Assembly: GCA_017555905.1 (NCBI GenBank)
Contig: JAFZFP010000003.1
Location: forward strand, 19,442-83,441
Direction of reading: 5' to 3'
DNA: 64,000 bases
DNA from: Alistipes sp.
GTDB taxonomy: Bacteria; Bacteroidota; Bacteroidia; Bacteroidales; Rikenellaceae
Shown: one piece after another, positions 1 through 64,000 of the stretch
Layout: each line of letters begins with the position of its first letter
How positions within the stretch are numbered: the stretch's first letter is position 1
The notes under the pieces: model-generated
Database searches by the model: none
Seen by the model: only the letters and a program-made list of their open reading frames with translations
Told to the model about the DNA's origin: nothing
Position numbers and translations under genes: made by a program

Positions 1-2723
1 ATGAGAGTTATGCGGCTTTGGCAAAGATTCTCGACGACAAGATGGTAAACGAACTTAACCGTGTTAATGGTATCGGTTCGGTTGCTGTTATCGGTGCGCA
101 GGAGCGTGAGGTACAGGTAAACGTAGATCCTAACAAACTTGAGGCTTATGGCCTCACTATCGAGTCGTTGGGTCAGATTATCGCTGCTGAGAATGTGAAT
201 GTCCCAGCCGGTACCCTCGACCTTGGTGATCAGGTGTTTAACCTTAAGTCGGACTTGGAGTTCGACGACTCACGCGAACTTTACGACATCGTAGTATCTA
301 ATGCTAACGGTCGTACCGTGATGCTCTCTGACGTATCTACCATTATCGATACCTTGGAGAAGGCAACTATGGATGAGCGTATCAACGGTCGTCGTGGTGT
401 GCGTGTGATGATTCAGAAGCAGACTGGTGCTAACTCCGTACAGATTATCGAGGACGTTCAGGAGCGTCTCGAGAAGATTATCCCTACCTTACCTAACGAC
501 TGCGAGGTACAGACCATCTTCGAGACTTCACGCGAGATTAAGGATGCTATCAACTCCCTCTCGGAGACTATTATGTTCGCCTTCATCTTCGTAATCCTCG
601 TGGTTATGTTCTTCTTGGGACGTTGGCGTGCTACGTTCATCATCTGCTTGACAATCCCTATCTCGTTGATTTGTGCCTTTATCTACCTCTTCGCGACAGG
701 CTCTACGCTCAATATCATATCGCTTTCGGCGCTCTCTATCGCTATCGGTATGGTTGTGGATGATGCCATCGTAGTATTGGAGAATATTACCACACATATC
801 GAGCGAGGCTCTAAGCCTAAGGAGGCTGCTATCTACGCTACCAATGAGGTATGGCTCTCGGTTATTGCCACTACGTTGGTTGTTGTTGCCGTGTTTATGC
901 CTTTGACAATGATTCCTGGTATGGCAGGTATCCTCTTTAGAGAGTTGGGTTGGATTGTTACTATCGTGGTGTGTGTATCTACCGCTGCGGCTATCTCCCT
1001 TACCCCAATGATGTCGGCATACTTCCTCAAGATTGATGGTGCGGCTCATACATACAAGGGTATCGGTATTATCTACAAGCCTATCGATAAGTTCCTTATC
1101 TGGCTCGACAACATCTACGAGCGTGCTTTGCGCTTCGTTGTTCGCTGGAAGAAGAGCGTTATCGCACTGCTCTTGGCCTTCTTTGGTCTCTCGTTGGTGC
1201 TTATTACTAAGGTGCCTACCGAGTTCTTCCCACCTTCGGATAATGCTCGTATTACGATGATGGTCAAGTTGCCACAGAACGTACACGTGGATTATACTGC
1301 GCGTGTGGCTCGCCAGATTGACAACATCATTGCCGAGAACTTCCCATATATCTACCTTGTATCTACCTCTGCAGGTGCAAGTTCGTCGGATAATGCCTTC
1401 GCTGCGATGCAGACAACAGGCTCGCATATCATCAACTTCAATATGCGTATGCCACGTCGCTCGGATATTGAGCGTCCTACAATCTTCGAGATTGCCGATG
1501 TACTTCGTAAGGAACTTGATGCTATCCCAGAGATTACCGAGTACTCAGTAACTCCTGGTGGTAGCAATGGTCCTTCAAGTGGTGGTGCAAGTACCGTGAA
1601 TATCAAGGTCTTTGGTCACGATATGCAGACTGCAATGCGTGTTGCTAAGGAGTTGCGTGGCAAGATGTCTACGCTCAGCACAATGCGTGATGCACAGCTC
1701 TCGCGTGAGGATCTCCAGCCAGAGTATAACGTGATTTTCGACCGCGAGAAGATGGCTTACTATGGTATGAACTCTTCTACTGCTGCGCAGTTCGTTCGCA
1801 ACCGTATCTATGGTTTCGAGTGTACTAAGTATCGTGAGGATGGTGATGAGTACAATATCGTTGTACGTTATGACGAGCCATTCCGTGAGTCGTTGGAGAT
1901 GGTCGAGAATATCACCCTCTATAGCGCTGCGGGCCAGCCTGTTAAACTTAAGGAGGTGGCACGTGTTGAGGAGTCATTCTCTTCTCCAACCATCGAGCGT
2001 GAGAACCGTCAGCGTATCGTTACCGTTAAGGGTGCTGTGGGTGCTAACGTGGCTTTGGGTGACGCTGTTAGCGAGGTGAACGCTATGCTTGCCGACTATG
2101 AGGTCCCTTCGGGCATCACCTTGGAGTTGGGAGGTACTATCGAGGATCAGGGCGAGGCCTTTGCCGATATCGTGACACTGCTTTTGCTCATCATCATATT
2201 GGTATATATTGTGATGGCTACCCAGTTTGAGTCGTTGGCATACCCATTTATCATTATGTTCACCATCCCATTTGCGGTGTCGGGTGTGTTCATCGCCTTG
2301 TATATCACTGGCACTCCACTCTCGCTCATTGCGCTTATTGGTGCTATTATGCTTGTGGGTATCGTGACGAAGAACGGTATCGTGCTTGTGGACTATATGA
2401 ACTTGCTCGTTGAGCGAGGCTCTAATGTAGCCGATGCGGTTATTGCGGGTGGTAAGAGCCGTTTGCGCCCAGTGCTTATGACCTCACTCACCACTATCCT
2501 TGGTATGGTGCCTATGGCTATGGGCCTTGGTGAGGGATCAGAGATTTGGCAGCCTATGGGTATCTCGGTTGTAGGTGGTCTTTTGCTCTCTACCTTGCTC
2601 ACCCTCTTTATCGTGCCATCGCTCTACGCTATGCTTGAGGGCCGCAAGGAGCGTATGGCCGAGCGTAAGGCTCGCCTCGAGGCTGAGGAGGAGGCATTCA
2701 TTCGCTCACAGATGAATAAGTAA
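1..2723 (+). CDS. RND-family efflux pump inner-membrane subunit (AcrB-like), 5' end outside the window
   Basis: Proton-driven inner-membrane pump of a tripartite RND efflux system (HAE1/AcrB type). The reading frame is open from base 3, so about the first 150 residues (TM1 and the start of the porter domain) are missing; 906 codons remain. Two hydrophobic blocks of several TM helices flank large periplasmic loops, as in AcrB. The TM4 proton-relay pair is present in GMVVDDAIVVLEN (bases about 745-785), and the TM10 lysine in GIVTKNGIVLVDY (near 2370), so the pump should be functional. The C-terminus is charged and cytoplasmic. The adaptor and outer-membrane channel would be expected upstream, outside the window. 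Substrate cannot be read from sequence. The next gene, 55 nt downstream, is a small protein typical of this position. Confidence 0.95.
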   Translation, partial: ESYAALAKILDDKMVNELNRVNGIGSVAVIGAQEREVQVNVDPNKLEAYGLTIESLGQIIAAENVNVPAGTLDLGDQVFNLKSDLEFDDSRELYDIVVSNANGRTVMLSDVSTIIDTLEKATMDERINGRRGVRVMIQKQTGANSVQIIEDVQERLEKIIPTLPNDCEVQTIFETSREIKDAINSLSETIMFAFIFVILVVMFFLGRWRATFIICLTIPISLICAFIYLFATGSTLNIISLSALSIAIGMVVDDAIVVLENITTHIERGSKPKEAAIYATNEVWLSVIATTLVVVAVFMPLTMIPGMAGILFRELGWIVTIVVCVSTAAAISLTPMMSAYFLKIDGAAHTYKGIGIIYKPIDKFLIWLDNIYERALRFVVRWKKSVIALLLAFFGLSLVLITKVPTEFFPPSDNARITMMVKLPQNVHVDYTARVARQIDNIIAENFPYIYLVSTSAGASSSDNAFAAMQTTGSHIINFNMRMPRRSDIERPTIFEIADVLRKELDAIPEITEYSVTPGGSNGPSSGGASTVNIKVFGHDMQTAMRVAKELRGKMSTLSTMRDAQLSREDLQPEYNVIFDREKMAYYGMNSSTAAQFVRNRIYGFECTKYREDGDEYNIVVRYDEPFRESLEMVENITLYSAAGQPVKLKEVARVEESFSSPTIERENRQRIVTVKGAVGANVALGDAVSEVNAMLADYEVPSGITLELGGTIEDQGEAFADIVTLLLLIIILVYIVMATQFESLAYPFIIMFTIPFAVSGVFIALYITGTPLSLIALIGAIMLVGIVTKNGIVLVDYMNLLVERGSNVADAVIAGGKSRLRPVLMTSLTTILGMVPMAMGLGEGSEIWQPMGISVVGGLLLSTLLTLFIVPSLYAMLEGRKERMAERKARLEAEEEAFIRSQMNK

Positions 2724-2735
2724 TTGTCGAACAAC

Positions 2736-2760
2736 GGTCGGTGGTTTCGGGCCACCGACC
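2736..2760 (+). other. Intercistronic hairpin between the RND pump and the small downstream gene
   Basis: A 10-bp stem (left arm 2736-2745, loop 2746-2750, right arm 2751-2760, one G-T pair) lies between the pump stop codon and the next start. No T-tract follows, so I read it as an mRNA-processing or stability element rather than a terminator. Confidence 0.5.
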
Positions 2761-2778
2761 ATAAACTATAGAACAGAG

Positions 2779-3072
2779 ATGAAAGCATTTTTCTTGTCAT
2801 ATAACCAGGCACTTACCGATCGTGTAAACCGTATGCTTGACGAGCACGGTGTGCGAGGTTTCACCCGCTGGGCCTTGACCGAGGGTCGTGGTACCTACGA
2901 TGGTGAGCCTCACTATGGCACCCACGCTTGGCCTTCAATGAATACCTCTATCCTCGCTATCGTCGAGGACGAGAAGGTTCCAGTCTTGCTTGAGGCTGTC
3001 CGCGAGATTGACTTCACCACCAAGCAGCAGGGTTCCCGCGCCTTCGTGTGGGACATCACCGAGTGTATGTAG
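2779..3072 (+). CDS. Small RND-transporter-associated protein (PG0541-like family)
   Basis: A 97-residue protein without signal peptide or TM helix. Its pattern (MKAFFLSYNQAL at the start, RGFTRW, GTHAWPSMN, an acidic VEDEKVP segment, FVWDITE near the end) matches the small Bacteroidetes proteins encoded directly after RND pumps that I know as the PG0541 family of transporter-associated proteins. The alternating strand-helix pattern and length resemble PII-like ferredoxin-fold proteins, which suggests, but does not prove, a regulatory or ligand-sensing role on the pump. It lies 55 nt after the pump gene and is followed by a strong terminator, so it is the last gene of the efflux operon. The family name is from memory and the role is inferred. 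Confidence 0.7.
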   Translation: MKAFFLSYNQALTDRVNRMLDEHGVRGFTRWALTEGRGTYDGEPHYGTHAWPSMNTSILAIVEDEKVPVLLEAVREIDFTTKQQGSRAFVWDITECM

Positions 3073-3090
3073 TCGCACCGTTCATAACCT

Positions 3091-3134
3091 AAAAGCGAGT
3101 AGTCTGCCAAGTCTTTGGCGGACTACTCGCTTTT
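3091..3134. terminator. Strong bidirectional terminator after the RND operon
   Basis: An 18-bp stem (3091-3108 with 3117-3134, one G-T pair, 8-nt loop) starts with AAAA and ends with TTTT. It can therefore stop transcription from both the plus-strand efflux operon and the minus-strand gene ending at 3220. Confidence 0.9.
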
Positions 3135-3219
3135 ATTGCGTTGCTCTATCGTTTTGGCTATATATGGTCAGTTACTCACGACTCTACTTGGCAATACGTA
3201 TTACTTGCATTACTTATGG

Positions 3220-3591
3220 TTAGAATCCGATGGCCTTGCGCTGTGGACCCTTGCCGAGCAACTCCTCCAAGTCGGCCGAGCGACGCAGAATCTCTATCTG
3301 TGTGCAACCCACAAACTCGGTTATGGTATAGAGTCGGATGCGACTGTCGTTGCTGAAATTTACGAACAGGGAGAATAGTGTTGCTTGCTCTTTGCTCAGC
3401 GACAGCCTCTCGGCGAGGTACTCCAGTGGGCGCTTTGCGGCACGGAAGAAGGCTGGGCAGAATGATGAATCCTCGGCTAAGAGTGTCACCTGCTCAATTG
3501 CATCGATGATGGTAAGTTCCATCTTATTGTTAATCCTACGGGGTTTCCACTCCCTCTTCTCCTCTTTTAAGTCTTCAATCCTCTTTCTCAT
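3220..3591 (-). CDS. Short hypothetical protein, possibly the N-terminal remnant of a Bacteroidetes AAA-type ATPase
   Basis: A 123-residue frame with a charged N-terminus (MRKRIEDLKEEKREW), then a helical segment with PLEYLAERLSLSKEQATLF and a winged-helix-like stretch (YTITEFVGCTQIEILR). This layout resembles what I remember of the N-terminal region of cytoplasmic Bacteroidetes AAA ATPases, which continue for several hundred residues with Walker motifs. Here the frame stops after LGKGPQRKAIGF and no Walker motif follows. It may be a truncated gene or an independent small regulator. It sits alone between two terminators. A TAnnTTTG-like box (complement of 3635-3642) lies upstream. No signal peptide or TM helix is visible. 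Confidence 0.5.
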   Translation of the reverse strand: MRKRIEDLKEEKREWKPRRINNKMELTIIDAIEQVTLLAEDSSFCPAFFRAAKRPLEYLAERLSLSKEQATLFSLFVNFSNDSRIRLYTITEFVGCTQIEILRRSADLEELLGKGPQRKAIGF

Positions 3592-3718
3592 CTTCTTACA
3601 GTGCTTATAGGTTAAACAATCATCTTTTCGGGTACAAAACTACCTCCTACATCTGCCAAATAGTGGCATAGGCAGATCAATTAGATACGTTTACCTTCGC
3701 AATTCTATCTCGCGCACA

Positions 3719-3757
3719 ATAAAAAAGTGAGGGTGTCCACATATTTGTTGGACACCC
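3719..3757 (-). terminator. Terminator for the FadL-like outer-membrane gene
   Basis: Read on the minus strand, a 9-bp perfect stem (3749-3757 with 3731-3739) is followed by a T-rich tract (A-run 3719-3726 on the plus strand). It lies just past the stop codon of the gene ending at 3784. Confidence 0.8.
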
Positions 3758-3783
3758 CCTTGCTATATAAAATAGTAACTACT

Positions 3784-5496
3784 TTAGAATCTGAAACCTA
3801 AAGTTACCACGGCGCTGTGACGCTTTGTCGAAGTCGAGAAGCAAGCGCTCTGGATATCTACCAAGTCGTTGGTCGTATCATCAGTGGCATTCTCCACTGC
3901 GAAGAAGGTCTGAAATGTAGTGTACTTCGTATTGCCATACTGGTAGGCTAAGTCGAGGTAGATAGTGGGTGTGAACTTAAAGCCCACACCTGCGGTGATG
4001 AAGGATTGCTTGGTAGCCACAGGGTGCGACACGATAGCATCCTTATACTCCTGCTTAAGCGTAGAGCCATTCCAGATATAACCAGCACGGAGCGCGAGGA
4101 ATGGTAGTACGTAGCCCTCGATACCGACACGCACGGTATTGCTACCCTTGAAGATACCCTTGAAGTTTGCCTTATAGACATCCTCAAGACCATCGATTGG
4201 GGCCTCCTCCAAGCGGATAGTCTGGTACCAACTACGCTCGTAGTCTGCTGAGACGATTACACGTCTACCCAGCGTAAGGGCCACACCCGTAAGAAGGCGT
4301 GAGGGTGAGCGATACTCCCAAGAGTAGGGGCCTGAGTCCTCCCAGGTGGGGCTCTCGACGTAGTCTTCGATGTAGCCGAATCGGTTTATGTCATACCCAT
4401 CGGGGTTATTGCCCGCACTGAGGGTCTCGCTCCACATCTCGGAACTGTAGCGCATAGCCACATTGTAGAAGGTTGGGGTGTGGTAGGCAACGCCTATACG
4501 TAGCCAGTTGAAGGGGCGTGCCGTAACACCTATCTTGAAGTTGAACCCCGAACCCTCAATACGTGTAGTCTGCATATAGTTCATATACTGCAACTGGTAT
4601 GGCATAGCACCGCCCGATGGTGCTTCACCCTCGCCATAGAGGTAGTCTTCGCCGTAGTAGGTCTCACGCTTGTAGTCGAGGCTCTGGATGCCGAGCGATG
4701 CACCTACATATATCTTATCCAAGAAGTTGAAGCCTGCGGTTATGGCATATTCGCCCAACGAACCACGTGCTGAAACCGACGAGTACTGGTCGATAATGGC
4801 GTTGTCGGCGATGCGGTCGATAAACCAACCCTGCTCATCCTTGTTCGTTAGGCCATTCTTGTAGGCTAGGGTAGCACCCCAATAGTATGGGTCGCCAAAG
4901 GCCATCTTGCCCTCGTTGTCGGTCAGCAGTCTATCGACATTCGAGAGGGTGCAGAAGAAGTTGGCCATAGAGTTGATTGCGCTATTGTTGTGCTTAGCCA
5001 CGAGGTAGTCCTCGTTGTAGTCGGCAATGCGGTTGTAGGCCACGCCAAAGTTTATGTTGGTGACTGCGCCAATGCCCTTATATACAGAGAATACGCCGCC
5101 CATACTTCCCATCGCCACACGCTCGGTGTGGTCGTCGAAGGCCTGCATCTTCTTAGGCACATTTGTATAGTAGGGGTCGCCGCCCTTGGTTGGAGACTTG
5201 GTGAACTGCATCATTGGCGTAAAACTAACGTCGCTATTCACATACATACCGATACCCGCAGGGTTTAGTGATGCCGAGACCATATCTGCTCCGAGGGCCG
5301 TAAAAGCGTTACCCATAGCCATAGAGCGTGCTGTACCGTAGTTATGTGAGGTGAACGAGAGGTTGTAGAGGTCGTACCATCCGATGATGTCGTTATTGAA
5401 GGTTGTACCTCCGAAGTTCACGCTCTGAGCCTGTGCTGGGCTGAGCGATATTATCATAGCGACAAGTGCCAGTAGGTTTATATGTAAGCGTCTCAT
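3784..5496 (-). CDS. Outer-membrane beta-barrel protein, FadL/OMPP1-like
   Basis: About 570 residues. The ATG at 5496 is preferred because it begins a clean signal peptide (MRRLHINLLALVAMI, cleavage after AQA); the frame extends nine codons further only through a TTG start. The mature protein opens with an RSMAMGNAFTALGADMVSASLNPAGI segment typical of Bacteroidetes FadL-like proteins, then has many alternating aromatic and polar strands and ends in Phe (GFRF), the barrel terminal signature. FadL relatives move hydrophobic molecules across the outer membrane; the substrate here is unknown. It follows the Tyr/Ser-rich lipoprotein gene on the same strand with a 67-nt gap, so the two may be co-transcribed. 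Confidence 0.8.
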   Translation of the reverse strand: MRRLHINLLALVAMIISLSPAQAQSVNFGGTTFNNDIIGWYDLYNLSFTSHNYGTARSMAMGNAFTALGADMVSASLNPAGIGMYVNSDVSFTPMMQFTKSPTKGGDPYYTNVPKKMQAFDDHTERVAMGSMGGVFSVYKGIGAVTNINFGVAYNRIADYNEDYLVAKHNNSAINSMANFFCTLSNVDRLLTDNEGKMAFGDPYYWGATLAYKNGLTNKDEQGWFIDRIADNAIIDQYSSVSARGSLGEYAITAGFNFLDKIYVGASLGIQSLDYKRETYYGEDYLYGEGEAPSGGAMPYQLQYMNYMQTTRIEGSGFNFKIGVTARPFNWLRIGVAYHTPTFYNVAMRYSSEMWSETLSAGNNPDGYDINRFGYIEDYVESPTWEDSGPYSWEYRSPSRLLTGVALTLGRRVIVSADYERSWYQTIRLEEAPIDGLEDVYKANFKGIFKGSNTVRVGIEGYVLPFLALRAGYIWNGSTLKQEYKDAIVSHPVATKQSFITAGVGFKFTPTIYLDLAYQYGNTKYTTFQTFFAVENATDDTTNDLVDIQSACFSTSTKRHSAVVTLGFRF

Positions 5497-5563
5497 AGAG
5501 TCCGTGTTTTGGTTGTTCAACAATACTACAATGCTTTAGGCAATATGTGTGCCTCGGTACGGC

Positions 5564-6781
5564 CTAACGGCGTGAGGAGGTTGTGCCTCCCGAGCGAGAG
5601 GTGCTACCACTGCTGCTGCTACTACCTCCAGAGAATCCTCCTGAGCGACTTGTTGAAGAGCCACTCGAACGGAAGTTCGAAGAGGAACTATTGCTTCGCT
5701 GGGTAGATGTGGTACCTCGGTTGATGCTACTACTGCTTGAACTGCTTGAGCGGAAGTTGCTGTTAGTCGAGCCACTATTTACCGAGCCAGAGTTGCGTGT
5801 AGGCTGACTCTTAGATACTGATGACGATACTCCGCGACCACTATTTATTCCCGTAGAGGTAGAGCCTGTGCGGTTGGTTTGTGTTGTCGAGCCGTTTCGT
5901 GTACCATTGAGGTTGCTACCGCCATAGTTGATGTTCGACGTAGGCGATGTGTAGCGAGAAGCCGAATTGCGTCGGTCACCATTCTTGTAGCCTGGATTCA
6001 CTACGCTGTTACCTCCGCCATTGCCTGGACGGTAGTCGGGGCGATGGTCAGGACGATGGTGTGGTGGCTGAGCAGGGTAGTGTGGGTGGTAATGGCCTGG
6101 GTAAAATCCTGGGTAGTAGCCTGGGTATCCAGGATAGTATGGATAGTAGCCATAGCCCCAATATGGGTTATAGCATATATTCCAGTTCCAATCGTACCAC
6201 GAGTAGCGAGGATAACCATACCACGAGTAGTAGAATGGGTCTACGTAGACGCTCCAGCCGTAGTTCCAAGGCGAAGAGTAGATGCCGAACGATACGTTCG
6301 TTGCACCCCACGAGCCAAACATTGAGGTAATGTACTTTGGCTCTACCCACACCTGATCGCCCGATACCATAATGTTGTAGAAGGCAGGGTCGTAGGCTGT
6401 AGCGTAGCGCATAGCATCGCTTGTAGAGTAGTTGTAGTAACTCGATGGCATCTTGTAGGATGGCGAGTTGAAGCCGTAGAGACGGCGAGCGTAGGCACTC
6501 TCGTAACTATCGGCCACTACCGAAGAGTAGGAGTTGTAGTATGTGGCCTCCGCAGCGTCGGCCTGCGCCTCTGCCAAGCGAGCATTCCACATAGCCTCAC
6601 GAGCCTCGGCCAAGGCACGCTCAGCCTCCGCTTCAGCCTTTAGTTGGTTGGCTACCTGTGTGCGGTTGTCGCTAACGTAGAGGTCGTTACTGCCGTATGA
6701 CATTGAGTTCATCATAGCCGTACAACTACTCATAAGGGTAGCCGTCAAGGCGAGGATGGTTATAAAGAGTGACCTATTCAT
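5564..6781 (-). CDS. Low-complexity Tyr/Ser/Gly-rich lipoprotein
   Basis: A 405-residue protein with a lipoprotein signal peptide (TATLMSSC, lipid-modified Cys near residue 20). A short Ala/Glu-rich helical segment follows (about 45-80, likely coiled coil), then a domain with scattered Tyr/Trp (about 80-200), a Tyr/Pro/Gly/His tract with YYPGYPGYYPGFYPGHY (about 210-240), and a C-terminal tail of about 130 residues made of Ser, Thr, Asn, Gly and Arg. The tail looks disordered and could be a linker or a glycosylated surface region; Bacteroidetes O-glycosylate D-S/T motifs, but I see few of those here. I know no function. The region is G+C-balanced and repetitive in DNA, so sequencing or indel variation could occur. 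Confidence 0.75.
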   Translation of the reverse strand: MNRSLFITILALTATLMSSCTAMMNSMSYGSNDLYVSDNRTQVANQLKAEAEAERALAEAREAMWNARLAEAQADAAEATYYNSYSSVVADSYESAYARRLYGFNSPSYKMPSSYYNYSTSDAMRYATAYDPAFYNIMVSGDQVWVEPKYITSMFGSWGATNVSFGIYSSPWNYGWSVYVDPFYYSWYGYPRYSWYDWNWNICYNPYWGYGYYPYYPGYPGYYPGFYPGHYHPHYPAQPPHHRPDHRPDYRPGNGGGNSVVNPGYKNGDRRNSASRYTSPTSNINYGGSNLNGTRNGSTTQTNRTGSTSTGINSGRGVSSSVSKSQPTRNSGSVNSGSTNSNFRSSSSSSSSINRGTTSTQRSNSSSSNFRSSGSSTSRSGGFSGGSSSSSGSTSRSGGTTSSRR

Positions 6782-6833
6782 AGTTCTACAATTTTAGTGT
6801 GTCGGGGTGCAACCACTCTCGGTTGCTCTATTA

Positions 6834-6841
6834 CAAAGATA
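6834..6841 (-). promoter_or_regulatory. Promoter -7 box for the Tyr/Ser-rich lipoprotein
   Basis: CAAAGATA on the plus strand is TATCTTTG on the minus strand, matching the Bacteroidetes TAnnTTTG box, about 53 nt upstream of the ATG. No good -33 box is seen. Confidence 0.55.
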
Positions 6842-6959
6842 CTATATTTTATATATAAATCTCTTTCAGCATTGGTTGATAGACCTAAAAGGGTGGTGAA
6901 AGGGATAATTTTGGCGGTGAACCGACCGCCCTTTCGCGGCTTTTCCCCTTTTGTGAGTT

Positions 6960-7568
6960 CTATCGAGTTCCACTATCCACCTCTCGGCGGTTGAGCAGAG
7001 CGTGGGTTATGGTTAGTTCATCTACATACTCCAACTCATCTCCAAAACCTATGCCGCGAGCAATTGTCGTGACCTTAACATCGGGAAAGGCTCTGAGTCG
7101 GTTGAGTAGGTAGAAGAGGGTTGTCTCGCCCTCTACGGATGTGGAGATGGCGATGATTACCTCACGTACCTGGCCCGTAAGTAGTTTGTCGGCCAAGAGG
7201 TCTATCTTGAGGTCAGAAGGTCCGATGCCCTGCATTGGCGAGATTACGCCACCGAGGACGTGGTAAACTCCGTGGTACTGCCCCGTATTCTCTATCGACA
7301 GCAGATCCTGCACCTGTTCCACAACACATATTGTCGAGTGGTCGCGACGGGAGTCGGAGCATATCGGGCATATATCCGTGTCTGAGAGGTTGTTACAACT
7401 TACGCAGTAGCGAATCTCGTGGCGGAAGCGCTTGATGCTCTCCGAGAGGGAGTCTGCGGCTTCGGTGTCCATCTTGAGGATGTGCATAGCCAGACGTAGG
7501 GCTGTGCGACGACCGATACCTGGCAGACGCTGGAGTTCACTACATACATTATCAAGGAGTCGTGGCAT
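6960..7568 (-). CDS. recR: Recombination mediator RecR
   Basis: A 202-residue RecR, close to the usual length. It begins with a helix-hairpin-helix segment (LPGIGRRTALRLA, about 15-27), then a four-Cys zinc finger (C55, C58, C67, C70), a Toprim domain and a C-terminal Walker-B-like region (TTIARGIGFGDELEYVD). With RecO and RecF it loads RecA at gaps in single-stranded DNA. The ATG at 7568 leaves room for the complete HhH. The next gene on the strand (batE) lies only 14 nt upstream, so recR is probably the distal gene of a batD-batE-recR transcript. Confidence 0.95.
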   Translation of the reverse strand: MPRLLDNVCSELQRLPGIGRRTALRLAMHILKMDTEAADSLSESIKRFRHEIRYCVSCNNLSDTDICPICSDSRRDHSTICVVEQVQDLLSIENTGQYHGVYHVLGGVISPMQGIGPSDLKIDLLADKLLTGQVREVIIAISTSVEGETTLFYLLNRLRAFPDVKVTTIARGIGFGDELEYVDELTITHALLNRREVDSGTR

Positions 7569-7582
7569 TCTGTATCAGCGTG

Positions 7583-8407
7583 TTAGATAAGTTCTATTCG
7601 AGAGTTTGGAATCCAGCCCTTCTCTCCGTCAGCAAATCGTATCTCGGCCCAGTCGCCGTGTGTGCGCTCAACGAAGATGGTGACACCCTGCGAGGGCTGA
7701 CGTATGATTTTTGAGGCGCTGTCTGGGGATGCGTGAACGGGGGTTGTGTCGTTGCATAGCACCACAGCACGGTTGTCGTTCAGCACAGCGTTACGGCTTG
7801 ATATGGCTAACGACAGGGTTGTAATTACGCTAACCAGAAGTGCAAAGGAGACAAAGAAGCAGACCTTGCGCAAGACAATATGTGTGCTAAGCAGGTAGAA
7901 CATCACAAGGATAAGCATAGCCCCCAGCATCACCAACGATGCTATAGTCCAGCCATTCGACGTAGCGCTATCGCGTAGGGAGTGCCAAAGCACCGCAATA
8001 AAACTCTTCGGTACGCTCTCCGTGTCGTTGGTGTGGTCTACGGCCAACTCGAGGTTGTAGCGAGCATCTGCCATTGCAGGGTTTAGGCGCAAGGCACGGT
8101 GGTAGTTCAATATGGCACGGCCCAACTCTCCCGAGCCAAAGGGGCGTGTTGTTGTGGCGTGCTGACCGAGTTTGAAGTAGGCATTTGCGAGGTTGTAATA
8201 GACATCCTCGTTCGCCTCGCCGAGATTGACAATCTGCGAGAAGGCCTCTACGGCTGAGGTATAATCCTTACTCTCGTAGGCTTCGATGCCCTCCGCCCAG
8301 AGAGCCTCGGCCGTTGTCGTTGCATCTGCACCACTACTCTTTTGGGGCATTACCATTGCCACAACGACGAGGAGTAGGGGGGTGATATGGTTTAGTATAC
8401 TCTTCAT
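7583..8407 (-). CDS. batE: BatE-like protein: TPR repeats, two TM helices and an SH3 domain
   Basis: 274 residues. A signal peptide (MKSILNHITPLLLVVVAMV) is followed by TPR repeats in the periplasm (about 32-125: EAYESKDYTSAVEAF, DVYYNLANAYFKLG, AILNYHRALRLNPAMADARYN). Two TM helices lie at about 150-205, and a C-terminal bacterial SH3-type domain at about 215-274 (VHASPDSASKII, GWIPNSRIELI). This is the architecture of BatE, the last member of the Bacteroides aerotolerance (Bat) set. The partner batD lies 25 nt upstream and shares the same N-terminal start MKSIL. The exact role of Bat proteins is not settled; envelope stress or complex assembly is usually proposed. Confidence 0.85.
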   Translation of the reverse strand: MKSILNHITPLLLVVVAMVMPQKSSGADATTTAEALWAEGIEAYESKDYTSAVEAFSQIVNLGEANEDVYYNLANAYFKLGQHATTTRPFGSGELGRAILNYHRALRLNPAMADARYNLELAVDHTNDTESVPKSFIAVLWHSLRDSATSNGWTIASLVMLGAMLILVMFYLLSTHIVLRKVCFFVSFALLVSVITTLSLAISSRNAVLNDNRAVVLCNDTTPVHASPDSASKIIRQPSQGVTIFVERTHGDWAEIRFADGEKGWIPNSRIELI

Positions 8408-8432
8408 AGATTCTGTATCTAGTTTATGCTTC

Positions 8433-10241
8433 TTAGCGCTTTATACTCTCTTCGATGCGTGATATGACCTCTATTGCCAAGGTGTAGACGTCGCTCATTT
8501 CGCCCTCGGCCGAAGGGGCATACTGAGCCTCCTCCGAGCGAGAGATAATCTCGCAGAACTGCTCGGCAAGGGCCGAAGAGACATTACGACGGTACAACTC
8601 CTCGCGGATAGTCTCCTTGGTTAGGTTCGATACGGGGATGTTGAACTTGTCGCTGATATAGCCCCACATCGCACGTAGCATCTCTTCGAAGAAGGCGTGG
8701 CGGTTGCCCTCCTTCATCGAGCGCTCTGCCATACGCAGGCGCTTTACGGCCATCTTGTCGGCGTGCTTCATTCGGCGTGCCACGACATTGCGGTTGTCGC
8801 GGATGCGCTTGCTGAGTGTTACGTATGTTGCGGCAAAGATGGACAACATAGCAACCACGACGAGCCAGAAGATAGGCGTAAGCACAAAGGTCTCGCCCGT
8901 TGTAGCCGAAAGACCTGCGGTGTGTATGAAGCGTATGTCGCGGTCGAGTTGGCGCATTGTGCCACCATAGTTGGTGTAGTTGCCTACGATTGGGGCATTG
9001 CTCGATGTGCCGTCGTCGAGTACGGTGATTGTGAATGGCTCAGTAGAGAGACTCTTATATTGCTGGGTCTCGGGGTTGAAATAGCAGAACTCTACGGCTC
9101 CAATCGAGAAGTCGCCTACGGAGCGGGCTACGAAGGGATAGGTGTAGGTTATGCTTCCCGAAGTTCCTGTGTCGCTGACCTTTATGTTGTCCACAACCTT
9201 CGTGTCGTAGAGTTCGAACGACTCGGGCAACGACAACTTGGGTGCTGTGAGGAATTTGAGGTTTCCACTTCCCGAAATGGTTATCTCGAACTGGTCTGCA
9301 GAATTGCTAACAATCTCGCTTTCAGGAAGTTTGTATGATATAGTGTAGTTGCCCACGGCACCATTGAAGTTTGCTGGTGCGCCCGCGGGGAACTCCTTGA
9401 CGTTGATGGTTATAGGCTCGCTCTTGAGGTTGCGTGTTACGTGGTATATCTGTCTACGACCGAAGAAGGGGTCGTGACGGCCGTTATCATTTACTATCAC
9501 CTGCGCACGCACGCTGAGTGAAGCCTCCGGAATAACAATCTTGCCACTCTGCTGTGGCGAGAGGAGCAACTCCGTAATCTTGTACGTTTCGTAGATGCGT
9601 CCGTTATACTCCTCACGCGAGGGGGTATTCTCGAAGGTTAGTTCCTGCGACCAGAAACCATCGAAGGGAGGGATGGTCACATCTTCGACATTGTCGATGT
9701 TAGCACGAGTATATAGTACGAGCGATGCTCTTAGCGACTCACCCTTGTAGAGTGATGTCTCCGACACCTTGAGGCGGAGTAAGATATCATCCTTAGAAAT
9801 CTGACTCTCAGGGTTTTTACGGCTCCTGTTGGTTGTTGTAGCCTCCTCCTTTTCGGCGATTACCTCCACGAGTTGTCGCTTTGTCGAGTAGTTCTTGCCC
9901 TCTACCGTTATGGTTGCCGGCTCGATGGTGAACTTACCTGCGCTGTTGGGCAGGAGTACGTATGTATATGTACAAGAGTAACTTGCCGACTGGCGACCGT
10001 TGATAAACTGTATGGAGTGTCCCGTAGATACTGAGGGGCCAGCAAGCACGTCGAAGCCCTCGAATGATGGGGCTTTGAAACTATTTTGCTCGGGCTCGGC
10101 ATCTACCGAAAACTCTACACGGAAGGGCTGTCCCGTAGCCGTGAGGGCTGGGGCATTCACCGTGAATGATACCTGCGCCCACGATGCCACAGAGGATAGG
10201 AGCGCAATGCAAAGGAGTGTGAGACGTAATATACTCTTCAT
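8433..10241 (-). CDS. batD: BatD family protein
   Basis: 602 residues. Signal peptide (cleavage after SWA, about residue 22), then a long periplasmic part of Ig-like beta domains (about 25-430: QVSFTVNAPALTATGQPFRVEF at the start is typical of BatD). A single TM helix follows at about 455-475 (FWLVVVAMLSIFAATYV), with a cytoplasmic helical tail containing NIPVSNLTKETIREEL. This order and length fit BatD (the oxygen-tolerance family). Only batD and batE are present here; batA, batB and the MoxR ATPase are not upstream, where fumarase is found instead. Confidence 0.9.
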   Translation of the reverse strand: MKSILRLTLLCIALLSSVASWAQVSFTVNAPALTATGQPFRVEFSVDAEPEQNSFKAPSFEGFDVLAGPSVSTGHSIQFINGRQSASYSCTYTYVLLPNSAGKFTIEPATITVEGKNYSTKRQLVEVIAEKEEATTTNRSRKNPESQISKDDILLRLKVSETSLYKGESLRASLVLYTRANIDNVEDVTIPPFDGFWSQELTFENTPSREEYNGRIYETYKITELLLSPQQSGKIVIPEASLSVRAQVIVNDNGRHDPFFGRRQIYHVTRNLKSEPITINVKEFPAGAPANFNGAVGNYTISYKLPESEIVSNSADQFEITISGSGNLKFLTAPKLSLPESFELYDTKVVDNIKVSDTGTSGSITYTYPFVARSVGDFSIGAVEFCYFNPETQQYKSLSTEPFTITVLDDGTSSNAPIVGNYTNYGGTMRQLDRDIRFIHTAGLSATTGETFVLTPIFWLVVVAMLSIFAATYVTLSKRIRDNRNVVARRMKHADKMAVKRLRMAERSMKEGNRHAFFEEMLRAMWGYISDKFNIPVSNLTKETIREELYRRNVSSALAEQFCEIISRSEEAQYAPSAEGEMSDVYTLAIEVISRIEESIKR

Positions 10242-10325
10242 CTTACTGTCGTTCTATACGTTCCGAGTATTTGTAGAACGCTTCGGTGGAGCGTTTTATT
10301 ATCTTTTTGTCGAACGGGTGTCGAA

Positions 10326-10367
10326 CAAAAATGTGGTGTGACGCACAGCCTTCACTGTACGCCACAC
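10326..10367 (-). terminator. Terminator after fumarase
   Basis: On the minus strand a 13-position stem with two mismatches (10355-10367 with 10336-10348) is followed by a run of five T (A-run 10327-10331 on the plus strand), directly after the fumarase stop codon. Confidence 0.7.
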
Positions 10368-10385
10368 ACACGTAGTTATAGGTTA

Positions 10386-11999
10386 TTAGTGTGCGAAATC
10401 TGCGAAGAAGTCGTTACCCTTGTCATCAACGATGATAAATGCTGGGAAGTTCTCCACGTAGATCTTGCGTACAGCCTCCATTCCAAGTTCCTCGAAATCG
10501 ACTACCTCTACCTTCTTGATAGAGTTCTTAGCGAGGATTGCAGCAGGGCCTCCGATAGAGCCGAGGTAGAAGCCACCATTAGCCTTACAAGCATCTGTTA
10601 CCTGCTGTGAGCGGTTACCCTTAGCCACCATTACCAATGAGCCACCAGCCTTCTGGAAGAGGTCTACGTATGAGTCCATACGGCCTGCGGTAGTAGGACC
10701 GAACGAACCTGAAGCCATACCCTGTGGAGTCTTTGCAGGACCTGCATAATATACAGGGTGGTTCTTGAAGTACTCTGGCATAGGCTTGCCCTCGTCGAGC
10801 ATCTGCTTGATGCGAGCGTGAGCGATGTCACGAGCAACAACCAACGTACCCTTGAGGTTGAGACGTGTCTTGATAGGATACTTCGACAAGATCTCGCGTA
10901 CCTTGTCCATACCCTCGTCAAGGTCGATATCTACGGCTGGAGACATCGCTGGAGCCTGTGCTGGGAGGAAGCGTGCTGGGTTCTTCTCCAACTGCTCGAG
11001 GAAGATACCCTCTGGGGTGATTTTAGCCTTGATGTTACGGTCTGCCGAGCAACTTACGCCGATAGCCACAGGGCAAGAGGCAGCGTGACGAGGTGCGCGG
11101 ATAACGCGAACGTCGTGAACGTAGTACTTACCACCGAACTGTGCGCCGAGGCCAATCTCCTGGCAAATCTTCTGTACCTTAGCCTCCCACTCCAAGTCGC
11201 GGAAGCAACGGCCACCCTCATTGCCCGAAGTTGGGAGTTCGTCGAGGTAACCTGCTGAAGCCTTCTTCACTGTAGAGAGACACATCTCTGCTGATGTACC
11301 ACCGATGCAGATAGCCAAGTGGTATGGAGGACACGCTGAGGTGCCGAGGTCGAGGATATGCTTCTTGATGAAGGCAGTGAGAGACTCCTCGTTGAGGAGA
11401 GCCTTAGTCTGCTGGTAGAGGAATGTCTTGTTTGCAGAGCCACCACCCTTAGTGATGAACAAGAACTCGTACTCCATACCTGGGTGACCACCATAGATGT
11501 CGATCTGTGCTGGGAGGTTGGTTGCAGAGTTCTTCTCCTCGGTCATAGTGAAAGGAACGACCTGTGAGTAGCGCAAGTTACGCTCCTTGTAGGTTTCGTA
11601 TACACCGCGTGAGATGCACTCAGCATCGTTAGCGCCAGTGTAAACATCCTCGCCCTTGTGGCCGATACAGATTGCTGTACCAGTATCCTGGCACGTTGGC
11701 AACTCGCCCTCGGCAGCAACACACTGGTTCATAAGCATTGTGTATGCTACGAACTTGTCGTTGTCGGTAGCCTCTGGATCCTCAAGGATGTTTGCAAGTT
11801 TCTGGAGGTGTGAGGCGCGGAGGTAGAACGACACATCGCCATAAGCCTCCTTAGCCAACAACTCAAGACCCTTAGGGTCTACCTTCAAAATCTTACGTCC
11901 GTCGCACTCAACGACCTTTACATAATCCTTCGTAAGAAGGCGGTACTCCGTCTTATCCTCCTGGATAGGGAACGGCTCCTGATAGATAAATTCAGCCAT
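10386..11999 (-). CDS. fumA: Fumarate hydratase class I (iron-sulfur)
   Basis: A 537-residue single-chain class I fumarase, which interconverts malate and fumarate in the cytoplasm. The three cysteines expected to hold the catalytic [4Fe-4S] cluster are C103 (PTCQDTGTA), C223 (GTSACPPYH) and C317 (GVSCSADR); the spacing (120 and 94) matches the known enzymes. The N-terminal alpha domain (to about 330) and C-terminal beta domain ([21 protein letters not shown]) are fused, as in FumA/FumB. In Bacteroidales it feeds the fumarate-respiration branch that ends in succinate. The [4Fe-4S] enzyme is oxygen-sensitive, which fits an anaerobe. The NSS transporter gene lies 29 nt upstream on the same strand. 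Confidence 0.96.
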
Positions 12000-12028
12000 A
12001 GTGAATCTTCGTTTTTATTGTTGTATGA

Positions 12029-13366
12029 TTATAAGTTCTTTATAAATTCGATGATGCCAAAGACGAATACCACCGACACCAATACGGGGCATACGTAGCG
12101 CAGCAAGAAGCGAATTACGGGGTATGTAGCCTTGTCCACACCCCCCTGAGCCGTGAGTTCGGCCTTCATATCCTCGCTCTTCCACAACCAGCCCACGAAT
12201 ATAGCGGTGAGGATGCCGAGGAGTGGCAACATCACAATAGCGGTGAAGTTGTCCAATAGCGAGAAGATGTTCATTCCTGCGATCTTGATGTCGCTCCAGT
12301 CGCCCAAAGAGAGCGATGCTACAGTAGCCAAGAGGATAGTTGCCACGGTGACAATGATAGCACCCTTGTTACGCGACATACCACGCTTCTCGACGAAGTA
12401 CGATGTCACGGCCTCGTGCATAGATATTGTTGAAGAGAGGGCAGCAAGACCCAAGAGCAGGAAGAAGAGAGTCGCCCAAATGTTACCCAAAGGCATAGAA
12501 GAGAATACCTTAGGCATTGCCACAAAGGCGAGTTGTGGGCCATTCTCGTTCTCCACACCTGCCGAGAAGATGATTACGGCAGCGATGAGGGCAACGAGGG
12601 TGTCGAGCGACACGACGCTGATTGCCGTACCCGCGATCTTGGTGCCATCCTTGAAGTACGAGCCGTAGATGAGCATAGCACCCATACCTACAGAGAGGGT
12701 GAAGAATGCCTGTCCCATAGCAGCGAGGAATGTAGAGCCTGAGACCTTCGAGAAGTCTGGGGTGAAGACGTTTGTCAAGGCCTCGCGTCCCTCAGGTAGC
12801 CACAAAGAGTAGATAGCCAAGACGATGAGGATGGCAAATAGGAGTGGCATCATCACCTTAGAGGCCTTCTCGATACCACCCTGCACACCACCCACGATGA
12901 TAAAGTGGTTGGCGATGATAAAGAGGTATGTGTAGATGAGAGGTCTCCAGGTCGCTGTGGTAAATGAGGTGAAGAAGCCACCGAAGTCTGAGCCTATGCT
13001 ATCCGTAGCCGAGGCGATGGTGTAGTTGAGTGTCCATCCCGAGATTACGAAGTAATAGCCCATAATGAGGAATACCGAGATGATACCCATAGCACCGAGC
13101 CAGCCCCATCCCTTACGCAACTTGGCGTAGGCATCTATTGGGTTACACTTAGAGTTGTGGCCCACAGCGAACTCTGCGATGAGCAGAGGGAGGCCGAGTA
13201 GAAGGATACAGCCGAGGTAGATGAGGATGAAGGCACCACCACCATTCTCGGAGGTTATATATGGGAAACGCCAGATGTTTCCGAGACCGATGGCCGAGCC
13301 TGCGGCTGCAAGGATTGCAGCGAGTTTACCACCGAAGCCTCCACGATTTGTTGTCACTTGTGACAT
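12029..13366 (-). CDS. Sodium-dependent amino-acid transporter, NSS/SNF family
   Basis: About 445 residues of inner-membrane protein with 11-12 predicted TM helices, LeuT fold. The TM1 signature AAGSAIGLGNIWRFPYI with following ENGGGAF is the NSS sodium and substrate site. The ATG at 13366 is chosen: it lies 4 nt after the folB stop codon, whereas the longer frame needs a TTG at 13378 that would overlap folB. Substrate is unknown; NSS members carry amino acids such as Leu, Tyr or Trp. Its place in a tyrS-folB-NSS-fumarase gene string hints at an aromatic amino acid, but co-location with tyrS is weak evidence. Confidence 0.92.
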   Translation of the reverse strand: MSQVTTNRGGFGGKLAAILAAAGSAIGLGNIWRFPYITSENGGGAFILIYLGCILLLGLPLLIAEFAVGHNSKCNPIDAYAKLRKGWGWLGAMGIISVFLIMGYYFVISGWTLNYTIASATDSIGSDFGGFFTSFTTATWRPLIYTYLFIIANHFIIVGGVQGGIEKASKVMMPLLFAILIVLAIYSLWLPEGREALTNVFTPDFSKVSGSTFLAAMGQAFFTLSVGMGAMLIYGSYFKDGTKIAGTAISVVSLDTLVALIAAVIIFSAGVENENGPQLAFVAMPKVFSSMPLGNIWATLFFLLLGLAALSSTISMHEAVTSYFVEKRGMSRNKGAIIVTVATILLATVASLSLGDWSDIKIAGMNIFSLLDNFTAIVMLPLLGILTAIFVGWLWKSEDMKAELTAQGGVDKATYPVIRFLLRYVCPVLVSVVFVFGIIEFIKNL

Positions 13367-13370
13367 ACTC

Positions 13371-13739
13371 TTATCCAATTAAAGTTACGCTTACTTTGTC
13401 AATTTTTCCACCCAATGGAGGTGCTATCTTCGCTACGGTACACTCCACCTCGATAATTTGGGGGAACTCCGCCTTTACTGCCTCGATGATGTTCGAGGCG
13501 GCAGCCTCTATGGTGCGCTGAGTGCGCTTCATAGTGCGCTCGACGATCTCGTAGACGGTGAGGTAGTTCACGGCCTGCGTCACGTCGTCGCTTTGGGGGA
13601 GGTCACCCAAGGTGGTGCGGATTACCATATCCACACGGAAACGGTTACCCACCTGTTGCTCAAGGTCGTAGCAACCGTGGTAGGCACGAAGATAGATGCC
13701 ATCAAGGCGTATGGTGTATATCGGGTTCACGTTACTCAA
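13371..13739 (-). CDS. folB: Dihydroneopterin aldolase
   Basis: About 120 residues. FolB cleaves 7,8-dihydroneopterin to 6-hydroxymethyl-dihydropterin in folate synthesis. The pattern [20 protein letters not shown] at the start and [19 protein letters not shown] at the end is typical; the Lys of AKIAPPLGG corresponds to the catalytic lysine. There is no ATG at the start: a TTG at 13739 overlaps the tyrS stop codon, and a GTG at 13730 gives a start (119 residues) closer to family length, so translation is probably coupled to tyrS. The gene ends 4 nt before the NSS transporter ATG. Confidence 0.92.
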
Positions 13740-15027
13740 CAGTGATTAGGAAGTAGTTCTTCTTGCCACGCTGTACGAGGAGGTACTTACCAGCGATAAG
13801 GTCGCTCTCGCCAACCTCGCGCATAGCATCCGCAACCTTCTCCTTGTTGAGTTGTACGCCACTGCCCTGTACCATCTTGCGGCACTCACCCTTGGAAGGG
13901 AACACCTTGCACACCTCTGCCACGATGTCGATAAATGGCTTTGTGAGGTCGTTACGGGTGATGGTGAACTGTGGTACACCCTCGAACACCTGCAAAAGGG
14001 TAGCCTCATCCAACGAGCGGAGAGCCTCCGAAGTGGCGTTGCCGAAGAGGATGTTTGATGCCGCCTGAGCCTTCTCCAACTCCTCCTTAGAGTGGATTGC
14101 TGTAGTGAGTTCCTCAGCCAAACGCTTCTGCAAGATGCGCAAGTGTGGAGCCTCGTCGTGCTCGGCGATAAGTGTCTCGATAGTCTGGCGGTCGAGCAGA
14201 GTGAAGATCTTGATGTAGCGCTTAGCATCCTCATCGCTCACGTTGAGCCAGAACTGGTAGAACTTGTAAGGCGAGGTGTAGCGAGCATCGAGCCATACGT
14301 TACCGCTCTCGGTCTTACCAAACTTGGTGCCATCAGCCTTGGTGATTAGTGGGCAGGTGATAGCAAAGGCCTCAGCCTCAGAGCCGAGCTTGCGGCGGAT
14401 AAGTTCTGTACCTGTAGTGATGTTACCCCACTGGTCTGCACCACCGAGCTGGAGCTTACAGTCGTACTCCTGGTAGAGGTGCAAGAAGTCGTAACCCTGC
14501 AAAAGTTGGTATGTGAACTCCGTAAACGACATACCGTCGCCCTCGCCATTGAAGCGCTTCTTTACAGAGTCCTTAGCCATCATATAGTTCACGGTGATAC
14601 ACTTACCGATGTCGCGTGCGAAGTCGAGGAATGAGAACTCCTTCATCCAGTCGTAGTTGTTCACCAAGATAGCGTGGTTCTCGGCTGTAGAGTCGAAGTC
14701 GATAAGTTTAGCCAACTGACGACGAAGTGCCTCCTGATTGTGGCGGAGGGTTGTCTCGTCGAGGAGGTTGCGCTCCTGTGACTTACCCGAAGGGTCACCA
14801 ATCATACCCGTAGCACCACCAATAAGGGCGATGGGGCGGTGGCCACACATCTGGAAGTGCTTCAAAATCATAACACCTACGAGGTGGCCGATATGTAGTG
14901 AGTCGGCCGTAGGGTCGATGCCCAAGTATGCCGAAGTCATACCCTTCTGCAACTGCTCCTTGGTGCCTGGCATCACGGTATGAATCATACCGCGCCACTC
15001 GAGTTCTTCAATGAAATCCTTAATCAT
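13732..15027 (-). CDS. tyrS: Tyrosine--tRNA ligase
   Basis: 431 residues, bacterial TyrRS of the class I family. HIGH motif H45-I-G-H48 (SLHIGHLVG) and KMSKS variant KFGKT (near residue 232). An S4-like RNA-binding domain occupies about the last 65 residues. It charges tRNA-Tyr in the cytoplasm. The gene follows dnaX by 63 nt and overlaps folB. I saw no T-box or other leader structure in the short upstream gap. Confidence 0.97.
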
Positions 15028-15090
15028 TATTCGTTTGTTTTTAGTTAATTATCTAATTATTAATGTGTTACTTGTTAGTTTTGAGGGGCC

Positions 15091-16899
15091 TTATTCAGCG
15101 TCGAGTCCGAGTTTCTCGATCATATCGAGGAGCTTGTCGTTCTTCGTCACCAGGTGTCGGAGTCTATCCTCAAGGGTGATTGGACGAGCCACACGTATCT
15201 GCTCGTTCACTGTCACGGCAATCTCGATAAGGCCCTTCACACCACTAGCCTGGGCTATCAACTTCTGCAAGTCGCTCTTTTCGTGGTATATCTCATCCCT
15301 TGCACCCTCCGAGGCTACGGTTACCATAATGGTGTTACCCTCGATAGTCATACTATCGAATATCACGCCGAGACGCTTGCGATATTTTGTCACCCTCTCG
15401 ACTATCTTGTCTCGGGCGGTGGATAGTTTCTCCTCGCAGTATGGGTCTATGTGCGACGTTATTCGTGCCTCCAAGGCCTCCTGCTCACTCATTATCTCCG
15501 AAGCACTCTTTGCCTCGCTACGTAGTAGGCCCGTGAGGGATGGTAGGCGAGGTGAGCGACCTGTGCGAACGGCTCTTTGGGGCTCTTCAGGTTGTGGCTG
15601 TACGCTTGGTGCTACACTCTCTGGTTGTGTGGTCTCAAGAGGTCGTGTCACCGTCACTACGGCCTGGGGTGCAGGAGCCTGCGGTTGTGGCTGTGCGCTC
15701 TGAGGTACCGGGATTGTGGTATCCAAGGGTGGAAGTTGTATCGAGGTGTCGAAACTTGTCTCCACTATACCCTCGATGAACTCCACGAGGTTATCTATCC
15801 CCTCATTTTTTTTTTGACCGAGACCCGCAATCTTCATAAGTCCCAGTTCCACAAGCAGTCGTTGATTCGAAGACTGTCGTATCTTGCTATCTGCCTCCGT
15901 AAGTAGCGATATTGCAGTGAAGAGGAATTGCTCGCTACAACGTGTCGCCTGCTCCTTGTAACGCTCCACAAGGGTTCCCGTGAACTCTATGAGCGATACG
16001 GCAGGACCCTTAGCCATAAGAAGGTCTCTGAAGTGGGCGTTAAGACCCGAGATGAATACCTGTGGTGAGAAGCCTCGTGAAAGCACCTCGTCGAAGCGCA
16101 GAAGGGTCTCCACGTAGTTTCCTGCCAAGAGCAACTCCGTAACCGAGAAGTAGGTGTCGTAGTCGAGTACGTTGAGTGTTGAGGCTACATCCTTGTAGTT
16201 GAGGTTGTTACCGCAGAACGATACCGCCTTGTCGAACATCGACAGTGCATCGCGCATACCGCCATCGGCCTTGTGTGCGATAAGGTTGAGGGCTTCGTCA
16301 TCGGCCGTAACACCCTCCTTGTTTGCGATATAGCGGAGGTACTCCACGCCATCCTCGACCTTTATGCGGTTGAAGTCGTAGATCTGGCAACGTGAGAGGA
16401 TTGTAGGGATAATCTTATGTTTCTCGGTTGTCGCAAGGATAAATATGGCGTGACGTGGTGGCTCCTCAAGGGTTTTGAGGAAGGCGTTGAATGCCGCTGC
16501 TGAGAGCATATGCACCTCGTCGATAACGAATACCGAGTAGCTGCCCTGCTGTGGGATGATGCGCACCTGCTCTATGAGGTTGCGGATATCATCCACCGAG
16601 TTGTTTGACGCGGCATCGAGTTCGTGGACATTGAGCGAACGGCCCTCATTGAACGAGCGACACGACTCACACTCGTTGCAAGCCTCGCCACCCTGAGGGT
16701 TGAGGCAGTTGATAGCCTTAGCGAAGATACGGGCGCAGGTTGTCTTGCCCACACCGCGAGGTCCGCAGAAGAGGTATGCGTGTGCCAACTGGCCACGCTC
16801 AATGGCATTCTTCAATGTCGAAGTAATGTGTCGTTGTCCTACAACCGACGCAAAGGTTGCGGGACGGTACTTGCGTGCTGAAACAATAAAATTATCCAT
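15091..16899 (-). CDS. dnaX: DNA polymerase III subunit tau (and predicted gamma form)
   Basis: 602-residue clamp-loader subunit. AAA+ domain with Walker A GPRGVGKTT (46-54), zinc module C65, C74, C77, C80, Walker B DEVHM, sensor 1 and SRC arginine finger. Domain III ends near residue 360. A Pro/Gln/Ala-rich linker (PQSAQPQPQAPAPQ, about 393-445) leads to a tau-type C-terminal region. At codons 362-365 the mRNA holds ten consecutive A (plus strand T-run 15806-15815) within CAA AAA AAA AAT GAG. Slipping into the -1 frame, or one extra A, gives AAA TGA at once, so a gamma-like protein of 365 residues with exactly domains I-III is predicted. A -7 box lies only 8 nt upstream of the ATG. Confidence 0.96.
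   Translation of the reverse strand: MDNFIVSARKYRPATFASVVGQRHITSTLKNAIERGQLAHAYLFCGPRGVGKTTCARIFAKAINCLNPQGGEACNECESCRSFNEGRSLNVHELDAASNNSVDDIRNLIEQVRIIPQQGSYSVFVIDEVHMLSAAAFNAFLKTLEEPPRHAIFILATTEKHKIIPTILSRCQIYDFNRIKVEDGVEYLRYIANKEGVTADDEALNLIAHKADGGMRDALSMFDKAVSFCGNNLNYKDVASTLNVLDYDTYFSVTELLLAGNYVETLLRFDEVLSRGFSPQVFISGLNAHFRDLLMAKGPAVSLIEFTGTLVERYKEQATRCSEQFLFTAISLLTEADSKIRQSSNQRLLVELGLMKIAGLGQKKNEGIDNLVEFIEGIVETSFDTSIQLPPLDTTIPVPQSAQPQPQAPAPQAVVTVTRPLETTQPESVAPSVQPQPEEPQRAVRTGRSPRLPSLTGLLRSEAKSASEIMSEQEALEARITSHIDPYCEEKLSTARDKIVERVTKYRKRLGVIFDSMTIEGNTIMVTVASEGARDEIYHEKSDLQKLIAQASGVKGLIEIAVTVNEQIRVARPITLEDRLRHLVTKNDKLLDMIEKLGLDAE
15806..15815 (-). promoter_or_regulatory. Predicted slippage / programmed frameshift site in dnaX
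   Basis: Ten consecutive A in the dnaX mRNA sense (T on the plus strand). In frame 0 they read CAA AAA AAA AAT; in the -1 frame the next codon after AAA is TGA. Homopolymer A runs at this place drive transcriptional slippage or ribosomal frameshifting in dnaX of other bacteria such as Thermus and E. coli. Confidence 0.75.
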
Positions 16900-16906
16900 A
16901 ACTTGA

Positions 16907-16914
16907 CAAAGGTA
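16907..16914 (-). promoter_or_regulatory. Putative dnaX promoter -7 box with almost no leader
   Basis: CAAAGGTA (TACCTTTG on the minus strand) matches TAnnTTTG and ends 8 nt upstream of the dnaX ATG, so the transcript would start within a few bases of the start codon. No well-spaced -33 box is seen (a CAA at 16929-16931 gives a 14-nt spacer). Confidence 0.5.
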
Positions 16915-16965
16915 GTAAAATTTTCTCTCAATAACGCACGCATACGCGCATAATTTTGCACGAGG

Positions 16966-16997
16966 TTGCAGTTTTTAGGAAGAAAAGGGTATATTTG
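16966..16997 (+). promoter_or_regulatory. Promoter for the metallophosphoesterase gene
   Basis: TTG at 16966-16968 as -33 box, a 21-nt spacer and TATATTTG (16990-16997) as -7 box fit the Bacteroidetes consensus. It also rules out the TTG at 16966 as a start codon. Confidence 0.7.
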
Positions 16998-17025
16998 CAA
17001 CATAAAACAGAAGATAACGAATCGA

Positions 17026-18201
17026 ATGGCTATGCGAAAAATAGAACTTATATTGGTGGTTTTGTCTCTTGTGTGTGGCATTGCAAAAGCCTCGGCTCAG
17101 GAGGTAGATACAAGGGGTTTCAACCTTATCGTCGTGGGTGACCCACAGCCTCAGACCGAGGAGCAGTTGGGGCGTCTGGAGAGCGAGATAATACCCCATA
17201 TAGCCACTATAGTCGAGCGATATAAGGCTGAGAGCGACCTCCCTACGGCGATACTCCTTACGGGTGATGTGGTGTGGGATACTATGTCGTTTTTGCCACG
17301 TGTTAAGGCTCTTTTCGAGGGGCTTGAAGTTGATGTCTATGCCGTTATGGGCAACCACGATCACGATAGGCAAAACCCACGTAATGAGCGCGTTGCTGAG
17401 AGCCACTACGTGCAGGTGTTTGGCCCAAAGAACTACGCAGTGGCGATGGGCGAGAGCCTACTCTTGGGTTTGGATAATATAAGTTATAATAGTTACGAAG
17501 ATTATACTCTTCAAGTTGATTTAAGGCAGCGTCGCTGGCTGCGAAGGGTTGTGCGACAGACAGAAGAGAATGTACGCCTTGTGGTGGCAATGCACGCTCC
17601 AGCGGTAGATTTTAGAGATGGCTGCGAGCCTCTTCCATATACCCGTAAGTTGCTACGCATACTCAAGGGCCGTCGTGTGAATTTTGTCACTGGCCATCGT
17701 CACCGTCACGCCATTGCCGAGATTGCAGAGGGTGTTATGGAGATAAGTGTGTCGCAGGTGAATGGAAACTTGTGGTTTGCCCCCTTGTGTGGCGACGGTA
17801 TGCCACGTGCGGTGCTATGTATCGAGGAGCGTGATGGGGAGTGGCAGTGGCACTACGACATCCTTGACCGAGAATCGAACAACCCGATATACCTCCTCAG
17901 TGATGAGCATAGTCGCGAGGTGGTGATTAAGGTGGCTGGCTGGGAGGATGCTTGGCGTGTGGAGTGGACAGAGAATGGTAATGCGATGGGTGCTATGGAG
18001 CAGTTCACGATGGTAGATCCCGAGTATATGCGCTATGTTGAGCAGGAGGCCAACTATTCCGAGATCATTATGCAACGCCTTCGCCGTTCGGCAATGCCTC
18101 GCAACCACTACTTCCGTTGCACACCGTCGGAGGACGCTACCAACGTAACTATCAATGTGACAGATCGTTTTGGTCGAGTATACAGCCATACGGTGGAGTA
18201 G
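17026..18201 (+). CDS. Exported calcineurin-like metallophosphoesterase
   Basis: About 391 residues. ATG 17026 (or 17032) is chosen because it starts a signal peptide (MRKIELILVVLSLV, cleavage near ASAQ) and lies downstream of the promoter. Motifs of the calcineurin fold follow in order: VVGDPQ (first Asp, with Gln where many members have His), LTGDVVWD, VMGNHDHD, MHAP and TGHRHRH. A beta-rich C-terminal region (about 250-390) resembles the C-terminal domain of Bacteroides calcineurin-like exported phosphoesterases. It should hydrolyse a phosphoester in the periplasm or at the surface; the substrate is not predictable. The gene is alone on the plus strand and ends at a bidirectional terminator. 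Confidence 0.88.
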   Translation: MAMRKIELILVVLSLVCGIAKASAQEVDTRGFNLIVVGDPQPQTEEQLGRLESEIIPHIATIVERYKAESDLPTAILLTGDVVWDTMSFLPRVKALFEGLEVDVYAVMGNHDHDRQNPRNERVAESHYVQVFGPKNYAVAMGESLLLGLDNISYNSYEDYTLQVDLRQRRWLRRVVRQTEENVRLVVAMHAPAVDFRDGCEPLPYTRKLLRILKGRRVNFVTGHRHRHAIAEIAEGVMEISVSQVNGNLWFAPLCGDGMPRAVLCIEERDGEWQWHYDILDRESNNPIYLLSDEHSREVVIKVAGWEDAWRVEWTENGNAMGAMEQFTMVDPEYMRYVEQEANYSEIIMQRLRRSAMPRNHYFRCTPSEDATNVTINVTDRFGRVYSHTVE

Positions 18202-18225
18202 GTATACCTACGCGATATATAAAAC

Positions 18226-18254
18226 AAAAAAAAGGGCTGTTGAGCCCTTTTTTT
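18226..18254. terminator. Bidirectional terminator between convergent genes
   Basis: Stem GGGCT/AGCCC (18234-18238 with 18243-18247) flanked by an A-run on the left and a T-run on the right, extending the stem by A-T pairs. It serves the phosphoesterase gene (plus) and the BACON lipoprotein gene (minus). Confidence 0.9.
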
Positions 18255-18272
18255 GTCTGAGTATATGAGGTG

Positions 18273-19184
18273 TTACTCTGTTCTGAAGTCCTCGATGGTC
18301 ACGCTACCCTCGTAAGTTCCAGTGATGCGATTGCCCAAATCGTCCTTGACGTCGAATGTAGCGCGGAACTTATCGCTATTCTCGATAGCCTCAATATTGA
18401 ATACGCCACCAGCGATAGGTGCCAAAGCCTCCGCCTGAGTCTGGGTAGTTGTCTGAGTGTACCACGAACCAGCATTGTAGAGGCCGTCAAAGTCTTCGAT
18501 TACGTGGCCAATCATCAACGTACCGACGCTCCACTTGTCGTCAGAGCCCACGAACTTGCCCGTAGGAACTACCAACTCCTCGGTTGTAGCACCCGCCTGA
18601 GACTCATACAATACCTCAAGCCAAATCATCTGGCGATTAATAACATCCATAAAGTAGAACTGCCAAATATAGATGCCTGTGCCATTGTCGTCGCCATAGC
18701 AATCTGCAAAGACGTAGGTGTCCTCGTTGAGATCCATCACCACGTCGTTGGTAAGGGTAGAGAGAGGATCGTTATTTACGATAACTGCACCAGCCTGGCT
18801 AATCTTCACCTCTGCCGAAGCCTCGCCATAGGAGAGTTCTACTGTTGCTGAGCGTGGGGCCTCCGAAGTGTTCTCGGCGATGACGAATACCATAGTATTC
18901 TCCTCGGTAACACCCTCCTTTAGGCTCACCCAGTTATCCTCGATGTTTGCCTCTACAGAGAGACCCTCTTTAGGGTTCTCAATAGCATAAGTTACGGTGT
19001 ACTCCTCACCCTCGGCAATGGCGATAAAACTCTTTGCCGATGTGATGGTAAGCACCGGAGCAGGACCCTCCTGCTCGGTGCCTCCGTTATTATCGCCTGT
19101 TCCTGGCGTTGGTGTAGGAGTCTCTGGCGAACAAGCGACAGTGACCATTAGCACCAACGAAAATAGATACTTAAGACTCTTCAT
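18273..19184 (-). CDS. BACON-domain lipoprotein (one BACON domain)
   Basis: 303 residues. Lipoprotein signal with Cys in VACSPE (about residue 18), a Pro/Thr/Gly/Asn linker, then one BACON domain (about 45-132, with WVSLKEGVTEENT and ending in VKISQAGA). The C-terminal domain of about 160 residues ends with FDVKDDLGNRITGTYEG, which matches the end of the larger neighbour (LDLKDDQGNKITGEC), so the two genes are paralogues. BACON domains are beta-sandwich modules, often in surface proteins that bind carbohydrate or mucin; here no catalytic domain is visible. It lies 5 nt after the neighbouring gene, so they form one transcript. Confidence 0.85.
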   Translation of the reverse strand: MKSLKYLFSLVLMVTVACSPETPTPTPGTGDNNGGTEQEGPAPVLTITSAKSFIAIAEGEEYTVTYAIENPKEGLSVEANIEDNWVSLKEGVTEENTMVFVIAENTSEAPRSATVELSYGEASAEVKISQAGAVIVNNDPLSTLTNDVVMDLNEDTYVFADCYGDDNGTGIYIWQFYFMDVINRQMIWLEVLYESQAGATTEELVVPTGKFVGSDDKWSVGTLMIGHVIEDFDGLYNAGSWYTQTTTQTQAEALAPIAGGVFNIEAIENSDKFRATFDVKDDLGNRITGTYEGSVTIEDFRTE

Positions 19185-19189
19185 AGCGC

Positions 19190-20914
19190 TTACTTACGTG
19201 CTGGTTTAGCCTCTGTGCGTACTACACAACTTGCAGCAGACTGCTGGTACACGTTGTGTGTATATGTTGCAGTACACTCACCAGTGATCTTGTTGCCCTG
19301 GTCGTCCTTAAGATCCAAGACTGCAGTGACAGTGCCATTGTTATTCTTGGTAAATGTAACCTTACCCTCGCGGATAGTAGCATAAGCCTCATCCGTATAG
19401 TACCAAGACCACATATTGTCGTTGTAAGAGTTGAGGAAGCCAGGAAGAATAATCTTATCGAGGGTAATATCCTCAGATACTACGAACTCGCCCTGAGGAA
19501 CAAGCTCGTTGTATGGCAAGAAGAGATCCAACTGAAGGCTGTGGTACTCGTCGCTGTTGTCTCTAACGTAGATAGTCCAGTAGTTGCGGCCCAATACGTA
19601 GTAGTCGAGGCTACACTCGCCACGGAGCGATGGGTTCTCGAATGGGATGTGGAGGTCGCCAGTAAGGGTAGATGCTACGTAGCCATTGCCCTTGAACAAC
19701 TTAGTGTTGTCTACCTCGATATCGTTTGATGAGAATACATACAACTTACCATCCTTACCCTTGAGAGTACAGTAGATAGTGCCATTCTCAACGGTTACAG
19801 AACCATCAGAGAAGAATGTCTCAACGCCTGCACCTGTAGCATCATACAAAGATGAGTATGTTGCTCCAATAGTTCCAGCCTCGCCAGAGTCCTCGCTATC
19901 GAAGAGGTAGAGACCATCAGGAACGCGGAATGATGCGTTGTAGTTCTCCGCTGGAGTTGAAGAGTAGAGGTCGAGGTAGAGGTATATGTTGCCTGCGTAG
20001 ACGTGATTCTCGCCAGTGACGATGTCTACGCAGTTCTCCATAGTAGACAAAACTACGCAGTAGTTGTAGTCGTTCTCTGTAGCACCATACATATTGCCGA
20101 AGTAGTTACCCGACATATATGGAAGGTTTACTGCCTCTGATGGGTCTGGGATTGGATCTGGCTCAGATCCAGCGTGTGCAGCCTGGTTGATAACGACCTC
20201 GGCTGTAACCTCGCCGTAAGTGAGGATAACCTTGCCAGTACGTGGCTCAGTAGCGGTGTTTGGCTTAACGGTGTAAGAGAAGTCGCCCTCACCAGCGTAG
20301 TAGTCGTTCTCAATCCAATCAGCAGTGCTGTATGACTCGATGAAGTAGACACCCACCTTAGGGTTCTCAATCTCGTAGTAGATCTTGCAAGGACCACCTT
20401 CAGCAGAGAACTCCATAGGGTTTGCCGACTTGATGATGATAGCGTAGTCGATCTCAGGCTTTGGATCCTCTGTTGGCTCAGCAGCAGCCTGGTTGATAAC
20501 GATCTCGTAGTCGCGGTCGTAGGTAACTACGATAGTTGCGCTACGTGACTCCTCGACCTCGTTCTTAGCAACGATGAAGTAGAGAGTGTTCTCCTCCTTA
20601 GTTGCCTCGCTATCCTCCAAAATCCACTCGGCCTCGGTGGCAGCAGTTACTATGAGGGTCTCATCAGGGTTGGTGATGGCATACTTGATTACGCAAGCGC
20701 CACCCTCGGCAGTGAACTCCATAGGGTTCTCGGTAACAATCTGGAACTCAATGGTTGGATTCTCGGTGTTACCACCGTTCTCATTACCATTGTTTTCGCC
20801 GTTGTCATCGCCTGGTGTCTGCTCATTGCCAGGATTCTCCACAGGAGCCTCCTCGCAAGAAGAGAAGGTGAATGCGAATGCACAAAGTGCAAAGCAAAGC
20901 AATAGTTTTTTCAT
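19190..20914 (-). CDS. BACON-domain lipoprotein (two BACON domains)
   Basis: 574 residues. Lipoprotein signal (FTFSSCEEA, Cys near residue 20) and an acidic Asn/Gly/Glu linker, then two BACON domains (about 55-145 and 155-248), each opening with a NPMEF(T/S)AEGG pattern and ending VINQAA. The remaining 320 residues form a beta-rich region with two similar halves; both halves contain a VTVENGTIYCTLKGKDG- or VTFTKNNNGTVTAVLD-type strand pair, so an internal duplication is likely. The C-terminus matches the paralogue downstream. A probable surface lipoprotein; ligand unknown. It has a good promoter of its own. Confidence 0.85.
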   Translation of the reverse strand: MKKLLLCFALCAFAFTFSSCEEAPVENPGNEQTPGDDNGENNGNENGGNTENPTIEFQIVTENPMEFTAEGGACVIKYAITNPDETLIVTAATEAEWILEDSEATKEENTLYFIVAKNEVEESRSATIVVTYDRDYEIVINQAAAEPTEDPKPEIDYAIIIKSANPMEFSAEGGPCKIYYEIENPKVGVYFIESYSTADWIENDYYAGEGDFSYTVKPNTATEPRTGKVILTYGEVTAEVVINQAAHAGSEPDPIPDPSEAVNLPYMSGNYFGNMYGATENDYNYCVVLSTMENCVDIVTGENHVYAGNIYLYLDLYSSTPAENYNASFRVPDGLYLFDSEDSGEAGTIGATYSSLYDATGAGVETFFSDGSVTVENGTIYCTLKGKDGKLYVFSSNDIEVDNTKLFKGNGYVASTLTGDLHIPFENPSLRGECSLDYYVLGRNYWTIYVRDNSDEYHSLQLDLFLPYNELVPQGEFVVSEDITLDKIILPGFLNSYNDNMWSWYYTDEAYATIREGKVTFTKNNNGTVTAVLDLKDDQGNKITGECTATYTHNVYQQSAASCVVRTEAKPARK

Positions 20915-20966
20915 TGTAAATTGTATTTTTTAAGTTTTTATTGTTTGAATCGAATAATTCCTACCA

Positions 20967-20997
20967 CAAAGGTAGGAAAATATAACGATTCTGCAAA
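20967..20997 (-). promoter_or_regulatory. Promoter for the BACON lipoprotein pair
   Basis: On the minus strand TTTG (20994-20997) and TACCTTTG (20967-20974) are separated by 19 nt, an excellent match to the Bacteroidetes promoter. The predicted start is about 45 nt upstream of the ATG at 20914. Confidence 0.8.
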
Positions 20998-21003
20998 TTA
21001 TTG

Positions 21004-21729
21004 TTAGCGAATTAACGATACACTCTTCGAGACAGAGAGTGTGGCTATAGATATACGACAGTCGGGTACAGCCTCTTTTATTGCGGCTATGCAGGAACTT
21101 ATCGTAGCACCCGTGGTTAGAACGTCATCGACCACAAGGATATGTTTCGATTTAAGGCGTTCGGGGTAGCGTACGCCAAAGAGGTGTTCGGTGTTTAGCC
21201 ACCTATCGTGCGACTTTTTACGTGCTTGTGCAGGGTTGTTCCTCAGACGACGTACCGAGCGGTCATCTACGGATTTCCCCAACTGCTTGGCGATACCTTC
21301 GGCCAAATAGGTCGATTGGTTGTAGCCACGGCCTAAAATCTTTATCGGATGGAGAGGAACTGGAAGGATTATGTCGATGTCATCGTAGAGGCCCGAGGCC
21401 TTGAGTTCAGCACCATACCATAGCCCAAGGTTGTACGCATACAACCATTTGCCACCATATTTGAAACTGTGGATGCTCTTTTGCCAGGGCGACTGGTGGT
21501 TGAAGAATAGGAAAGAGGAACCCTCGACAATGGGAACGATGCCGTCGAAGCGACTCTTCACGGGGTTGTCACTCCTTGTCCAGTAGTTGGTTAGTGGGGC
21601 TTCGTAGCGACAGTAGGGGCATATATTGTACACAGAGGGTGCGACGTGGCGACCACAGATGATGCAACACGACGGGAAGAGGGTGGAGACTATGTCTCGG
21701 ACTATGTTACCAACAATCGACATCGACAT
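21004..21729 (-). CDS. comF: ComF family phosphoribosyltransferase-like protein
   Basis: 241 residues. An N-terminal zinc-ribbon-like part (cysteines at about 22, 25, 37, 40) and a type I phosphoribosyltransferase fold with the PRPP loop ILVVDDVLTTGATI near residue 200. ComF proteins are linked to DNA uptake and recombination, with PriA as a frequent partner in other bacteria. Here the gene overlaps the priA 3' end by 23 nt and is translated in another frame, a close coupling that supports a shared DNA-processing role. Confidence 0.9.
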   Translation of the reverse strand: MSMSIVGNIVRDIVSTLFPSCCIICGRHVAPSVYNICPYCRYEAPLTNYWTRSDNPVKSRFDGIVPIVEGSSFLFFNHQSPWQKSIHSFKYGGKWLYAYNLGLWYGAELKASGLYDDIDIILPVPLHPIKILGRGYNQSTYLAEGIAKQLGKSVDDRSVRRLRNNPAQARKKSHDRWLNTEHLFGVRYPERLKSKHILVVDDVLTTGATISSCIAAIKEAVPDCRISIATLSVSKSVSLIR

Positions 21730-23959
21730 CTATCTTTATACCCTTATACTCCTTTTTCGAGTCGTAGTTATCGAGTGCCTGACGCAGTAGTGTGCGGGCC
21801 CTCTGCATCGAGGCGCCAGCCTCAATCTTGAGAAGTATCTCGGCACGATGCTCACCACGTAGCATCTCCAACGACGAAGATACGGGGCCCATAATGCGTG
21901 TGCCAAACTTCTTGCGCAGGATGTCGGCAAGGGCGTGGGCAGCACGGTGTAGGGTATTGTAGTCGGTGTGGCGTATAAGTATGCGTGTGAGGTGAGAGTA
22001 TGGTGGGTAGCCAAAGGCCTTACGTTCGTTGAGTTCGGTGAGGGCCATAGCGCGGTAGTCGCCCGATGCAACCTGCTGTATAACAGGGTGCTTGGGTTGC
22101 GAGGTCTGTATTATCACACGACCACGGTCGTTACGACGGCCAGCACGTCCAGCAACCTGCATCATAAGTTGAAAGGCTCGCTCCGAGGCCCTGAAGTCGG
22201 GGGTGGAGAGGAGGTTGTCGGCATTGAGGATTCCGACGGTGCTGACCCCTCCGAAGTCGAAGCCCTTGGTGACTATCTGTGTGCCGACAAGGATGTCGGC
22301 CTCGTGGTTTTCGAAGCGGTGAACTATGCGCTTAAAGGCGCTCTCGGATGTCGATGTGTCGCCATCTAAACGCTCCACACGAGCCTCAGGGAAGAGGCGT
22401 GATATCTCCTCTGTGGCTCGCTCTGTGCCAAATCCCATAAGTGCCATATCCTGAATGTCGCAGTTGGGGCATACCGAGGGGATAGGCATCGTATAACCGC
22501 AGTAGTGGCACTCCATACGTGAGGTTGCCTTGTGGCGTGTCAGGGTGACGTTGCAGTGGGGACAGCGGGGCGAGTAGCCACACGTGCGACACTGTATGTA
22601 GGGTGAGTAACCACGACGATTCTGGAAGAGGATGGCTTGGTCGCCAGCGCTCAGTGTGCGAGCTATGTCGTTGAGTAGGTCGAGGTTGAAGTGGGTCTTG
22701 CGCTCACCACGCTTCACAGCTCGTATGGTGTCCGACACCACCACTTCGGGCAATACACCCTCGCCCCAGCGTTCCGCAAGTTCTACGTAGGCATACTTTC
22801 CCATCTGGGCATTCACGTAACTCTCCAGCGAGGGGGTTGCGCTACCCAGTACTACATTGGCGCCATAGATGCGCCCCATAATTACGGCGCAGTCGCGGGC
22901 GTTGTAGCGTGGTGCTATGTCGCTCTGCTTGTAGTTTATGTCGTGCTCCTCGTCCACGATGATAAGTCCTGTGGAGTGCATCGGTAGGAATATCGACGAA
23001 CGCACACCAACGATGAGTTCTCCTCCCGTGGAGGTTGTCAGTCGCAGGAATGTATGGCCACGTCGCAGGGCCGTAAGTTGTGAGTGGTAGGTGGTTATGT
23101 GACCCTCGAAGATCTGTTCAAGTCGCTCGACAAGTTGCGAGGTGATGACAATCTCGGGTACGAGCAACAGCACGTCACGCCCTTGGCTTAGGGCGTCGGC
23201 GATGAGGTGGATATATATTTCGGTCTTTCCCGATCCAGTGACACCGTGAAGGAGAGCCACCCGCTGTTGGCTGTGGGCCTCGTAGATTTTGTTGAGCGCC
23301 TCGCTCTGTGCCTCGGATAGTGTTGGACGCAGGAAGTGCGAGGTGGCGCTGTTGCGCTCCACTAAGCGTCGCTCCTCAAGGAGGAGGTTGCTCTTGCGAA
23401 GGGATAGGAGGTGTGTGGTCTCAATGTTTAGGAGACGGCGTGGGATGAAGCCATCCGCGCCTCCTTGCTCCTTGATAGCCAAGGCTATAGCATCGAGGAG
23501 TTCTGTACGTCGTGGGGCGCGACGACAATGTCTCTTGTTGTACTCAAGGAGTGCCTCCTCCGAGCGTAACTCCTCCGCAAGGGCTATATATCGCTCCGTT
23601 GGTGGCTCTATGCTACGCTCGTTGAGTTCCGAGAGTGAGTTTGCCGAGGGCTTCGTGAGCGAGGGCAGTGCCATACGCATCACCTCGCCCAGAGTACACA
23701 TATAGTACTCGGCAATCCACTCCCACAACCTCTGCATCGCCTCGGTGAGTAGTGGCGAGGAGTAGGGTCGTAGGAGTATAGGTTTTATGCGAGGGAAGTC
23801 GGGGCGCTGGTCGCTAATGCTCCAGACGATACCCGTATAATAACGACTGCTGCCAAATTGTACCACCACAGCATCGCCTACCTTCACTCCCAGCCCTTCA
23901 TCTAACGAGAAGGTGTACATTGGTTGCGCCAATGGTAGAACTACCTGTGCGTACAACAT
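21707..23959 (-). CDS. priA: Primosomal protein N' (replication restart helicase PriA)
   Basis: 750 residues, full length. N-terminal 3'-DNA-binding domain (about 1-105), superfamily II helicase core with Walker A GVTGSGKTEIY (about 240) and DEEH box, and a block of eight zinc-binding cysteines in CRTCGYSPRCPHC and CHYCGYTMPIPSVCPNC. Helicase motifs GTQIVTKGFDF and QVAGRAGR are intact. PriA reloads the replisome at stalled forks. The comF start codon lies inside its 3' end. Confidence 0.97.
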   Translation of the reverse strand: MLYAQVVLPLAQPMYTFSLDEGLGVKVGDAVVVQFGSSRYYTGIVWSISDQRPDFPRIKPILLRPYSSPLLTEAMQRLWEWIAEYYMCTLGEVMRMALPSLTKPSANSLSELNERSIEPPTERYIALAEELRSEEALLEYNKRHCRRAPRRTELLDAIALAIKEQGGADGFIPRRLLNIETTHLLSLRKSNLLLEERRLVERNSATSHFLRPTLSEAQSEALNKIYEAHSQQRVALLHGVTGSGKTEIYIHLIADALSQGRDVLLLVPEIVITSQLVERLEQIFEGHITTYHSQLTALRRGHTFLRLTTSTGGELIVGVRSSIFLPMHSTGLIIVDEEHDINYKQSDIAPRYNARDCAVIMGRIYGANVVLGSATPSLESYVNAQMGKYAYVELAERWGEGVLPEVVVSDTIRAVKRGERKTHFNLDLLNDIARTLSAGDQAILFQNRRGYSPYIQCRTCGYSPRCPHCNVTLTRHKATSRMECHYCGYTMPIPSVCPNCDIQDMALMGFGTERATEEISRLFPEARVERLDGDTSTSESAFKRIVHRFENHEADILVGTQIVTKGFDFGGVSTVGILNADNLLSTPDFRASERAFQLMMQVAGRAGRRNDRGRVIIQTSQPKHPVIQQVASGDYRAMALTELNERKAFGYPPYSHLTRILIRHTDYNTLHRAAHALADILRKKFGTRIMGPVSSSLEMLRGEHRAEILLKIEAGASMQRARTLLRQALDNYDSKKEYKGIKIDVDVDCW

Positions 23960-23994
23960 CGCAGCAGTCGTTTAATATGTGATAATATGCTCTA

Positions 23995-24972
23995 TTAGAG
24001 CTTGTTCAAGGCATCGAAGCCCTGACCGTAAACACCCATTACTGAGCCTACGGTGATGAATGCGCTTGAGTCCTCCTCGCGCACAAACTTCAGAATCATC
24101 GAGGTATCGCGCTTACGGCAAACGACCATCACAGCCTTAGATGGGGTCTTAGAGTACCAACCCATAGCGTCGATGAGTGTTGCACCACGCTGAGCCTTGG
24201 TATTGATCATATCAGCCATCTTCTCGTAATCCTTGCAGAAGATCATAATCTGATTAGACTGCTGGTTACCTGACTGTACGAAGTCTACGGTGTAGCCGAT
24301 AACAGCAATCATAATGAAACCGTAAACCATACGTGCGAAGGCCTCAGGAGCCAATGGCGAGATGTTGGTCATCTCGATAAGGCCTGCATCTGTAGCCATA
24401 CTAACTGTAGTGTGGAGGAATACAGATGAGATGAGGATACCGCAGTCGGTCATAAGCAATACCTTACCGTAACTTACTGTGCGGAACTTATTGATAATCA
24501 TCGCAACGATATCTGTACCACCAGTTGAGCCACCCTGCATAAACGATACAGCGATACCCACACCGCAAGATGCAGCACCGAGGACAACCATCAACAAACG
24601 CCAAGCATCAACACCCTTGAATACATTGACTACCAATGCTGGGTCGAGGAACTCAACGAGGTTGAACATCACCGACATCATCAAGATACAGTACAAGGTC
24701 TTGATACCGAACTTCCAACCCACGATCATCACACCGAGGATGAGCAAGATGCAGTTGATGATGAAGATCAAGTTACCGATGGTGAAGAAACCTGCCGAGA
24801 GTGAAACAGGGAGGATAGCGTTGATGAGTGTTGCCAAACCTGCAGCACCACCACCCATACCACCAGCAGGAAGTACGCACATCTGCCAGCCGAAGGCGTA
24901 GCAGAACATACCGAAGGTCATAAGGAGATACTCCTTAATGCCGACCATAATGTCACGAGACGATAGTTTCAT
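23995..24972 (-). CDS. YitT family membrane protein
   Basis: 325 residues. Five to six TM helices in the first 220 residues (GGMGGGAAGLATLINAI and SFMQGGSTGGTDIVAMI are the conserved glycine-rich segments of YitT proteins). A cytoplasmic DUF2179-type domain follows at about 235-325 (ATLIDAMGWYSKTPSKAVM, AFITVGSVMGVYGQGFD). The molecular function of the family is not established; transport or sensing is suspected. It has its own promoter and no close partner. Confidence 0.88.
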   Translation of the reverse strand: MKLSSRDIMVGIKEYLLMTFGMFCYAFGWQMCVLPAGGMGGGAAGLATLINAILPVSLSAGFFTIGNLIFIINCILLILGVMIVGWKFGIKTLYCILMMSVMFNLVEFLDPALVVNVFKGVDAWRLLMVVLGAASCGVGIAVSFMQGGSTGGTDIVAMIINKFRTVSYGKVLLMTDCGILISSVFLHTTVSMATDAGLIEMTNISPLAPEAFARMVYGFIMIAVIGYTVDFVQSGNQQSNQIMIFCKDYEKMADMINTKAQRGATLIDAMGWYSKTPSKAVMVVCRKRDTSMILKFVREEDSSAFITVGSVMGVYGQGFDALNKL

Positions 24973-25051
24973 AACTCTATCAATTCAGTTTTTAAAAGTT
25001 TAGGCTAATTTACGATTGTAAAATATAAATTTTACGTTTCAATTTTCGGGA

Positions 25052-25084
25052 CAAATGTACAAACTTTAGTACGAAAACTGCAAA
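25052..25084 (-). promoter_or_regulatory. Promoter for the YitT family gene
   Basis: Minus-strand TTTG (25081-25084), a 21-nt spacer and TACATTTG (25052-25059) fit the Bacteroidetes -33/-7 consensus. The leader is about 70 nt. Confidence 0.75.
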
Positions 25085-25108
25085 AAAACGCAAATATTTT
25101 AAACAGAA

Positions 25109-25143
25109 GTGTGCAAATGGCTAAGTTTTAACCACTTGCACAC
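25109..25143 (-). terminator. Hairpin after the GH92-GH92-GH97 genes
   Basis: A 12-position stem with one mismatch (25109-25120 with 25132-25143) immediately follows the stop codon of the first GH92 gene. The T-tract is weak. Confidence 0.6.
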
Positions 25144-25152
25144 ACCCTATTT

Positions 25153-27330
25153 TTAATACCAAGCCCTCTTTTCTGAGCCCATCACGAATTTCAACTCGCC
25201 ACCGCTCACAATTTCGTCGTGGGTGATGTAGTTGCGCTCCAAAGGCTCGCCATTGAGTTCTACGCTCTGAACGTAGCGTCTTTCTGGGGTGTAGCCCTCA
25301 CGGATAATAGTGAAGATGCCACCCTCAACATCCATCTCGGCACGATCCATCAAAGGCACGCCAAGCACATATTTGCCCGCCGCAGGCTCTACTGGGTAGA
25401 AGCCCAAAGTGGTCATCACGTACCACGCCGACATCTGGCCGACATCCTCGTTTCCTGAGAGACCGTCTGGCTCGGTAGAGTACATAATATCGCAAATCTC
25501 GTAGATGAGGTCGGCAGCCTTCCAAGGCTCACCCAACATAGTGTAGAAATAGACGATGTGGTGGCTTGGCTCGTTGCCGTGAACATACTGGCCAATGAGG
25601 CCTGAGATATCTGGCGTAACATCCTCACCCTCCATCTTGGTATCTGCGGTGAAGAGGCCGTCGAGACGCTCGATAGTCTGCTCCACACCACCGAAGCACT
25701 CAACCAAGAGGTCGAGGTCCTGAGGGACTAACCACGTGTACTGCCAAGCATTACCCTCGCAGTACTCGTTTGAGATACGAGATGCGTTGTATGGATTGAA
25801 ATCCTCGCGCCACTCACCTGTAGAGGACTTGCCACGCACGAAGCCTGTAGAGTGGTCGAAGTAGTTGAGCCAAGAGTGGCTACGGTTTTCGAGGTATGCC
25901 TCCTCCTCGCTCTTGCCGAGTTTGCGTGCTACCTCCACTGCCGCAGCATCGGCAATGGCGAACTCCATATCGTGTGCGATAGACTCGCCTTGAAGGTCGT
26001 TGGGCATATAGCCGTAGGCCTTGCGGTAGCGGCCTCCGCGGATGTCGTGCATACAAGAGTTGTAGATAGCCTCCCAAGCCTCCTCGGGGTCGATGCCCTC
26101 GATACCCTTAGCCACAGCGTCTGCTACGGCGATGATACCTGGTGAGCCAACCATACAGCCAGTCTCGCAAGCCCACAAGTGCCAGATAGGCAAGAACGAC
26201 TGCTTCTTGTAGATGTCAATCATTGTATTCACGATGTCGTCCATAAGTTCTGGGTGGGTGATGGTCATAAGTGGCAACTTAGCACGATAGGTATCCCACA
26301 ACGAGAAGGTGGTGTAGGTGTCGAAACCAGGATTGTCGTAAACCTCATTGTCCGCACCACGATACTTGCCATCTACATCCGAAAGGAGTGATGGGGCAAC
26401 GTACATGTGGTATATACCAGTATAGAAAATCTCCAACTGCTCCTCTGAAGCGCCGTAGATACGAATCTTATTCAACTCCTTGGCCCACTTAGCCTTAGTC
26501 TCCTTGCGCACCTCGTCGAAACTCTTGTTCGCAACCTCCGTTTCGAAGTTAAGTTTAGCGCCCTCCACGCTTACGGTAGAGATAGCCACCTTGACACCAA
26601 TCTGCTCCTGCTCCTCGGTTTTGAAGTGGATGCGGTAGTAGAAGTTGTTTTCGTCGATAGGCTCGAACTTGTCGAAAGGCTTCGAGAACTCCACAACGAA
26701 GAACACCTTCTGAGCATTTGCCCAACCGTAGGTGTGGCGATGACCCACAACACGACGGTCGCCCTCAGCCTCAGCATAGAGATCTTCGGGACGGTCCCAG
26801 CAACCTCCGTGTACGAGGTCGAGGATGATAGCCGCCTCGTCGCTTGCAGGGAAGGTGTAGCGGTGGAGACCACCACGCTCTGTGGCAGTCATCTCGGCAG
26901 TGATGTTGTAGCGAGTCAAAGGCACCGAGTAGTAGCCTGGCTCGACAATCTCTTGTGTGCGGTCAGCCTCCGACCAGAAACCTGTGGTGTAGTCGCCGAG
27001 ACGTCCACGACTATACTCCACCTCGCCCGTAACAGGCATAAGGGTAACGTCGAAGAGGTCGCCACAACCCGTTCCTGAGAGGTGGGTGTGCGAGAAGCCG
27101 ATAACGCTATTCTCTGAGTCGTGGTAGCCCGAACACCAGTCCCACTCCTGAGTGATGCTTGTAGGACCCACCTGTGTCATACCAAAGGGGGCGTTAGCAC
27201 CTACGAAGACGTGGCCGTGGCCTCCCGAACCAATCTTTGGGTTTACGTAGTCGATGCCCACTGGTTTTGAGCAACAACCGACCGTTGCTACTGCAAGAGC
27301 AACAACGAAGAGTAATTTAGTGATTCTCAT
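25153..27330 (-). CDS. GH92 alpha-mannosidase, lipoprotein
   Basis: 725 residues. Lipoprotein signal (VATVGCCSKP, Cys about residue 19-20). N-terminal beta-sandwich domain (YVNPKIGSGGHGHVFVGANAPFGM is diagnostic for GH92) followed by an alpha/alpha-barrel. The proposed acid Glu lies in NEYCEGNAWQY, the base Asp in GNEDVGQMSAWYV, and a HGNEPSHHIVYFY segment forms the +1 side. GH92 enzymes are calcium-dependent inverting exo-alpha-mannosidases. The HGNEPSHH segment is, as far as I recall, linked to alpha-1,2 activity; that is an inference. The gene is separated by only one base from the second GH92 gene. Confidence 0.93.
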   Translation of the reverse strand: MRITKLLFVVALAVATVGCCSKPVGIDYVNPKIGSGGHGHVFVGANAPFGMTQVGPTSITQEWDWCSGYHDSENSVIGFSHTHLSGTGCGDLFDVTLMPVTGEVEYSRGRLGDYTTGFWSEADRTQEIVEPGYYSVPLTRYNITAEMTATERGGLHRYTFPASDEAAIILDLVHGGCWDRPEDLYAEAEGDRRVVGHRHTYGWANAQKVFFVVEFSKPFDKFEPIDENNFYYRIHFKTEEQEQIGVKVAISTVSVEGAKLNFETEVANKSFDEVRKETKAKWAKELNKIRIYGASEEQLEIFYTGIYHMYVAPSLLSDVDGKYRGADNEVYDNPGFDTYTTFSLWDTYRAKLPLMTITHPELMDDIVNTMIDIYKKQSFLPIWHLWACETGCMVGSPGIIAVADAVAKGIEGIDPEEAWEAIYNSCMHDIRGGRYRKAYGYMPNDLQGESIAHDMEFAIADAAAVEVARKLGKSEEEAYLENRSHSWLNYFDHSTGFVRGKSSTGEWREDFNPYNASRISNEYCEGNAWQYTWLVPQDLDLLVECFGGVEQTIERLDGLFTADTKMEGEDVTPDISGLIGQYVHGNEPSHHIVYFYTMLGEPWKAADLIYEICDIMYSTEPDGLSGNEDVGQMSAWYVMTTLGFYPVEPAAGKYVLGVPLMDRAEMDVEGGIFTIIREGYTPERRYVQSVELNGEPLERNYITHDEIVSGGELKFVMGSEKRAWY

Positions 27331-27331
27331 A

Positions 27332-29575
27332 TTAATATAGTTTAAGTTTTAGTCCTCCATTTTCGATTAGGTCGCTGTGTGATATGCGGTAGGTGTCGCA
27401 ACGTTTTCCGCCCATCCATATCTCTTTTATTCTGTCGCCTCGGCCCTCACACTCGATGGCTACAGTGCCGTGGGTGGTCTCTATCTCCACTCTGTCGAAG
27501 CGTGGTGTCGTGATGGTGTAGTATGGTTCGCCCGGGCAGTCGGGGTATAGTCCCATCATCGAGAATACAGCCCACGTAGACATCGTTCCCGTGTCGTCGT
27601 TACCTGGCAGACCATCGGGAGATGTAGTGTAGTGCTGGTCGAGCAACATCTTGACAAGTTGCTGAGTGCGCCACTCCTCCCCCTTTATGTGGCTGAAGAG
27701 GTAGGGGTAGGCGATGTCGGGCTCGTTAGTAGGGTCGTAGTGGCCCTCCTCAAATATACTCCATAGTCTCTTGGTAAACTCTCGTTTGCCACCCATAAGT
27801 TTAATGAGACCCTCGATGTCGTGTGGCACAAAGAAGGTGTAATTCCACGAACTGCCCTCGTGGAAACCCGTTGTGTTTGAGAAGTTTGCGCCTGCTGCAG
27901 GGTCGAAAGGGGTGATGAAGTTACCCTCCTTGTCGATGGGGCGTAGTGCGCCATACTCCTTAGAGTAGTAGTTGCGCCAGCCAGAGGTTCTCTCTTCCAT
28001 CCTCTTTGCGAACTCCTCGTCGCCAAGGTGGCGAGCAAATGTGGCAAGGGCGTTGTCGGCTACGTAGTACTCCAAGGCGTGAGATACGGAGTTGTCGCCA
28101 GAGAGGTCGTTAGCAAACCATCCTACGGGGATGTAGCCTCGTTCTATGTATGGGTCGATGTCGGGGCGTATGGGGTTGCTCTTGCCCTCGGTTGTTGCCG
28201 AACGCTTCATAGCCTCGTATGCGGCCTCGACGTTGAAGTCGCGTAATCCCTTGAGGTAACTATCCACAATTACTGGGATGGCGGGGTCGCCCTCCATAGT
28301 GAAGGTCTCACGACCGTAGAGTTCCCAGCGTGGGAGCCAGCCCCACTCCTGAGACATACCCACCATCGAGCGTATCATATCGGTCTGTCGCTCAGGATAG
28401 GCCAGTGTAAGCAACTGATGTACATTGCGATAGGTGTCCCATAACGAGAATACCGTGTAGCGGTCGTAGCCCACGGCCAAGCCGATATCTCCTCGCTCCA
28501 TAGTGGGGTACTCACCGTTGATGTCGCTGAGGATATTTGGGTGGAGCAACGAGTGGTAGAGGGCGGTGTAAAAGATTGTCTTGTCCTCCTCGGCACCACC
28601 CTCGACACGTATGCGCGAGAGGGCCTCGTTCCACCTATTATATGATGCTTGGCGTACCTCATCAAAGGTGCTGTCGCCCACCTCGCCATCGAGGTTTTTG
28701 CGCGCGTTCTCTATCGAGGTGTACGATATGCCGACCTTGACCTCGACAACCGTACCAGCCTCCAACTCGCCAAGCGAGAAGAAGAAGCCGATGTCGTTAC
28801 CCATCATCTCGCGCGAGTAGTTATTGTAGAGTTTGTACTCTCCACTATCGCCCGACCACTGAGCCTCAATGCCCGTCATCTCTGGCTGTAACTTCCAATA
28901 ACCCGTACTCTGGGCAGGCTTAGAGATGCGTGCCACGAAATATACGGGGAATACGGCTTGGTTGGTGTAGCAGAAGGTGCCTAAAAGGCGCATACCTTCT
29001 ACCTCTGTATTGCTCACCTTGCGCAACATCGCTCCCGACTCATTCGACAGAGCGGTGCCAAGGTCAAAGATGATGTTTGCTTGACCACCCTCAAGGAAGG
29101 TGTATCGCTCCACCGATGCTCGTTCCGTGGCAGTAGCCTCGGCACGAACAGAGAACTTGTCGTAGGTTGTGGCGTAGTAGCCAGGTATGGCAACCTCCTC
29201 AACGTATGTAGAGCCTCTTTCGTAGCGGTCAGCCTTAACCTCGCCTACGGTAGGCATAGTGATAATTGCTCCCAATTCGGGACAACCCACACCACTCAAT
29301 GCACCGTGAGCAAAGCCTACGCTATACTTGTTGCGAATGTCGTAGGGTGCGCTCCACCAACGGTTGTCCTTGTCGAAACGGTTGAGGTCTGAGCCAGTGA
29401 CGTTGAAGGGTACAGTGGCCATCATACCGTGGGGTACAACGGCTCCAGGGTGTGTCACGGAGTAGTCTGCCGTGCCGATAAAGGGGTCCACCCAATGGGC
29501 ATAGCCCGCACTCTCCTGTGCCGAGAGTGTCGAGCAGAGGGCAAATATCGCAATTATGGTTAGTCGTAGTCTCAT
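27332..29575 (-). CDS. GH92 alpha-mannosidase, periplasmic
   Basis: 747 residues with a standard signal peptide (MRLRLTIIAIFALCSTLSAQE). Same two-domain GH92 layout: WVDPFIGTADYSVTHPGAVVP at the start, acid motif HEGSSWNYTFFVPHD and base motif GNDDTGTMSTWAVF. The +1 segment reads TNEPDIAYPYLFS, unlike the HGNEPSHH of the neighbour, so a different mannosyl linkage (1,3, 1,4 or 1,6) or a substrate with another aglycone is likely. The two GH92s are diverged paralogues, not a recent duplication. It is 8 nt downstream of the GH97 gene. Confidence 0.92.
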   Translation of the reverse strand: MRLRLTIIAIFALCSTLSAQESAGYAHWVDPFIGTADYSVTHPGAVVPHGMMATVPFNVTGSDLNRFDKDNRWWSAPYDIRNKYSVGFAHGALSGVGCPELGAIITMPTVGEVKADRYERGSTYVEEVAIPGYYATTYDKFSVRAEATATERASVERYTFLEGGQANIIFDLGTALSNESGAMLRKVSNTEVEGMRLLGTFCYTNQAVFPVYFVARISKPAQSTGYWKLQPEMTGIEAQWSGDSGEYKLYNNYSREMMGNDIGFFFSLGELEAGTVVEVKVGISYTSIENARKNLDGEVGDSTFDEVRQASYNRWNEALSRIRVEGGAEEDKTIFYTALYHSLLHPNILSDINGEYPTMERGDIGLAVGYDRYTVFSLWDTYRNVHQLLTLAYPERQTDMIRSMVGMSQEWGWLPRWELYGRETFTMEGDPAIPVIVDSYLKGLRDFNVEAAYEAMKRSATTEGKSNPIRPDIDPYIERGYIPVGWFANDLSGDNSVSHALEYYVADNALATFARHLGDEEFAKRMEERTSGWRNYYSKEYGALRPIDKEGNFITPFDPAAGANFSNTTGFHEGSSWNYTFFVPHDIEGLIKLMGGKREFTKRLWSIFEEGHYDPTNEPDIAYPYLFSHIKGEEWRTQQLVKMLLDQHYTTSPDGLPGNDDTGTMSTWAVFSMMGLYPDCPGEPYYTITTPRFDRVEIETTHGTVAIECEGRGDRIKEIWMGGKRCDTYRISHSDLIENGGLKLKLY

Positions 29576-29582
29576 CGAGCGG

Positions 29583-31553
29583 TTATTTTGCTAATTTACA
29601 GTTGTTTATCCTTATCATATAGCCACCTCCTGGGGCCATATCTATCTCTATTTTACAGTCGTTGGCATTGTACTCCTCGGCCGTTAGGTGCGTGTGGCTA
29701 TAGTCCGAACCATTGGTCGTGGCGTTCGGCCCATCGACGAAGATATCGAGCGAGTCGAAGGTGTAACCCTCGGGGACAGTTACTACGCTATTTCGTGGTT
29801 GATTGCCATTGAGGCCAGCGAGGTAGAGGGTGTCGGCAGCCTGGGCATAACCCTCGACATACTCTCCGATACGACCCTTTGTCACTCGGCTCTCTTGCCA
29901 CACCGTAGGAATAGATGCCAGGAGTGTTGTAAACTCTGGCTCACGCTCATAGTTCGTGGGGGAGTCGCAGAGCATAGTGAGAGGAGCGTCGTAGAGGATA
30001 TACATCGCCAATTGGTGGCAACGTGTTCCCTGACTCATTGGACGCGAGTAGTTTGGCTGATAGCACCCCTTTGCGGCGTTGTGCATAGCGCCTTGGGTGT
30101 AGTCCATAGGGCCTGCTGCACCACGAAGGAATGGAAGAGATACGTCGTAGGTTATCTGGTCGTGCTCAGCCCCCAGCCACTTCATCGTCTCAAGGCCGTG
30201 AACACCCTCAAAATTGATGGCGTTAGGATAGGTTTTGTTGAGTCCAGTAGGCTTGTAAACACCGTGATAATCAACGAGTAGTTTATATTTTGATGCGGTT
30301 TCGGCGAGAGCATATACAAACTCCACCATCTCCTGGTCGTCACGGTCGAGGAAGTCCACCTTGAAGCCCTTAACACCCATCTCGGAGTAGTGTTTGCAAA
30401 GCCCCTCGATATCTCGGTTTAGCGCCCAGTAACCAGCCCAGAGGATTATGCCTACGTTACGCTCGGTGGCGTAATCTACGAGAGCCTTGATGTCTATCTC
30501 GGGAACAACCTGCATAAGGTCGGCAGCGAGATTTACCGACCAGCCCTCGTCAAGAATTACATACTCGATGCCGTAGCGCGAGGCGAAATCTATGTAATAC
30601 CTATATGTCTGGTTGTTGATACCTGCCTTGAAGTCCACGCCCTCCAGGCCCCAGTCGTTCCACCACTCCCAGGCCACCTTGCCAGACTCTATCCACGAGG
30701 TGTCCTCTATGCGACACTCGTCGGCAAGTTCCCACACAAGGCGGTTGTTGGCCAAGTCGCTATCCTTCGTGCCAATGGCCACGATGCGCCAAGGGAAGGT
30801 GCGCTTGCCGTGACACTCAGCAATATAGGGGTGGCGCGATTTCACCATACCCTGCAACATATTGTGGCCACCCTGCTCCACCTCCTTGGGGCGTGGTGCA
30901 AACTCCGTGTCGAGCAGGCCGTTTTGGTCTCTGTTCGAGATAAACATACCAGGGTATGCCTCAAGGTTAGCCTCTGAAATCCATAACTTTAGACCGTTAT
31001 GCTCGACAACGAGAGGTGTAAAGATTAGTCTGCGCCAATCGATATCCTTGAGAGCGGTGTGGGTGTATATATTCTCGAACGAGGTTTCGAATTGTGTGGC
31101 ATAGTCCGACGTAGCATCAGGGCGGAAATTTACGTAGGGTATCCACGCCATATCCCCCTCCGAGAAGGCGAACTCCGCCACCTCGTCGATGATTTTGTAG
31201 TCGCCCTCGCTGTGGGAGAGGAAGCGGTAGGCCACGCCATTATCGAGGGCTCTTATCTCCACACCATAGTCGCCAAAATTGATGACTGCTCGGCTGTTGT
31301 TGTCGCTTAGAGAGACCTCGGCACACTCTATATCGTTGCCCCAAACACCTCTGTCGGTAACCATCGAGAGGTGTGATGGTGCTATGGCCTCCCTGCCATC
31401 AAAGGTTGCCCACCAGCGCAGAGAGCCATCACTCCAGTCGATGGTACAGAGACACTTGCCATCGGCAGAAGTAGCCGTGACAGAGGGGTTCTTACCGTAT
31501 GCAAAACCTGCGGTAAGCAAAAGTAGTGTGCATATAATAAAGAGTCGTCTCAT
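29583..31553 (-). CDS. GH97 glycoside hydrolase, retaining subgroup (alpha-galactosidase-like)
   Basis: 656 residues. Signal peptide (cleavage after GFAYG), N-terminal beta-sandwich (about 25-270), a central TIM barrel (about 280-560) and a C-terminal beta domain. The barrel carries GFKVDFLDRDDQEMV and INFEGVHGLETMKW. In GH97 the Asp of such a KVDF motif is the nucleophile of retaining enzymes, as in the Bacteroides alpha-galactosidase, whereas SusB-type inverting enzymes use Glu bases. I therefore predict a retaining alpha-galactosidase or related activity. Substrate is unproven. It is the first gene of the glycosidase trio; rlmN ends 21 nt upstream. Confidence 0.88.
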   Translation of the reverse strand: MRRLFIICTLLLLTAGFAYGKNPSVTATSADGKCLCTIDWSDGSLRWWATFDGREAIAPSHLSMVTDRGVWGNDIECAEVSLSDNNSRAVINFGDYGVEIRALDNGVAYRFLSHSEGDYKIIDEVAEFAFSEGDMAWIPYVNFRPDATSDYATQFETSFENIYTHTALKDIDWRRLIFTPLVVEHNGLKLWISEANLEAYPGMFISNRDQNGLLDTEFAPRPKEVEQGGHNMLQGMVKSRHPYIAECHGKRTFPWRIVAIGTKDSDLANNRLVWELADECRIEDTSWIESGKVAWEWWNDWGLEGVDFKAGINNQTYRYYIDFASRYGIEYVILDEGWSVNLAADLMQVVPEIDIKALVDYATERNVGIILWAGYWALNRDIEGLCKHYSEMGVKGFKVDFLDRDDQEMVEFVYALAETASKYKLLVDYHGVYKPTGLNKTYPNAINFEGVHGLETMKWLGAEHDQITYDVSLPFLRGAAGPMDYTQGAMHNAAKGCYQPNYSRPMSQGTRCHQLAMYILYDAPLTMLCDSPTNYEREPEFTTLLASIPTVWQESRVTKGRIGEYVEGYAQAADTLYLAGLNGNQPRNSVVTVPEGYTFDSLDIFVDGPNATTNGSDYSHTHLTAEEYNANDCKIEIDMAPGGGYMIRINNCKLAK

Positions 31554-31574
31554 TCTTTCCTAACTAATTGATTA

Positions 31575-32594
31575 CTACTTCTTCTCGGCTGTCGAGAGGA
31601 GTCCGCAAGCGGCTTCGATATCCTCGCCTCGTGAGGCTCGCAAGGTGGTCTGTATGCCACGCTTGGTGAGGGTGTCTCGGAACTCGATAATCTTCTCCAA
31701 CGGTGGCGAGAAGAATGGTGAGTCGGGAATCTTGTGGAAGCGGATAAGGTTTATGCGACACTTGATGCCATCGAGGAGTCGTGATAACTCTTTGATGTGG
31801 CGAGGTGAGCAGTTCATACCCTCCAAAACGATATACTCGAATGATACGCGACGCTGGTGTGTAAAGTCGTAGCAACGCAAGATGTCGCACACCTGGCGGA
31901 TAGAGTAGGCATTCTCTATCGGCATTATCTCTTTGCGCTCCTCGGGGAATGGGTTGTGGAGCGATACGGCGATGTGTACCTTCTGCTCGTCGAGTAGGCG
32001 AGGGAGACTCTTTGCCACGCCCGCGGTAGATACGGTGATGCGTGTTGGTGACCACGCCATTCCCCACTCCGAGGTGAGGATGTCGAGCGTTGCAAGGAGG
32101 TTGTCTATATTATCCAGAGGCTCGCCCATACCCATAAACACGAGGTTTGTGAGTTTGTCGCGCTCGGGGATAGATATGATCTGGTTAATTATCTCTGTAG
32201 AAGAGAGTTGGTGACGAAATCCCATACGGCCAGTAGCGCAGAATTTGCAACCCATACGACATCCTGCCTGCGACGAAACACAGAGGGTCATACGCTCTCC
32301 GTCGGGGATTAGTGCCGACTCGATATACTCGCCCTCGAAGGTGCGGAAGAGGTACTTCTTCGTGCCGTCCGACGATACCGACACTTTGAGTGGGGCAGAG
32401 AGACCTAAATCGCAATGCTCGGCAAGTCGCTGGCGTGCTACCTTCGATAGGTCAGTCATCGCCTCGATGTCATCAACGAAGCGAGTGTATAGCCACTTCG
32501 CTATCTGTTTGTGGGCGAAGCGGGGGAGTTCGAGTTGCTCGCACAAGGCGCGCAATTGATCTAAGGTTGCACCGTATAGTTTAGGTTTTGTCAT
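31575..32594 (-). CDS. rlmN: Dual-specificity 23S rRNA/tRNA adenine C2-methyltransferase RlmN
   Basis: 339 residues from the ATG at 32594; the frame extends six codons further only through a TTG, which I reject. Radical-SAM CxxxCxxC motif CRMGCKFC (about residues 111-118), and the conserved SLHNPFPEERKEIMPI region; the C-terminal catalytic Cys is in EDIEAACGLL. RlmN methylates A2503 of 23S rRNA and A37 of some tRNAs. The predicted TAnnTTTG box at 32628-32635 gives a leader of about 27 nt. The glycosidase genes follow on the same strand and may be read through. Confidence 0.95.
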   Translation of the reverse strand: MTKPKLYGATLDQLRALCEQLELPRFAHKQIAKWLYTRFVDDIEAMTDLSKVARQRLAEHCDLGLSAPLKVSVSSDGTKKYLFRTFEGEYIESALIPDGERMTLCVSSQAGCRMGCKFCATGRMGFRHQLSSTEIINQIISIPERDKLTNLVFMGMGEPLDNIDNLLATLDILTSEWGMAWSPTRITVSTAGVAKSLPRLLDEQKVHIAVSLHNPFPEERKEIMPIENAYSIRQVCDILRCYDFTHQRRVSFEYIVLEGMNCSPRHIKELSRLLDGIKCRINLIRFHKIPDSPFFSPPLEKIIEFRDTLTKRGIQTTLRASRGEDIEAACGLLSTAEKK

Positions 32595-32627
32595 ATCATC
32601 ATTTGCTTTCAAGGCCGTTATCGACTA

Positions 32628-32635
32628 CAAAATTA
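32628..32635 (-). promoter_or_regulatory. Promoter -7 box for rlmN
   Basis: CAAAATTA (TAATTTTG on the minus strand) matches TAnnTTTG, 34 nt upstream of the ATG. A possible TTTG -33 box at 32660-32663 is spaced slightly long (24 nt). Confidence 0.5.
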
Positions 32636-32688
32636 ATAAAAAATAAATATTTTTTGGGCCAAAGTGATTTTTTTTAGAATTTTATTTA

Positions 32689-32696
32689 TATCTTTG
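32689..32696 (+). promoter_or_regulatory. Promoter -7 box for the TonB-like gene
   Basis: TATCTTTG matches TAnnTTTG 72 nt upstream of the start codon. The T-rich stretch 20 nt upstream may serve as a weak -33 element. Confidence 0.55.
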
Positions 32697-32768
32697 CATA
32701 GTGTAGTATGCGTAAGAGTGTGCTATATCTGTGCTAAGCAATTAAAAACTAAAAAAATAGATTGAATA

Positions 32769-33470
32769 ATGACACCTAAGAAATCACCAGAAGCAGACTT
32801 GCAAAATAAAAGGATGCTTTTCTTGTTGGTTGGTCTTGTAATTGCATTGGGTATTACAGGCCTTGCATTCTCTATCCACTCTAAGCCTGAGGCAGGTGAG
32901 TATACTCCTCCAAAGCGTGAGACTACCGAGATGGAGCAGATTGATAACACACGTCAGGACCAGATGGAGACTCCTCCAGAGCCACAGAAGGCTCAGGCAC
33001 AGGTTGTTACTGATGTCTTGAACATCGTATCTAACGACCAGAAGATTGATACTAACATCGTCTTCGCTGACGATGCAGACGAGTTCGACGACTTCGAGAT
33101 GGTTATCGAGGAGAAGGAGGAGGAGATCGTTGAGGATGAGATCTTCATCACCGTAGAGGAGATGCCTAAGTTCCGTGGTGGTGGTCTTCCTGAGTTCCGT
33201 ACTTGGGTTCAGCAGAATGTAAAGTATCCACAGATCGCTCTTGAGAACGGTATTCAGGGTAACGTAGTTATCCAGTTCGTTGTGGGTGCTGATGGTAAGA
33301 TGACCAACTTCAAGGTGCTTCAGTCGCCAGATAAGACTTTGTCTGATGCAACTATCGACGTATTGAAGAAGGCTAACGAGATGAAGAATGGTTGGAAGCC
33401 AGGTAAGCAGCGTGGTAAGCCTGTAAAGGTATCATTCACTTTGCCTGTTGCCTTCAAGATTCAGAACTAA
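32769..33470 (+). CDS. tonB: TonB family energy transducer
   Basis: 233 residues. Short cytoplasmic N-terminus, one TM anchor (about 17-37, MLFLLVGLVIALGITGLAF), a periplasmic spacer rich in Glu, Gln, Pro and Asp (about 40-130) and a C-terminal TonB domain (about 140-233: FRTWVQQNVKYPQIA, GNVVIQFVVGADGKM, GWKPGKQRGKPVKV). It passes proton-motive energy to TonB-dependent outer-membrane transporters. The spacer is more acidic than proline-rich. ExbB/ExbD are not adjacent. The gene stands alone, followed by a hairpin. Confidence 0.92.
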   Translation: MTPKKSPEADLQNKRMLFLLVGLVIALGITGLAFSIHSKPEAGEYTPPKRETTEMEQIDNTRQDQMETPPEPQKAQAQVVTDVLNIVSNDQKIDTNIVFADDADEFDDFEMVIEEKEEEIVEDEIFITVEEMPKFRGGGLPEFRTWVQQNVKYPQIALENGIQGNVVIQFVVGADGKMTNFKVLQSPDKTLSDATIDVLKKANEMKNGWKPGKQRGKPVKVSFTLPVAFKIQN

Positions 33471-33491
33471 CAGGTCGTTGTTTGAGATTTG

Positions 33492-33521
33492 CGGGGTCCC
33501 ACTTAGTCGAGTGGTACCCCG
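33492..33521 (+). terminator. Terminator-like hairpin after the TonB-like gene
   Basis: A 12-position stem with one mismatch (33492-33503 with 33510-33521) and a 6-nt loop lies 22 nt past the stop codon. Only TAATTTGT follows, so termination strength is uncertain. Confidence 0.6.
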
Positions 33522-33662
33522 TAATTTGTATCTCCAAACCTGCCTCGTCGCAGTATGAATGGGTGACGGGTGCGGAGAGTGTATATATTAATAATATAAG
33601 TATGAATGATGTCCGAACCCATGGCGGTTGGCCGTGGGGGAGGGTGTCGCTACGAAAGAAAG

Positions 33663-34895
33663 ATGATAGAGGGACAAGAGAAACCTAAAGGAAAGAGCAA
33701 GGAGTCAATCCCTACGGTCGATGAGCGAGAGACACGTGCCGTGCTTGTCGCTGTGGTGCGCGATAGTCAGGACCCTGCTACGGCAGTGGAGTACCTCGAC
33801 GAGTTGGAATTCCTTGCCGAGACAGCAAATATTAAGAGTGTGAAGCGCTTTACTCAGCGCCTCCCACAGCCATTGTCAAAGATATATGTAGGTCCTGGTA
33901 AGTTGCAGGAGATTGCTGAGTGGTGCAAGGAGAATGAGATAGATATCGCCATCTTCGACGATGAACTTTCGCCTGCCCAGACCCGTAATATCGAGCAGGC
34001 TATGCCTTGCAAGGTGATGGATAGAACGCGCCTCATTCTCGATATATTTATGGCACGTGCGCAGACTGCCTACGCCAAGACCCAGGTAGAGTTGGCGCAG
34101 AACGAGTATATGCTCCCACGCTTGGCGGGTCTCTGGACCCACCTTGAGCGTCAGCGAGGTGGTACGGGTACACGTGGTGGTGCTGGTGAGCGTGAGATCG
34201 AGACCGACCGCCGTATTGTGCGTAACCGTATCTCGAAACTTAAGGAGGATCTTAAGAAGATTGACCGCCAGATGGCTGTCCAGCGTAGTAACCGTGGCCA
34301 GATGGTGCGTGTGGCGTTGGTGGGTTATACCAATGTGGGTAAGTCTACGTTGATGAACTTGTTGTCGAAGAGTGAGGTCTTTGCTGAGAATAAACTCTTT
34401 GCTACGCTCGATACTACGGTGCGTAAGGTGGTGTTCGACAACTTGCCATTCCTTATGTCCGACACCGTAGGTTTTATACGTAAGTTGCCTACCGAGTTGA
34501 TTGAGTCGTTCAAGTCTACGCTCGACGAGGTGCGTGAGGCTGACTTGTTGCTACACGTCGTAGATATCTCTCACCCTGGTTTCGAGGATCAGATAGCCGT
34601 GGTGAAGCAGACCTTGGCAGATATAGGTGCAGGAGATAAGCCTACGTTCCTGGTCTTCAACAAGATTGATGCCTATACCTATACTCCCAAGGAGGAGGAT
34701 GACCTTACGCCTATGACGAAGGAGAATCTCTCGTTGGATGATTTGAAGAAGAGCTGGATTGCTAAGGCTAATACGCCTTGCATCTTTATCTCGGCACGTG
34801 AGAAGTTGGGTGTTGATAAGTTGCGTTCCGACCTTTATGGTATGGTGCGAGAGATTCACGCGGGACGCTATCCGTTCAATAACTTCCTCTACTAA
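33663..34895 (+). CDS. hflX: GTPase HflX
   Basis: About 410 residues from ATG 33663 (MIEGQEKPKGKSKES); the frame is open to 33606, but the extra 19 residues are Gly/Arg-rich and look like read-through of the leader. N-terminal HflX domain with KIYVGPGKLQEI, a coiled-coil linker containing GGTGTRGGAGEREIETDRR, then a Ras-like G domain: G1 GYTNVGKST (about residue 221), G3 DTVGFI, G4 NKID. HflX splits stalled or stress-hit 70S ribosomes. The gene is followed closely by upp (27 nt). Confidence 0.94.
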   Translation: MIEGQEKPKGKSKESIPTVDERETRAVLVAVVRDSQDPATAVEYLDELEFLAETANIKSVKRFTQRLPQPLSKIYVGPGKLQEIAEWCKENEIDIAIFDDELSPAQTRNIEQAMPCKVMDRTRLILDIFMARAQTAYAKTQVELAQNEYMLPRLAGLWTHLERQRGGTGTRGGAGEREIETDRRIVRNRISKLKEDLKKIDRQMAVQRSNRGQMVRVALVGYTNVGKSTLMNLLSKSEVFAENKLFATLDTTVRKVVFDNLPFLMSDTVGFIRKLPTELIESFKSTLDEVREADLLLHVVDISHPGFEDQIAVVKQTLADIGAGDKPTFLVFNKIDAYTYTPKEEDDLTPMTKENLSLDDLKKSWIAKANTPCIFISAREKLGVDKLRSDLYGMVREIHAGRYPFNNFLY

Positions 34896-34922
34896 ACCAA
34901 AGATAACCAATACGTTGCGACT

Positions 34923-35576
34923 ATGATAAAGGTTTTGAATAAGGAGAATACCATTCTCAATAAGTTTCTTGCGCAGATGCGTAATAAGGTCGTTCAGCGC
35001 GACTCTATGCGTTTTCGTCGTAATATGGAGCGTGTAGGTGAGATTATGGCCTATGAGATATCTAAGAGGCTCAACTACAAGACAGAGATGGTGGAGACGC
35101 CATTAGGCATTGCTCAGGTCGAGAATATCAGCGACAAGGTCGTTATCGCAACGATATTACGTGCTGGCTTACCCTTCCATCAGGGTTTCTTGAACTATTT
35201 TGATGATGCCGATAACGCCTTTGTTTCGGCCTATCGCAAGAGTCGCCCCGACGGTAGTTTTATTGTCGATGTGGAGTATGTATCTACCACGTCGCTCACG
35301 GGCAAGACCCTCATCTTGGTCGATCCGCTCTTGGCTACGGGAACGTCGTTGATGTTGGTTTACGATGCCTTGATTCGTCGTGCTGGCGAGCCAGACCATA
35401 CCCACTTTGCTGCGGTATTTGCTTCGGAGGCGGGCGTGGACTATGTCCGTAAGCATACCAATTCGGATAAGTGTACGTTGTGGTGTGCGGCTGTGGATGA
35501 GGAACTTACCTCGAAGTCGTATATCGTTCCTGGAGTAGGCGATGCTGGTGACTTGGCCTATGGTGTGAAGTTGTAG
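34923..35576 (+). CDS. upp: Uracil phosphoribosyltransferase
   Basis: 217 residues. Salvage enzyme converting uracil and PRPP to UMP in the cytoplasm. Contains the PRPP-binding loop LVDPLLATGTSL (about residue 132) and the C-terminal uracil-binding region YIVPGVGDAGDLAYG. Length and motifs are normal. It ends 30 nt before a strong terminator whose upstream half belongs to a 33-bp repeat. Confidence 0.95.
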   Translation: MIKVLNKENTILNKFLAQMRNKVVQRDSMRFRRNMERVGEIMAYEISKRLNYKTEMVETPLGIAQVENISDKVVIATILRAGLPFHQGFLNYFDDADNAFVSAYRKSRPDGSFIVDVEYVSTTSLTGKTLILVDPLLATGTSLMLVYDALIRRAGEPDHTHFAAVFASEAGVDYVRKHTNSDKCTLWCAAVDEELTSKSYIVPGVGDAGDLAYGVKL

Positions 35577-35579
35577 CGA

Positions 35580-35612
35580 GGCTTGCTTGACGGCATAAAC
35601 AAAGTGAAGGGG
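35580..35612 (+). repeat. 33-bp direct repeat, left copy (includes the 5' arm of the upp terminator)
   Basis: Identical over 33 bp to 39858-39890; it begins GGCTTGCTTGACGGCATAAA and ends AAGTGAAGGGG. Both copies continue into a terminator hairpin with nearly the same stem, ending GGATAGCCCC, but the four-base loop is ACCA here and TGGT in the right copy, its reverse complement. The two copies enclose 4.3 kb of accessory-looking genes. Confidence 0.9.
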
Positions 35613-35640
35613 GTTATCCACCAGGATAGCCCCTTTTTTT
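35607..35640 (+). terminator. Rho-independent terminator after upp
   Basis: A 13-position stem (35607-35619 with 35624-35636, two G-T pairs, loop ACCA) runs into seven T. Classic intrinsic terminator. Confidence 0.93.
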
Positions 35641-35738
35641 AGTAACCCTTTTGTGTTGCAATGCCGACATAATCTTCTCGATACCAAACAGATGCAATTG
35701 TGTGTGTCGATAATTTGTCCACACAAGCAAATTAGTTG

Positions 35739-35769
35739 TTGATGTTTTTAAAATAAATGTATATCTTTG
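35739..35769 (+). promoter_or_regulatory. Promoter for the small ORF / HTH gene pair
   Basis: TTG (35739-35741), a 20-nt spacer and TATCTTTG (35762-35769) fit the consensus. The predicted leader of about 105 nt before the small ORF holds nothing else that I recognise, and 35641-35738 also looks empty. Confidence 0.75.
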
Positions 35770-35880
35770 TTGTGATTTGAAACATTGTGCCTATGTAGCA
35801 TTGAAGAGAAAATAGACATATAATATAGTAATTAACAGCATTTTAGCACTATATCAAAATCCCAAAAGTCTGGCAGCTTA

Positions 35881-36030
35881 ATGGATAACGATATGAATAT
35901 TGCGGAGATGCTCGCGCTTCTGGCGCGGGCTTTCGGTTATTCTATCGTTGGGTATTGCCAGACACCTTGGGATGCGAGTACACCGATTGTACCGCGTCCT
36001 TTTTTTATCTATAACATCTTTTGCGTATGA
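35881..36030 (+). CDS. Small 49-residue protein coupled to the HTH gene
   Basis: A 49-codon frame from ATG 35881 ending in TGA that overlaps the ATG of the following HTH gene (ATGA at 36027-36030). The product is mildly hydrophobic (IAEMLALLARAFGYSIVG near the start, then a Pro-rich PIVPRPFFIYNIF end), possibly one short amphipathic or membrane-touching helix. It has a good promoter upstream. I do not recognise it. The overlap suggests that its translation controls the HTH gene, either as a true small protein or as a leader peptide. Confidence 0.5.
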   Translation: MDNDMNIAEMLALLARAFGYSIVGYCQTPWDASTPIVPRPFFIYNIFCV

Positions 36031-36254
36031 ATACCCCAGCTATAGGAGAACTTATCAGAAGAGAGTTGGCGCGCCAGGAGCGCACGGTGGTATGGTTTGC
36101 CAATCATCTGTCGTGTGATAGAACCAACGTCTACCGCATCTTTGCTAAAACGAGTCTCGACACGGAGTTGCTTTATAGAATTTCTATTGTTCTGGGGCAT
36201 AATTTCTTTGCAGATTTGGCGTCTGCCATCGACGGTGATTTGTCGAGCAAATAG
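36027..36254 (+). CDS. Small HTH (XRE-like) DNA-binding protein
   Basis: 75 residues from ATG 36027, which overlaps the stop of the small ORF; the frame extends upstream only to a TTG at 36021. The sequence (IGELIRRELARQERTVVWFANHLSCDRTNVYRIFAKTSLDTELLYRISIVL, positions about 6-56 in outline) has the helix-turn-helix pattern of a Bacteroidetes XRE-like family in which the recognition helix reads CDRTNVYRIF. It is all cytoplasmic. It may regulate the genes that follow. A new -7 box lies 60 nt downstream, so the propeller gene can also be transcribed separately. Confidence 0.8.
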   Translation: MNTPAIGELIRRELARQERTVVWFANHLSCDRTNVYRIFAKTSLDTELLYRISIVLGHNFFADLASAIDGDLSSK

Positions 36255-36313
36255 CAACATTATTGTTGTCTAATACTCAATATAGCAACGCAAGATATTG
36301 ACTCAAGTTTGCC

Positions 36314-36321
36314 TATCTTTG
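36314..36321 (+). promoter_or_regulatory. Promoter -7 box before the propeller gene
   Basis: TATCTTTG matches TAnnTTTG, 57 nt upstream of the ATG at 36378. No well-spaced -33 box is seen, which may mean that an activator is needed. Confidence 0.55.
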
Positions 36322-36377
36322 TATTATTAGAGATGATGGCTCTTTGGTTATTAGAATAATATCTTAACGTGTTATAT

Positions 36378-37355
36378 ATGAGGAATTTATTTTTAGCAAC
36401 AATGTTGCTCCTGCTTGGGGCTGCAGGTGTCAAAGCCCAAGTTGTTGATTACTCGGTGGTCAATGCTCTTGAGGAGCGAGGTATTGACTTTATGCAGATT
36501 ACTCAGCCCAGCGACTATGTCTGTATGCCTATTGTTCAGCGTCAGGGTCGTTCAATTAGTTGGCTATCGAATCGCATCCTCGATGTGTCGGTCGATGGCA
36601 AGTATATTGCCTATGTCTCGGCTCGTAATGGCTCAACAAATATATTTATTAAGGAGTTGGGCAAGCAGGGTGGCGCAACGCAGCGCACAAATCGTCAGGC
36701 TATTATCGATTTCTCCTACTCCCCTGATGGCAAGTCTATAGTCTTTTCGGAGAGTCGTGGCGCTTTCAATCAGATATTTATCACGGATGCTACCACAGGT
36801 TATGTATGTCGTCAGATAACGACATCCAATCTCGATTATTCGCCCATTTACACACCCAAGATGGATAAGATTTTGTTTTCGCGAATGGAGAATAACGGCG
36901 TTGCTATATGGGGCTACGATGTAAAGAGCAACTTTCTTTCGAGTTTCTCGTCGGGAATGAACCCTTATCCTATCTCGAACAGCGATATATATTTGTGCGC
37001 GCGTGCGAATAATAGCGGCAAAGGCGAAATCTGGAAGATAAACTATAGTACTGGTGTTGAGGAGTGTATCGTATCTGATCCATCTAAGAGTTTTACGACT
37101 CCTGTTCTTTCACCCGATGGCAAGTGGATTCTTTTTGTTGGCGAGAGCGAGTGTATAGGTGGCGATTTTGTCTATAAGAATACCGATCTATATACTTGTC
37201 GCATCGATGGTACAAACCTGGTGCAACTCACCTACCACGCGGCAGATGATTTAAGCCCTGTGTGGAGTCGCTGTGGTAAGTATATCTATTTTGTTTCACA
37301 GCGAGGAAGTGCCACCGCCACAGCGAACATCTGGCGTATGCCATTTGTCTACTAA
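36378..37355 (+). CDS. Exported TolB-like beta-propeller (PD40 repeat) protein
   Basis: 325 residues. The ATG at 36378 starts a signal peptide (MRNLFLATMLLLLGAAGVKAQ); the longer frame begins with GTG nine bases earlier. Several PD40/WD40-like blades follow, for example SPDGKSIVFSESR, TPKMDKILFSRME, SPDGKWILFVGES and SRCGKYIYFVSQR. TolB-type propellers bind partner proteins in the periplasm. No enzymatic motif is seen. It is followed 51 nt later by an outer-membrane protein gene, so the two may work together. Confidence 0.8.
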   Translation: MRNLFLATMLLLLGAAGVKAQVVDYSVVNALEERGIDFMQITQPSDYVCMPIVQRQGRSISWLSNRILDVSVDGKYIAYVSARNGSTNIFIKELGKQGGATQRTNRQAIIDFSYSPDGKSIVFSESRGAFNQIFITDATTGYVCRQITTSNLDYSPIYTPKMDKILFSRMENNGVAIWGYDVKSNFLSSFSSGMNPYPISNSDIYLCARANNSGKGEIWKINYSTGVEECIVSDPSKSFTTPVLSPDGKWILFVGESECIGGDFVYKNTDLYTCRIDGTNLVQLTYHAADDLSPVWSRCGKYIYFVSQRGSATATANIWRMPFVY

Positions 37356-37406
37356 AGCGCAAATAACACAACAATCAATAAATTAATAACTTAAACAATT
37401 AACATT

Positions 37407-38168
37407 ATGAAGAGACTTTACTATCTTTTGGTCGTGGTCTTTGTTGCTATGGCAACCAATGCCTCTGCGCAGTTTGTTCAGAATACAAACCAGCAGACTA
37501 CTATGAACACAACTAACAACGGTGGTTCTAACTTCTTTGCGCAGATGCCATCGATGGATTATAACCGCTTCTATGTGGGTTATAACCCATTGAAGATCAA
37601 GTGGGAGGACTATCAGAGCCAGAATGAGGAGGATTGTCCGTTTAAGAATGGTGTAACTGTCGGTTATCTCCATGCCAGCAATATCGTTAAAAACGTCCCT
37701 CTCTATTTGGAGTATGGAGCAAACTTTATGTATAGCTTTGGTAAGGAAGAGGAGAAAGAAGATGGCCTAAGATATGCCATTAATGCAAATATGTACTCTC
37801 TTAACGTACCTGTTAGCTTGGCGCTTCGTCTATCGTTCAACAACGATAAGGTGGCTATAACACCCTATTTGGGTCTCAATTTCCGTATTAACGTAGCGGG
37901 TAATATCAAGCATGAGTTGTCGTACGAAGGCGATAACGAGACCGAGACATACAGGTTGTTTGATAGCTCTGATAAAGACAATGCTATGGGCGATTTAGCG
38001 TTCAAGCGTTTCCAGGCAGGCTTTAATTTCGGTGTCGGCTTCACCTTCAACTCAGTATATTTGGGTGTAGGTTATGTTGTTGATTTCTCGAAGATTGCAG
38101 ATTATGATGACGACTATTATGTGGGCAAACTTGGTGTTACAACCATATCTTTGGGTCTCGCATTTTAG
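37407..38168 (+). CDS. Outer-membrane beta-barrel protein
   Basis: 253 residues. Signal peptide (MKRLYYLLVVVFVAMATNASAQ), an Asn/Thr-rich linker, then about eight to ten amphipathic strands (NRFYVGYNPLKIKW, VGYLHASNI, LYLEYGANFMYSF, VPVSLALRLSF, NFGVGFTF, VYLGVGYVVDF) and a terminal Phe (SLGLAF). This is the pattern of small OmpA/OmpX-like barrels. Function unknown. It lies in the block between the two 33-bp repeats. Confidence 0.8.
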   Translation: MKRLYYLLVVVFVAMATNASAQFVQNTNQQTTMNTTNNGGSNFFAQMPSMDYNRFYVGYNPLKIKWEDYQSQNEEDCPFKNGVTVGYLHASNIVKNVPLYLEYGANFMYSFGKEEEKEDGLRYAINANMYSLNVPVSLALRLSFNNDKVAITPYLGLNFRINVAGNIKHELSYEGDNETETYRLFDSSDKDNAMGDLAFKRFQAGFNFGVGFTFNSVYLGVGYVVDFSKIADYDDDYYVGKLGVTTISLGLAF

Positions 38169-38185
38169 TTATGTTTGTTAAATTC

Positions 38186-38224
38186 GATAATGATGCAAGA
38201 AGTGTTACTTTTTGCATCATTATC
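38186..38224 (+). other. Perfect 13-bp inverted repeat before the lipoprotein pair
   Basis: GATAATGATGCAA (38186-38198) and its exact reverse complement (38212-38224) are separated by 13 bases. There is no T-tract downstream, so it may be an mRNA hairpin or a weak terminator of the outer-membrane gene. Confidence 0.6.
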
Positions 38225-38241
38225 TAAATATGTAAACCATT

Positions 38242-39048
38242 ATGAAAAATATAAAAATATTATTGGCTCTATTGTCCATCGTATCGTTGTCGATAGCTTG
38301 TACTACCGACGACAACTCTGGCAGTGGCTCTGGCAGTAGTAGTAAAGCGAGAGTGGTCTCTAAAATCATATTCGAGGGAGACGACTACGTAGAGGAGTAT
38401 GCGTTCAAGTACGATAGTGATGGACGTATAACAAGGGTTACGTGTTCTGATGCTGATTATTACGTTAAATACTACTATAACTATGGCTCCGATAATGAAT
38501 TGGAGATTGTTAGGGAGTATGGTGGAGATACTTATGGTGATGACCATAGCTATACTTCATATGCCTTACTTAATAATAAAGGCTATATGACAAGGATTGA
38601 TGATCTAATGACTCTATCCTATGACTCAAAGGGTTATTTGGTAAGTGCATCGGAATCAGAAGAAGATTGGTTGTGCGAAATATCTTATTTATGGAGTGGT
38701 GGTAATATTGTTGAGACGGAGTATATGTCTGAAGATGAGGGTTATAGCTATTCGCATACTGCTACCTTTGACTACAATTACAAGCCAATGAGTATGGTTA
38801 ATTTGGACCTCAATCTTGTTCTATCATATTGGACCGAGGCTATATTATATGTCCCCTTTTCTTGGGGTGATGGACTTACTGGACGAAAAAGTAAGAACTT
38901 TATGACAGGTTGGACTTTTGAGTCTGATGATTATGAAGAGGAGGCTACCATAAGTTGGAGCTACGATGAGGATGGCTATCCTAAGGAGGCGTTAGTTGAG
39001 TATGATGATGGTTACGAATTTTGTATGACTATCAAGTATAAAAACTAA
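38242..39048 (+). CDS. Lipoprotein with DUF4595-like repeat region, copy 1
   Basis: 268 residues. Lipoprotein signal (VSLSIACTTDD, Cys about residue 20), a Ser/Gly linker, then YD/RHS-like short strands (EYAFKYDSDGRITRVTC, LSYDSKGYLVSA, ISWSYDEDGYPKEAL) that repeat every 40-60 residues. I recognise this as the kind of porin-like fold repeats called DUF4595, found in Bacteroidales surface lipoproteins; this assignment is from memory. Acidic overall. The next gene is a close copy. No function known. Confidence 0.75.
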   Translation: MKNIKILLALLSIVSLSIACTTDDNSGSGSGSSSKARVVSKIIFEGDDYVEEYAFKYDSDGRITRVTCSDADYYVKYYYNYGSDNELEIVREYGGDTYGDDHSYTSYALLNNKGYMTRIDDLMTLSYDSKGYLVSASESEEDWLCEISYLWSGGNIVETEYMSEDEGYSYSHTATFDYNYKPMSMVNLDLNLVLSYWTEAILYVPFSWGDGLTGRKSKNFMTGWTFESDDYEEEATISWSYDEDGYPKEALVEYDDGYEFCMTIKYKN

Positions 39049-39062
39049 TTAGGTAAACCATT

Positions 39063-39854
39063 ATGAAAAATATAAAAATATTATTGGCTCTATTGGCCAT
39101 CGTATCGTTGTCGATAGCTTGTACTACCGACGACAACTCTGGCAGTGGCTCTGGCAGTAGTAAAGCGAGAGTGGTCTCTAAAATCATATTCGAGTATGAC
39201 ATCGGTGTAAGGGAGGTTGCGTTCAAGTACGATAGTGATGGACGTATAACAAGGGTTACGAGAACTCAAACTGAGTCTGAATTTTACGGTGAAAGCTACT
39301 ATAACTATGGCTCCGATAATGAATTGGAGATTGTTGAAGAGTGGGGAAGTGTTTATGGTGATGACAATAGCCGTACTTTAGCCTTACTTAATAATAAAGG
39401 CTATATGACAAGGATTGATGATTCAATGACTCTATCCTATGACTCAAAGGGTTATTTGGTAAGTATATCGGAATCAGATGAAGATTGGTGGGACGAAATC
39501 TCTTATTTATGGAGTGGTGGTAATATTGTTGAGGCGGAGTATATGTCTGAAGAAGATGGTAATAGTATTACCTTTGACTACAATAACAAGCCAATGAGTA
39601 TGGTTAATTTGGACCTCAATCTTGTTTTATCAAATTGGAGGTCCAAGGTTTTATATTTCCCCTATTCTTATGGTGATGGACTTACTGGACGAAAGAGTAA
39701 GAACTTTATGACAGGTTGGACTGTAGAGTGTGATGGTTATGAAGAGGAGACTACCATAAGTTGGAGCTACGATGAGGATGGCTATCCTAAGGAGGCGTTA
39801 GTTGAGTATGAAGATGGTACCGAATTTTGTATGACTATCAAGTATAAAAACTAA
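39063..39854 (+). CDS. Lipoprotein with DUF4595-like repeat region, copy 2
   Basis: 263 residues, a tandem copy of the previous gene. The leader and signal-peptide coding region are almost identical at DNA level (compare 38239-38350 with 39060-39170), as is the C-terminal third; the middle and the loops (GDDYVEEY versus YDIGVREV, EGYSYSHTATF versus DGNSITF) differ. This is a recent duplication with diversification of exposed loops. Possible antigenic or ligand variation. It ends 4 nt before the right copy of the 33-bp repeat. Confidence 0.75.
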   Translation: MKNIKILLALLAIVSLSIACTTDDNSGSGSGSSKARVVSKIIFEYDIGVREVAFKYDSDGRITRVTRTQTESEFYGESYYNYGSDNELEIVEEWGSVYGDDNSRTLALLNNKGYMTRIDDSMTLSYDSKGYLVSISESDEDWWDEISYLWSGGNIVEAEYMSEEDGNSITFDYNNKPMSMVNLDLNLVLSNWRSKVLYFPYSYGDGLTGRKSKNFMTGWTVECDGYEEETTISWSYDEDGYPKEALVEYEDGTEFCMTIKYKN

Positions 39855-39857
39855 TAG

Positions 39858-39890
39858 GGCTTGCTTGACGGCATAAACAAAGTGAAGGGG
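39858..39890 (+). repeat. 33-bp direct repeat, right copy
   Basis: Exact copy of 35580-35612, directly behind the second lipoprotein gene. See the left copy for the comparison of the attached hairpins. Confidence 0.9.
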
Positions 39891-39912
39891 CTATCCTGGT
39901 GGATAGCCCCTT
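39885..39912. terminator. Terminator hairpin at the right repeat
   Basis: A perfect 12-bp stem (39885-39896 with 39901-39912, loop TGGT) lies between the convergent lipoprotein and acyl-CoA dehydrogenase genes. The T-tract is poorer than in the upp copy (TTCTGTTGTT). Confidence 0.75.
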
Positions 39913-39931
39913 CTGTTGTTATTGAGGTTGA

Positions 39932-41644
39932 TTAGTGTCTGAACAACTCTACATCAGAGGTCTCTGAGTCGTTGATATAAGATGCTGCCTCGTTGATCTT
40001 CTTCGTTGCGTACTTGATAAAGATCTTGGTTGGGTTGAGGTAATCCTCCTCCAACTCACCAGCCTGACGAAGCATAATGTGCGACATAATGATATAGCCA
40101 GCGATCTCTACCAAGCGGCGTGCGTGGAAATCTTTGTAGCCTTGAGTCTCCTTATCGAGAGCCTCAACGCGCTCTACTGCAGCCTCATACATCTTGCGCA
40201 ACTCCACCAAACGCTCTGCTAAAGGCTGTGTAGCCTCGGTGCGTGGATTCTCCTCGTAGCGCAAAATCTGCTCGAGGTATGTACCCTTAGTCACGTGGTT
40301 GATAGCGGCAACAACCTGCAACTGTGATGTACCCTCATAGATGTTGAGAATGCGTGCATCACGATAGAGGCGCTCGCAAGCGTAGTCCTTCATATAGCCT
40401 GAACCACCGTGAATCTGGATTGAGTCGTAAGCCACCTCGTTAGCATACTCCGAAGAGAACAACTTAGCCAAAGGTGTGAAACCGTCAGCAAGGCGGTTGT
40501 AGAACTTCATCTCCTGGCGCTCCTCAGCCTCCAATGAACGCTCGTGAGAGATATGTGTAAGTTGCTTGTAGATATCCACAAAACGCGCTGTCTCATAGAG
40601 CATTGCACGTGAAGCGAGGGTCTTAGCCTCCATATTCTTGAGCATCTCGGCTACGGCAGCAAACTTAGCGATAGGCTTACCGAACTGCTCGCGCTCGTTG
40701 GCATACTTCAATGCCTCGCGGTATGCAGCCTCCGAAAGACCTGTAGACTGTGCAGCGATACCAAGACGTGCAGCGTTCATCAACGACATAACGTACTTGA
40801 TAAGACCCATCTTGCGGTCGCCAACCAACACTGCTGGAGCGTTGTTGAATACCAACTCGCAGGTAGGTGAACCCTTGATACCGAGTTTGTTCTCGATACG
40901 GCGTACCTTCACGCCACCGTCGCGCTTATCGTAGATGAGCATAGACAAACCACGAGCATCCTTAGTGCCCTCCTCGGTACGAGCCAATACCAACGAGATG
41001 TCGCCATCACCATTGGTAATGAAGCGCTTACAGCCGTTCAGACGCCATACACCAGCAGCCTCATCCCAAGTAGCCTTGAGCATCACAGCGCCAAGGTCAG
41101 AACCAGCATCTGGCTCAGTGAGGTCCATAGCGCAGGTCTCGCCAGCAGAGACACGTGGGAGGAAGCGAGCCTTAATCTCCTCGGTAGCGAACTCGTTGAT
41201 GGTCTCAGCGCAGTCCTGCAAACCCCAGATATTCTCGAAGCCGGTGTCGGCACGCGCAACCATCTCGTTCGCCATAGCAAAGCAGGTAACAGGCATATTC
41301 AAGCCGTCGAAACGACGTGGGAGGGTCATACCGCCCAAACCAGCCTCGTTCAAAGCCTCCATATTGCGTACTGTGCCTGAGGCATACTCTACGTGGTCGT
41401 TCACCACACGTGGGCCCTCGTGGTCTACACCCTCAGCATTTGGGGCGATGACCTCGGCGCAGATGTCGCCAACGATCTCCAATACTCGCTTGTATGAGTC
41501 GAGAGCATCGTCGGCATCCTGTGGCGCATAGTCGAACTCTGTGGCGTCAGCGAAGTTGCGCTCCTTGAGTTCGATAATTCTCTTCATCAAGGGGTGACCA
41601 AGATGATACTGTAAATCCTTATTATCTAAATAAAAGTTTGCCAT
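39932..41644 (-). CDS. Acyl-CoA dehydrogenase family protein, long form
   Basis: 570 residues, well above the usual 380 because of extra N-terminal helices and a C-terminal helical extension of about 130 residues (from about 435). FAD and acyl-CoA core motifs are clear: CAMDLTEPDAGSDLGAV, GCKRFITNGDGD, QFGKPIAKFAAV and GGSGYMKDYACERLYRDA followed by IYEGTSQLQ, whose Glu is the expected catalytic base. It oxidises acyl-CoA or reduces enoyl-CoA using ETF as partner. The gene is last in an etfB-etfA-acd operon (5 nt after etfA). Substrate chain cannot be read; short, branched or aryl acyl-CoA is plausible. Confidence 0.93.
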   Translation of the reverse strand: MANFYLDNKDLQYHLGHPLMKRIIELKERNFADATEFDYAPQDADDALDSYKRVLEIVGDICAEVIAPNAEGVDHEGPRVVNDHVEYASGTVRNMEALNEAGLGGMTLPRRFDGLNMPVTCFAMANEMVARADTGFENIWGLQDCAETINEFATEEIKARFLPRVSAGETCAMDLTEPDAGSDLGAVMLKATWDEAAGVWRLNGCKRFITNGDGDISLVLARTEEGTKDARGLSMLIYDKRDGGVKVRRIENKLGIKGSPTCELVFNNAPAVLVGDRKMGLIKYVMSLMNAARLGIAAQSTGLSEAAYREALKYANEREQFGKPIAKFAAVAEMLKNMEAKTLASRAMLYETARFVDIYKQLTHISHERSLEAEERQEMKFYNRLADGFTPLAKLFSSEYANEVAYDSIQIHGGSGYMKDYACERLYRDARILNIYEGTSQLQVVAAINHVTKGTYLEQILRYEENPRTEATQPLAERLVELRKMYEAAVERVEALDKETQGYKDFHARRLVEIAGYIIMSHIMLRQAGELEEDYLNPTKIFIKYATKKINEAASYINDSETSDVELFRH

Positions 41645-41649
41645 CGTTC

Positions 41650-42669
41650 CTACTTTGAATTCTGTTTGTAATACTTAATCATCTTAGGGATGACCTCCTC
41701 CACGCTTCCGATAATTGCGTAGTCGGCGATATTGTTGATTGGTGCCTCAGGATCGGTGTTAATTGATACGATCATTGCTGAGCCATCCATACCTGCAGTG
41801 TGCTGAATCTGTCCTGAGATACCGCAAGCGATATACAACTTAGGACGTACGGTGACACCAGTCTGACCAATCTGGCGCTCGTGCTCGGTGAAGCCAGCAT
41901 CTACGGCAGCACGTGAAGCACCTACCTCGCCACCAAGTACTTCTGCCAACTCGTGAACGAGTTTGAAGCCCTCCTTAGAGCCCACACCATAGCCACCAGC
42001 AACGATAACCGATGCACCCTTGATGTTGATCTTGCGCTCCTCGATGTGGCGATCTATAATGCGTACTGCGAGGTCTGCGTCGCTAACCATAGCCTTCCAG
42101 TCTATCTCGCGAATTTCGCCCTTAGCAGGTGTCGCCAAGGCCTCCTTGCGCATAACGCCCTCACGTACTGTGGCCATCTGTGGGCGGCACTCAGGGTTTA
42201 CGATGGTGGCGATGATGTTACCACCAAAGGCTGGACGAATCTGATAGAGAAGGTTGCTGTACTCGGTGCCTGTCTTTGCATCCTTGTGGTCGCCGATAAC
42301 CAACTCTGTACAGTCGGCAGTAAGACCGCTGTGGAGAGCCGATGACACGCGTGGAGCGAAGTCACGACCAACTGGGGTAGCGCCGAAGAGTGCGATCTGT
42401 GGCTTCTCTTGCTTGATAAGGCCCACCATAACTGCTGTATGTGGGAGTGTGCGGAATGGGGCAAATATCTCGTTGTCGGCAACCCATACGGTGTCGGCAC
42501 CATACTTAGCCAACTCAGGAGCCACGCCCTTGATATCCTTGCCAATGACTACTGCCTCGAGCTTTACGCCAAGCGTATTAGCCAACTCGCGACCCTTTGT
42601 AAGAAGTTCCAACGATACGTCGGCAATCTCCTTATCCTCAATCTCGATATATACAAATACGTTATTCAT
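41650..42669 (-). CDS. etfA: Electron transfer flavoprotein subunit alpha
   Basis: 339 residues. The C-terminal FAD-binding domain shows GGYGVGSKEGFKLVHELAEVLG, GQTGVTVRPKLYIACGISG and IQHTAGMDGSAMIVSINTDPEAPI, which are the standard EtfA segments. It forms a heterodimer with EtfB and passes electrons to or from the acyl-CoA dehydrogenase encoded next. The gene starts 15 nt after the etfB stop codon. Confidence 0.95.
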   Translation of the reverse strand: MNNVFVYIEIEDKEIADVSLELLTKGRELANTLGVKLEAVVIGKDIKGVAPELAKYGADTVWVADNEIFAPFRTLPHTAVMVGLIKQEKPQIALFGATPVGRDFAPRVSSALHSGLTADCTELVIGDHKDAKTGTEYSNLLYQIRPAFGGNIIATIVNPECRPQMATVREGVMRKEALATPAKGEIREIDWKAMVSDADLAVRIIDRHIEERKINIKGASVIVAGGYGVGSKEGFKLVHELAEVLGGEVGASRAAVDAGFTEHERQIGQTGVTVRPKLYIACGISGQIQHTAGMDGSAMIVSINTDPEAPINNIADYAIIGSVEEVIPKMIKYYKQNSK

Positions 42670-42684
42670 ACTTCTACTCTTTGA

Positions 42685-43560
42685 TTAACCGAGCGTGTGG
42701 CTCGCAATAAGTTCCTGCATCAATGCCTCGATATCCTTGTCCTCGGCAGTAAGGGTCTTCGACTCCTTAGCCTGCAACACTACATTCTCGATCTTCTTAA
42801 CCTTGGTAGGTGAGCCCGAAAGGCCGAGTTGTGAAGCATCTGGGTTTACGTCTGCTGCGGCGAACTCTACGATGTGGAGGTATGGACGCTCCTCGATGAA
42901 GTTCTTAGCCTTGTCGCTTGCTGTTGCCAACTCAGAGGTTGCCAACGCATACTTATATTTCATCACACGCTTAGCGTTGCGAGGACGGCACTCCTTTGCT
43001 GAAGAGTTCACGGTGATAACTGCTGGGAGTGGGGTAACCACGGTCTCCGAGCCACGCTCCAAGCGGCGCTTGATGGTAGCCTCTCCCTCCTTGATCTCCA
43101 CGAGTTCCTCGGCGTATGTCACCTGTGGGAGGTTGAGTTTCTCAGCCACCTGTGGGCCTACCTGTGCTGTATCGCCATCTATAGCCTGGCGGCCTGCAAC
43201 GATGATGTCGGGGTTGATTTTGCGAAGTGCGCACGAGAGTGCGTACGATGTAGCCAATGTATCAGAGCCAGCAAACTCCTTGCCTGAGAGGAGGTAACCG
43301 CCGTCAGCGCCACGGAACATAGCCTCGCGGATGATATCGGCAGCACGCTGTGGACCCATAGTGAGGACGTGAACGGTTGCAGAGCCGATACGGTCCTTCA
43401 TCTGGAGTGCTAACTCCAAGGCGTTAAGGTCCTCAGGGTTGAAGATTGCAGCCAGAGCAGCACGGTTTACCGTACCCTCTGGAGTCATAGCATCCTTGCC
43501 CACATTGCGAGTGTCGGGCACCTGTTTTGCCATAACTACGATTTTTGTAACTTTTTCCAT
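42685..43560 (-). CDS. etfB: Electron transfer flavoprotein subunit beta
   Basis: 291 residues, first gene of the etfB-etfA-acd operon. Contains the EtfB core: a VKQVPDTRNV-like start (VVMAKQVPDTRNVGKDAM), NPEDLNALELALQM, GRQAIDGDTAQVGPQVAEKL, and a C-terminal extension with LGLSGSPTKVKKIE. Whether this ETF is classical or bifurcating cannot be settled by eye. Confidence 0.95.
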   Translation of the reverse strand: MEKVTKIVVMAKQVPDTRNVGKDAMTPEGTVNRAALAAIFNPEDLNALELALQMKDRIGSATVHVLTMGPQRAADIIREAMFRGADGGYLLSGKEFAGSDTLATSYALSCALRKINPDIIVAGRQAIDGDTAQVGPQVAEKLNLPQVTYAEELVEIKEGEATIKRRLERGSETVVTPLPAVITVNSSAKECRPRNAKRVMKYKYALATSELATASDKAKNFIEERPYLHIVEFAAADVNPDASQLGLSGSPTKVKKIENVVLQAKESKTLTAEDKDIEALMQELIASHTLG

Positions 43561-43660
43561 AACAATATAAATTATGTGTATCTAATTCTAAATTATGTGG
43601 TTTATCCGCCTTTTTGGGGTGTTCGTTTTAACTTTAACCGCTCTAGCGTGTAAAACCTGC

Positions 43661-43693
43661 CAAAGATAGTGAATTTTGACTAAATAGGCACAA
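43661..43693 (-). promoter_or_regulatory. Promoter for the etfB-etfA-acd operon
   Basis: TATCTTTG on the minus strand (43661-43668) with TTG at 43691-43693, spacer 22 nt. The 95-nt leader holds no structure that I recognise, and 43694-43800 is AT-rich without a gene. Confidence 0.6.
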
Positions 43694-43800
43694 TTTTCTG
43701 CTATTATTTTACGCTGAAAATCTTAAATACTTGAAAATCAGTATATATACTAATTGTTCAATTTTTCTGTTTTACATATTCCATATAGTCAATAAATGGT

Positions 43801-44958
43801 CTATTCTGCGATATCGACACCGATGCGTCTGTAGCAGTTTTGGAGGTTGTAGGCGATGAGTTCTCGACGGAATCGTGACGAGAATTTCTTGCCCTCCACT
43901 ATCATCTTTTGGCGTAGTGCCTCGTCGTTGGCTAAGCGGGTGATAGCCTCTGCCCACTCCTCACGATCTTTGGGTTTGAGGTATATCGTTTCGGGGCCTC
44001 CAGCCTCTTCGAGACTCGACCCTTTGGATGCTATGACGGGTACGCCCACGGTGATAGCCTCGACAATCGTCGAAGAGAAACCTTCGTAGAGTGATGGCAT
44101 AAGGTAGGCGATAGCGCTCTTGTATATCGCAGGTAGATCCTCGTCGGCAACACCGTGGAGCATTGTTACACGGTCGCTGAGACCTAACGACTTGATACGG
44201 TGTGATATGTGGTGAGTATTTGATGTGGCACGACCTACGACGACTAACGAAATTTCGGGATCTATCTTTGGGAGTGTCTCTATGAGATGGCCGAGGTTTT
44301 TACGAGGCACGTCAGTTCCCACACAGAGTAGGTATCGCTCAGGAAGTTTATATCGCTCCTTCACCTCTTTGATACGCTCGTCGCTGAGCGGAAGAGAGAA
44401 GTATTGTGGGCAACCACGGTAGATGACATCTATCTTGTCGCTATCGATGTGTAGGTAGCGAATGAGGTCGTGCTTCACCATCTCGCTGATGGCAACGATG
44501 CGGTCGGCACGACGCAGTGATGAGAGTAGTATAGCCCTGCGGTAGAGGTTGTGTATGGGAGAGAAGAAACCTCTTAGACGTAGGAATTCGAGGCTGTGAA
44601 CGGTGACAACACTTCGTATGTTGCGTCGCTCTAAACCAAAGGGTACGAAGCCGTTGAGTGCGTGGAAGAGTTCCACATCGCCACGCTCCAGGTCGCGCCC
44701 TATGCCCCAAATTCTCCAAAGGCCCGATAACTTGCGCCAGAAACTGCCGTCAGGTTCCATCGATTCGACGTTGTGTTTCGAAGCGATACGCTCGTAGTCG
44801 GCGTGTTGCTCGTTGGTTGGTACGTACATCCTAAAGTAGGTGCGTCGAGGGCAGGCGTCTGCCAAAGCGTCGATGGTGAATCGGGCATAACTGCTTAGTG
44901 TGGAGTTACCCGTATTGGCGTTGCTGGCATCGAAACCTATGGTGTTGTTACGTCTCAT
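43801..44958 (-). CDS. Glycosyltransferase family 4-type (GT-B) protein
   Basis: 385 residues with a Rossmann-type N-terminal acceptor domain and a GT1/GT4 C-terminal domain. Diagnostic pieces are KYLLCVGTDVPRKNLGHLIE (here LPERYLLCVGTDVPRKN), MPSLYEGFSSTIVEAITVGVPV (the EX7E pair) and the C-terminal helix region. It transfers a sugar from a nucleotide-sugar donor, probably onto a glycan or lipid at the inner membrane. No other cell-surface glycan genes lie nearby, so its product is unknown. It has its own promoter and a palindromic leader. Confidence 0.9.
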   Translation of the reverse strand: MRRNNTIGFDASNANTGNSTLSSYARFTIDALADACPRRTYFRMYVPTNEQHADYERIASKHNVESMEPDGSFWRKLSGLWRIWGIGRDLERGDVELFHALNGFVPFGLERRNIRSVVTVHSLEFLRLRGFFSPIHNLYRRAILLSSLRRADRIVAISEMVKHDLIRYLHIDSDKIDVIYRGCPQYFSLPLSDERIKEVKERYKLPERYLLCVGTDVPRKNLGHLIETLPKIDPEISLVVVGRATSNTHHISHRIKSLGLSDRVTMLHGVADEDLPAIYKSAIAYLMPSLYEGFSSTIVEAITVGVPVIASKGSSLEEAGGPETIYLKPKDREEWAEAITRLANDEALRQKMIVEGKKFSSRFRRELIAYNLQNCYRRIGVDIAE

Positions 44959-45011
44959 AGTTGCTCTATTTGTTATCGCACGTAGTGTGCGCGTACACGC
45001 GCATTATCTCA

Positions 45012-45042
45012 CAAAGATAATATTTTTTAGTCGGATGACAAA
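45012..45042 (-). promoter_or_regulatory. Promoter for the glycosyltransferase gene
   Basis: Minus-strand TTTG (45039-45042), 19-nt spacer, TATCTTTG (45012-45019). A 7-bp inverted repeat TGCGCGT-AC-ACGCGCA lies at 44988-45003, inside the predicted 5' leader. Confidence 0.75.
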
Positions 45043-45310
45043 ATATTATCGCTATAACTTCGCGCGGTTGGTATGTTTTCTACGTGGTTTTGTGCTAAAA
45101 TTAGGGTGTAAAAGAGGTGAAAGTTGAGTAGCAAAAGTTGTGCTATTTTTCTCTTTGACGAATTGTAGGGCCTTTTGACGACGAAAAATACGATAAAAAA
45201 CTGCAAAATTTACTAATGTGCTAATGTGCAGAAATAGAGGTAGATAGCGCATATTGAAAATATATAAATTAAAATTCTTTCAAGAATTAATGAAATTTTT
45301 TAATAAAATA
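45043..45310. other. Intergenic stretch with nothing recognised
   Basis: About 270 bp of A/T-rich sequence between the divergent glycosyltransferase and small-RNA promoters. I see no frame with coding character, no tRNA fold and no strong hairpin. Confidence 0.6.
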
Positions 45311-45342
45311 TTTGGCGAATTCAAACATTCTCCATACCTTTG
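45311..45342 (+). promoter_or_regulatory. Promoter of the small structured RNA
   Basis: TTTG (45311-45314), a 20-nt spacer and TACCTTTG (45335-45342). This is one of the best promoter matches in the window, yet no coding frame follows. Confidence 0.85.
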
Positions 45343-45347
45343 CAGCG

Positions 45348-45503
45348 AAGTTTTAAGGTTCATTTAGGTTAGTAGTTTTAGGTTGGAGAGGCCAATCGAA
45401 AGGGTTTGACAAAAGCAGCAGACTTGAAAAAGGTGCTGGTTTTGTCAAAAAATACAACGAAAAAGTTGTATGGTTCTACCTTTCGGTTGCCTCGATTTTT
45501 TTT
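45348..45503 (+). ncRNA. Small structured RNA with a three-way junction, family not identified
   Basis: About 155 nt from the predicted start (about 45348) to an eight-T tract at 45496-45503. Three helices can be drawn. P1: 45388-45405 with 45478-45493 (two bulges, one G-T pair); it closes the molecule and runs into the T-tract, so it doubles as the terminator stem. P2: 45405-45420 with 45434-45449, 15 pairs with one G-G mismatch, 13-nt loop. P3: perfect 7-bp hairpin 45452-45458 with 45465-45471, loop GAAAAA. No start codon gives a frame of note. The layout (closing stem, terminal stem, small 3'-side hairpin) recalls 6S RNA, but I could not match a known family. Confidence 0.8.
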
Positions 45504-45631
45504 ATCCAGCACCCCGTTTCTCTACGTCTTGTCCCTTGTTGCGGGTAGTTCTTCTGTCTGAATGGCGGATATTCTTGCTAAAAATCGAATGAAATAGGGT
45601 GGAAAATGTATTATATTCCGAAGAAAATTAC

Positions 45632-45639
45632 TATCTTTG
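45632..45639 (+). promoter_or_regulatory. Promoter -7 box for yebC
   Basis: TATCTTTG, 61 nt upstream of the yebC ATG. The interval 45504-45631 shows nothing else. Confidence 0.6.
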
Positions 45640-45699
45640 CAACATTGTGTACATATACAATAGGTAAACGATATCTAAAAATATAAAAATTATAACACT

Positions 45700-46437
45700 A
45701 TGGGAAGAGCATTTGAGTATCGCAAGGCGAGAAAAATGAAGCGCTGGGGACACATGGCGCGTGTATTTACGAAGATCGGTAAGGAGATTGAGATGGCAGT
45801 TAAGGCTTCAGGTCCAGATCCATCATCAAACCTTCGTCTTCGTCTTCTTATCCAGAATGCTAAGGCAGAGAATATGCCTAAGGAGAATGTTGAGCGTGCT
45901 ATTAAGCGTGCAACAGATAAGGATGCTGCAGACTACAAGGAGATGATTTATGAGGGATATGGTCCTCACGGTATCGCTGTTTTGGTAGAGACTGCTACCG
46001 ACAACACAAACCGTACTGTAGCCTCGGTACGTATGTACTTCAACAAGTATGGTGGTGCTTTGGGTACCTCTGGCTCTGTAGGCTTTATGTTCGAGCACAA
46101 GTGCGTGTTTAAGTTCAAGCCAACCGAGGGTGTTGATTTCGAGGAGATGGAGTTGGAGATGATCGACTTTGGTGTAGATGAGTTCTACGCTGAGGAGGGC
46201 GAGGTAACAGTTTACGCTGCTTACGAGTCATTCGGTCAGATTCAGACTTGGATCGAGGGCAAGGGCTACGAGTTGGTATCGGGAGAGTCTGTACGTATCC
46301 CTACCGACACTAAGGAGCTTACTCCAGAGCAGCGCGAGGCTGTTAATAAGCTTATCGAGCACCTCGAGGAGGATGACGATGTAACTAACGTATATACTAC
46401 TATGGCCGAGTCTGATGAGGACGAGGATGAGGAGTAG
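45700..46437 (+). CDS. yebC: YebC/PmpR family translation or transcription factor
   Basis: 245 residues. The start MGRAFEYRKARKMKRWGHMARVFTKIGKEI, given here in outline, and the segments NLRLRLLIQNAKAENMPKENVERAI and YEGYGPHGIAVLVE are family signatures. Members were described as DNA-binding regulators; recent work links YebC to relief of ribosome stalling at proline runs, like mitochondrial TACO1. The C-terminal tail is very acidic (ESDEDEDEE). ileS starts 33 nt downstream, so both are probably in one transcript. Confidence 0.93.
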   Translation: MGRAFEYRKARKMKRWGHMARVFTKIGKEIEMAVKASGPDPSSNLRLRLLIQNAKAENMPKENVERAIKRATDKDAADYKEMIYEGYGPHGIAVLVETATDNTNRTVASVRMYFNKYGGALGTSGSVGFMFEHKCVFKFKPTEGVDFEEMELEMIDFGVDEFYAEEGEVTVYAAYESFGQIQTWIEGKGYELVSGESVRIPTDTKELTPEQREAVNKLIEHLEEDDDVTNVYTTMAESDEDEDEE

Positions 46438-46470
46438 TCGAAATAGGTGTAATTCTACAGATTAACCACT

Positions 46471-49400
46471 ATGAAGAAATTTACAGAGTATAAGGGTCTT
46501 GACTTGGCAGGTGTTGCTGACGAGGTGTTGGCACGCTGGACTGAGGATGATACCTTTCACAAGAGCATAACAACACGCGAGGGCCATCCTACCTTCGTGT
46601 TCTATGAGGGACCACCTTCAGCAAATGGTACTCCAGGTATTCACCACGTTATGGCACGTACTATCAAGGATGTATTCTGCCGTTATAAGACTCAGCAGGG
46701 TTATCTCGTTCATCGTAAGGCGGGTTGGGATACTCACGGCCTTCCTGTGGAGTTGGGCGTAGAGAAGAAGCTCGGCATCACCAAGGAGGATATCGGCAAG
46801 AAGATTACCATCGAGGAGTATAACAAGGCTTGCCGTGAGGCAGTTATGGAGTTCACCGACATTTGGGAGGACTTGACTCACCGTATGGGTTACTGGGTAA
46901 ATATGGACGATCCATATATCACCTACGACAATAAGTTTATCGAGACCTTGTGGTGGTTGTTGAAGCAACTCTACGAGAAGGGTCTCCTCTATAAGGGTTA
47001 CACTATTCAGCCATACTCGCCAGCCGCAGGTACTGGTCTTTCGACTCACGAGTTGAACCAGCCTGGTTGCTACCGCGACGTTAAGGATACCACTTGTACG
47101 GCGCAGTTCCGCATCGTAGATCCTAAGGCTGAGATGGAGGGTTGGGGTACTCCAGTCTTCTTGGCTTGGACAACAACCCCTTGGACTTTGCCTTCAAATA
47201 CCGCGCTCTGCGTTGGTCCTAAGATCGACTACGTAGCAGTTCGCACTTACAACCCATACGATGGTCAGAAGATTACCGCTGTAGTGGCTGAGCCATTGCT
47301 CTACTCTATCTTCAACAAGAAGGGTGAGGAGTTGGCTCTTGACAGCTATAAGGCTGGCGACAAGGTTATCCCATTCGAGGTAGTAGGCAAGTGGCGTGGT
47401 ACAGAGCTCGAGGGTATGCACTATGAGCAGCTTATCCCTTGGGTAAAGCCTGTTGAGTGCGACGAGGCTGGCAACTGGGTTGAGGCCTCTGCAAAGGGCT
47501 TCCGCGTAATTCTTGGTGACTACGTAACCATCGAGGATGGTACAGGTATCGTACATATCGCTCCTACCTTTGGTGCTGATGATGCCTTCGTAGCGCGTCA
47601 GGCTGGCATCCCTTCGCTCTTTATGATTAACAAGCGTGGTGAGACTCGCCCTATGGTGGATTTCACTGGTAAGTTCTACCTCACCGAGGAACTCGACGAG
47701 CGCTTTGTTAAGGAGTGTGTTGAGGAGTCGTATAAGGAGTATGAGGGTCGCTTCGTGAAGAATGCTTACGACCCACAGTTCACCGTGGATGGTCGTTACG
47801 ACGACAAGGCTGCTGCAGCGGCTGAGACTCTCGACGTATATATCTCTATCCGCCTCAAGGAGATTGGTAAGGTATTCAAGATTGAGAAGCATACCCACAA
47901 CTATCCACACTGCTGGCGTACAGATAAGCCAGTGTTGTACTACCCATTGGACTCTTGGTTTATTCGCACCACGGCGCTTCGTGAGCGTATGATGGAACTC
48001 AACAAGACCATCTACTGGAAGCCAGAGTCTACAGGTACTGGCCGTTTCGGTAAGTGGCTTGAGAATATCAACGACTGGAACCTCTCACGTTCACGCTTCT
48101 GGGGCACTCCGCTCCCAATCTGGGCTACTGAGGATCGTTCAGAGCTCAAGTGTATCGGCTCTATCGAGGAGCTTATCGCCGAGATTGAGAAGGCTGTGGC
48201 TGCAGGTGTGATGACCGAGAACCCATATAAGAACTTCAAGGTTGGCGATATGTCGAAGGAGAACTACTCGACAGAGAATATCGACCTACACCGCCCATAC
48301 GTAGACAACATTGTCTTGGTATCATCTAAGGGTGAGCCTATGCGTCGTGAGCCAGACTTGATCGACGTATGGTTCGACTCTGGTGCTATGCCTTACGCTC
48401 AGGTACACTACCCATTCGAGGCTAAGGAGGGATTCGACCAGATTTACCCTGCAGACTTCATTGCTGAGGGTGTTGATCAGACCCGTGGTTGGTTCTACAC
48501 ATTGCACGCTATTGCAACTATGTTGTTCGACTCTGTAGCATTCAAGAATATCATATCTAACGGTTTGGTATTGGATAAGAATGGTAACAAGATGTCGAAG
48601 CGTTTGGGTAATGCCGTAGATCCATTCGAGGTATTGAGAAAGTATGGTGCTGACGCTACACGTTGGTATATGATCTCTAACTCGCAGCCTTGGGATAACC
48701 TTAAGTTTGACGTTGATGGTGTGGATGAGTGCCGTCGTAAGTTCTTCGGTACACTTTACAATACCTACTCATTCTTTGCGCTCTACGCAAATATCGACGG
48801 TTTCACAGGCCAGGAGGCTGAGGTTGCTATTGAGAAGCGCCCAGAGATCGACCGCTGGATCTTGTCGGAGTTGAACTCTCTTATCAAGGATGTCACAGCA
48901 TCGTTGGAGGAGTACGACCCAACCCCTGCGGCACGTCGTATCGACCAGTTTGTTAATGAGAACCTCTCTAACTGGTACGTGCGCCTCAACCGTAAGCGTT
49001 TCTGGGGTGGTGAACTTACCGAGGATAAGCTCTCAGCATACCAGACATTGTACACCTGCTTGGAGACTGTCGTGATGTTGGCAGCACCTATCGCTCCATT
49101 TATCTCGGACCGCATCTTCTGCGACTTGAATGCTGTAAGCGGTCGCCACACCGAGTCAAGTGTTCACCTTGCGGAGTATCCTAAGTGTAATGAGTCACTC
49201 ATTGTCAAGGAGTTGGAGGATATGATGTCGTTGGCACAGCGCACTTCATCTATGGTATTGGCTTTGCGTCGTAAGGTTAATATCAAGGTGCGTCAGCCAT
49301 TGGCAAAGATTATCATCCCAGTCTTGGATAAGCAGATGGCTAAGCATATCGAGGCTGTACGTGCGTTGATTATGAACGAGGTAAATGTCAAGGATATCGA

Positions 49401-49956
49401 ACTTATCGCTGATACCACTGGCATCATCACCAAGCGTATTAAGCCTAACTTCAAGACCCTCGGTCCTAAGTATGGCAAGTATATGAAGCAGATTGCTGCG
49501 TTGGTTGCTACCTTCACTCAGGAGCAGATTGCTGCTGTGGAGAACGACGCCGAGACTATCCTCAATATCGATGGCGAGCAGTTGGTTACTACTGCTGCGG
49601 ACTACGATATCACATCTGAGGATATGCCAGGATGGCTCGTTGCTTCAGAGGGTAAACTTACCGTAGCCTTGGATATCACCATCTCTGACGAGTTGCGTCG
49701 TGAGGGTGTAGCACGTGAGTTGGTAAACCGTATCCAGAATATCCGTAAGGATTCAGGCTTTGAGGTTACCGATAAGATTCGCGTAGAGATCGAGGCTACC
49801 GACCTTACATCTCCTGCTATCGAGAGTTTCGCTGACTACATCGCTCAGCAGACCTTGGCAGTGGAGGTTAAGGCTGTGGCAACCCCTGCGGGAGACTTCG
49901 TAGTAGATTCAGATATCGACGAGGCGCCTCTCAAGATCGCTGTTACTAAGGCTTAG
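46471..49956 (+). CDS. ileS: Isoleucine--tRNA ligase, eukaryote-like IleRS2 type with GIHH signature
   Basis: 1161 residues, far longer than E. coli IleRS (938), as in the IleRS2 branch. Catalytic Rossmann fold with editing insertion, anticodon-binding domain, and a C-terminal part without the zinc finger of IleRS1. The class I HIGH signature reads G56-I-H-H59 (in SANGTPGIHHVMAR) in place of H-x-G-H, which is the swapped form known to give strong mupirocin resistance. KMSKS variant K707-MSKR (NKMSKRLGNAVDP). Editing-site and tRNA-binding sequences appear complete. The gene ends at a strong terminator and follows yebC by 33 nt. Confidence 0.96.
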   Translation: MKKFTEYKGLDLAGVADEVLARWTEDDTFHKSITTREGHPTFVFYEGPPSANGTPGIHHVMARTIKDVFCRYKTQQGYLVHRKAGWDTHGLPVELGVEKKLGITKEDIGKKITIEEYNKACREAVMEFTDIWEDLTHRMGYWVNMDDPYITYDNKFIETLWWLLKQLYEKGLLYKGYTIQPYSPAAGTGLSTHELNQPGCYRDVKDTTCTAQFRIVDPKAEMEGWGTPVFLAWTTTPWTLPSNTALCVGPKIDYVAVRTYNPYDGQKITAVVAEPLLYSIFNKKGEELALDSYKAGDKVIPFEVVGKWRGTELEGMHYEQLIPWVKPVECDEAGNWVEASAKGFRVILGDYVTIEDGTGIVHIAPTFGADDAFVARQAGIPSLFMINKRGETRPMVDFTGKFYLTEELDERFVKECVEESYKEYEGRFVKNAYDPQFTVDGRYDDKAAAAAETLDVYISIRLKEIGKVFKIEKHTHNYPHCWRTDKPVLYYPLDSWFIRTTALRERMMELNKTIYWKPESTGTGRFGKWLENINDWNLSRSRFWGTPLPIWATEDRSELKCIGSIEELIAEIEKAVAAGVMTENPYKNFKVGDMSKENYSTENIDLHRPYVDNIVLVSSKGEPMRREPDLIDVWFDSGAMPYAQVHYPFEAKEGFDQIYPADFIAEGVDQTRGWFYTLHAIATMLFDSVAFKNIISNGLVLDKNGNKMSKRLGNAVDPFEVLRKYGADATRWYMISNSQPWDNLKFDVDGVDECRRKFFGTLYNTYSFFALYANIDGFTGQEAEVAIEKRPEIDRWILSELNSLIKDVTASLEEYDPTPAARRIDQFVNENLSNWYVRLNRKRFWGGELTEDKLSAYQTLYTCLETVVMLAAPIAPFISDRIFCDLNAVSGRHTESSVHLAEYPKCNESLIVKELEDMMSLAQRTSSMVLALRRKVNIKVRQPLAKIIIPVLDKQMAKHIEAVRALIMNEVNVKDIELIADTTGIITKRIKPNFKTLGPKYGKYMKQIAALVATFTQEQIAAVENDAETILNIDGEQLVTTAADYDITSEDMPGWLVASEGKLTVALDITISDELRREGVARELVNRIQNIRKDSGFEVTDKIRVEIEATDLTSPAIESFADYIAQQTLAVEVKAVATPAGDFVVDSDIDEAPLKIAVTKA

Positions 49957-49986
49957 GTATTCGCTACCTAACCCTATATTAATAAG

Positions 49987-50025
49987 AAAGAGTTGTTCGA
50001 TATGCCTATCGGACAACTCTTTTTT
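49987..50025 (+). terminator. Rho-independent terminator after ileS
   Basis: A 16-bp stem with one wobble pair (49987-50002 with 50007-50022, loop TGCC) followed by a T-run. Confidence 0.93.
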
Positions 50026-50116
50026 CATCTTTTTTTATAAATATGTTTGCAGATTTCATAATTTTTGCTTAATTTCGCTTTATGTAAATGTCTAACCGTA
50101 CAAAAACGCTACGATT

Positions 50117-50491
50117 ATGTCAGAGGAGAAGACCCGTTATAACGACGCTGAACTTGAAGAGTTCCGTCTATTGATAGAGCAGAAGTTGGCATCGGCACGT
50201 GCCGATTACGATATGTTGCGTTCAGCAACCAGCAATGAGAATGATACCGAGGATTCGTCACCTACCTTCAAGGTTATGGAGGAGGGTGCTACAACCCTTT
50301 CACGCGAGGAGTATGGCTCTTTGGCGCAGCGTCAGGCTAAGTTCATTCGTAACCTCGAGATGGCTCTTGTGCGCATTAAGAACAAGACATACGGTATCTG
50401 CAAGACCACAGGTAAGCTAATTCCTCGTGAGCGTCTTTTGCGCGTGCCTCACGCTACGGAGTGTATAGAGGCTAAAACCGCCCGCAAATAA
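50117..50491 (+). CDS. TraR/DksA family regulator with incomplete zinc site
   Basis: 124 residues. A coiled-coil N-terminal half (about 8-90) is followed by a DksA-type C-terminal region (TYGICKTTGKLIPRERLL). DksA has the pattern C-x2-C-x17-C-x2-C; here C95 and C116 remain, but the second and fourth positions are T98 and A119, so zinc binding as in DksA is unlikely. Similar proteins are common in Bacteroidetes, where C-to-other changes also occur. It probably binds the RNA-polymerase secondary channel. The gene stands alone; no clear terminator is present before the repeat array. Confidence 0.9.
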   Translation: MSEEKTRYNDAELEEFRLLIEQKLASARADYDMLRSATSNENDTEDSSPTFKVMEEGATTLSREEYGSLAQRQAKFIRNLEMALVRIKNKTYGICKTTGKLIPRERLLRVPHATECIEAKTARK

Positions 50492-50539
50492 TCTTTGTCG
50501 TTATAGCGGCGCTACTGCGGCGCTTCAATCAACGCCACC

Positions 50540-50924
50540 AATGGGACGTACGTCAAGTACTACCCATCGGTGGCTTTTTCGTGTCAGCGCCACATTAGCA
50601 CCACTCTAACGACAAATCCCATCACACTGCCCATCTGGGCTTATCTCTTTATCGAGACCACATCTACCGCCTTCTGACAAGAAACCACCTCACACTCTCC
50701 ATCGGTGGCTTTTTCGTGTCAGCGCCACATTAGCACCACTCTAACCTCAAATCATTTCTTGTGATAAGGCAGCATCTGCGGCCTCTCAATCATAAGCCCA
50801 AATGGGACGTACGCCAAGTACTACCCATCTGGGTTTATTTCTTTATCGAGACCACATCTACCGCCTTCTGACAAGAAATCACCCTCACACTCTCCATCGG
50901 TGGCTTTTTCGTGTCAGCACCACA
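50540..50924. repeat. Mosaic array of intergenic repeats with hairpins
   Basis: 385 bp built from three repeated modules. X: 47 bp, 50564-50610 and 50699-50745 identical, third partial copy 50894-50924 with one change; it begins CCATCGGTGGCTTTTT. Y: 29 bp, 50540-50568 and 50801-50829, one difference inside, sharing GGGACGTACG and AAGTACTACCC. Z: begins CTTTATCGAGACCACATC, 50647-50698 and 50841-50893, the first 38 bp identical. Y1 and X1 form a 12-position hairpin (GCCACC.ATGGG with CCCAT.GGTGGC) running into T5. There is no transposase, and no long open frame with coding character. Origin unknown; I suspect a degenerate or non-autonomous element. Confidence 0.85.
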
Positions 50925-51114
50925 CGCCCTTCTCCACCTTCTCAATACGCTTTGTATGCCCCGTAGCCTATTTCTCATCTCCTCCAAAACTTGTCTAAAA
51001 CACTATATTAGATTGCGATGTTTTCTGCCCGATGGCGAGGGAGTGTCATAGACAAAGTCGGAGAGGGTGGGTTAAAAAGTGGATAAAAAGTTTCGCAGAA
51101 TAGAAAATTTTGCG
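50925..51114. other. Intergenic stretch upstream of iorA with nothing recognised
   Basis: No coding frame, tRNA fold or clear hairpin was seen in this 190-bp interval between the repeats and the iorA promoter. Confidence 0.6.
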
Positions 51115-51122
51115 TAACTTTG
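51115..51122 (+). promoter_or_regulatory. Promoter -7 box of the iorAB operon
   Basis: TAACTTTG matches TAnnTTTG, with a leader of about 55 nt. The -33 position holds TTTC rather than TTTG (near 51091). Confidence 0.6.
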
Positions 51123-51183
51123 AAGATGATAACTGTAGATGCAAAAACTAACAGATAAATAACAAACCTAAAACATTAACAAT

Positions 51184-52803
51184 ATGAGAAAACTACTTCT
51201 CGGTGACGAGGCTATTGCACAGGCCGCTATCGACTCGGGTCTTTCGGGTGTTTACGCCTATCCAGGTACTCCGTCTACCGAAATCACAGAGTTTATTCAG
51301 TTGCGCGAAGAGAAGCGCGGCGAGGCTGAGGATAAGATCTTCTGCCGTTGGGCTACTAATGAGAAGACCGCTATGGAGGGCGCTCTTGGTATGTCTTATA
51401 TGGGTAAGCGTGCTTTGGTATGTATGAAGCACGTAGGTATGAACGTGGCTGCTGACCCATTTGTGAACTCAGCAATGACAGGTGTAAATGGTGGTTTGGT
51501 AGTTGTTGCTGCCGACGATCCATCTATGCACTCTTCACAGAATGAGCAGGACTCACGTTTCTATGGTAAGTTCGCGTTGATGCCAATCTTCGAGCCATCA
51601 TCACAGCAGGAGGCTTACGAGATGACTCGTGCAGCGTTCGAGCTCTCGGAGGCTGTAAAGCTCCCAGTATTGATGCGTGTGACTACACGTATGGCACACT
51701 CTCGCGCCGTTGTGGAGGTTACTGAGACCCCACGCAAGCAGAACGAGATCTCTCGTCCTGAGGATGTACGTCGCTGGATCTTGTTGCCTGCATTCGCTAA
51801 GAAGCGTTACGTAGAACTCCTCGCTCAGCAGGATGACTTGCAGAAGGCTGCCGTAGAGTCTAAGTTCAACTGGTACGTTAAGGGTGAGAATCCAGAGTTG
51901 GGTGTTATCACCACTGGTATCGCCTACAACTACTATATGGAGAACTGTGCTAACTGCAACAAGCGTAGCGTACTCAAGATTTCGCAGTACCCACTTCCAG
52001 TGGAGCTCATTGAGAAGATGGTTGCTGATGGTGCTAAGGAGATCCTCGTTATGGAGGAGGGTCAGCCAGTTGTTGAGGAGATGGTACGTGCTATCGTTCC
52101 TTCGACAGTTGTGGTTAAGGGTCGTTTGACTGGCGACTTGCCACGTGTGGGTGAGCTTACTCCTGATAGCGTACGTCTATCGTTGGGTATGGAGAAGTTG
52201 GAGAACCTCGAGGCTGACGATATCGTTGTAGCACGCCCACCAGCATTGTGCCAGGGTTGCGGTCACAGAGATATGTATAAGGCATTGAACGAGGTTGCTG
52301 CGGAGTATGAGAACCCACGCATCTTTGGTGATATCGGTTGCTACACTCTCGGTGCATTGCCTCCATTCCAGGCTTTGCACGCTTGCGTAGAGATGGGTGC
52401 CTCTATCACTATGGCTAAGGGTGCTTCGGATGCTGGTCAGTTCCCTGCATTTGCTGTTATCGGTGACTCTACCTTCACTCACTCAGGTATGACAGGTCTT
52501 TTGGACTGCGTGAACTCTAACGCAAACGTGGTTGTTATCATCTCGGATAACCTTACTACAGGTATGACAGGTGGTCAGAACTCTGCAGGTACAGGTAAAC
52601 TCGAGGATATCTGCCGCGGTGTCGGTGTTCACCCTGACCACGTACGTGTCGTTGTGCCACTTCCAAAGAATATGGAGGAGATCAAGGATATCCTTCGTCA
52701 GGAGATCGAGTACAAGGGCGTATCTGTAGTGATTCCACGTCGTGAGTGTATTCAGACAGCGAAGCGTCACGCTAAGGCTAAGAATGCAGCAAAGAACGAG
52801 TAG
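51184..52803 (+). CDS. iorA: Indolepyruvate ferredoxin oxidoreductase subunit alpha, without C-terminal ferredoxin domain
   Basis: 539 residues. The pyrimidine/PP domain comes first (GVYAYPGTPSTEITEF), then a transketolase-like linker domain, then the TPP-binding domain with C356-QGCGH (356-361) and GDSTFTHSG, GDIGCYTLG, SDNLTTGMTGG. Together with IorB it converts aryl-pyruvates (indole-, phenyl-, hydroxyphenylpyruvate) and CoA to aryl-acetyl-CoA, reducing ferredoxin. The protein ends at RECIQTAKRHAKAKNAAKNE; the C-terminal 8Fe-8S ferredoxin domain found in archaeal IorA is missing, so electrons must leave by another route. iorB follows 26 nt later. Confidence 0.93.
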   Translation: MRKLLLGDEAIAQAAIDSGLSGVYAYPGTPSTEITEFIQLREEKRGEAEDKIFCRWATNEKTAMEGALGMSYMGKRALVCMKHVGMNVAADPFVNSAMTGVNGGLVVVAADDPSMHSSQNEQDSRFYGKFALMPIFEPSSQQEAYEMTRAAFELSEAVKLPVLMRVTTRMAHSRAVVEVTETPRKQNEISRPEDVRRWILLPAFAKKRYVELLAQQDDLQKAAVESKFNWYVKGENPELGVITTGIAYNYYMENCANCNKRSVLKISQYPLPVELIEKMVADGAKEILVMEEGQPVVEEMVRAIVPSTVVVKGRLTGDLPRVGELTPDSVRLSLGMEKLENLEADDIVVARPPALCQGCGHRDMYKALNEVAAEYENPRIFGDIGCYTLGALPPFQALHACVEMGASITMAKGASDAGQFPAFAVIGDSTFTHSGMTGLLDCVNSNANVVVIISDNLTTGMTGGQNSAGTGKLEDICRGVGVHPDHVRVVVPLPKNMEEIKDILRQEIEYKGVSVVIPRRECIQTAKRHAKAKNAAKNE

Positions 52804-52829
52804 TTAATAACTAAGAAAAAAGAGAAGTA

Positions 52830-53411
52830 ATGAAGAAAGATATTATTTTGGCAGGTGTCGGCGGACAGGGTATTCTGTCGATTGCTACGGTTATTGGCGA
52901 GGCTGCAATGGCTGAGGGCTGGAACATCAAGCAGGCCGAAGTTCACGGTATGAGCCAGCGTGGTGGAGATGTTCAGAGTAACTTGCGCCTCTCTACTGAG
53001 CCTATCGCATCGGATCTTATCGCTAAGGGTGGTGCTGATATCATCATCTCGTTGGAGCCTATGGAGGCTTTGCGCTACTTGACATATTTGAAGAAGGATG
53101 GTTGGGTAGTAACCTCAAATGTTCCATTCGTAAATATCCCTAACTATCCTGCAGAGGAGGAACTCAATGCTCACCTCGCTGCTTTGCCTAACTGCGTATC
53201 GCTCAACGTCGAGCAACTCGCTAAGGATGCTGGTGCGCCTCTTCAGGCAGCAAATATGGTATTGTTGGGTGCAGCTATCCCTATGCTCGACATCGAGTTC
53301 GAGAAGATCGAGGCAGGTATTCGTCGTATCTTTGCTCGTAAGGGTGAGGAGGTTATCGAGAAGAACCTCGCAGCGGTACGTGCAGGTTATGATAACTCAA
53401 TCAAAAAGTAA
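52830..53411 (+). CDS. iorB: Indolepyruvate ferredoxin oxidoreductase subunit beta
   Basis: 193 residues. The gamma-type (catalytic pyruvate-ferredoxin oxidoreductase) domain starts with GVGGQGILSIATVIGEAA, and HGMSQRGGDVQSNLRLS is the conserved second segment. It forms the heterodimer with IorA. Its TAA overlaps the aminotransferase ATG (TAATG at 53409-53413), so the two are translationally coupled. Confidence 0.94.
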   Translation: MKKDIILAGVGGQGILSIATVIGEAAMAEGWNIKQAEVHGMSQRGGDVQSNLRLSTEPIASDLIAKGGADIIISLEPMEALRYLTYLKKDGWVVTSNVPFVNIPNYPAEEELNAHLAALPNCVSLNVEQLAKDAGAPLQAANMVLLGAAIPMLDIEFEKIEAGIRRIFARKGEEVIEKNLAAVRAGYDNSIKK

Positions 53412-54733
53412 TGACAATGGATAGACCATTAGATAAACAAACGGTAGACAACATCTGTATTGCCAATGGTTTGCGTAATGCCAAGGAACTTGGTGCTGCC
53501 TCTATTCGCCAATTTGTGAGCGTAGTGAAGGATATCGAGGCTAAGACAGGTGTTGAGTATATTCGTATGGAGATTGGCGAGCCAGGTTTGCCAGCCGAGA
53601 TGATTGGTATCGAGGCTGAGCACGAGGCGTTGCTCTCGGGCGTAGGTGCTAAGTACCCCCTCATCACAGGTATTGAGCCACTTACCAAGGAGGCTTCACG
53701 CTTCATCAAGGCCTTCATCAACCTCGACATCCCTCCAATGTGCATCGTACCTACTGTAGGCTCTATGCAGGGTGCTTTCGCTACGTTTATGGCGTTGAGC
53801 CAGATGCGTGACGACCGCGACACCATCCTCTTCATTGACCCAGGTTTCCCTGTTCAGAAGGCCCAGTGTAAGGTTCAGGGTATCCGTTTCGAGTCGTTCG
53901 ATGTTATCGACTACCGCGGTGAGAAACTCGAGGCTAAACTTGAGGAGATTCTCTCTTCGGGCCGTATCAGCGGTATCATCTACTCTAACCCCAACAACCC
54001 TACGTGGATGTGTTTGAATGAGTCGGAGTTGGAGATTATCGGTCGTATGGCTACCAAGTACGATGTCATCGTAGTAGAGGATTTGGCTTACCTCAATATG
54101 GACTTCCGTGAGGATCGTTCTAAGCCTTTCGAGGCGCCATACCAGCCATCTGTAGCTCGCTACACCAATAACTGTCTCCACCTGCTTTCAGGCTCAAAGA
54201 TGTTCTCGTATGCAGGTCAGCGTATCGCTATTGTGGCAATGAATCCTGCTTTGGCAGAGCGTTGCTACGACAAGTTCGCTGAGAGATATGGCAACGATGG
54301 TCAGTTCCGTCGTAACTTCATCTTTAACATCCTCTACGTACTCTCTTCGGGTGTTCCACACTCTGCACAGTATGCCTTGGCTGCTATGTTCCGTGCAGCA
54401 TCGGATGGTCGTCTCGACTTCGTAGGTCACACTCGCGAGTATGCCCGTCGTGCTGAGCGCGTTAAGGAGATTATGGTGAAGAACGGCTTCCATATCGTCT
54501 ACGATAAGGATTGTGATCAGGAGGTTAGCGATGGCTTCTTCTTCACTTTCGGCTATAAGGATATGACAGGTGAGCAACTTATCAATAAACTTATCTACTA
54601 CGGTATCTCGGCTATCACCCTTGCTCCTACGGGAAGTTCTCGCGAGGGCTTGCGTGGTTGTGTGTCGATGATTTCGGATTATCAGTACGATGAGTTGGAT
54701 AAGCGACTTCGTCTATTCAGTCAAGATTATTAA
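53411..54733 (+). CDS. Pyridoxal-phosphate aminotransferase, class I/II, likely aromatic
   Basis: 440 residues, fold type I. The SNPNNPT segment, the PLP lysine in LLSGSKMFSYAGQR, and the C-terminal Arg region (PTGSSREGLRGCVSM) are present. Position, coupled to iorB, points to transamination of aromatic amino acids to the aryl-pyruvates used by IorAB. Its substrate range is not proven. The ATG at 53411 overlaps the iorB stop; a second ATG at 53417 is possible. Confidence 0.9.
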   Translation: MTMDRPLDKQTVDNICIANGLRNAKELGAASIRQFVSVVKDIEAKTGVEYIRMEIGEPGLPAEMIGIEAEHEALLSGVGAKYPLITGIEPLTKEASRFIKAFINLDIPPMCIVPTVGSMQGAFATFMALSQMRDDRDTILFIDPGFPVQKAQCKVQGIRFESFDVIDYRGEKLEAKLEEILSSGRISGIIYSNPNNPTWMCLNESELEIIGRMATKYDVIVVEDLAYLNMDFREDRSKPFEAPYQPSVARYTNNCLHLLSGSKMFSYAGQRIAIVAMNPALAERCYDKFAERYGNDGQFRRNFIFNILYVLSSGVPHSAQYALAAMFRAASDGRLDFVGHTREYARRAERVKEIMVKNGFHIVYDKDCDQEVSDGFFFTFGYKDMTGEQLINKLIYYGISAITLAPTGSSREGLRGCVSMISDYQYDELDKRLRLFSQDY

Positions 54734-54740
54734 AAAATTG

Positions 54741-54763
54741 GGGCTGCCCGTTTAGGACAGCCC
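54741..54763 (+). terminator. Hairpin between aminotransferase and CoA-transferase genes
   Basis: Stem GGGCTG/CAGCCC (54741-54746 with 54758-54763) with an inner CC/GG pair. The T-tract (TTCTT) is weak, so read-through is likely and the CoA-transferase may still belong to the operon. Confidence 0.6.
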
Positions 54764-54782
54764 TTCTTAAACCTAAAGACGT

Positions 54783-56078
54783 ATGAATTTAGTAAGTGCG
54801 GCAGAAGCCGTGAAATTGATAAAGTCTGGTGACTCGGTTTATATCCAGGGCTCTACCTCTGTTCCTGAGGTGTTGGTGCAGGCGATGACCGACCGTGCCC
54901 CAGAGTTGCGCGACGTGAAGGTCTATACGGCTTTCGCTATCGGTCGTTGCGACGCTCCATACGCCAAGGCTGAGTTGCGTGACTCGTTCGAGCCACTTAG
55001 TTTCTTCGTGGCCAACAACTTGCGTAAGGCTATCGACTCGGGTGTGGCGCAGACCATTCCTGCCTTCTTGGGCGAGATTCCTTTCTTGTTCCGTTCGGGT
55101 CAGGTGCCCTTGGATGTTACGTTGTTGAATGTGTCGGAGCCTGACGAGGAGGGCTACTGCTCGTATGGTGTATCTGCTGACTTGGCATTCTCGGCTGTGG
55201 AGTGTTCTAAGGTTATCATTGCGCAGGTAAATAAGTATATGCCTCGCACCTTTGGTGACCCTGTAATCCACGTCTCAAAGATTGATGCTTTGGTGCGTGG
55301 TGATGAGCCACTTGTGGAGGTGCCTACGGTTATTCCTAATGACGTGGAGCGCGCTATTGGTAACTATATTGCTAGCGAGATTCCTGATGGCGCTACTCTT
55401 CAGATTGGTGTAGGTGGTATTCCTAACGCTGTACTCGATGCGTTGCACGGCCATAAGCACCTCGGCTTGCATACCGAGGCTATGACTGACGGTGTTGTGC
55501 CTCTCATCCAGAAGGGTATCATCGACAACTCGTTGAAGAAGATCTATCCAGGTCAGTCGGTTGCTTGCTTGTGCTTGGGTAGCCAGCGCTTGTACGACTA
55601 CTTGCATAACAACCGTGACGTAGTTATCCGTGATGTGGCTTGGACTAACGACCCACAGAATATCCGTCAGAACCCTAAGGTTATGGCCGTAAACTCGGCT
55701 ATCGAGGTGGATCTCACGGGTCAGATTTGTGCCGATAGTATTGGTGAGCGCATCTTCTCGGGTGTTGGTGGTCAGCACGACTTTATGTATGGTGGTGCCT
55801 TGTCAGAGGGTGGTAAGTGCTTCATTGCCTTGCCTTCAATTACCACTAAGGGTATCTCGAAGATTGTGCCTACCTTGACTAAGGGTGCAGGTGTTGTTAC
55901 CACACGTTTCCAGGCACAGTATATCGCTACCGAACACGGTATCGTATATTTGCGTAATAAGTCGTTGGCTCAGCGTGCTAAGTTGCTTATCTCTATCGCT
56001 GATCCATCTGTACGTGAGGATCTTGAGCGTGCAGCAGTCGAGCGCTTCGGCATTGGCTTCCTTCGTGCAAAGATTTAG
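54783..56078 (+). CDS. Acetyl-CoA hydrolase / CoA-transferase family protein
   Basis: 431 residues, close to 4-hydroxybutyrate- and butyryl-CoA:acetate CoA-transferases. Two alpha/beta CoA-transferase domains: N-terminal (GDSVYIQGSTSVPEVLV) and C-terminal with the active Glu in GLHTEAMTDGVVPL and the oxyanion loop FSGVGGQHDFMYGG. It would exchange CoA between an acyl-CoA and acetate. Next to iorAB and the aminotransferase it may release aryl-acetates from aryl-acetyl-CoA; a butyrate or succinate role is an alternative. It is followed by a hairpin. Confidence 0.9.
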   Translation: MNLVSAAEAVKLIKSGDSVYIQGSTSVPEVLVQAMTDRAPELRDVKVYTAFAIGRCDAPYAKAELRDSFEPLSFFVANNLRKAIDSGVAQTIPAFLGEIPFLFRSGQVPLDVTLLNVSEPDEEGYCSYGVSADLAFSAVECSKVIIAQVNKYMPRTFGDPVIHVSKIDALVRGDEPLVEVPTVIPNDVERAIGNYIASEIPDGATLQIGVGGIPNAVLDALHGHKHLGLHTEAMTDGVVPLIQKGIIDNSLKKIYPGQSVACLCLGSQRLYDYLHNNRDVVIRDVAWTNDPQNIRQNPKVMAVNSAIEVDLTGQICADSIGERIFSGVGGQHDFMYGGALSEGGKCFIALPSITTKGISKIVPTLTKGAGVVTTRFQAQYIATEHGIVYLRNKSLAQRAKLLISIADPSVREDLERAAVERFGIGFLRAKI

Positions 56079-56104
56079 TCACAATAGGAGTATATAGATA
56101 GTGT

Positions 56105-56134
56105 TGGGAGGGTTTCGGTTGCGAGGCCCTCCCA
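56105..56134 (+). terminator. Terminator-like hairpin after the CoA-transferase
   Basis: Perfect stem TGGGAGGG/CCCTCCCA (56105-56112 with 56127-56134), 14-nt loop, followed by CTTTGTTG. Confidence 0.7.
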
Positions 56135-56224
56135 CTTTGTTGTAGGAGAGGGGCCGGTTGGTAAACTTTTTGGGCCACTGCATAATAGCGGGCCTAATGC
56201 GTGCGATATTCCCAAAATTATTCG

Positions 56225-56232
56225 TATATTTG
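56225..56232 (+). promoter_or_regulatory. Promoter -7 box before the peptidase-propeller-barrel gene
   Basis: TATATTTG matches TAnnTTTG, 27 nt upstream of the ATG. No good -33 box is seen at the usual spacing. Confidence 0.5.
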
Positions 56233-56258
56233 CACGTTATATATACATACAACAACAG

Positions 56259-59237
56259 ATGAGGAGATTGATTATGGTTATTGCGCTTGTAATCTGTGGT
56301 CTTATGGCCACGGAGCGACTCTCTGCGCAGTACTATAGTTGGGGTGTTGATCCCCCCTCGTTCCGTTGGCGACAGATGAGGAGCGAGAAGTATCGAGTGG
56401 TCTATCCCGATACCGCAACCAATGTGGCTCAGCGTATGATGCACTACCTCGATGCTGTGGAGTCGGATATCGCATACGGCTATCGCCACCCACAGATGTC
56501 TATCCCCTTCGTCGTGCATCCCTCGAACTTTATGTCCAACGGTCTTGTGATGTGGATGCCTCGCCGTGTAGAGTTCCTATCTACACCGAGCATTAATGGC
56601 TACTCTATGCCGTGGATCAAGCAACTTATCGCCCACGAGTACCGCCACGCTGTGCAGTATAACAACCTCAACCGAGGTGTTGTCAAGGCCCTAAGTTATG
56701 TCATTGGTCAGCAGAGTTCTACCATAGGTCTGCTCTTTATGCCGTTGTGGATGATGGAGGGTGATGCCGTGATGAGCGAGACGCAGATGTCCACCTTTGG
56801 TCGAGGCCTACAACCTTCGTTCACAATGGGTTACCGTGCTTACGGCAATGTGGCGAACGAGTTTAAAAATATTGATAAGTGGTTTTGTGGGTCGTTCAAG
56901 GACTATATTCCGAACCACTATAATCTCGGTTATTTGATGTGTCGCCACGGCTACAACCGCTTTGGTCGTATTATGGGTGACGATGTTGCGGAACTCACCT
57001 CACGTCGCCCCTATATGGTGGTCTCTACGTCGTGGGTATTGAATAAGTTGTATGGTGTGTCGCAGTCGAAACTCTTTTACGACACCTTCAATAAACTCTA
57101 CTACCACTGGCAACCGCTCGACGATGTGGCCGAGACTACGGAGACTATCCCTGTGGCTGAGCCTCGCTCTTATACCATCTATGCCCACCCAATTTCTAAT
57201 GGCGATGGCAAGGTGCTGGTGCTGAAGGAGGATTTTGACCACCCGACGGCACTCTTCGAGTTGGATGTCGAGAGTGGCCAGGAGCGCCGTCTTGCTTATA
57301 CGGGTATTGTGTCGTCACGCCCTAAGTTGAGCAGTACGGGTAAGTTGTGGTGGACGGAGTACCGCCATAGCGCACTGTTTGCCGAGAAGGTACACTCGCA
57401 ACTGTGTCTTATGAATGTCAAGAGTGGCAAGATGCGTAACTTCTCGAAACATCGTAACGTGCTGTACCCCACACCGTTGGAGGGTGATTGTATGGCGTGG
57501 GTGGAGTACACACCCGATGGTAGATACACTATCTATATCAACGATATGGAGGGACGCCGTCGTAAGCCTATGCCGTACGGTAGCGAGATTCACGGTATGG
57601 CGTGGGACGATGTCACTCGTGCTATCTATGTGATAGTCACGGATGATGATGGTATGCATATAGCGCGTGTGGATAGTGAGACGCTTACCCCCGTGACGCG
57701 TGCGGCCTATACCACGCTTAGCGACCTTAGCGCTTCGAAGGGTAAGTTGTATTTCGGCTCAATAGCATCGGGTTGCGATGAATTACACTGCCTTGATTTG
57801 GCTTCGGGCAGGGAGACACGCCTCTCAACCTCGAAGTATGGCTCGTTCCAGCCTTCGCTGTTGGATGACGATAGGGTAGTGGCTGTGACCTACGACAAAC
57901 GAGGATATTTGCCTGTTACACAGAGCGTTAATGGGGGTCAGCAGGTGGCCTATAGCAATGCCCCTCGCCAAATTATGTTGCCCGAGGGCAGGCGCTGGGG
58001 TGTGGTAAACCTCGACACCGTAAGATTTAATGAAGTGGCTAAGGATAGTGTTTTAAAGAGAACCCCTCCTCGACGTTTCAACCGCATCCTCCACGCCTTC
58101 AATATCCATAGTTGGGCGCCAGCGTCCTACGACCCCTACGCCATTGTCGAGGAGTCGTCGATAGCCTTCAACCTCGGTGCTACGATTATGTCGCAAAATA
58201 TCCTTTCTACACTCGAGGGCTTCTTAACGTGGGGTTGGAATCCTAACGAGGGCTCGGTGTATAAGGGTATGCTCACGTATAATGGTTTGGGTGTAAACCT
58301 ATGGGTAAGAGGTACTTATGGTGGTAATCAGCAGATATATAGGGTAGTAGCCTACGACAAGGAGAAGGGTGAGTTGGAGTATTCACCAGATGTGGCCTTG
58401 GGTAAGTACTACTCACTGGGCGCGGGTGCGACCCTACCTCTGCTCTTGGCTCGTGGCTACCATACTCGCCAATTGGTACTCTCCACATCGTGGAACTTCT
58501 CGAATGGTATGGTTGCCAACGTGGATGAAATTGAGATTAACGACTACAAAGTTAGCAACATACGAACGATAGGCTATTCGGAGGGTGTACACCAACTCTC
58601 TGTTGGTATCGGCTTCCAGGATATGGTGCGTAAGTCCCACCGCGACTTCTTGCCACCGTGGGGAGTCGTGGCATCGGGTAGTTATACGCTCAACCCCACG
58701 ACTGATGATATGGGCCACCTGATGGTACTCTATGGTAAGTTGTACACACCAGGCTTTGCTCCTCACCACTCCCTGTCGTTAGCGGCCTCGTACCAGACGT
58801 CGCTGGGCGGTTTCCATTCCGACTTGGTGTTGTCGCTGATGTCGTTCAAGTCTACACGCCTCTTGCCTCGTGGTTACTCGGCCTACGAGATACAGAACGA
58901 TAACTATGTCGCCACCTCGCTGAACTACCAACTCCCCGTATGGTATCCCGATGGAGGATGGAAGGGAGTTATCTTTTTCAAGCGTCTGAGACTCAATGTA
59001 GGAGCCGACTACGCCTCGTTCGAGAAACCGGGCTTGATAAAGGATGAGGGCGTTTTTACGAAGGTTAGGGAGCATATCGCATCGTTTGGCGTGGACTTAG
59101 GTGTCGATTTCAACCTATTTACTATGCCCGATGCCGCAACAATATCGGCTACCTTCTCGTTGTATCAGAAGATGTCGTTTGCTCCGTTTAGCAATGGTAA
59201 ACTGTACTTCTCGTTTGGATTGGGCTTGCCATTCTAA
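56259..59237 (+). CDS. Exported three-part protein: HEXXH peptidase-like domain, TolB-like propeller, outer-membrane barrel
   Basis: 992 residues. Signal peptide (MRRLIMVIALVICGLMATERLSAQ). Residues about 30-280 form a gluzincin-like zinc peptidase domain with H126-EYR-H130 (LIAHEYRHAVQYN) and, 37 residues on, W164-MMEGDA with E167 as possible third ligand. Residues about 300-590 have TolB/PD40-like blades (KPMPYGSEIHGMAW, CMAWVEYTPDGRYTIYI). From about 630 to the end, many amphipathic strands finish with YFSFGLGLPF, a barrel ending in Phe. All three parts lie in one frame. Role unknown; processing or assembly of surface proteins is a guess. It has its own predicted promoter. Confidence 0.8.
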   Translation: MRRLIMVIALVICGLMATERLSAQYYSWGVDPPSFRWRQMRSEKYRVVYPDTATNVAQRMMHYLDAVESDIAYGYRHPQMSIPFVVHPSNFMSNGLVMWMPRRVEFLSTPSINGYSMPWIKQLIAHEYRHAVQYNNLNRGVVKALSYVIGQQSSTIGLLFMPLWMMEGDAVMSETQMSTFGRGLQPSFTMGYRAYGNVANEFKNIDKWFCGSFKDYIPNHYNLGYLMCRHGYNRFGRIMGDDVAELTSRRPYMVVSTSWVLNKLYGVSQSKLFYDTFNKLYYHWQPLDDVAETTETIPVAEPRSYTIYAHPISNGDGKVLVLKEDFDHPTALFELDVESGQERRLAYTGIVSSRPKLSSTGKLWWTEYRHSALFAEKVHSQLCLMNVKSGKMRNFSKHRNVLYPTPLEGDCMAWVEYTPDGRYTIYINDMEGRRRKPMPYGSEIHGMAWDDVTRAIYVIVTDDDGMHIARVDSETLTPVTRAAYTTLSDLSASKGKLYFGSIASGCDELHCLDLASGRETRLSTSKYGSFQPSLLDDDRVVAVTYDKRGYLPVTQSVNGGQQVAYSNAPRQIMLPEGRRWGVVNLDTVRFNEVAKDSVLKRTPPRRFNRILHAFNIHSWAPASYDPYAIVEESSIAFNLGATIMSQNILSTLEGFLTWGWNPNEGSVYKGMLTYNGLGVNLWVRGTYGGNQQIYRVVAYDKEKGELEYSPDVALGKYYSLGAGATLPLLLARGYHTRQLVLSTSWNFSNGMVANVDEIEINDYKVSNIRTIGYSEGVHQLSVGIGFQDMVRKSHRDFLPPWGVVASGSYTLNPTTDDMGHLMVLYGKLYTPGFAPHHSLSLAASYQTSLGGFHSDLVLSLMSFKSTRLLPRGYSAYEIQNDNYVATSLNYQLPVWYPDGGWKGVIFFKRLRLNVGADYASFEKPGLIKDEGVFTKVREHIASFGVDLGVDFNLFTMPDAATISATFSLYQKMSFAPFSNGKLYFSFGLGLPF

Positions 59238-59276
59238 CGAGACACGAATAAGGACTAAAAATAATAACCAAACTAT

Positions 59277-61718
59277 ATGGCACAGAATAGTAATACTAAG
59301 AAGAACTCCAAGGGTTGGAAGACGTGGGTAATCAGGGCGATGTGGGCCTTGGTGGCCGTCGGCATCATCGCCGTTGCGAGCCTCTTCATTATGGCAAAGA
59401 CCGAGGTGCTTGGCCCTATGCCTACCTTCGACGAGTTGGAGAATCCTAAGACCAACCTCGCTACGCAGATCTTTTCGGAGGATGGCGAGGTGTTGGGTAC
59501 CTACTTCATCGAGAACCGTACCTACCTCTCATACGAGGATCTCTTCCCTGCGGATCGCACCAAGTGGCTTGAGATTGATGGTCATAAGTTGCCTACCATC
59601 GTGGCTGCACTCTTGGCAACGGAGGATGTACGTTTCTTCGACCATCCAGGCATTGACTTCCAGGCTACGGCACGTGCAGGTATCAAGACCGTGCTATTGG
59701 GTCAGTCAAATCAGGGTGGCGGTAGTACTGTGACTCAGCAGTTGGCTAAGAACCTCTATAAGACTCGTCGCAATAAGGAGGGTATGGAGGGTAATGCTGG
59801 AACGTTGGCCGCTAAGGCTCAGGAGTATGTCATCGCCACACAACTTGAATACAACTACACCAAGGAGGAGATTGTGGCTATGTATCTCAATACCGTGGAG
59901 TTTTCTAACTCCAACTTCGGTATCAAGTCGGCAGCAAACAACTTCTTCGGCAAGGAGCCTTGCGATTTGGCTATCGAGGAGGCTGCAGTTATTGCAGGAC
60001 AGGTCAAAGCCCCAGGAACATACGCCCCACTCAAGCGAGGTCTACCCAACGAGAAGGCTCGTGAGCGTAGAAATACCGTGCTTAGCCGTCTTGCCGCTGC
60101 GGGGGCTATCTCGCGCGAAGTGGCGGACTCGTTGATGGAGTTGCCTATCGATTTGACCCGCTACCGCCGTGCTGCCGATGCCCATAACGAGGGTATGGCG
60201 ACCTACTTCCGTGAGATGGTGCGTCGTACTATGATGGCCAAGGAGCCTGAGCGTCGTAACTACTACACCGAGTGGGACTATGAGCAGGCACTCAAGGAGT
60301 ATAACGAGAACCCTATCTACGGCTGGTGCTACAAGAATAAGAAGGCTAATGGCGACAGTTATGATATCTATCGTGACGGTCTGAAGATATATACCACGGT
60401 GGACTCTCGTATGCAGATGTATGCTGAGGAGGCCTTCCGTGAGCATATGGGCGAAACGGTGCAGCCACGTATGAATAGCCAGATTAAGAGCCGTGGCGGC
60501 TCGCTCTTCCCCGACCTAAACAAGGCCGAGTCGGATAAGAAGGTTGATGATGCTATGCGCCAGACGGAGCGTTGGCGCCAGATGGCAAAGGAGGGTGTGT
60601 CGGAGATAGATATCAAGGCTTCGTTCAATACGCCAAGGAGTATGCAGGTATTCACCTTCAATGGCTTGCGCGATACGGTGATTACCCCACGCGACTCGCT
60701 TATCCACTATAAGAAGACTATGCGTGGCGCATTTGTTGCTATCGACCCCGCTTCGGGATATGTGCGTGCATACGTCGGAGGCCCCGACTACCGCTACTTC
60801 AAGTATGATGCTGCGACGCAGGGTAAGCGCCAGGTAGGCTCTACGGCAAAGCCTTTCATCTATACCTTTGCTATCGACCACCTCGGTCTAACGCCTTGTA
60901 CACCAGTACCTAATGTACCAGTGTCGATTGAGACCCCTTCGGGTATCTGGTCGCCTAAGGAGGCTTCCGAGGTGGAGTACACGGGTGTTCACCCTCTCTA
61001 TTGGGGTTTGGCTAATAGCCGTAACAACTACTCGGCCTGGATTATGAAGCAGGCTAAGAGCCCAGAGGCTGTTGCGCAGTTTATCCACGACATCGGTATT
61101 AAGAGTTATATCGACCCTGTGGTGGCACTTTGTATCGGTTCCTACGATAGTAACACCTTCGAGATGGCTTCGGCATACTCAACATTTGCTAATAAGGGTG
61201 TTCACGTAGATCCAATCTTCGTGACACGCATCGAGGATAATCAGGGTAACGTGCTTGCTACCTTCACGCCAAAGACCGAGGAGGTGCTTTCGCGTCGTGT
61301 GGCATATACGATGATTACGATGATGCAGCGTGTTGTGACTATGGGTACGGCACGCCGTATGATCTATGAGTTTAACTTTGGCGATGTGGAGATTGCCGCT
61401 AAGACGGGTACCACCAACGACAATGTAGATGCGTGGTTTATGTGTGCTTTGCCTAACCTCGTTATGGGTGTTTGGGTTGGTGGCGAGGAGAATGGCATCC
61501 ACTTCACTCGCAATGCAGATGGCTCGCGTATAGCACTCCCTATCGCAGGTAAGTTCCTCACCAAGGTCTTTGAAGATGGCTCGCTCGGTGTTGAGCGTAC
61601 CGACCGTTTCGAGCGTTCGGATGAGGAGCCCGATTATAGTTGCGAGGTCAATATGGAGGAGCAGCCTACGCAGAGCGTCGAGGACGACATCTTCTTCGAC
61701 GAGGGAGGCTTCTTCTAA
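59277..61718 (+). CDS. Class A penicillin-binding protein (PBP1A type)
   Basis: 813 residues. One N-terminal TM anchor (about 20-42), a GT51 glycosyltransferase domain with TEDVRFFDHPGIDF and GGSTVTQQLAKNLY, and a transpeptidase domain with S522-TAK (GSTAKPFIYTF), SRN (ANSRNNYSAW) and K709-TGT. It polymerises and crosslinks peptidoglycan. Extra inserts (about 360-470) are typical of Bacteroidetes enzymes. It follows the three-part protein by 39 nt and precedes asd, so it may share a transcript. Confidence 0.95.
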   Translation: MAQNSNTKKNSKGWKTWVIRAMWALVAVGIIAVASLFIMAKTEVLGPMPTFDELENPKTNLATQIFSEDGEVLGTYFIENRTYLSYEDLFPADRTKWLEIDGHKLPTIVAALLATEDVRFFDHPGIDFQATARAGIKTVLLGQSNQGGGSTVTQQLAKNLYKTRRNKEGMEGNAGTLAAKAQEYVIATQLEYNYTKEEIVAMYLNTVEFSNSNFGIKSAANNFFGKEPCDLAIEEAAVIAGQVKAPGTYAPLKRGLPNEKARERRNTVLSRLAAAGAISREVADSLMELPIDLTRYRRAADAHNEGMATYFREMVRRTMMAKEPERRNYYTEWDYEQALKEYNENPIYGWCYKNKKANGDSYDIYRDGLKIYTTVDSRMQMYAEEAFREHMGETVQPRMNSQIKSRGGSLFPDLNKAESDKKVDDAMRQTERWRQMAKEGVSEIDIKASFNTPRSMQVFTFNGLRDTVITPRDSLIHYKKTMRGAFVAIDPASGYVRAYVGGPDYRYFKYDAATQGKRQVGSTAKPFIYTFAIDHLGLTPCTPVPNVPVSIETPSGIWSPKEASEVEYTGVHPLYWGLANSRNNYSAWIMKQAKSPEAVAQFIHDIGIKSYIDPVVALCIGSYDSNTFEMASAYSTFANKGVHVDPIFVTRIEDNQGNVLATFTPKTEEVLSRRVAYTMITMMQRVVTMGTARRMIYEFNFGDVEIAAKTGTTNDNVDAWFMCALPNLVMGVWVGGEENGIHFTRNADGSRIALPIAGKFLTKVFEDGSLGVERTDRFERSDEEPDYSCEVNMEEQPTQSVEDDIFFDEGGFF

Positions 61719-61808
61719 TCGACTCGGAAAGGATAAATAACCACAATTCATTGGGCGTTTCCCAGATGGTAAAAGGATAAATATATAATATAGTAAAAAC
61801 GATAAGTT

Positions 61809-62810
61809 ATGAAAATTGCAATTGTTGGTGTAAGTGGTGCTGTGGGTCAGGAGTTCCTCTCTATTTTGGAGAAGCACCCTATGGCTATCGATGAGTTACG
61901 ACTCTTTGGCTCGAAGCGTAGTGCAGGCTCTTCTTACCGCTTCCGTGGTGAGGATATCGTGGTGAGAGAGTTGCAACATAACGATGATTTCAAGGATATA
62001 GATGTGGCTCTCTGCTCGGCTGGAGCATCTACCTCTAAGGAGTATGCCGAGACCATCACCAAGTACGGAGCCTTTATGATCGACAACTCGAGTGCCTTCC
62101 GTATGGATGAGGATGTACCTTTGGTAGTGCCAGAGGTGAATGGCGACGATGCCTTCAATGCGCCTCGTCGTATCATTGCTAATCCTAACTGCACAACTAT
62201 CCAAATGGTTGTTGCTTTGGGAGTTATCGAGCGCCTTTCGCATATCGAGCGAGTGCACGTGGCTACCTACCAGTCGGCAAGTGGCGCAGGTGCTACGGCT
62301 ATGCAGGAGTTCGAGCAGCAGCACCGCGATATCGTCGAGGGTCGCGAGCCAAAGGTCGAGAAGTTCGCCTACCAGCTTGCCTACAACCTTATCCCACATA
62401 TCGACGTGTTCCAGGATAACGACTACACCAAGGAGGAGATGAAGATGTTCCACGAGACCCGTAAGATTATGCACTCCGACATCCGCACTTCGGCTACTTG
62501 TGTGCGTGTGCCTGTTATGCGCGCTCACTCTGAGGCTATCTGGGTTGAGACCGAGGACGAGATTAGCGTGGAGGCTGTTCGAGAGGCCTTTGCTGAGTCT
62601 CAGGGCATCGTGCTTATGGATGAGCCAGCGGAGAAGAGATACCCTATGCCACTCTTTGTTGAGGGTAGCGACCCTGTCTATGTCGGTCGTATCCGCAAGG
62701 ATTTGGGTTCGGAGCGAGGCATTACCTTCTGGTGTGTAGCCGACCAAATCCGTAAGGGTGCTGCGCTCAATGCAGTTCAAATTCTCGAACTCCTCGTGGC
62801 GAATAAGTAA
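61809..62810 (+). CDS. asd: Aspartate-semialdehyde dehydrogenase
   Basis: 333 residues. NADP-binding [11 protein letters not shown] at the N-terminus, active-site Cys128 in NPNCTTIQ and the catalytic His region in [18 protein letters not shown]. It makes aspartate semialdehyde for lysine, diaminopimelate, threonine and methionine synthesis; diaminopimelate links it to the peptidoglycan gene upstream. A 90-nt A/T-rich gap separates it from the PBP gene and may hold a promoter. Confidence 0.96.
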
Positions 62811-62861
62811 AAGAGATAAAAACAAGGGGAGAAATAGGTCAAAAATATTTTTTGTAATTAG

Positions 62862-62892
62862 TTGCAATAGACCATATTTTTGACTACCTTTG
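62862..62892 (+). promoter_or_regulatory. Promoter for tryptophanase
   Basis: TTG (62862-62864), a 20-nt spacer and TACCTTTG (62885-62892). The predicted start near 62898 leaves a leader of about 95 nt. Confidence 0.8.
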
Positions 62893-62911
62893 TGGCGTAA
62901 TCACATAAATA

Positions 62912-62925
62912 CACGCAATTGCGTG
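62912..62925. promoter_or_regulatory. Perfect 14-bp palindrome in the tryptophanase leader
   Basis: CACGCAATTGCGTG is its own reverse complement and lies about 14-27 nt downstream of the predicted transcription start. Without a loop it is more operator-like than hairpin-like; it could bind a dimeric repressor. No regulator gene is adjacent in the window. Confidence 0.5.
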
Positions 62926-62991
62926 AATGAGGTTGCGAAAAAAAGAATAAATTATTAAATTATAAAGATAACCTAAAAAAACTAAACTACT

Positions 62992-64000
62992 ATGGAAATT
63001 CCATTTGCAGAAGCGTATCGAATTAAGATGGTTGAGCCTTTGAAGAAGAGCACACGTGCAGAGCGTGAGCAGTGGCTCAAGGAGGCACACTACAACCTCT
63101 TCGGCTTGAAGTCAGAGCAGGTTTATATCGACTGTTTGACTGACTCAGGTACAGGTGCTATGAGCGACCGTCAGTGGGCTGCTATGATGACTGGTGACGA
63201 GGCTTATGCTGGTTCAAAGTCATTCTTCGAGCTTAAGGAGACTATTGGCAAGATCACAGGTTTCGAGTATGTTATCCCTACTCACCAGGGTCGTGCTGCT
63301 GAGAACGTATTGTTCTCTCACCTTGTAAAGGCTGGCGACATCATCCCAGGTAACTCACACTTCGACACTACTAAGGGTCACATCGAGTTCCGTAAGGCTG
63401 TTGCTTTGGACTGCACTATCGACGCTGCTAAGGATACTCAGCTCGAGATTCCTTTCAAGGGTGAGGTAGACTGCGCTAAGTTGGAGAAGGCTTTGGCTGA
63501 GAACGCAGAGAAGATTCCTTTCATCATCGTAACCGTTACTAACAACACAGCAGGTGGTCAGCCTGTATCAATGAAGAACTTGCGCGACGTTCGTGCTATC
63601 GCTGACAAGTATGGCAAGCGTGTAGTATTCGACTCAGCTCGTTTCGTTGAGAACGCTTACTTCATCAAGACTCGTGAGGAGGGTTACGCAGATAAGACTA
63701 TTAAGGAGATTTGCAAGGAGATGTTCTCTTACGCTGACGGTATGACTATGTCATCAAAGAAGGACGGTCTTGTAAATATGGGTGGTTTCATCGCTACACG
63801 TCACGAGGACTGGTACGAGGGTGCTAAGCGTTTCTGTATCCCATTCGAGGGCTTCTTGACTTACGGTGGTATGAACGGTCGTGATATGGCTGCTTTGGCT
63901 GTAGGTTTGGACGAGAACACTGAGCTCGACACTATCGAGACTCGTATCAAGCAGGTTCAGTACCTCGCTGCTAAGCTCGATGAGTACGGCATTCCTTACC
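62992..64000 (+). CDS. tnaA: Tryptophanase / tyrosine phenol-lyase family enzyme, 3' end outside the window
   Basis: The first 336 codons from ATG 62992 are visible. Diagnostic stretches: VYIDCLTDSGTGAMSD, GDEAYAGSKSFFELK, VIPTHQGRAAENVLFSHL, DSARFVENAYFIK and the PLP lysine segment TMSSKKDGLVNMGG (second Lys, about residue 257). Tryptophanase splits tryptophan to indole, pyruvate and ammonia. Tyrosine phenol-lyase is the sister family; the discriminating arginine (381 in known lyases) lies beyond the window, so tryptophanase is the more likely, not certain, call. It has a strong promoter and a palindromic leader. Confidence 0.88.
   Translation, partial: MEIPFAEAYRIKMVEPLKKSTRAEREQWLKEAHYNLFGLKSEQVYIDCLTDSGTGAMSDRQWAAMMTGDEAYAGSKSFFELKETIGKITGFEYVIPTHQGRAAENVLFSHLVKAGDIIPGNSHFDTTKGHIEFRKAVALDCTIDAAKDTQLEIPFKGEVDCAKLEKALAENAEKIPFIIVTVTNNTAGGQPVSMKNLRDVRAIADKYGKRVVFDSARFVENAYFIKTREEGYADKTIKEICKEMFSYADGMTMSSKKDGLVNMGGFIATRHEDWYEGAKRFCIPFEGFLTYGGMNGRDMAALAVGLDENTELDTIETRIKQVQYLAAKLDEYGIPY

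What the first reader, a model, noticed from the sequence alone, without database searches (positions are those of the whole stretch)
15806..15815. dnaX A10 run predicted to make a gamma-like clamp-loader subunit
The mRNA reads CAA AAA AAA AAT GAG. A -1 shift or one added A gives AAA TGA at once, ending the protein at 365 residues, right after clamp-loader domain III and before the Pro/Gln-rich linker. Homopolymer A runs in dnaX are known to cause slippage in Thermus and frameshifting in E. coli. The match of position, phase and immediate stop makes chance unlikely.
Basis: partly seen in the sequence, partly recalled or inferred. Interest (0 to 1): 0.72.

Follow-up and report, generated by a model that had tools for sequence, protein, structure and literature searches.

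The report
Slippery A-run yields short clamp-loader protein
A run of ten A's in this gut bacterium's dnaX gene very probably makes part of the messages slip out of frame, so that one gene yields both a long and a short clamp-loader protein; the mechanism is known from Thermus, and the sequence signs of it are found here in many members of the bacterium's phylum.

Summary
The A10 run is real: minus-strand dnaX, T10 at 15806-15815, codons CAA AAA AAA AAT GAG. One added A gives 365 aa, 40.6 kDa; full length is 602 aa, 66.7 kDa. The +1 frame closes too, three codons on, as in Thermus. A>=9 is kept in 80 of 86 examined family genes, found with a model that ends before the run, and in 29 of 29 examined of the genus. 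Both other frames close within nine codons in 134 of 137 distinct family genes; background 23-30% per frame. Outside the family, double closure becomes the rule, and two-ORF genes appear, only from 9-10 A's up. In 36 of 248 run-bearing rows tau lies in another frame, 30 at -1, 6 at +1. No SD-like or convincing stem-loop stimulator was found. Best reading: programmed gamma/tau production, mainly by RNA-polymerase slippage; -1 ribosomal frameshifting is not excluded. The kind is known (Thermus; two-ORF dnaX genes with ten A's, 2013); I found no printed survey of Rikenellaceae or Bacteroidota. No RNA or protein data were available.

The parts
15091..16899 (-). dnaX, tau reading frame (602 aa)
   Evidence: NCBIfam NF011531/PRK14971 match 1-600, 701 bits over cut-off 685
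15806..15815 (-). A10 slippery run (T10 on + strand), within codons 362-365
15803..15805 (-). TGA stop in the -1 frame, directly after the run (gamma end, 365 aa)
   Evidence: sequence; product lengths
15795..15797 (-). TAG stop in the +1 frame after ATG AGG GGA (367/368-aa products for A9/A12)
   Evidence: sequence; product lengths
15823..16194 (-). clamp-loader domain III (PF12169, residues 236-359)
15094..15804 (-). tau-only C-terminal part: Pro/Gln-rich linker and conserved C-terminal region
   Evidence: coding pattern of changes in relatives

Best explanation
Programmed production of a gamma-like DnaX from the tau gene. RNA polymerase slips on the A10 run and makes mRNAs with different numbers of A. 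A10 or A13 messages give tau (602-603 aa). A8, A9, A11 and A12 messages hit a stop at once in the -1 frame or three codons later in the +1 frame and give gamma-like proteins of 364-368 aa that hold domains I-III and lack the tau-only C-terminus. Shown here: anatomy, closure of both frames, conservation, length threshold, frame switching among relatives. Inferred: that slippage takes place, its level (by analogy with Thermus about half), and that gamma enters the clamp loader.
For: A>=9 kept in 80 of 86 family dnaX genes found with a domain model that ends before the run, and in 29 of 29 examined of the same genus, although AAG outnumbers AAA for Lys elsewhere in 142 such genes, 2436 to 1401. 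Rikenellaceae, 137 distinct tau-in-frame genes: -1 stop within 9 codons in 137, at once in 82; +1 stop within 9 in 134; same-phase background 23% and 30%. In 64 genes of other families: 64 and 55 of 64, against 48% and 37% in their own linkers. Threshold outside the family: both frames closed in 5 of 21 genes with A6-8, 12 of 19 with A9, 28 of 30 with A10, 15 of 15 with A11+; two-ORF genes 0 of 21, 3 of 22, 20 of 50, 8 of 23. Tau frame moved in both directions, -1 in 30 and +1 in 6 rows. L320 and L325, 99% identical N-terminal proteins in single-contig genomes, have A9 and A10 and tau in different frames, with a coding pattern of changes in the tau-only part. No strong stem-loop (mean z -0.58, n 139) and SD-like 4-mers in 8 of 155 rows. 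Published: Thermus dnaX slips at nine A's with stops in both other frames (passages of PMC5009743, PMC1088944).
Against: No RNA or protein evidence. Every A>=9 run also contains X_XXY_YYZ heptamers, so -1 ribosomal frameshifting could use the same site. The excess of -1 over +1 two-ORF rows (30 to 6) fits single-A insertion but also -1 frameshifting, and with A9 only 12 of 19 genes close the +1 frame. 21% of downstream stretches fold with z below -1.5, and no z control was made on other stretches. Six of 86 family genes lack the run; in the wider sets 38 of 68 order rows and 24 of 54 rows from other classes lack it, so it is not indispensable. In those sets any run from 60 nt before to 180 nt after the domain end was accepted, so some may be unrelated. 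Five of the 36 two-ORF rows are Rikenellaceae drafts where a homopolymer error is possible; one (L197) is cut by its contig end. Thermus efficiency need not hold for this RNA polymerase.
Confidence: 0.72

Rival explanations
1. -1 programmed ribosomal frameshifting (E. coli type, or ribosome sliding on poly-A) makes gamma from uniform A10 mRNA.
For: A_AAA_AAA and A_AAA_AAT heptamers lie in the run in frame; immediate -1 stop; 30 of 36 two-ORF rows need a -1 shift for tau; with A9 the +1 frame is closed in only 12 of 19.
Against: No convincing downstream structure and SD-like 4-mers in only 8 of 155 rows (window alone z -0.72). Closure of the +1 frame is not needed for -1 frameshifting yet is in 134 of 137 and 55 of 64. 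Six rows need +1. The base after the run varies (T 108, C 32, G 20 of 160 rows), unlike the E. coli AAG. In an E. coli cell-free system sliding gave little product at A9/A10 and robust product at A11 (passage of PMC4363877).
Confidence: 0.2
2. The run is not programmed; slippage is harmless noise and the nearby stops are a fail-safe that ends slipped products.
For: Close off-frame stops would also be selected as a safeguard; the run is absent in 6 of 86 family genes, so gamma seems dispensable in some lineages.
Against: A synonymous AAG would remove the hazard, yet the run is kept across genera. Two-ORF genes, where a frame change is the only way to tau, arise some 20 times by rough parsimony and show a coding pattern of changes in the tau-only part in the pairs compared; that is hard to rest on rare noise.
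Confidence: 0.07
3. Assembly or sequencing artefact in the homopolymer.
For: Window is from a draft of 86.85% completeness; homopolymers are error-prone.
Against: Exactly A10 in 60 of 78 named relatives; single-contig genomes in the wider sets carry such runs too (L325).
Confidence: 0.01

Closest known systems
Thermus thermophilus dnaX transcriptional slippage (A9; Larsen 2000, not held, cited in PMC1088944 and PMC5009743, passages seen)
   Same: Tau in one ORF, sense-strand A run of nine or more, stops close by in both other frames.
   Different: A10 not A9; [quoted passage not shown] slippage not measured here.
Two-ORF dnaX genes of the GeneTack study (PMC3711429, passages seen): 17 genes of 12 genera, nine with ten A's
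   Same: Ten-A run at the gamma/tau junction; predicted transcriptional slippage; relatives here (L073, L083, L080, L087 and 32 more rows) have this DNA layout.
   Different: The window gene is a single ORF, the reverse layout; [quoted passage not shown]
Escherichia coli dnaX -1 programmed ribosomal frameshift (A_AAA_AAG, SD, stem-loop; passages of PMC5009743 and PMC3711429)
   Same: Same outcome: gamma ends right after a Lys-Lys site in the -1 frame.
   Different: No AAG, no SD-like stimulator, no convincing stem-loop; +1 frame closed too.

Membership tests
Thermus-type dnaX slippage | sense-strand run of nine or more A in dnaX | tested here: met
   A10
Thermus-type dnaX slippage | tau encoded in a single ORF | tested here: met
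   602-aa ORF
Thermus-type dnaX slippage | stops near the run in both other frames | tested here: met
   0 codons (-1) and 3 codons (+1); 137 and 134 of 137 in the family
Thermus-type dnaX slippage | mRNAs of several run lengths | not testable with these tools
   no transcript data
Thermus-type dnaX slippage | gamma and tau made at about 1:1 | not testable with these tools
   no protein data
E. coli-type dnaX -1 frameshift | A_AAA_AAG heptamer | tested here: not met
   A_AAA_AAA / A_AAA_AAT instead
E. coli-type dnaX -1 frameshift | SD-like element upstream | tested here: not met
   147 of 155 family rows have none of four 4/5-mers within 20 nt; none seen in the window's own 20 nt (by eye)
E. 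coli-type dnaX -1 frameshift | downstream stem-loop | tested here: inconclusive
   window z -0.72; family mean z -0.58, 21% below -1.5, mean MFE -14.85 against -15.22 elsewhere in the genes
Two-ORF dnaX (GeneTack 2013) | DNA-level frame break between gamma and tau-only parts | tested here: not met
   window gene is one ORF; met in 36 of 248 run-bearing rows
Caulobacter-type gamma by proteolysis of tau | gamma arises by protease cleavage | not testable with these tools
   named from PMC5009743 passage

The most novel reading that the evidence does not exclude
In Bacteroidota the dnaX A-run is a very old (perhaps ancestral) polymerase-slippage device efficient enough that the genomic reading frame of the tau subunit has become nearly neutral: single-A indels flip the gene between 'tau in frame' and 'gamma in frame' repeatedly and in both directions, while both products go on being made.
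Probability: 0.55. Interest if true: 0.62.

Novelty: new member of a known kind. Interest (0 to 1): 0.5.

Why it matters
It extends a mechanism shown in Thermus, and predicted for some two-ORF genes, to a gut lineage in which most examined members carry its sequence signs. It makes the old question of whether a short clamp-loader subunit matters testable through natural gains, losses and frame flips. It also suggests (inference) that short 360-400-aa DnaX open frames in this phylum may belong to intact two-product genes.

Tried and rejected
Artefact: rejected on recurrence of the run in other assemblies. Chance: rejected on conservation and the resampling figure. Selection bias of the named loci: one of the six peptide patterns was QKKNEGID, which overlaps the run, and only the best 80 of 577 relatives were kept, so the conservation count rests on the TIGR02397 samples, whose model ends before it. 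Downstream stem-loop or SD: looked for, none convincing. Internal start at the ATG in the +1 frame: leads to a stop after three codons. Structure prediction of the domain boundary: tool switched off. Tree: a FastTree protein tree only, of 192 proteins, the family thinned to about a third but its run-less and frame-switched members kept by rule, so about 20 frame changes (30 label shuffles gave 27-32) is a rough parsimony count. The last line of the script failed and was redone; the figures quoted were printed before the failure.

Rows dropped: 26 of 116 family hits, 4 of 74 order hits and 55 of 146 phylum hits were not fetched. The family rows were taken mostly in list order, but four with short open frames were put in on purpose (G059, G068, G013, G044; the first two have under 60 nt after the match). 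The 24 rows beyond the class were hand-picked to spread over family codes and both open-frame lengths. 3 family, 2 named and 1 order rows with under 60 nt after the match were left out of the run counts; 3 of 251 run-bearing rows with 300 nt or more showed no C-terminal ORF of 100 codons and are outside the 248, though they were not removed from the closure counts. Named and family sets overlap in species (L076 and L201 are the same sequence at the site). The Rikenellaceae counts by run length are not de-duplicated; those are.

Full report
What is there. Codons 362-366 read CAA AAA AAA AAT GAG. Run lengths A8 and A11 end in TGA at once (364 and 365 aa), A9 and A12 end at TAG three codons later (367 and 368 aa), and of A7 to A14 only A7, A10 and A13 keep the tau frame. 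The Pfam domain III match ends at residue 359 and the dnaX N-terminal model match at 357, so the short product is the clamp-loader core. The window lies in an unnamed draft genome; that it is Rikenellaceae is taken from the titles of its nearest named relatives, Alistipes and Rikenellaceae MAGs.

More than chance. Given the protein, resampling synonymous codons with the usage of five ORFs (dnaX and four neighbours) yields A>=10 anywhere in the gene in 0.5% of 20,000 draws. It is the only single-base run of nine or more in the window; the assembly has three A>=10 sites and no open frame over 90 codons covers the other two. Of 23 distinct A>=9 sites in the assembly, one other lies inside an ORF, an A9 near the start of a RecD-like ORF; two more (L346, L350) lie at the very start of long open frames and were not resolved.

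Conservation. Of 80 named relatives, 79 keep A9-A12 at the same site (this set was fetched partly with a pattern overlapping the run). A sample chosen with a model that ends before the run (116 of 120 family genomes have dnaX; 90 examined, the window included) gives 80 of 86 genes with A>=9 besides the window, and 29 of 29 in the window's genus. The six exceptions lie in five genera. In other families of the order 30 of 68, in other orders of the class 35 of 36, and in other classes of the phylum 30 of 54 examined rows have such a run, sought from 60 nt before to 180 nt after the domain end.

Both frames are shut. In 137 distinct Rikenellaceae genes with tau in frame, the -1 frame stops within nine codons in 137 (at once in 82) and the +1 frame in 134; at the same codon phase elsewhere in the same genes the figures are 23% and 30%. 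In 64 genes of other families the counts are 64 and 55, against 48% and 37% further down their own linkers, and 38% and 29% after the domain in 58 genes with fewer than eight A's. Of seven run-less Rikenellaceae rows (six distinct; L076 and L201 are one), five (four distinct) have the -1 frame open for 25 or more codons, and in two of these (L195, L208) the +1 frame is open too; L179 and L227 are closed in both frames without a run. In the family nine combinations of stop triplets do the closing.

A length threshold. Outside the family, both frames are closed in 5 of 21 genes with A6-8, 12 of 19 with A9, 28 of 30 with A10 and 15 of 15 with A11 or more; two-ORF genes number 0 of 21, 3 of 22, 20 of 50 and 8 of 23. 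Nine is the length at which efficient slippage by bacterial RNA polymerase is reported (passages of PMC5009743). The run starts 2 to 128 nt after the domain end in the A>=9 rows.

Frame flips. In 36 of 248 run-bearing rows the tau-only ORF lies in another frame, -1 in 30 and +1 in 6, so that slippage or frameshifting is needed for tau. Among the named relatives L083 has A11 and L073 A12, with the short form now in frame. L320 (A9, tau at -1) and L325 (A10, tau in frame), from single-contig genomes, have 99% identical N-terminal proteins; they also differ in bases beside the run, and their tau-only parts differ at codon positions 1, 2, 3 by 26, 17 and 54 bases, a coding pattern. On a rough tree of 192 proteins (123 with a run) the frame state changes about 20 times. 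The five two-ORF Rikenellaceae rows are draft assemblies and may include errors.

How it works, and rivals. Closure of both frames, the threshold, flips in both directions, the variable base after the run and the lack of an SD or a convincing stem-loop (window z -0.72) favour RNA-polymerase slippage over -1 ribosomal frameshifting, which needs only the -1 stop. Ribosomal frameshifting is not excluded: the heptamers are there, the -1 bias of two-ORF rows fits it as well as single-A insertion, the +1 frame is closed in only 12 of 19 genes with A9, and 21% of downstream stretches fold with z below -1.5. Ribosome sliding on poly-A in an E. coli cell-free system was robust at A11 and slight at A9-A10 (passage of PMC4363877). 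That slippage happens in this organism, and how much, is inferred.

Compared with what is known. Thermus dnaX is the same kind: A9, tau in one ORF, stops in both other frames, about half the product short (passages). The GeneTack study found 17 two-ORF dnaX genes of 12 genera, nine with ten A's, and proposed transcriptional slippage; the passages I saw name only three Chlorobi among the species, and its supplement was not read. The 2016 review already notes that at about 50% efficiency one nucleotide can reverse the roles, with dnaX as the example. In the library searched (listings, 20 of 75 papers shown, passages of PMC5009743, PMC3711429, PMC1088944, PMC3017870, PMC4363877 and PMC12421855) I found no account of Rikenellaceae dnaX or of a Bacteroidota-wide survey; most subscription papers, and Larsen 2000, are not held. 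Hence: new member of a known kind, with a wide and well-marked distribution.

Noticed in passing
L341:1437-2858 (G000:C5, A9 at 48508-48516): A RecD-like helicase ORF (473 aa, named by eye from its sequence) carries an A9 run at about codon 22 (QKKI); besides dnaX it is the one A>=9 site found inside an ORF in the assembly, with two further sites unresolved.
   Followed up: partly
L118:1837-1847 (G000:C6:12336-12346): A11 just after the stop of a long ClpB-like ORF (named by eye), abutting a terminator-like hairpin with a T run.
   Followed up: no
L038, L071, L200, L235: Four contigs end within roughly 50 nt of the dnaX run or the domain III match end; run-length variation between strains could break assemblies there, or it is coincidence.
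   Followed up: no
window 15091-16899: NCBIfam holds short DnaX models (PRK14955, 397 positions; PRK14961, 363) among the matches; they may have been built on gamma-only ORFs of two-ORF genes.
   Followed up: no
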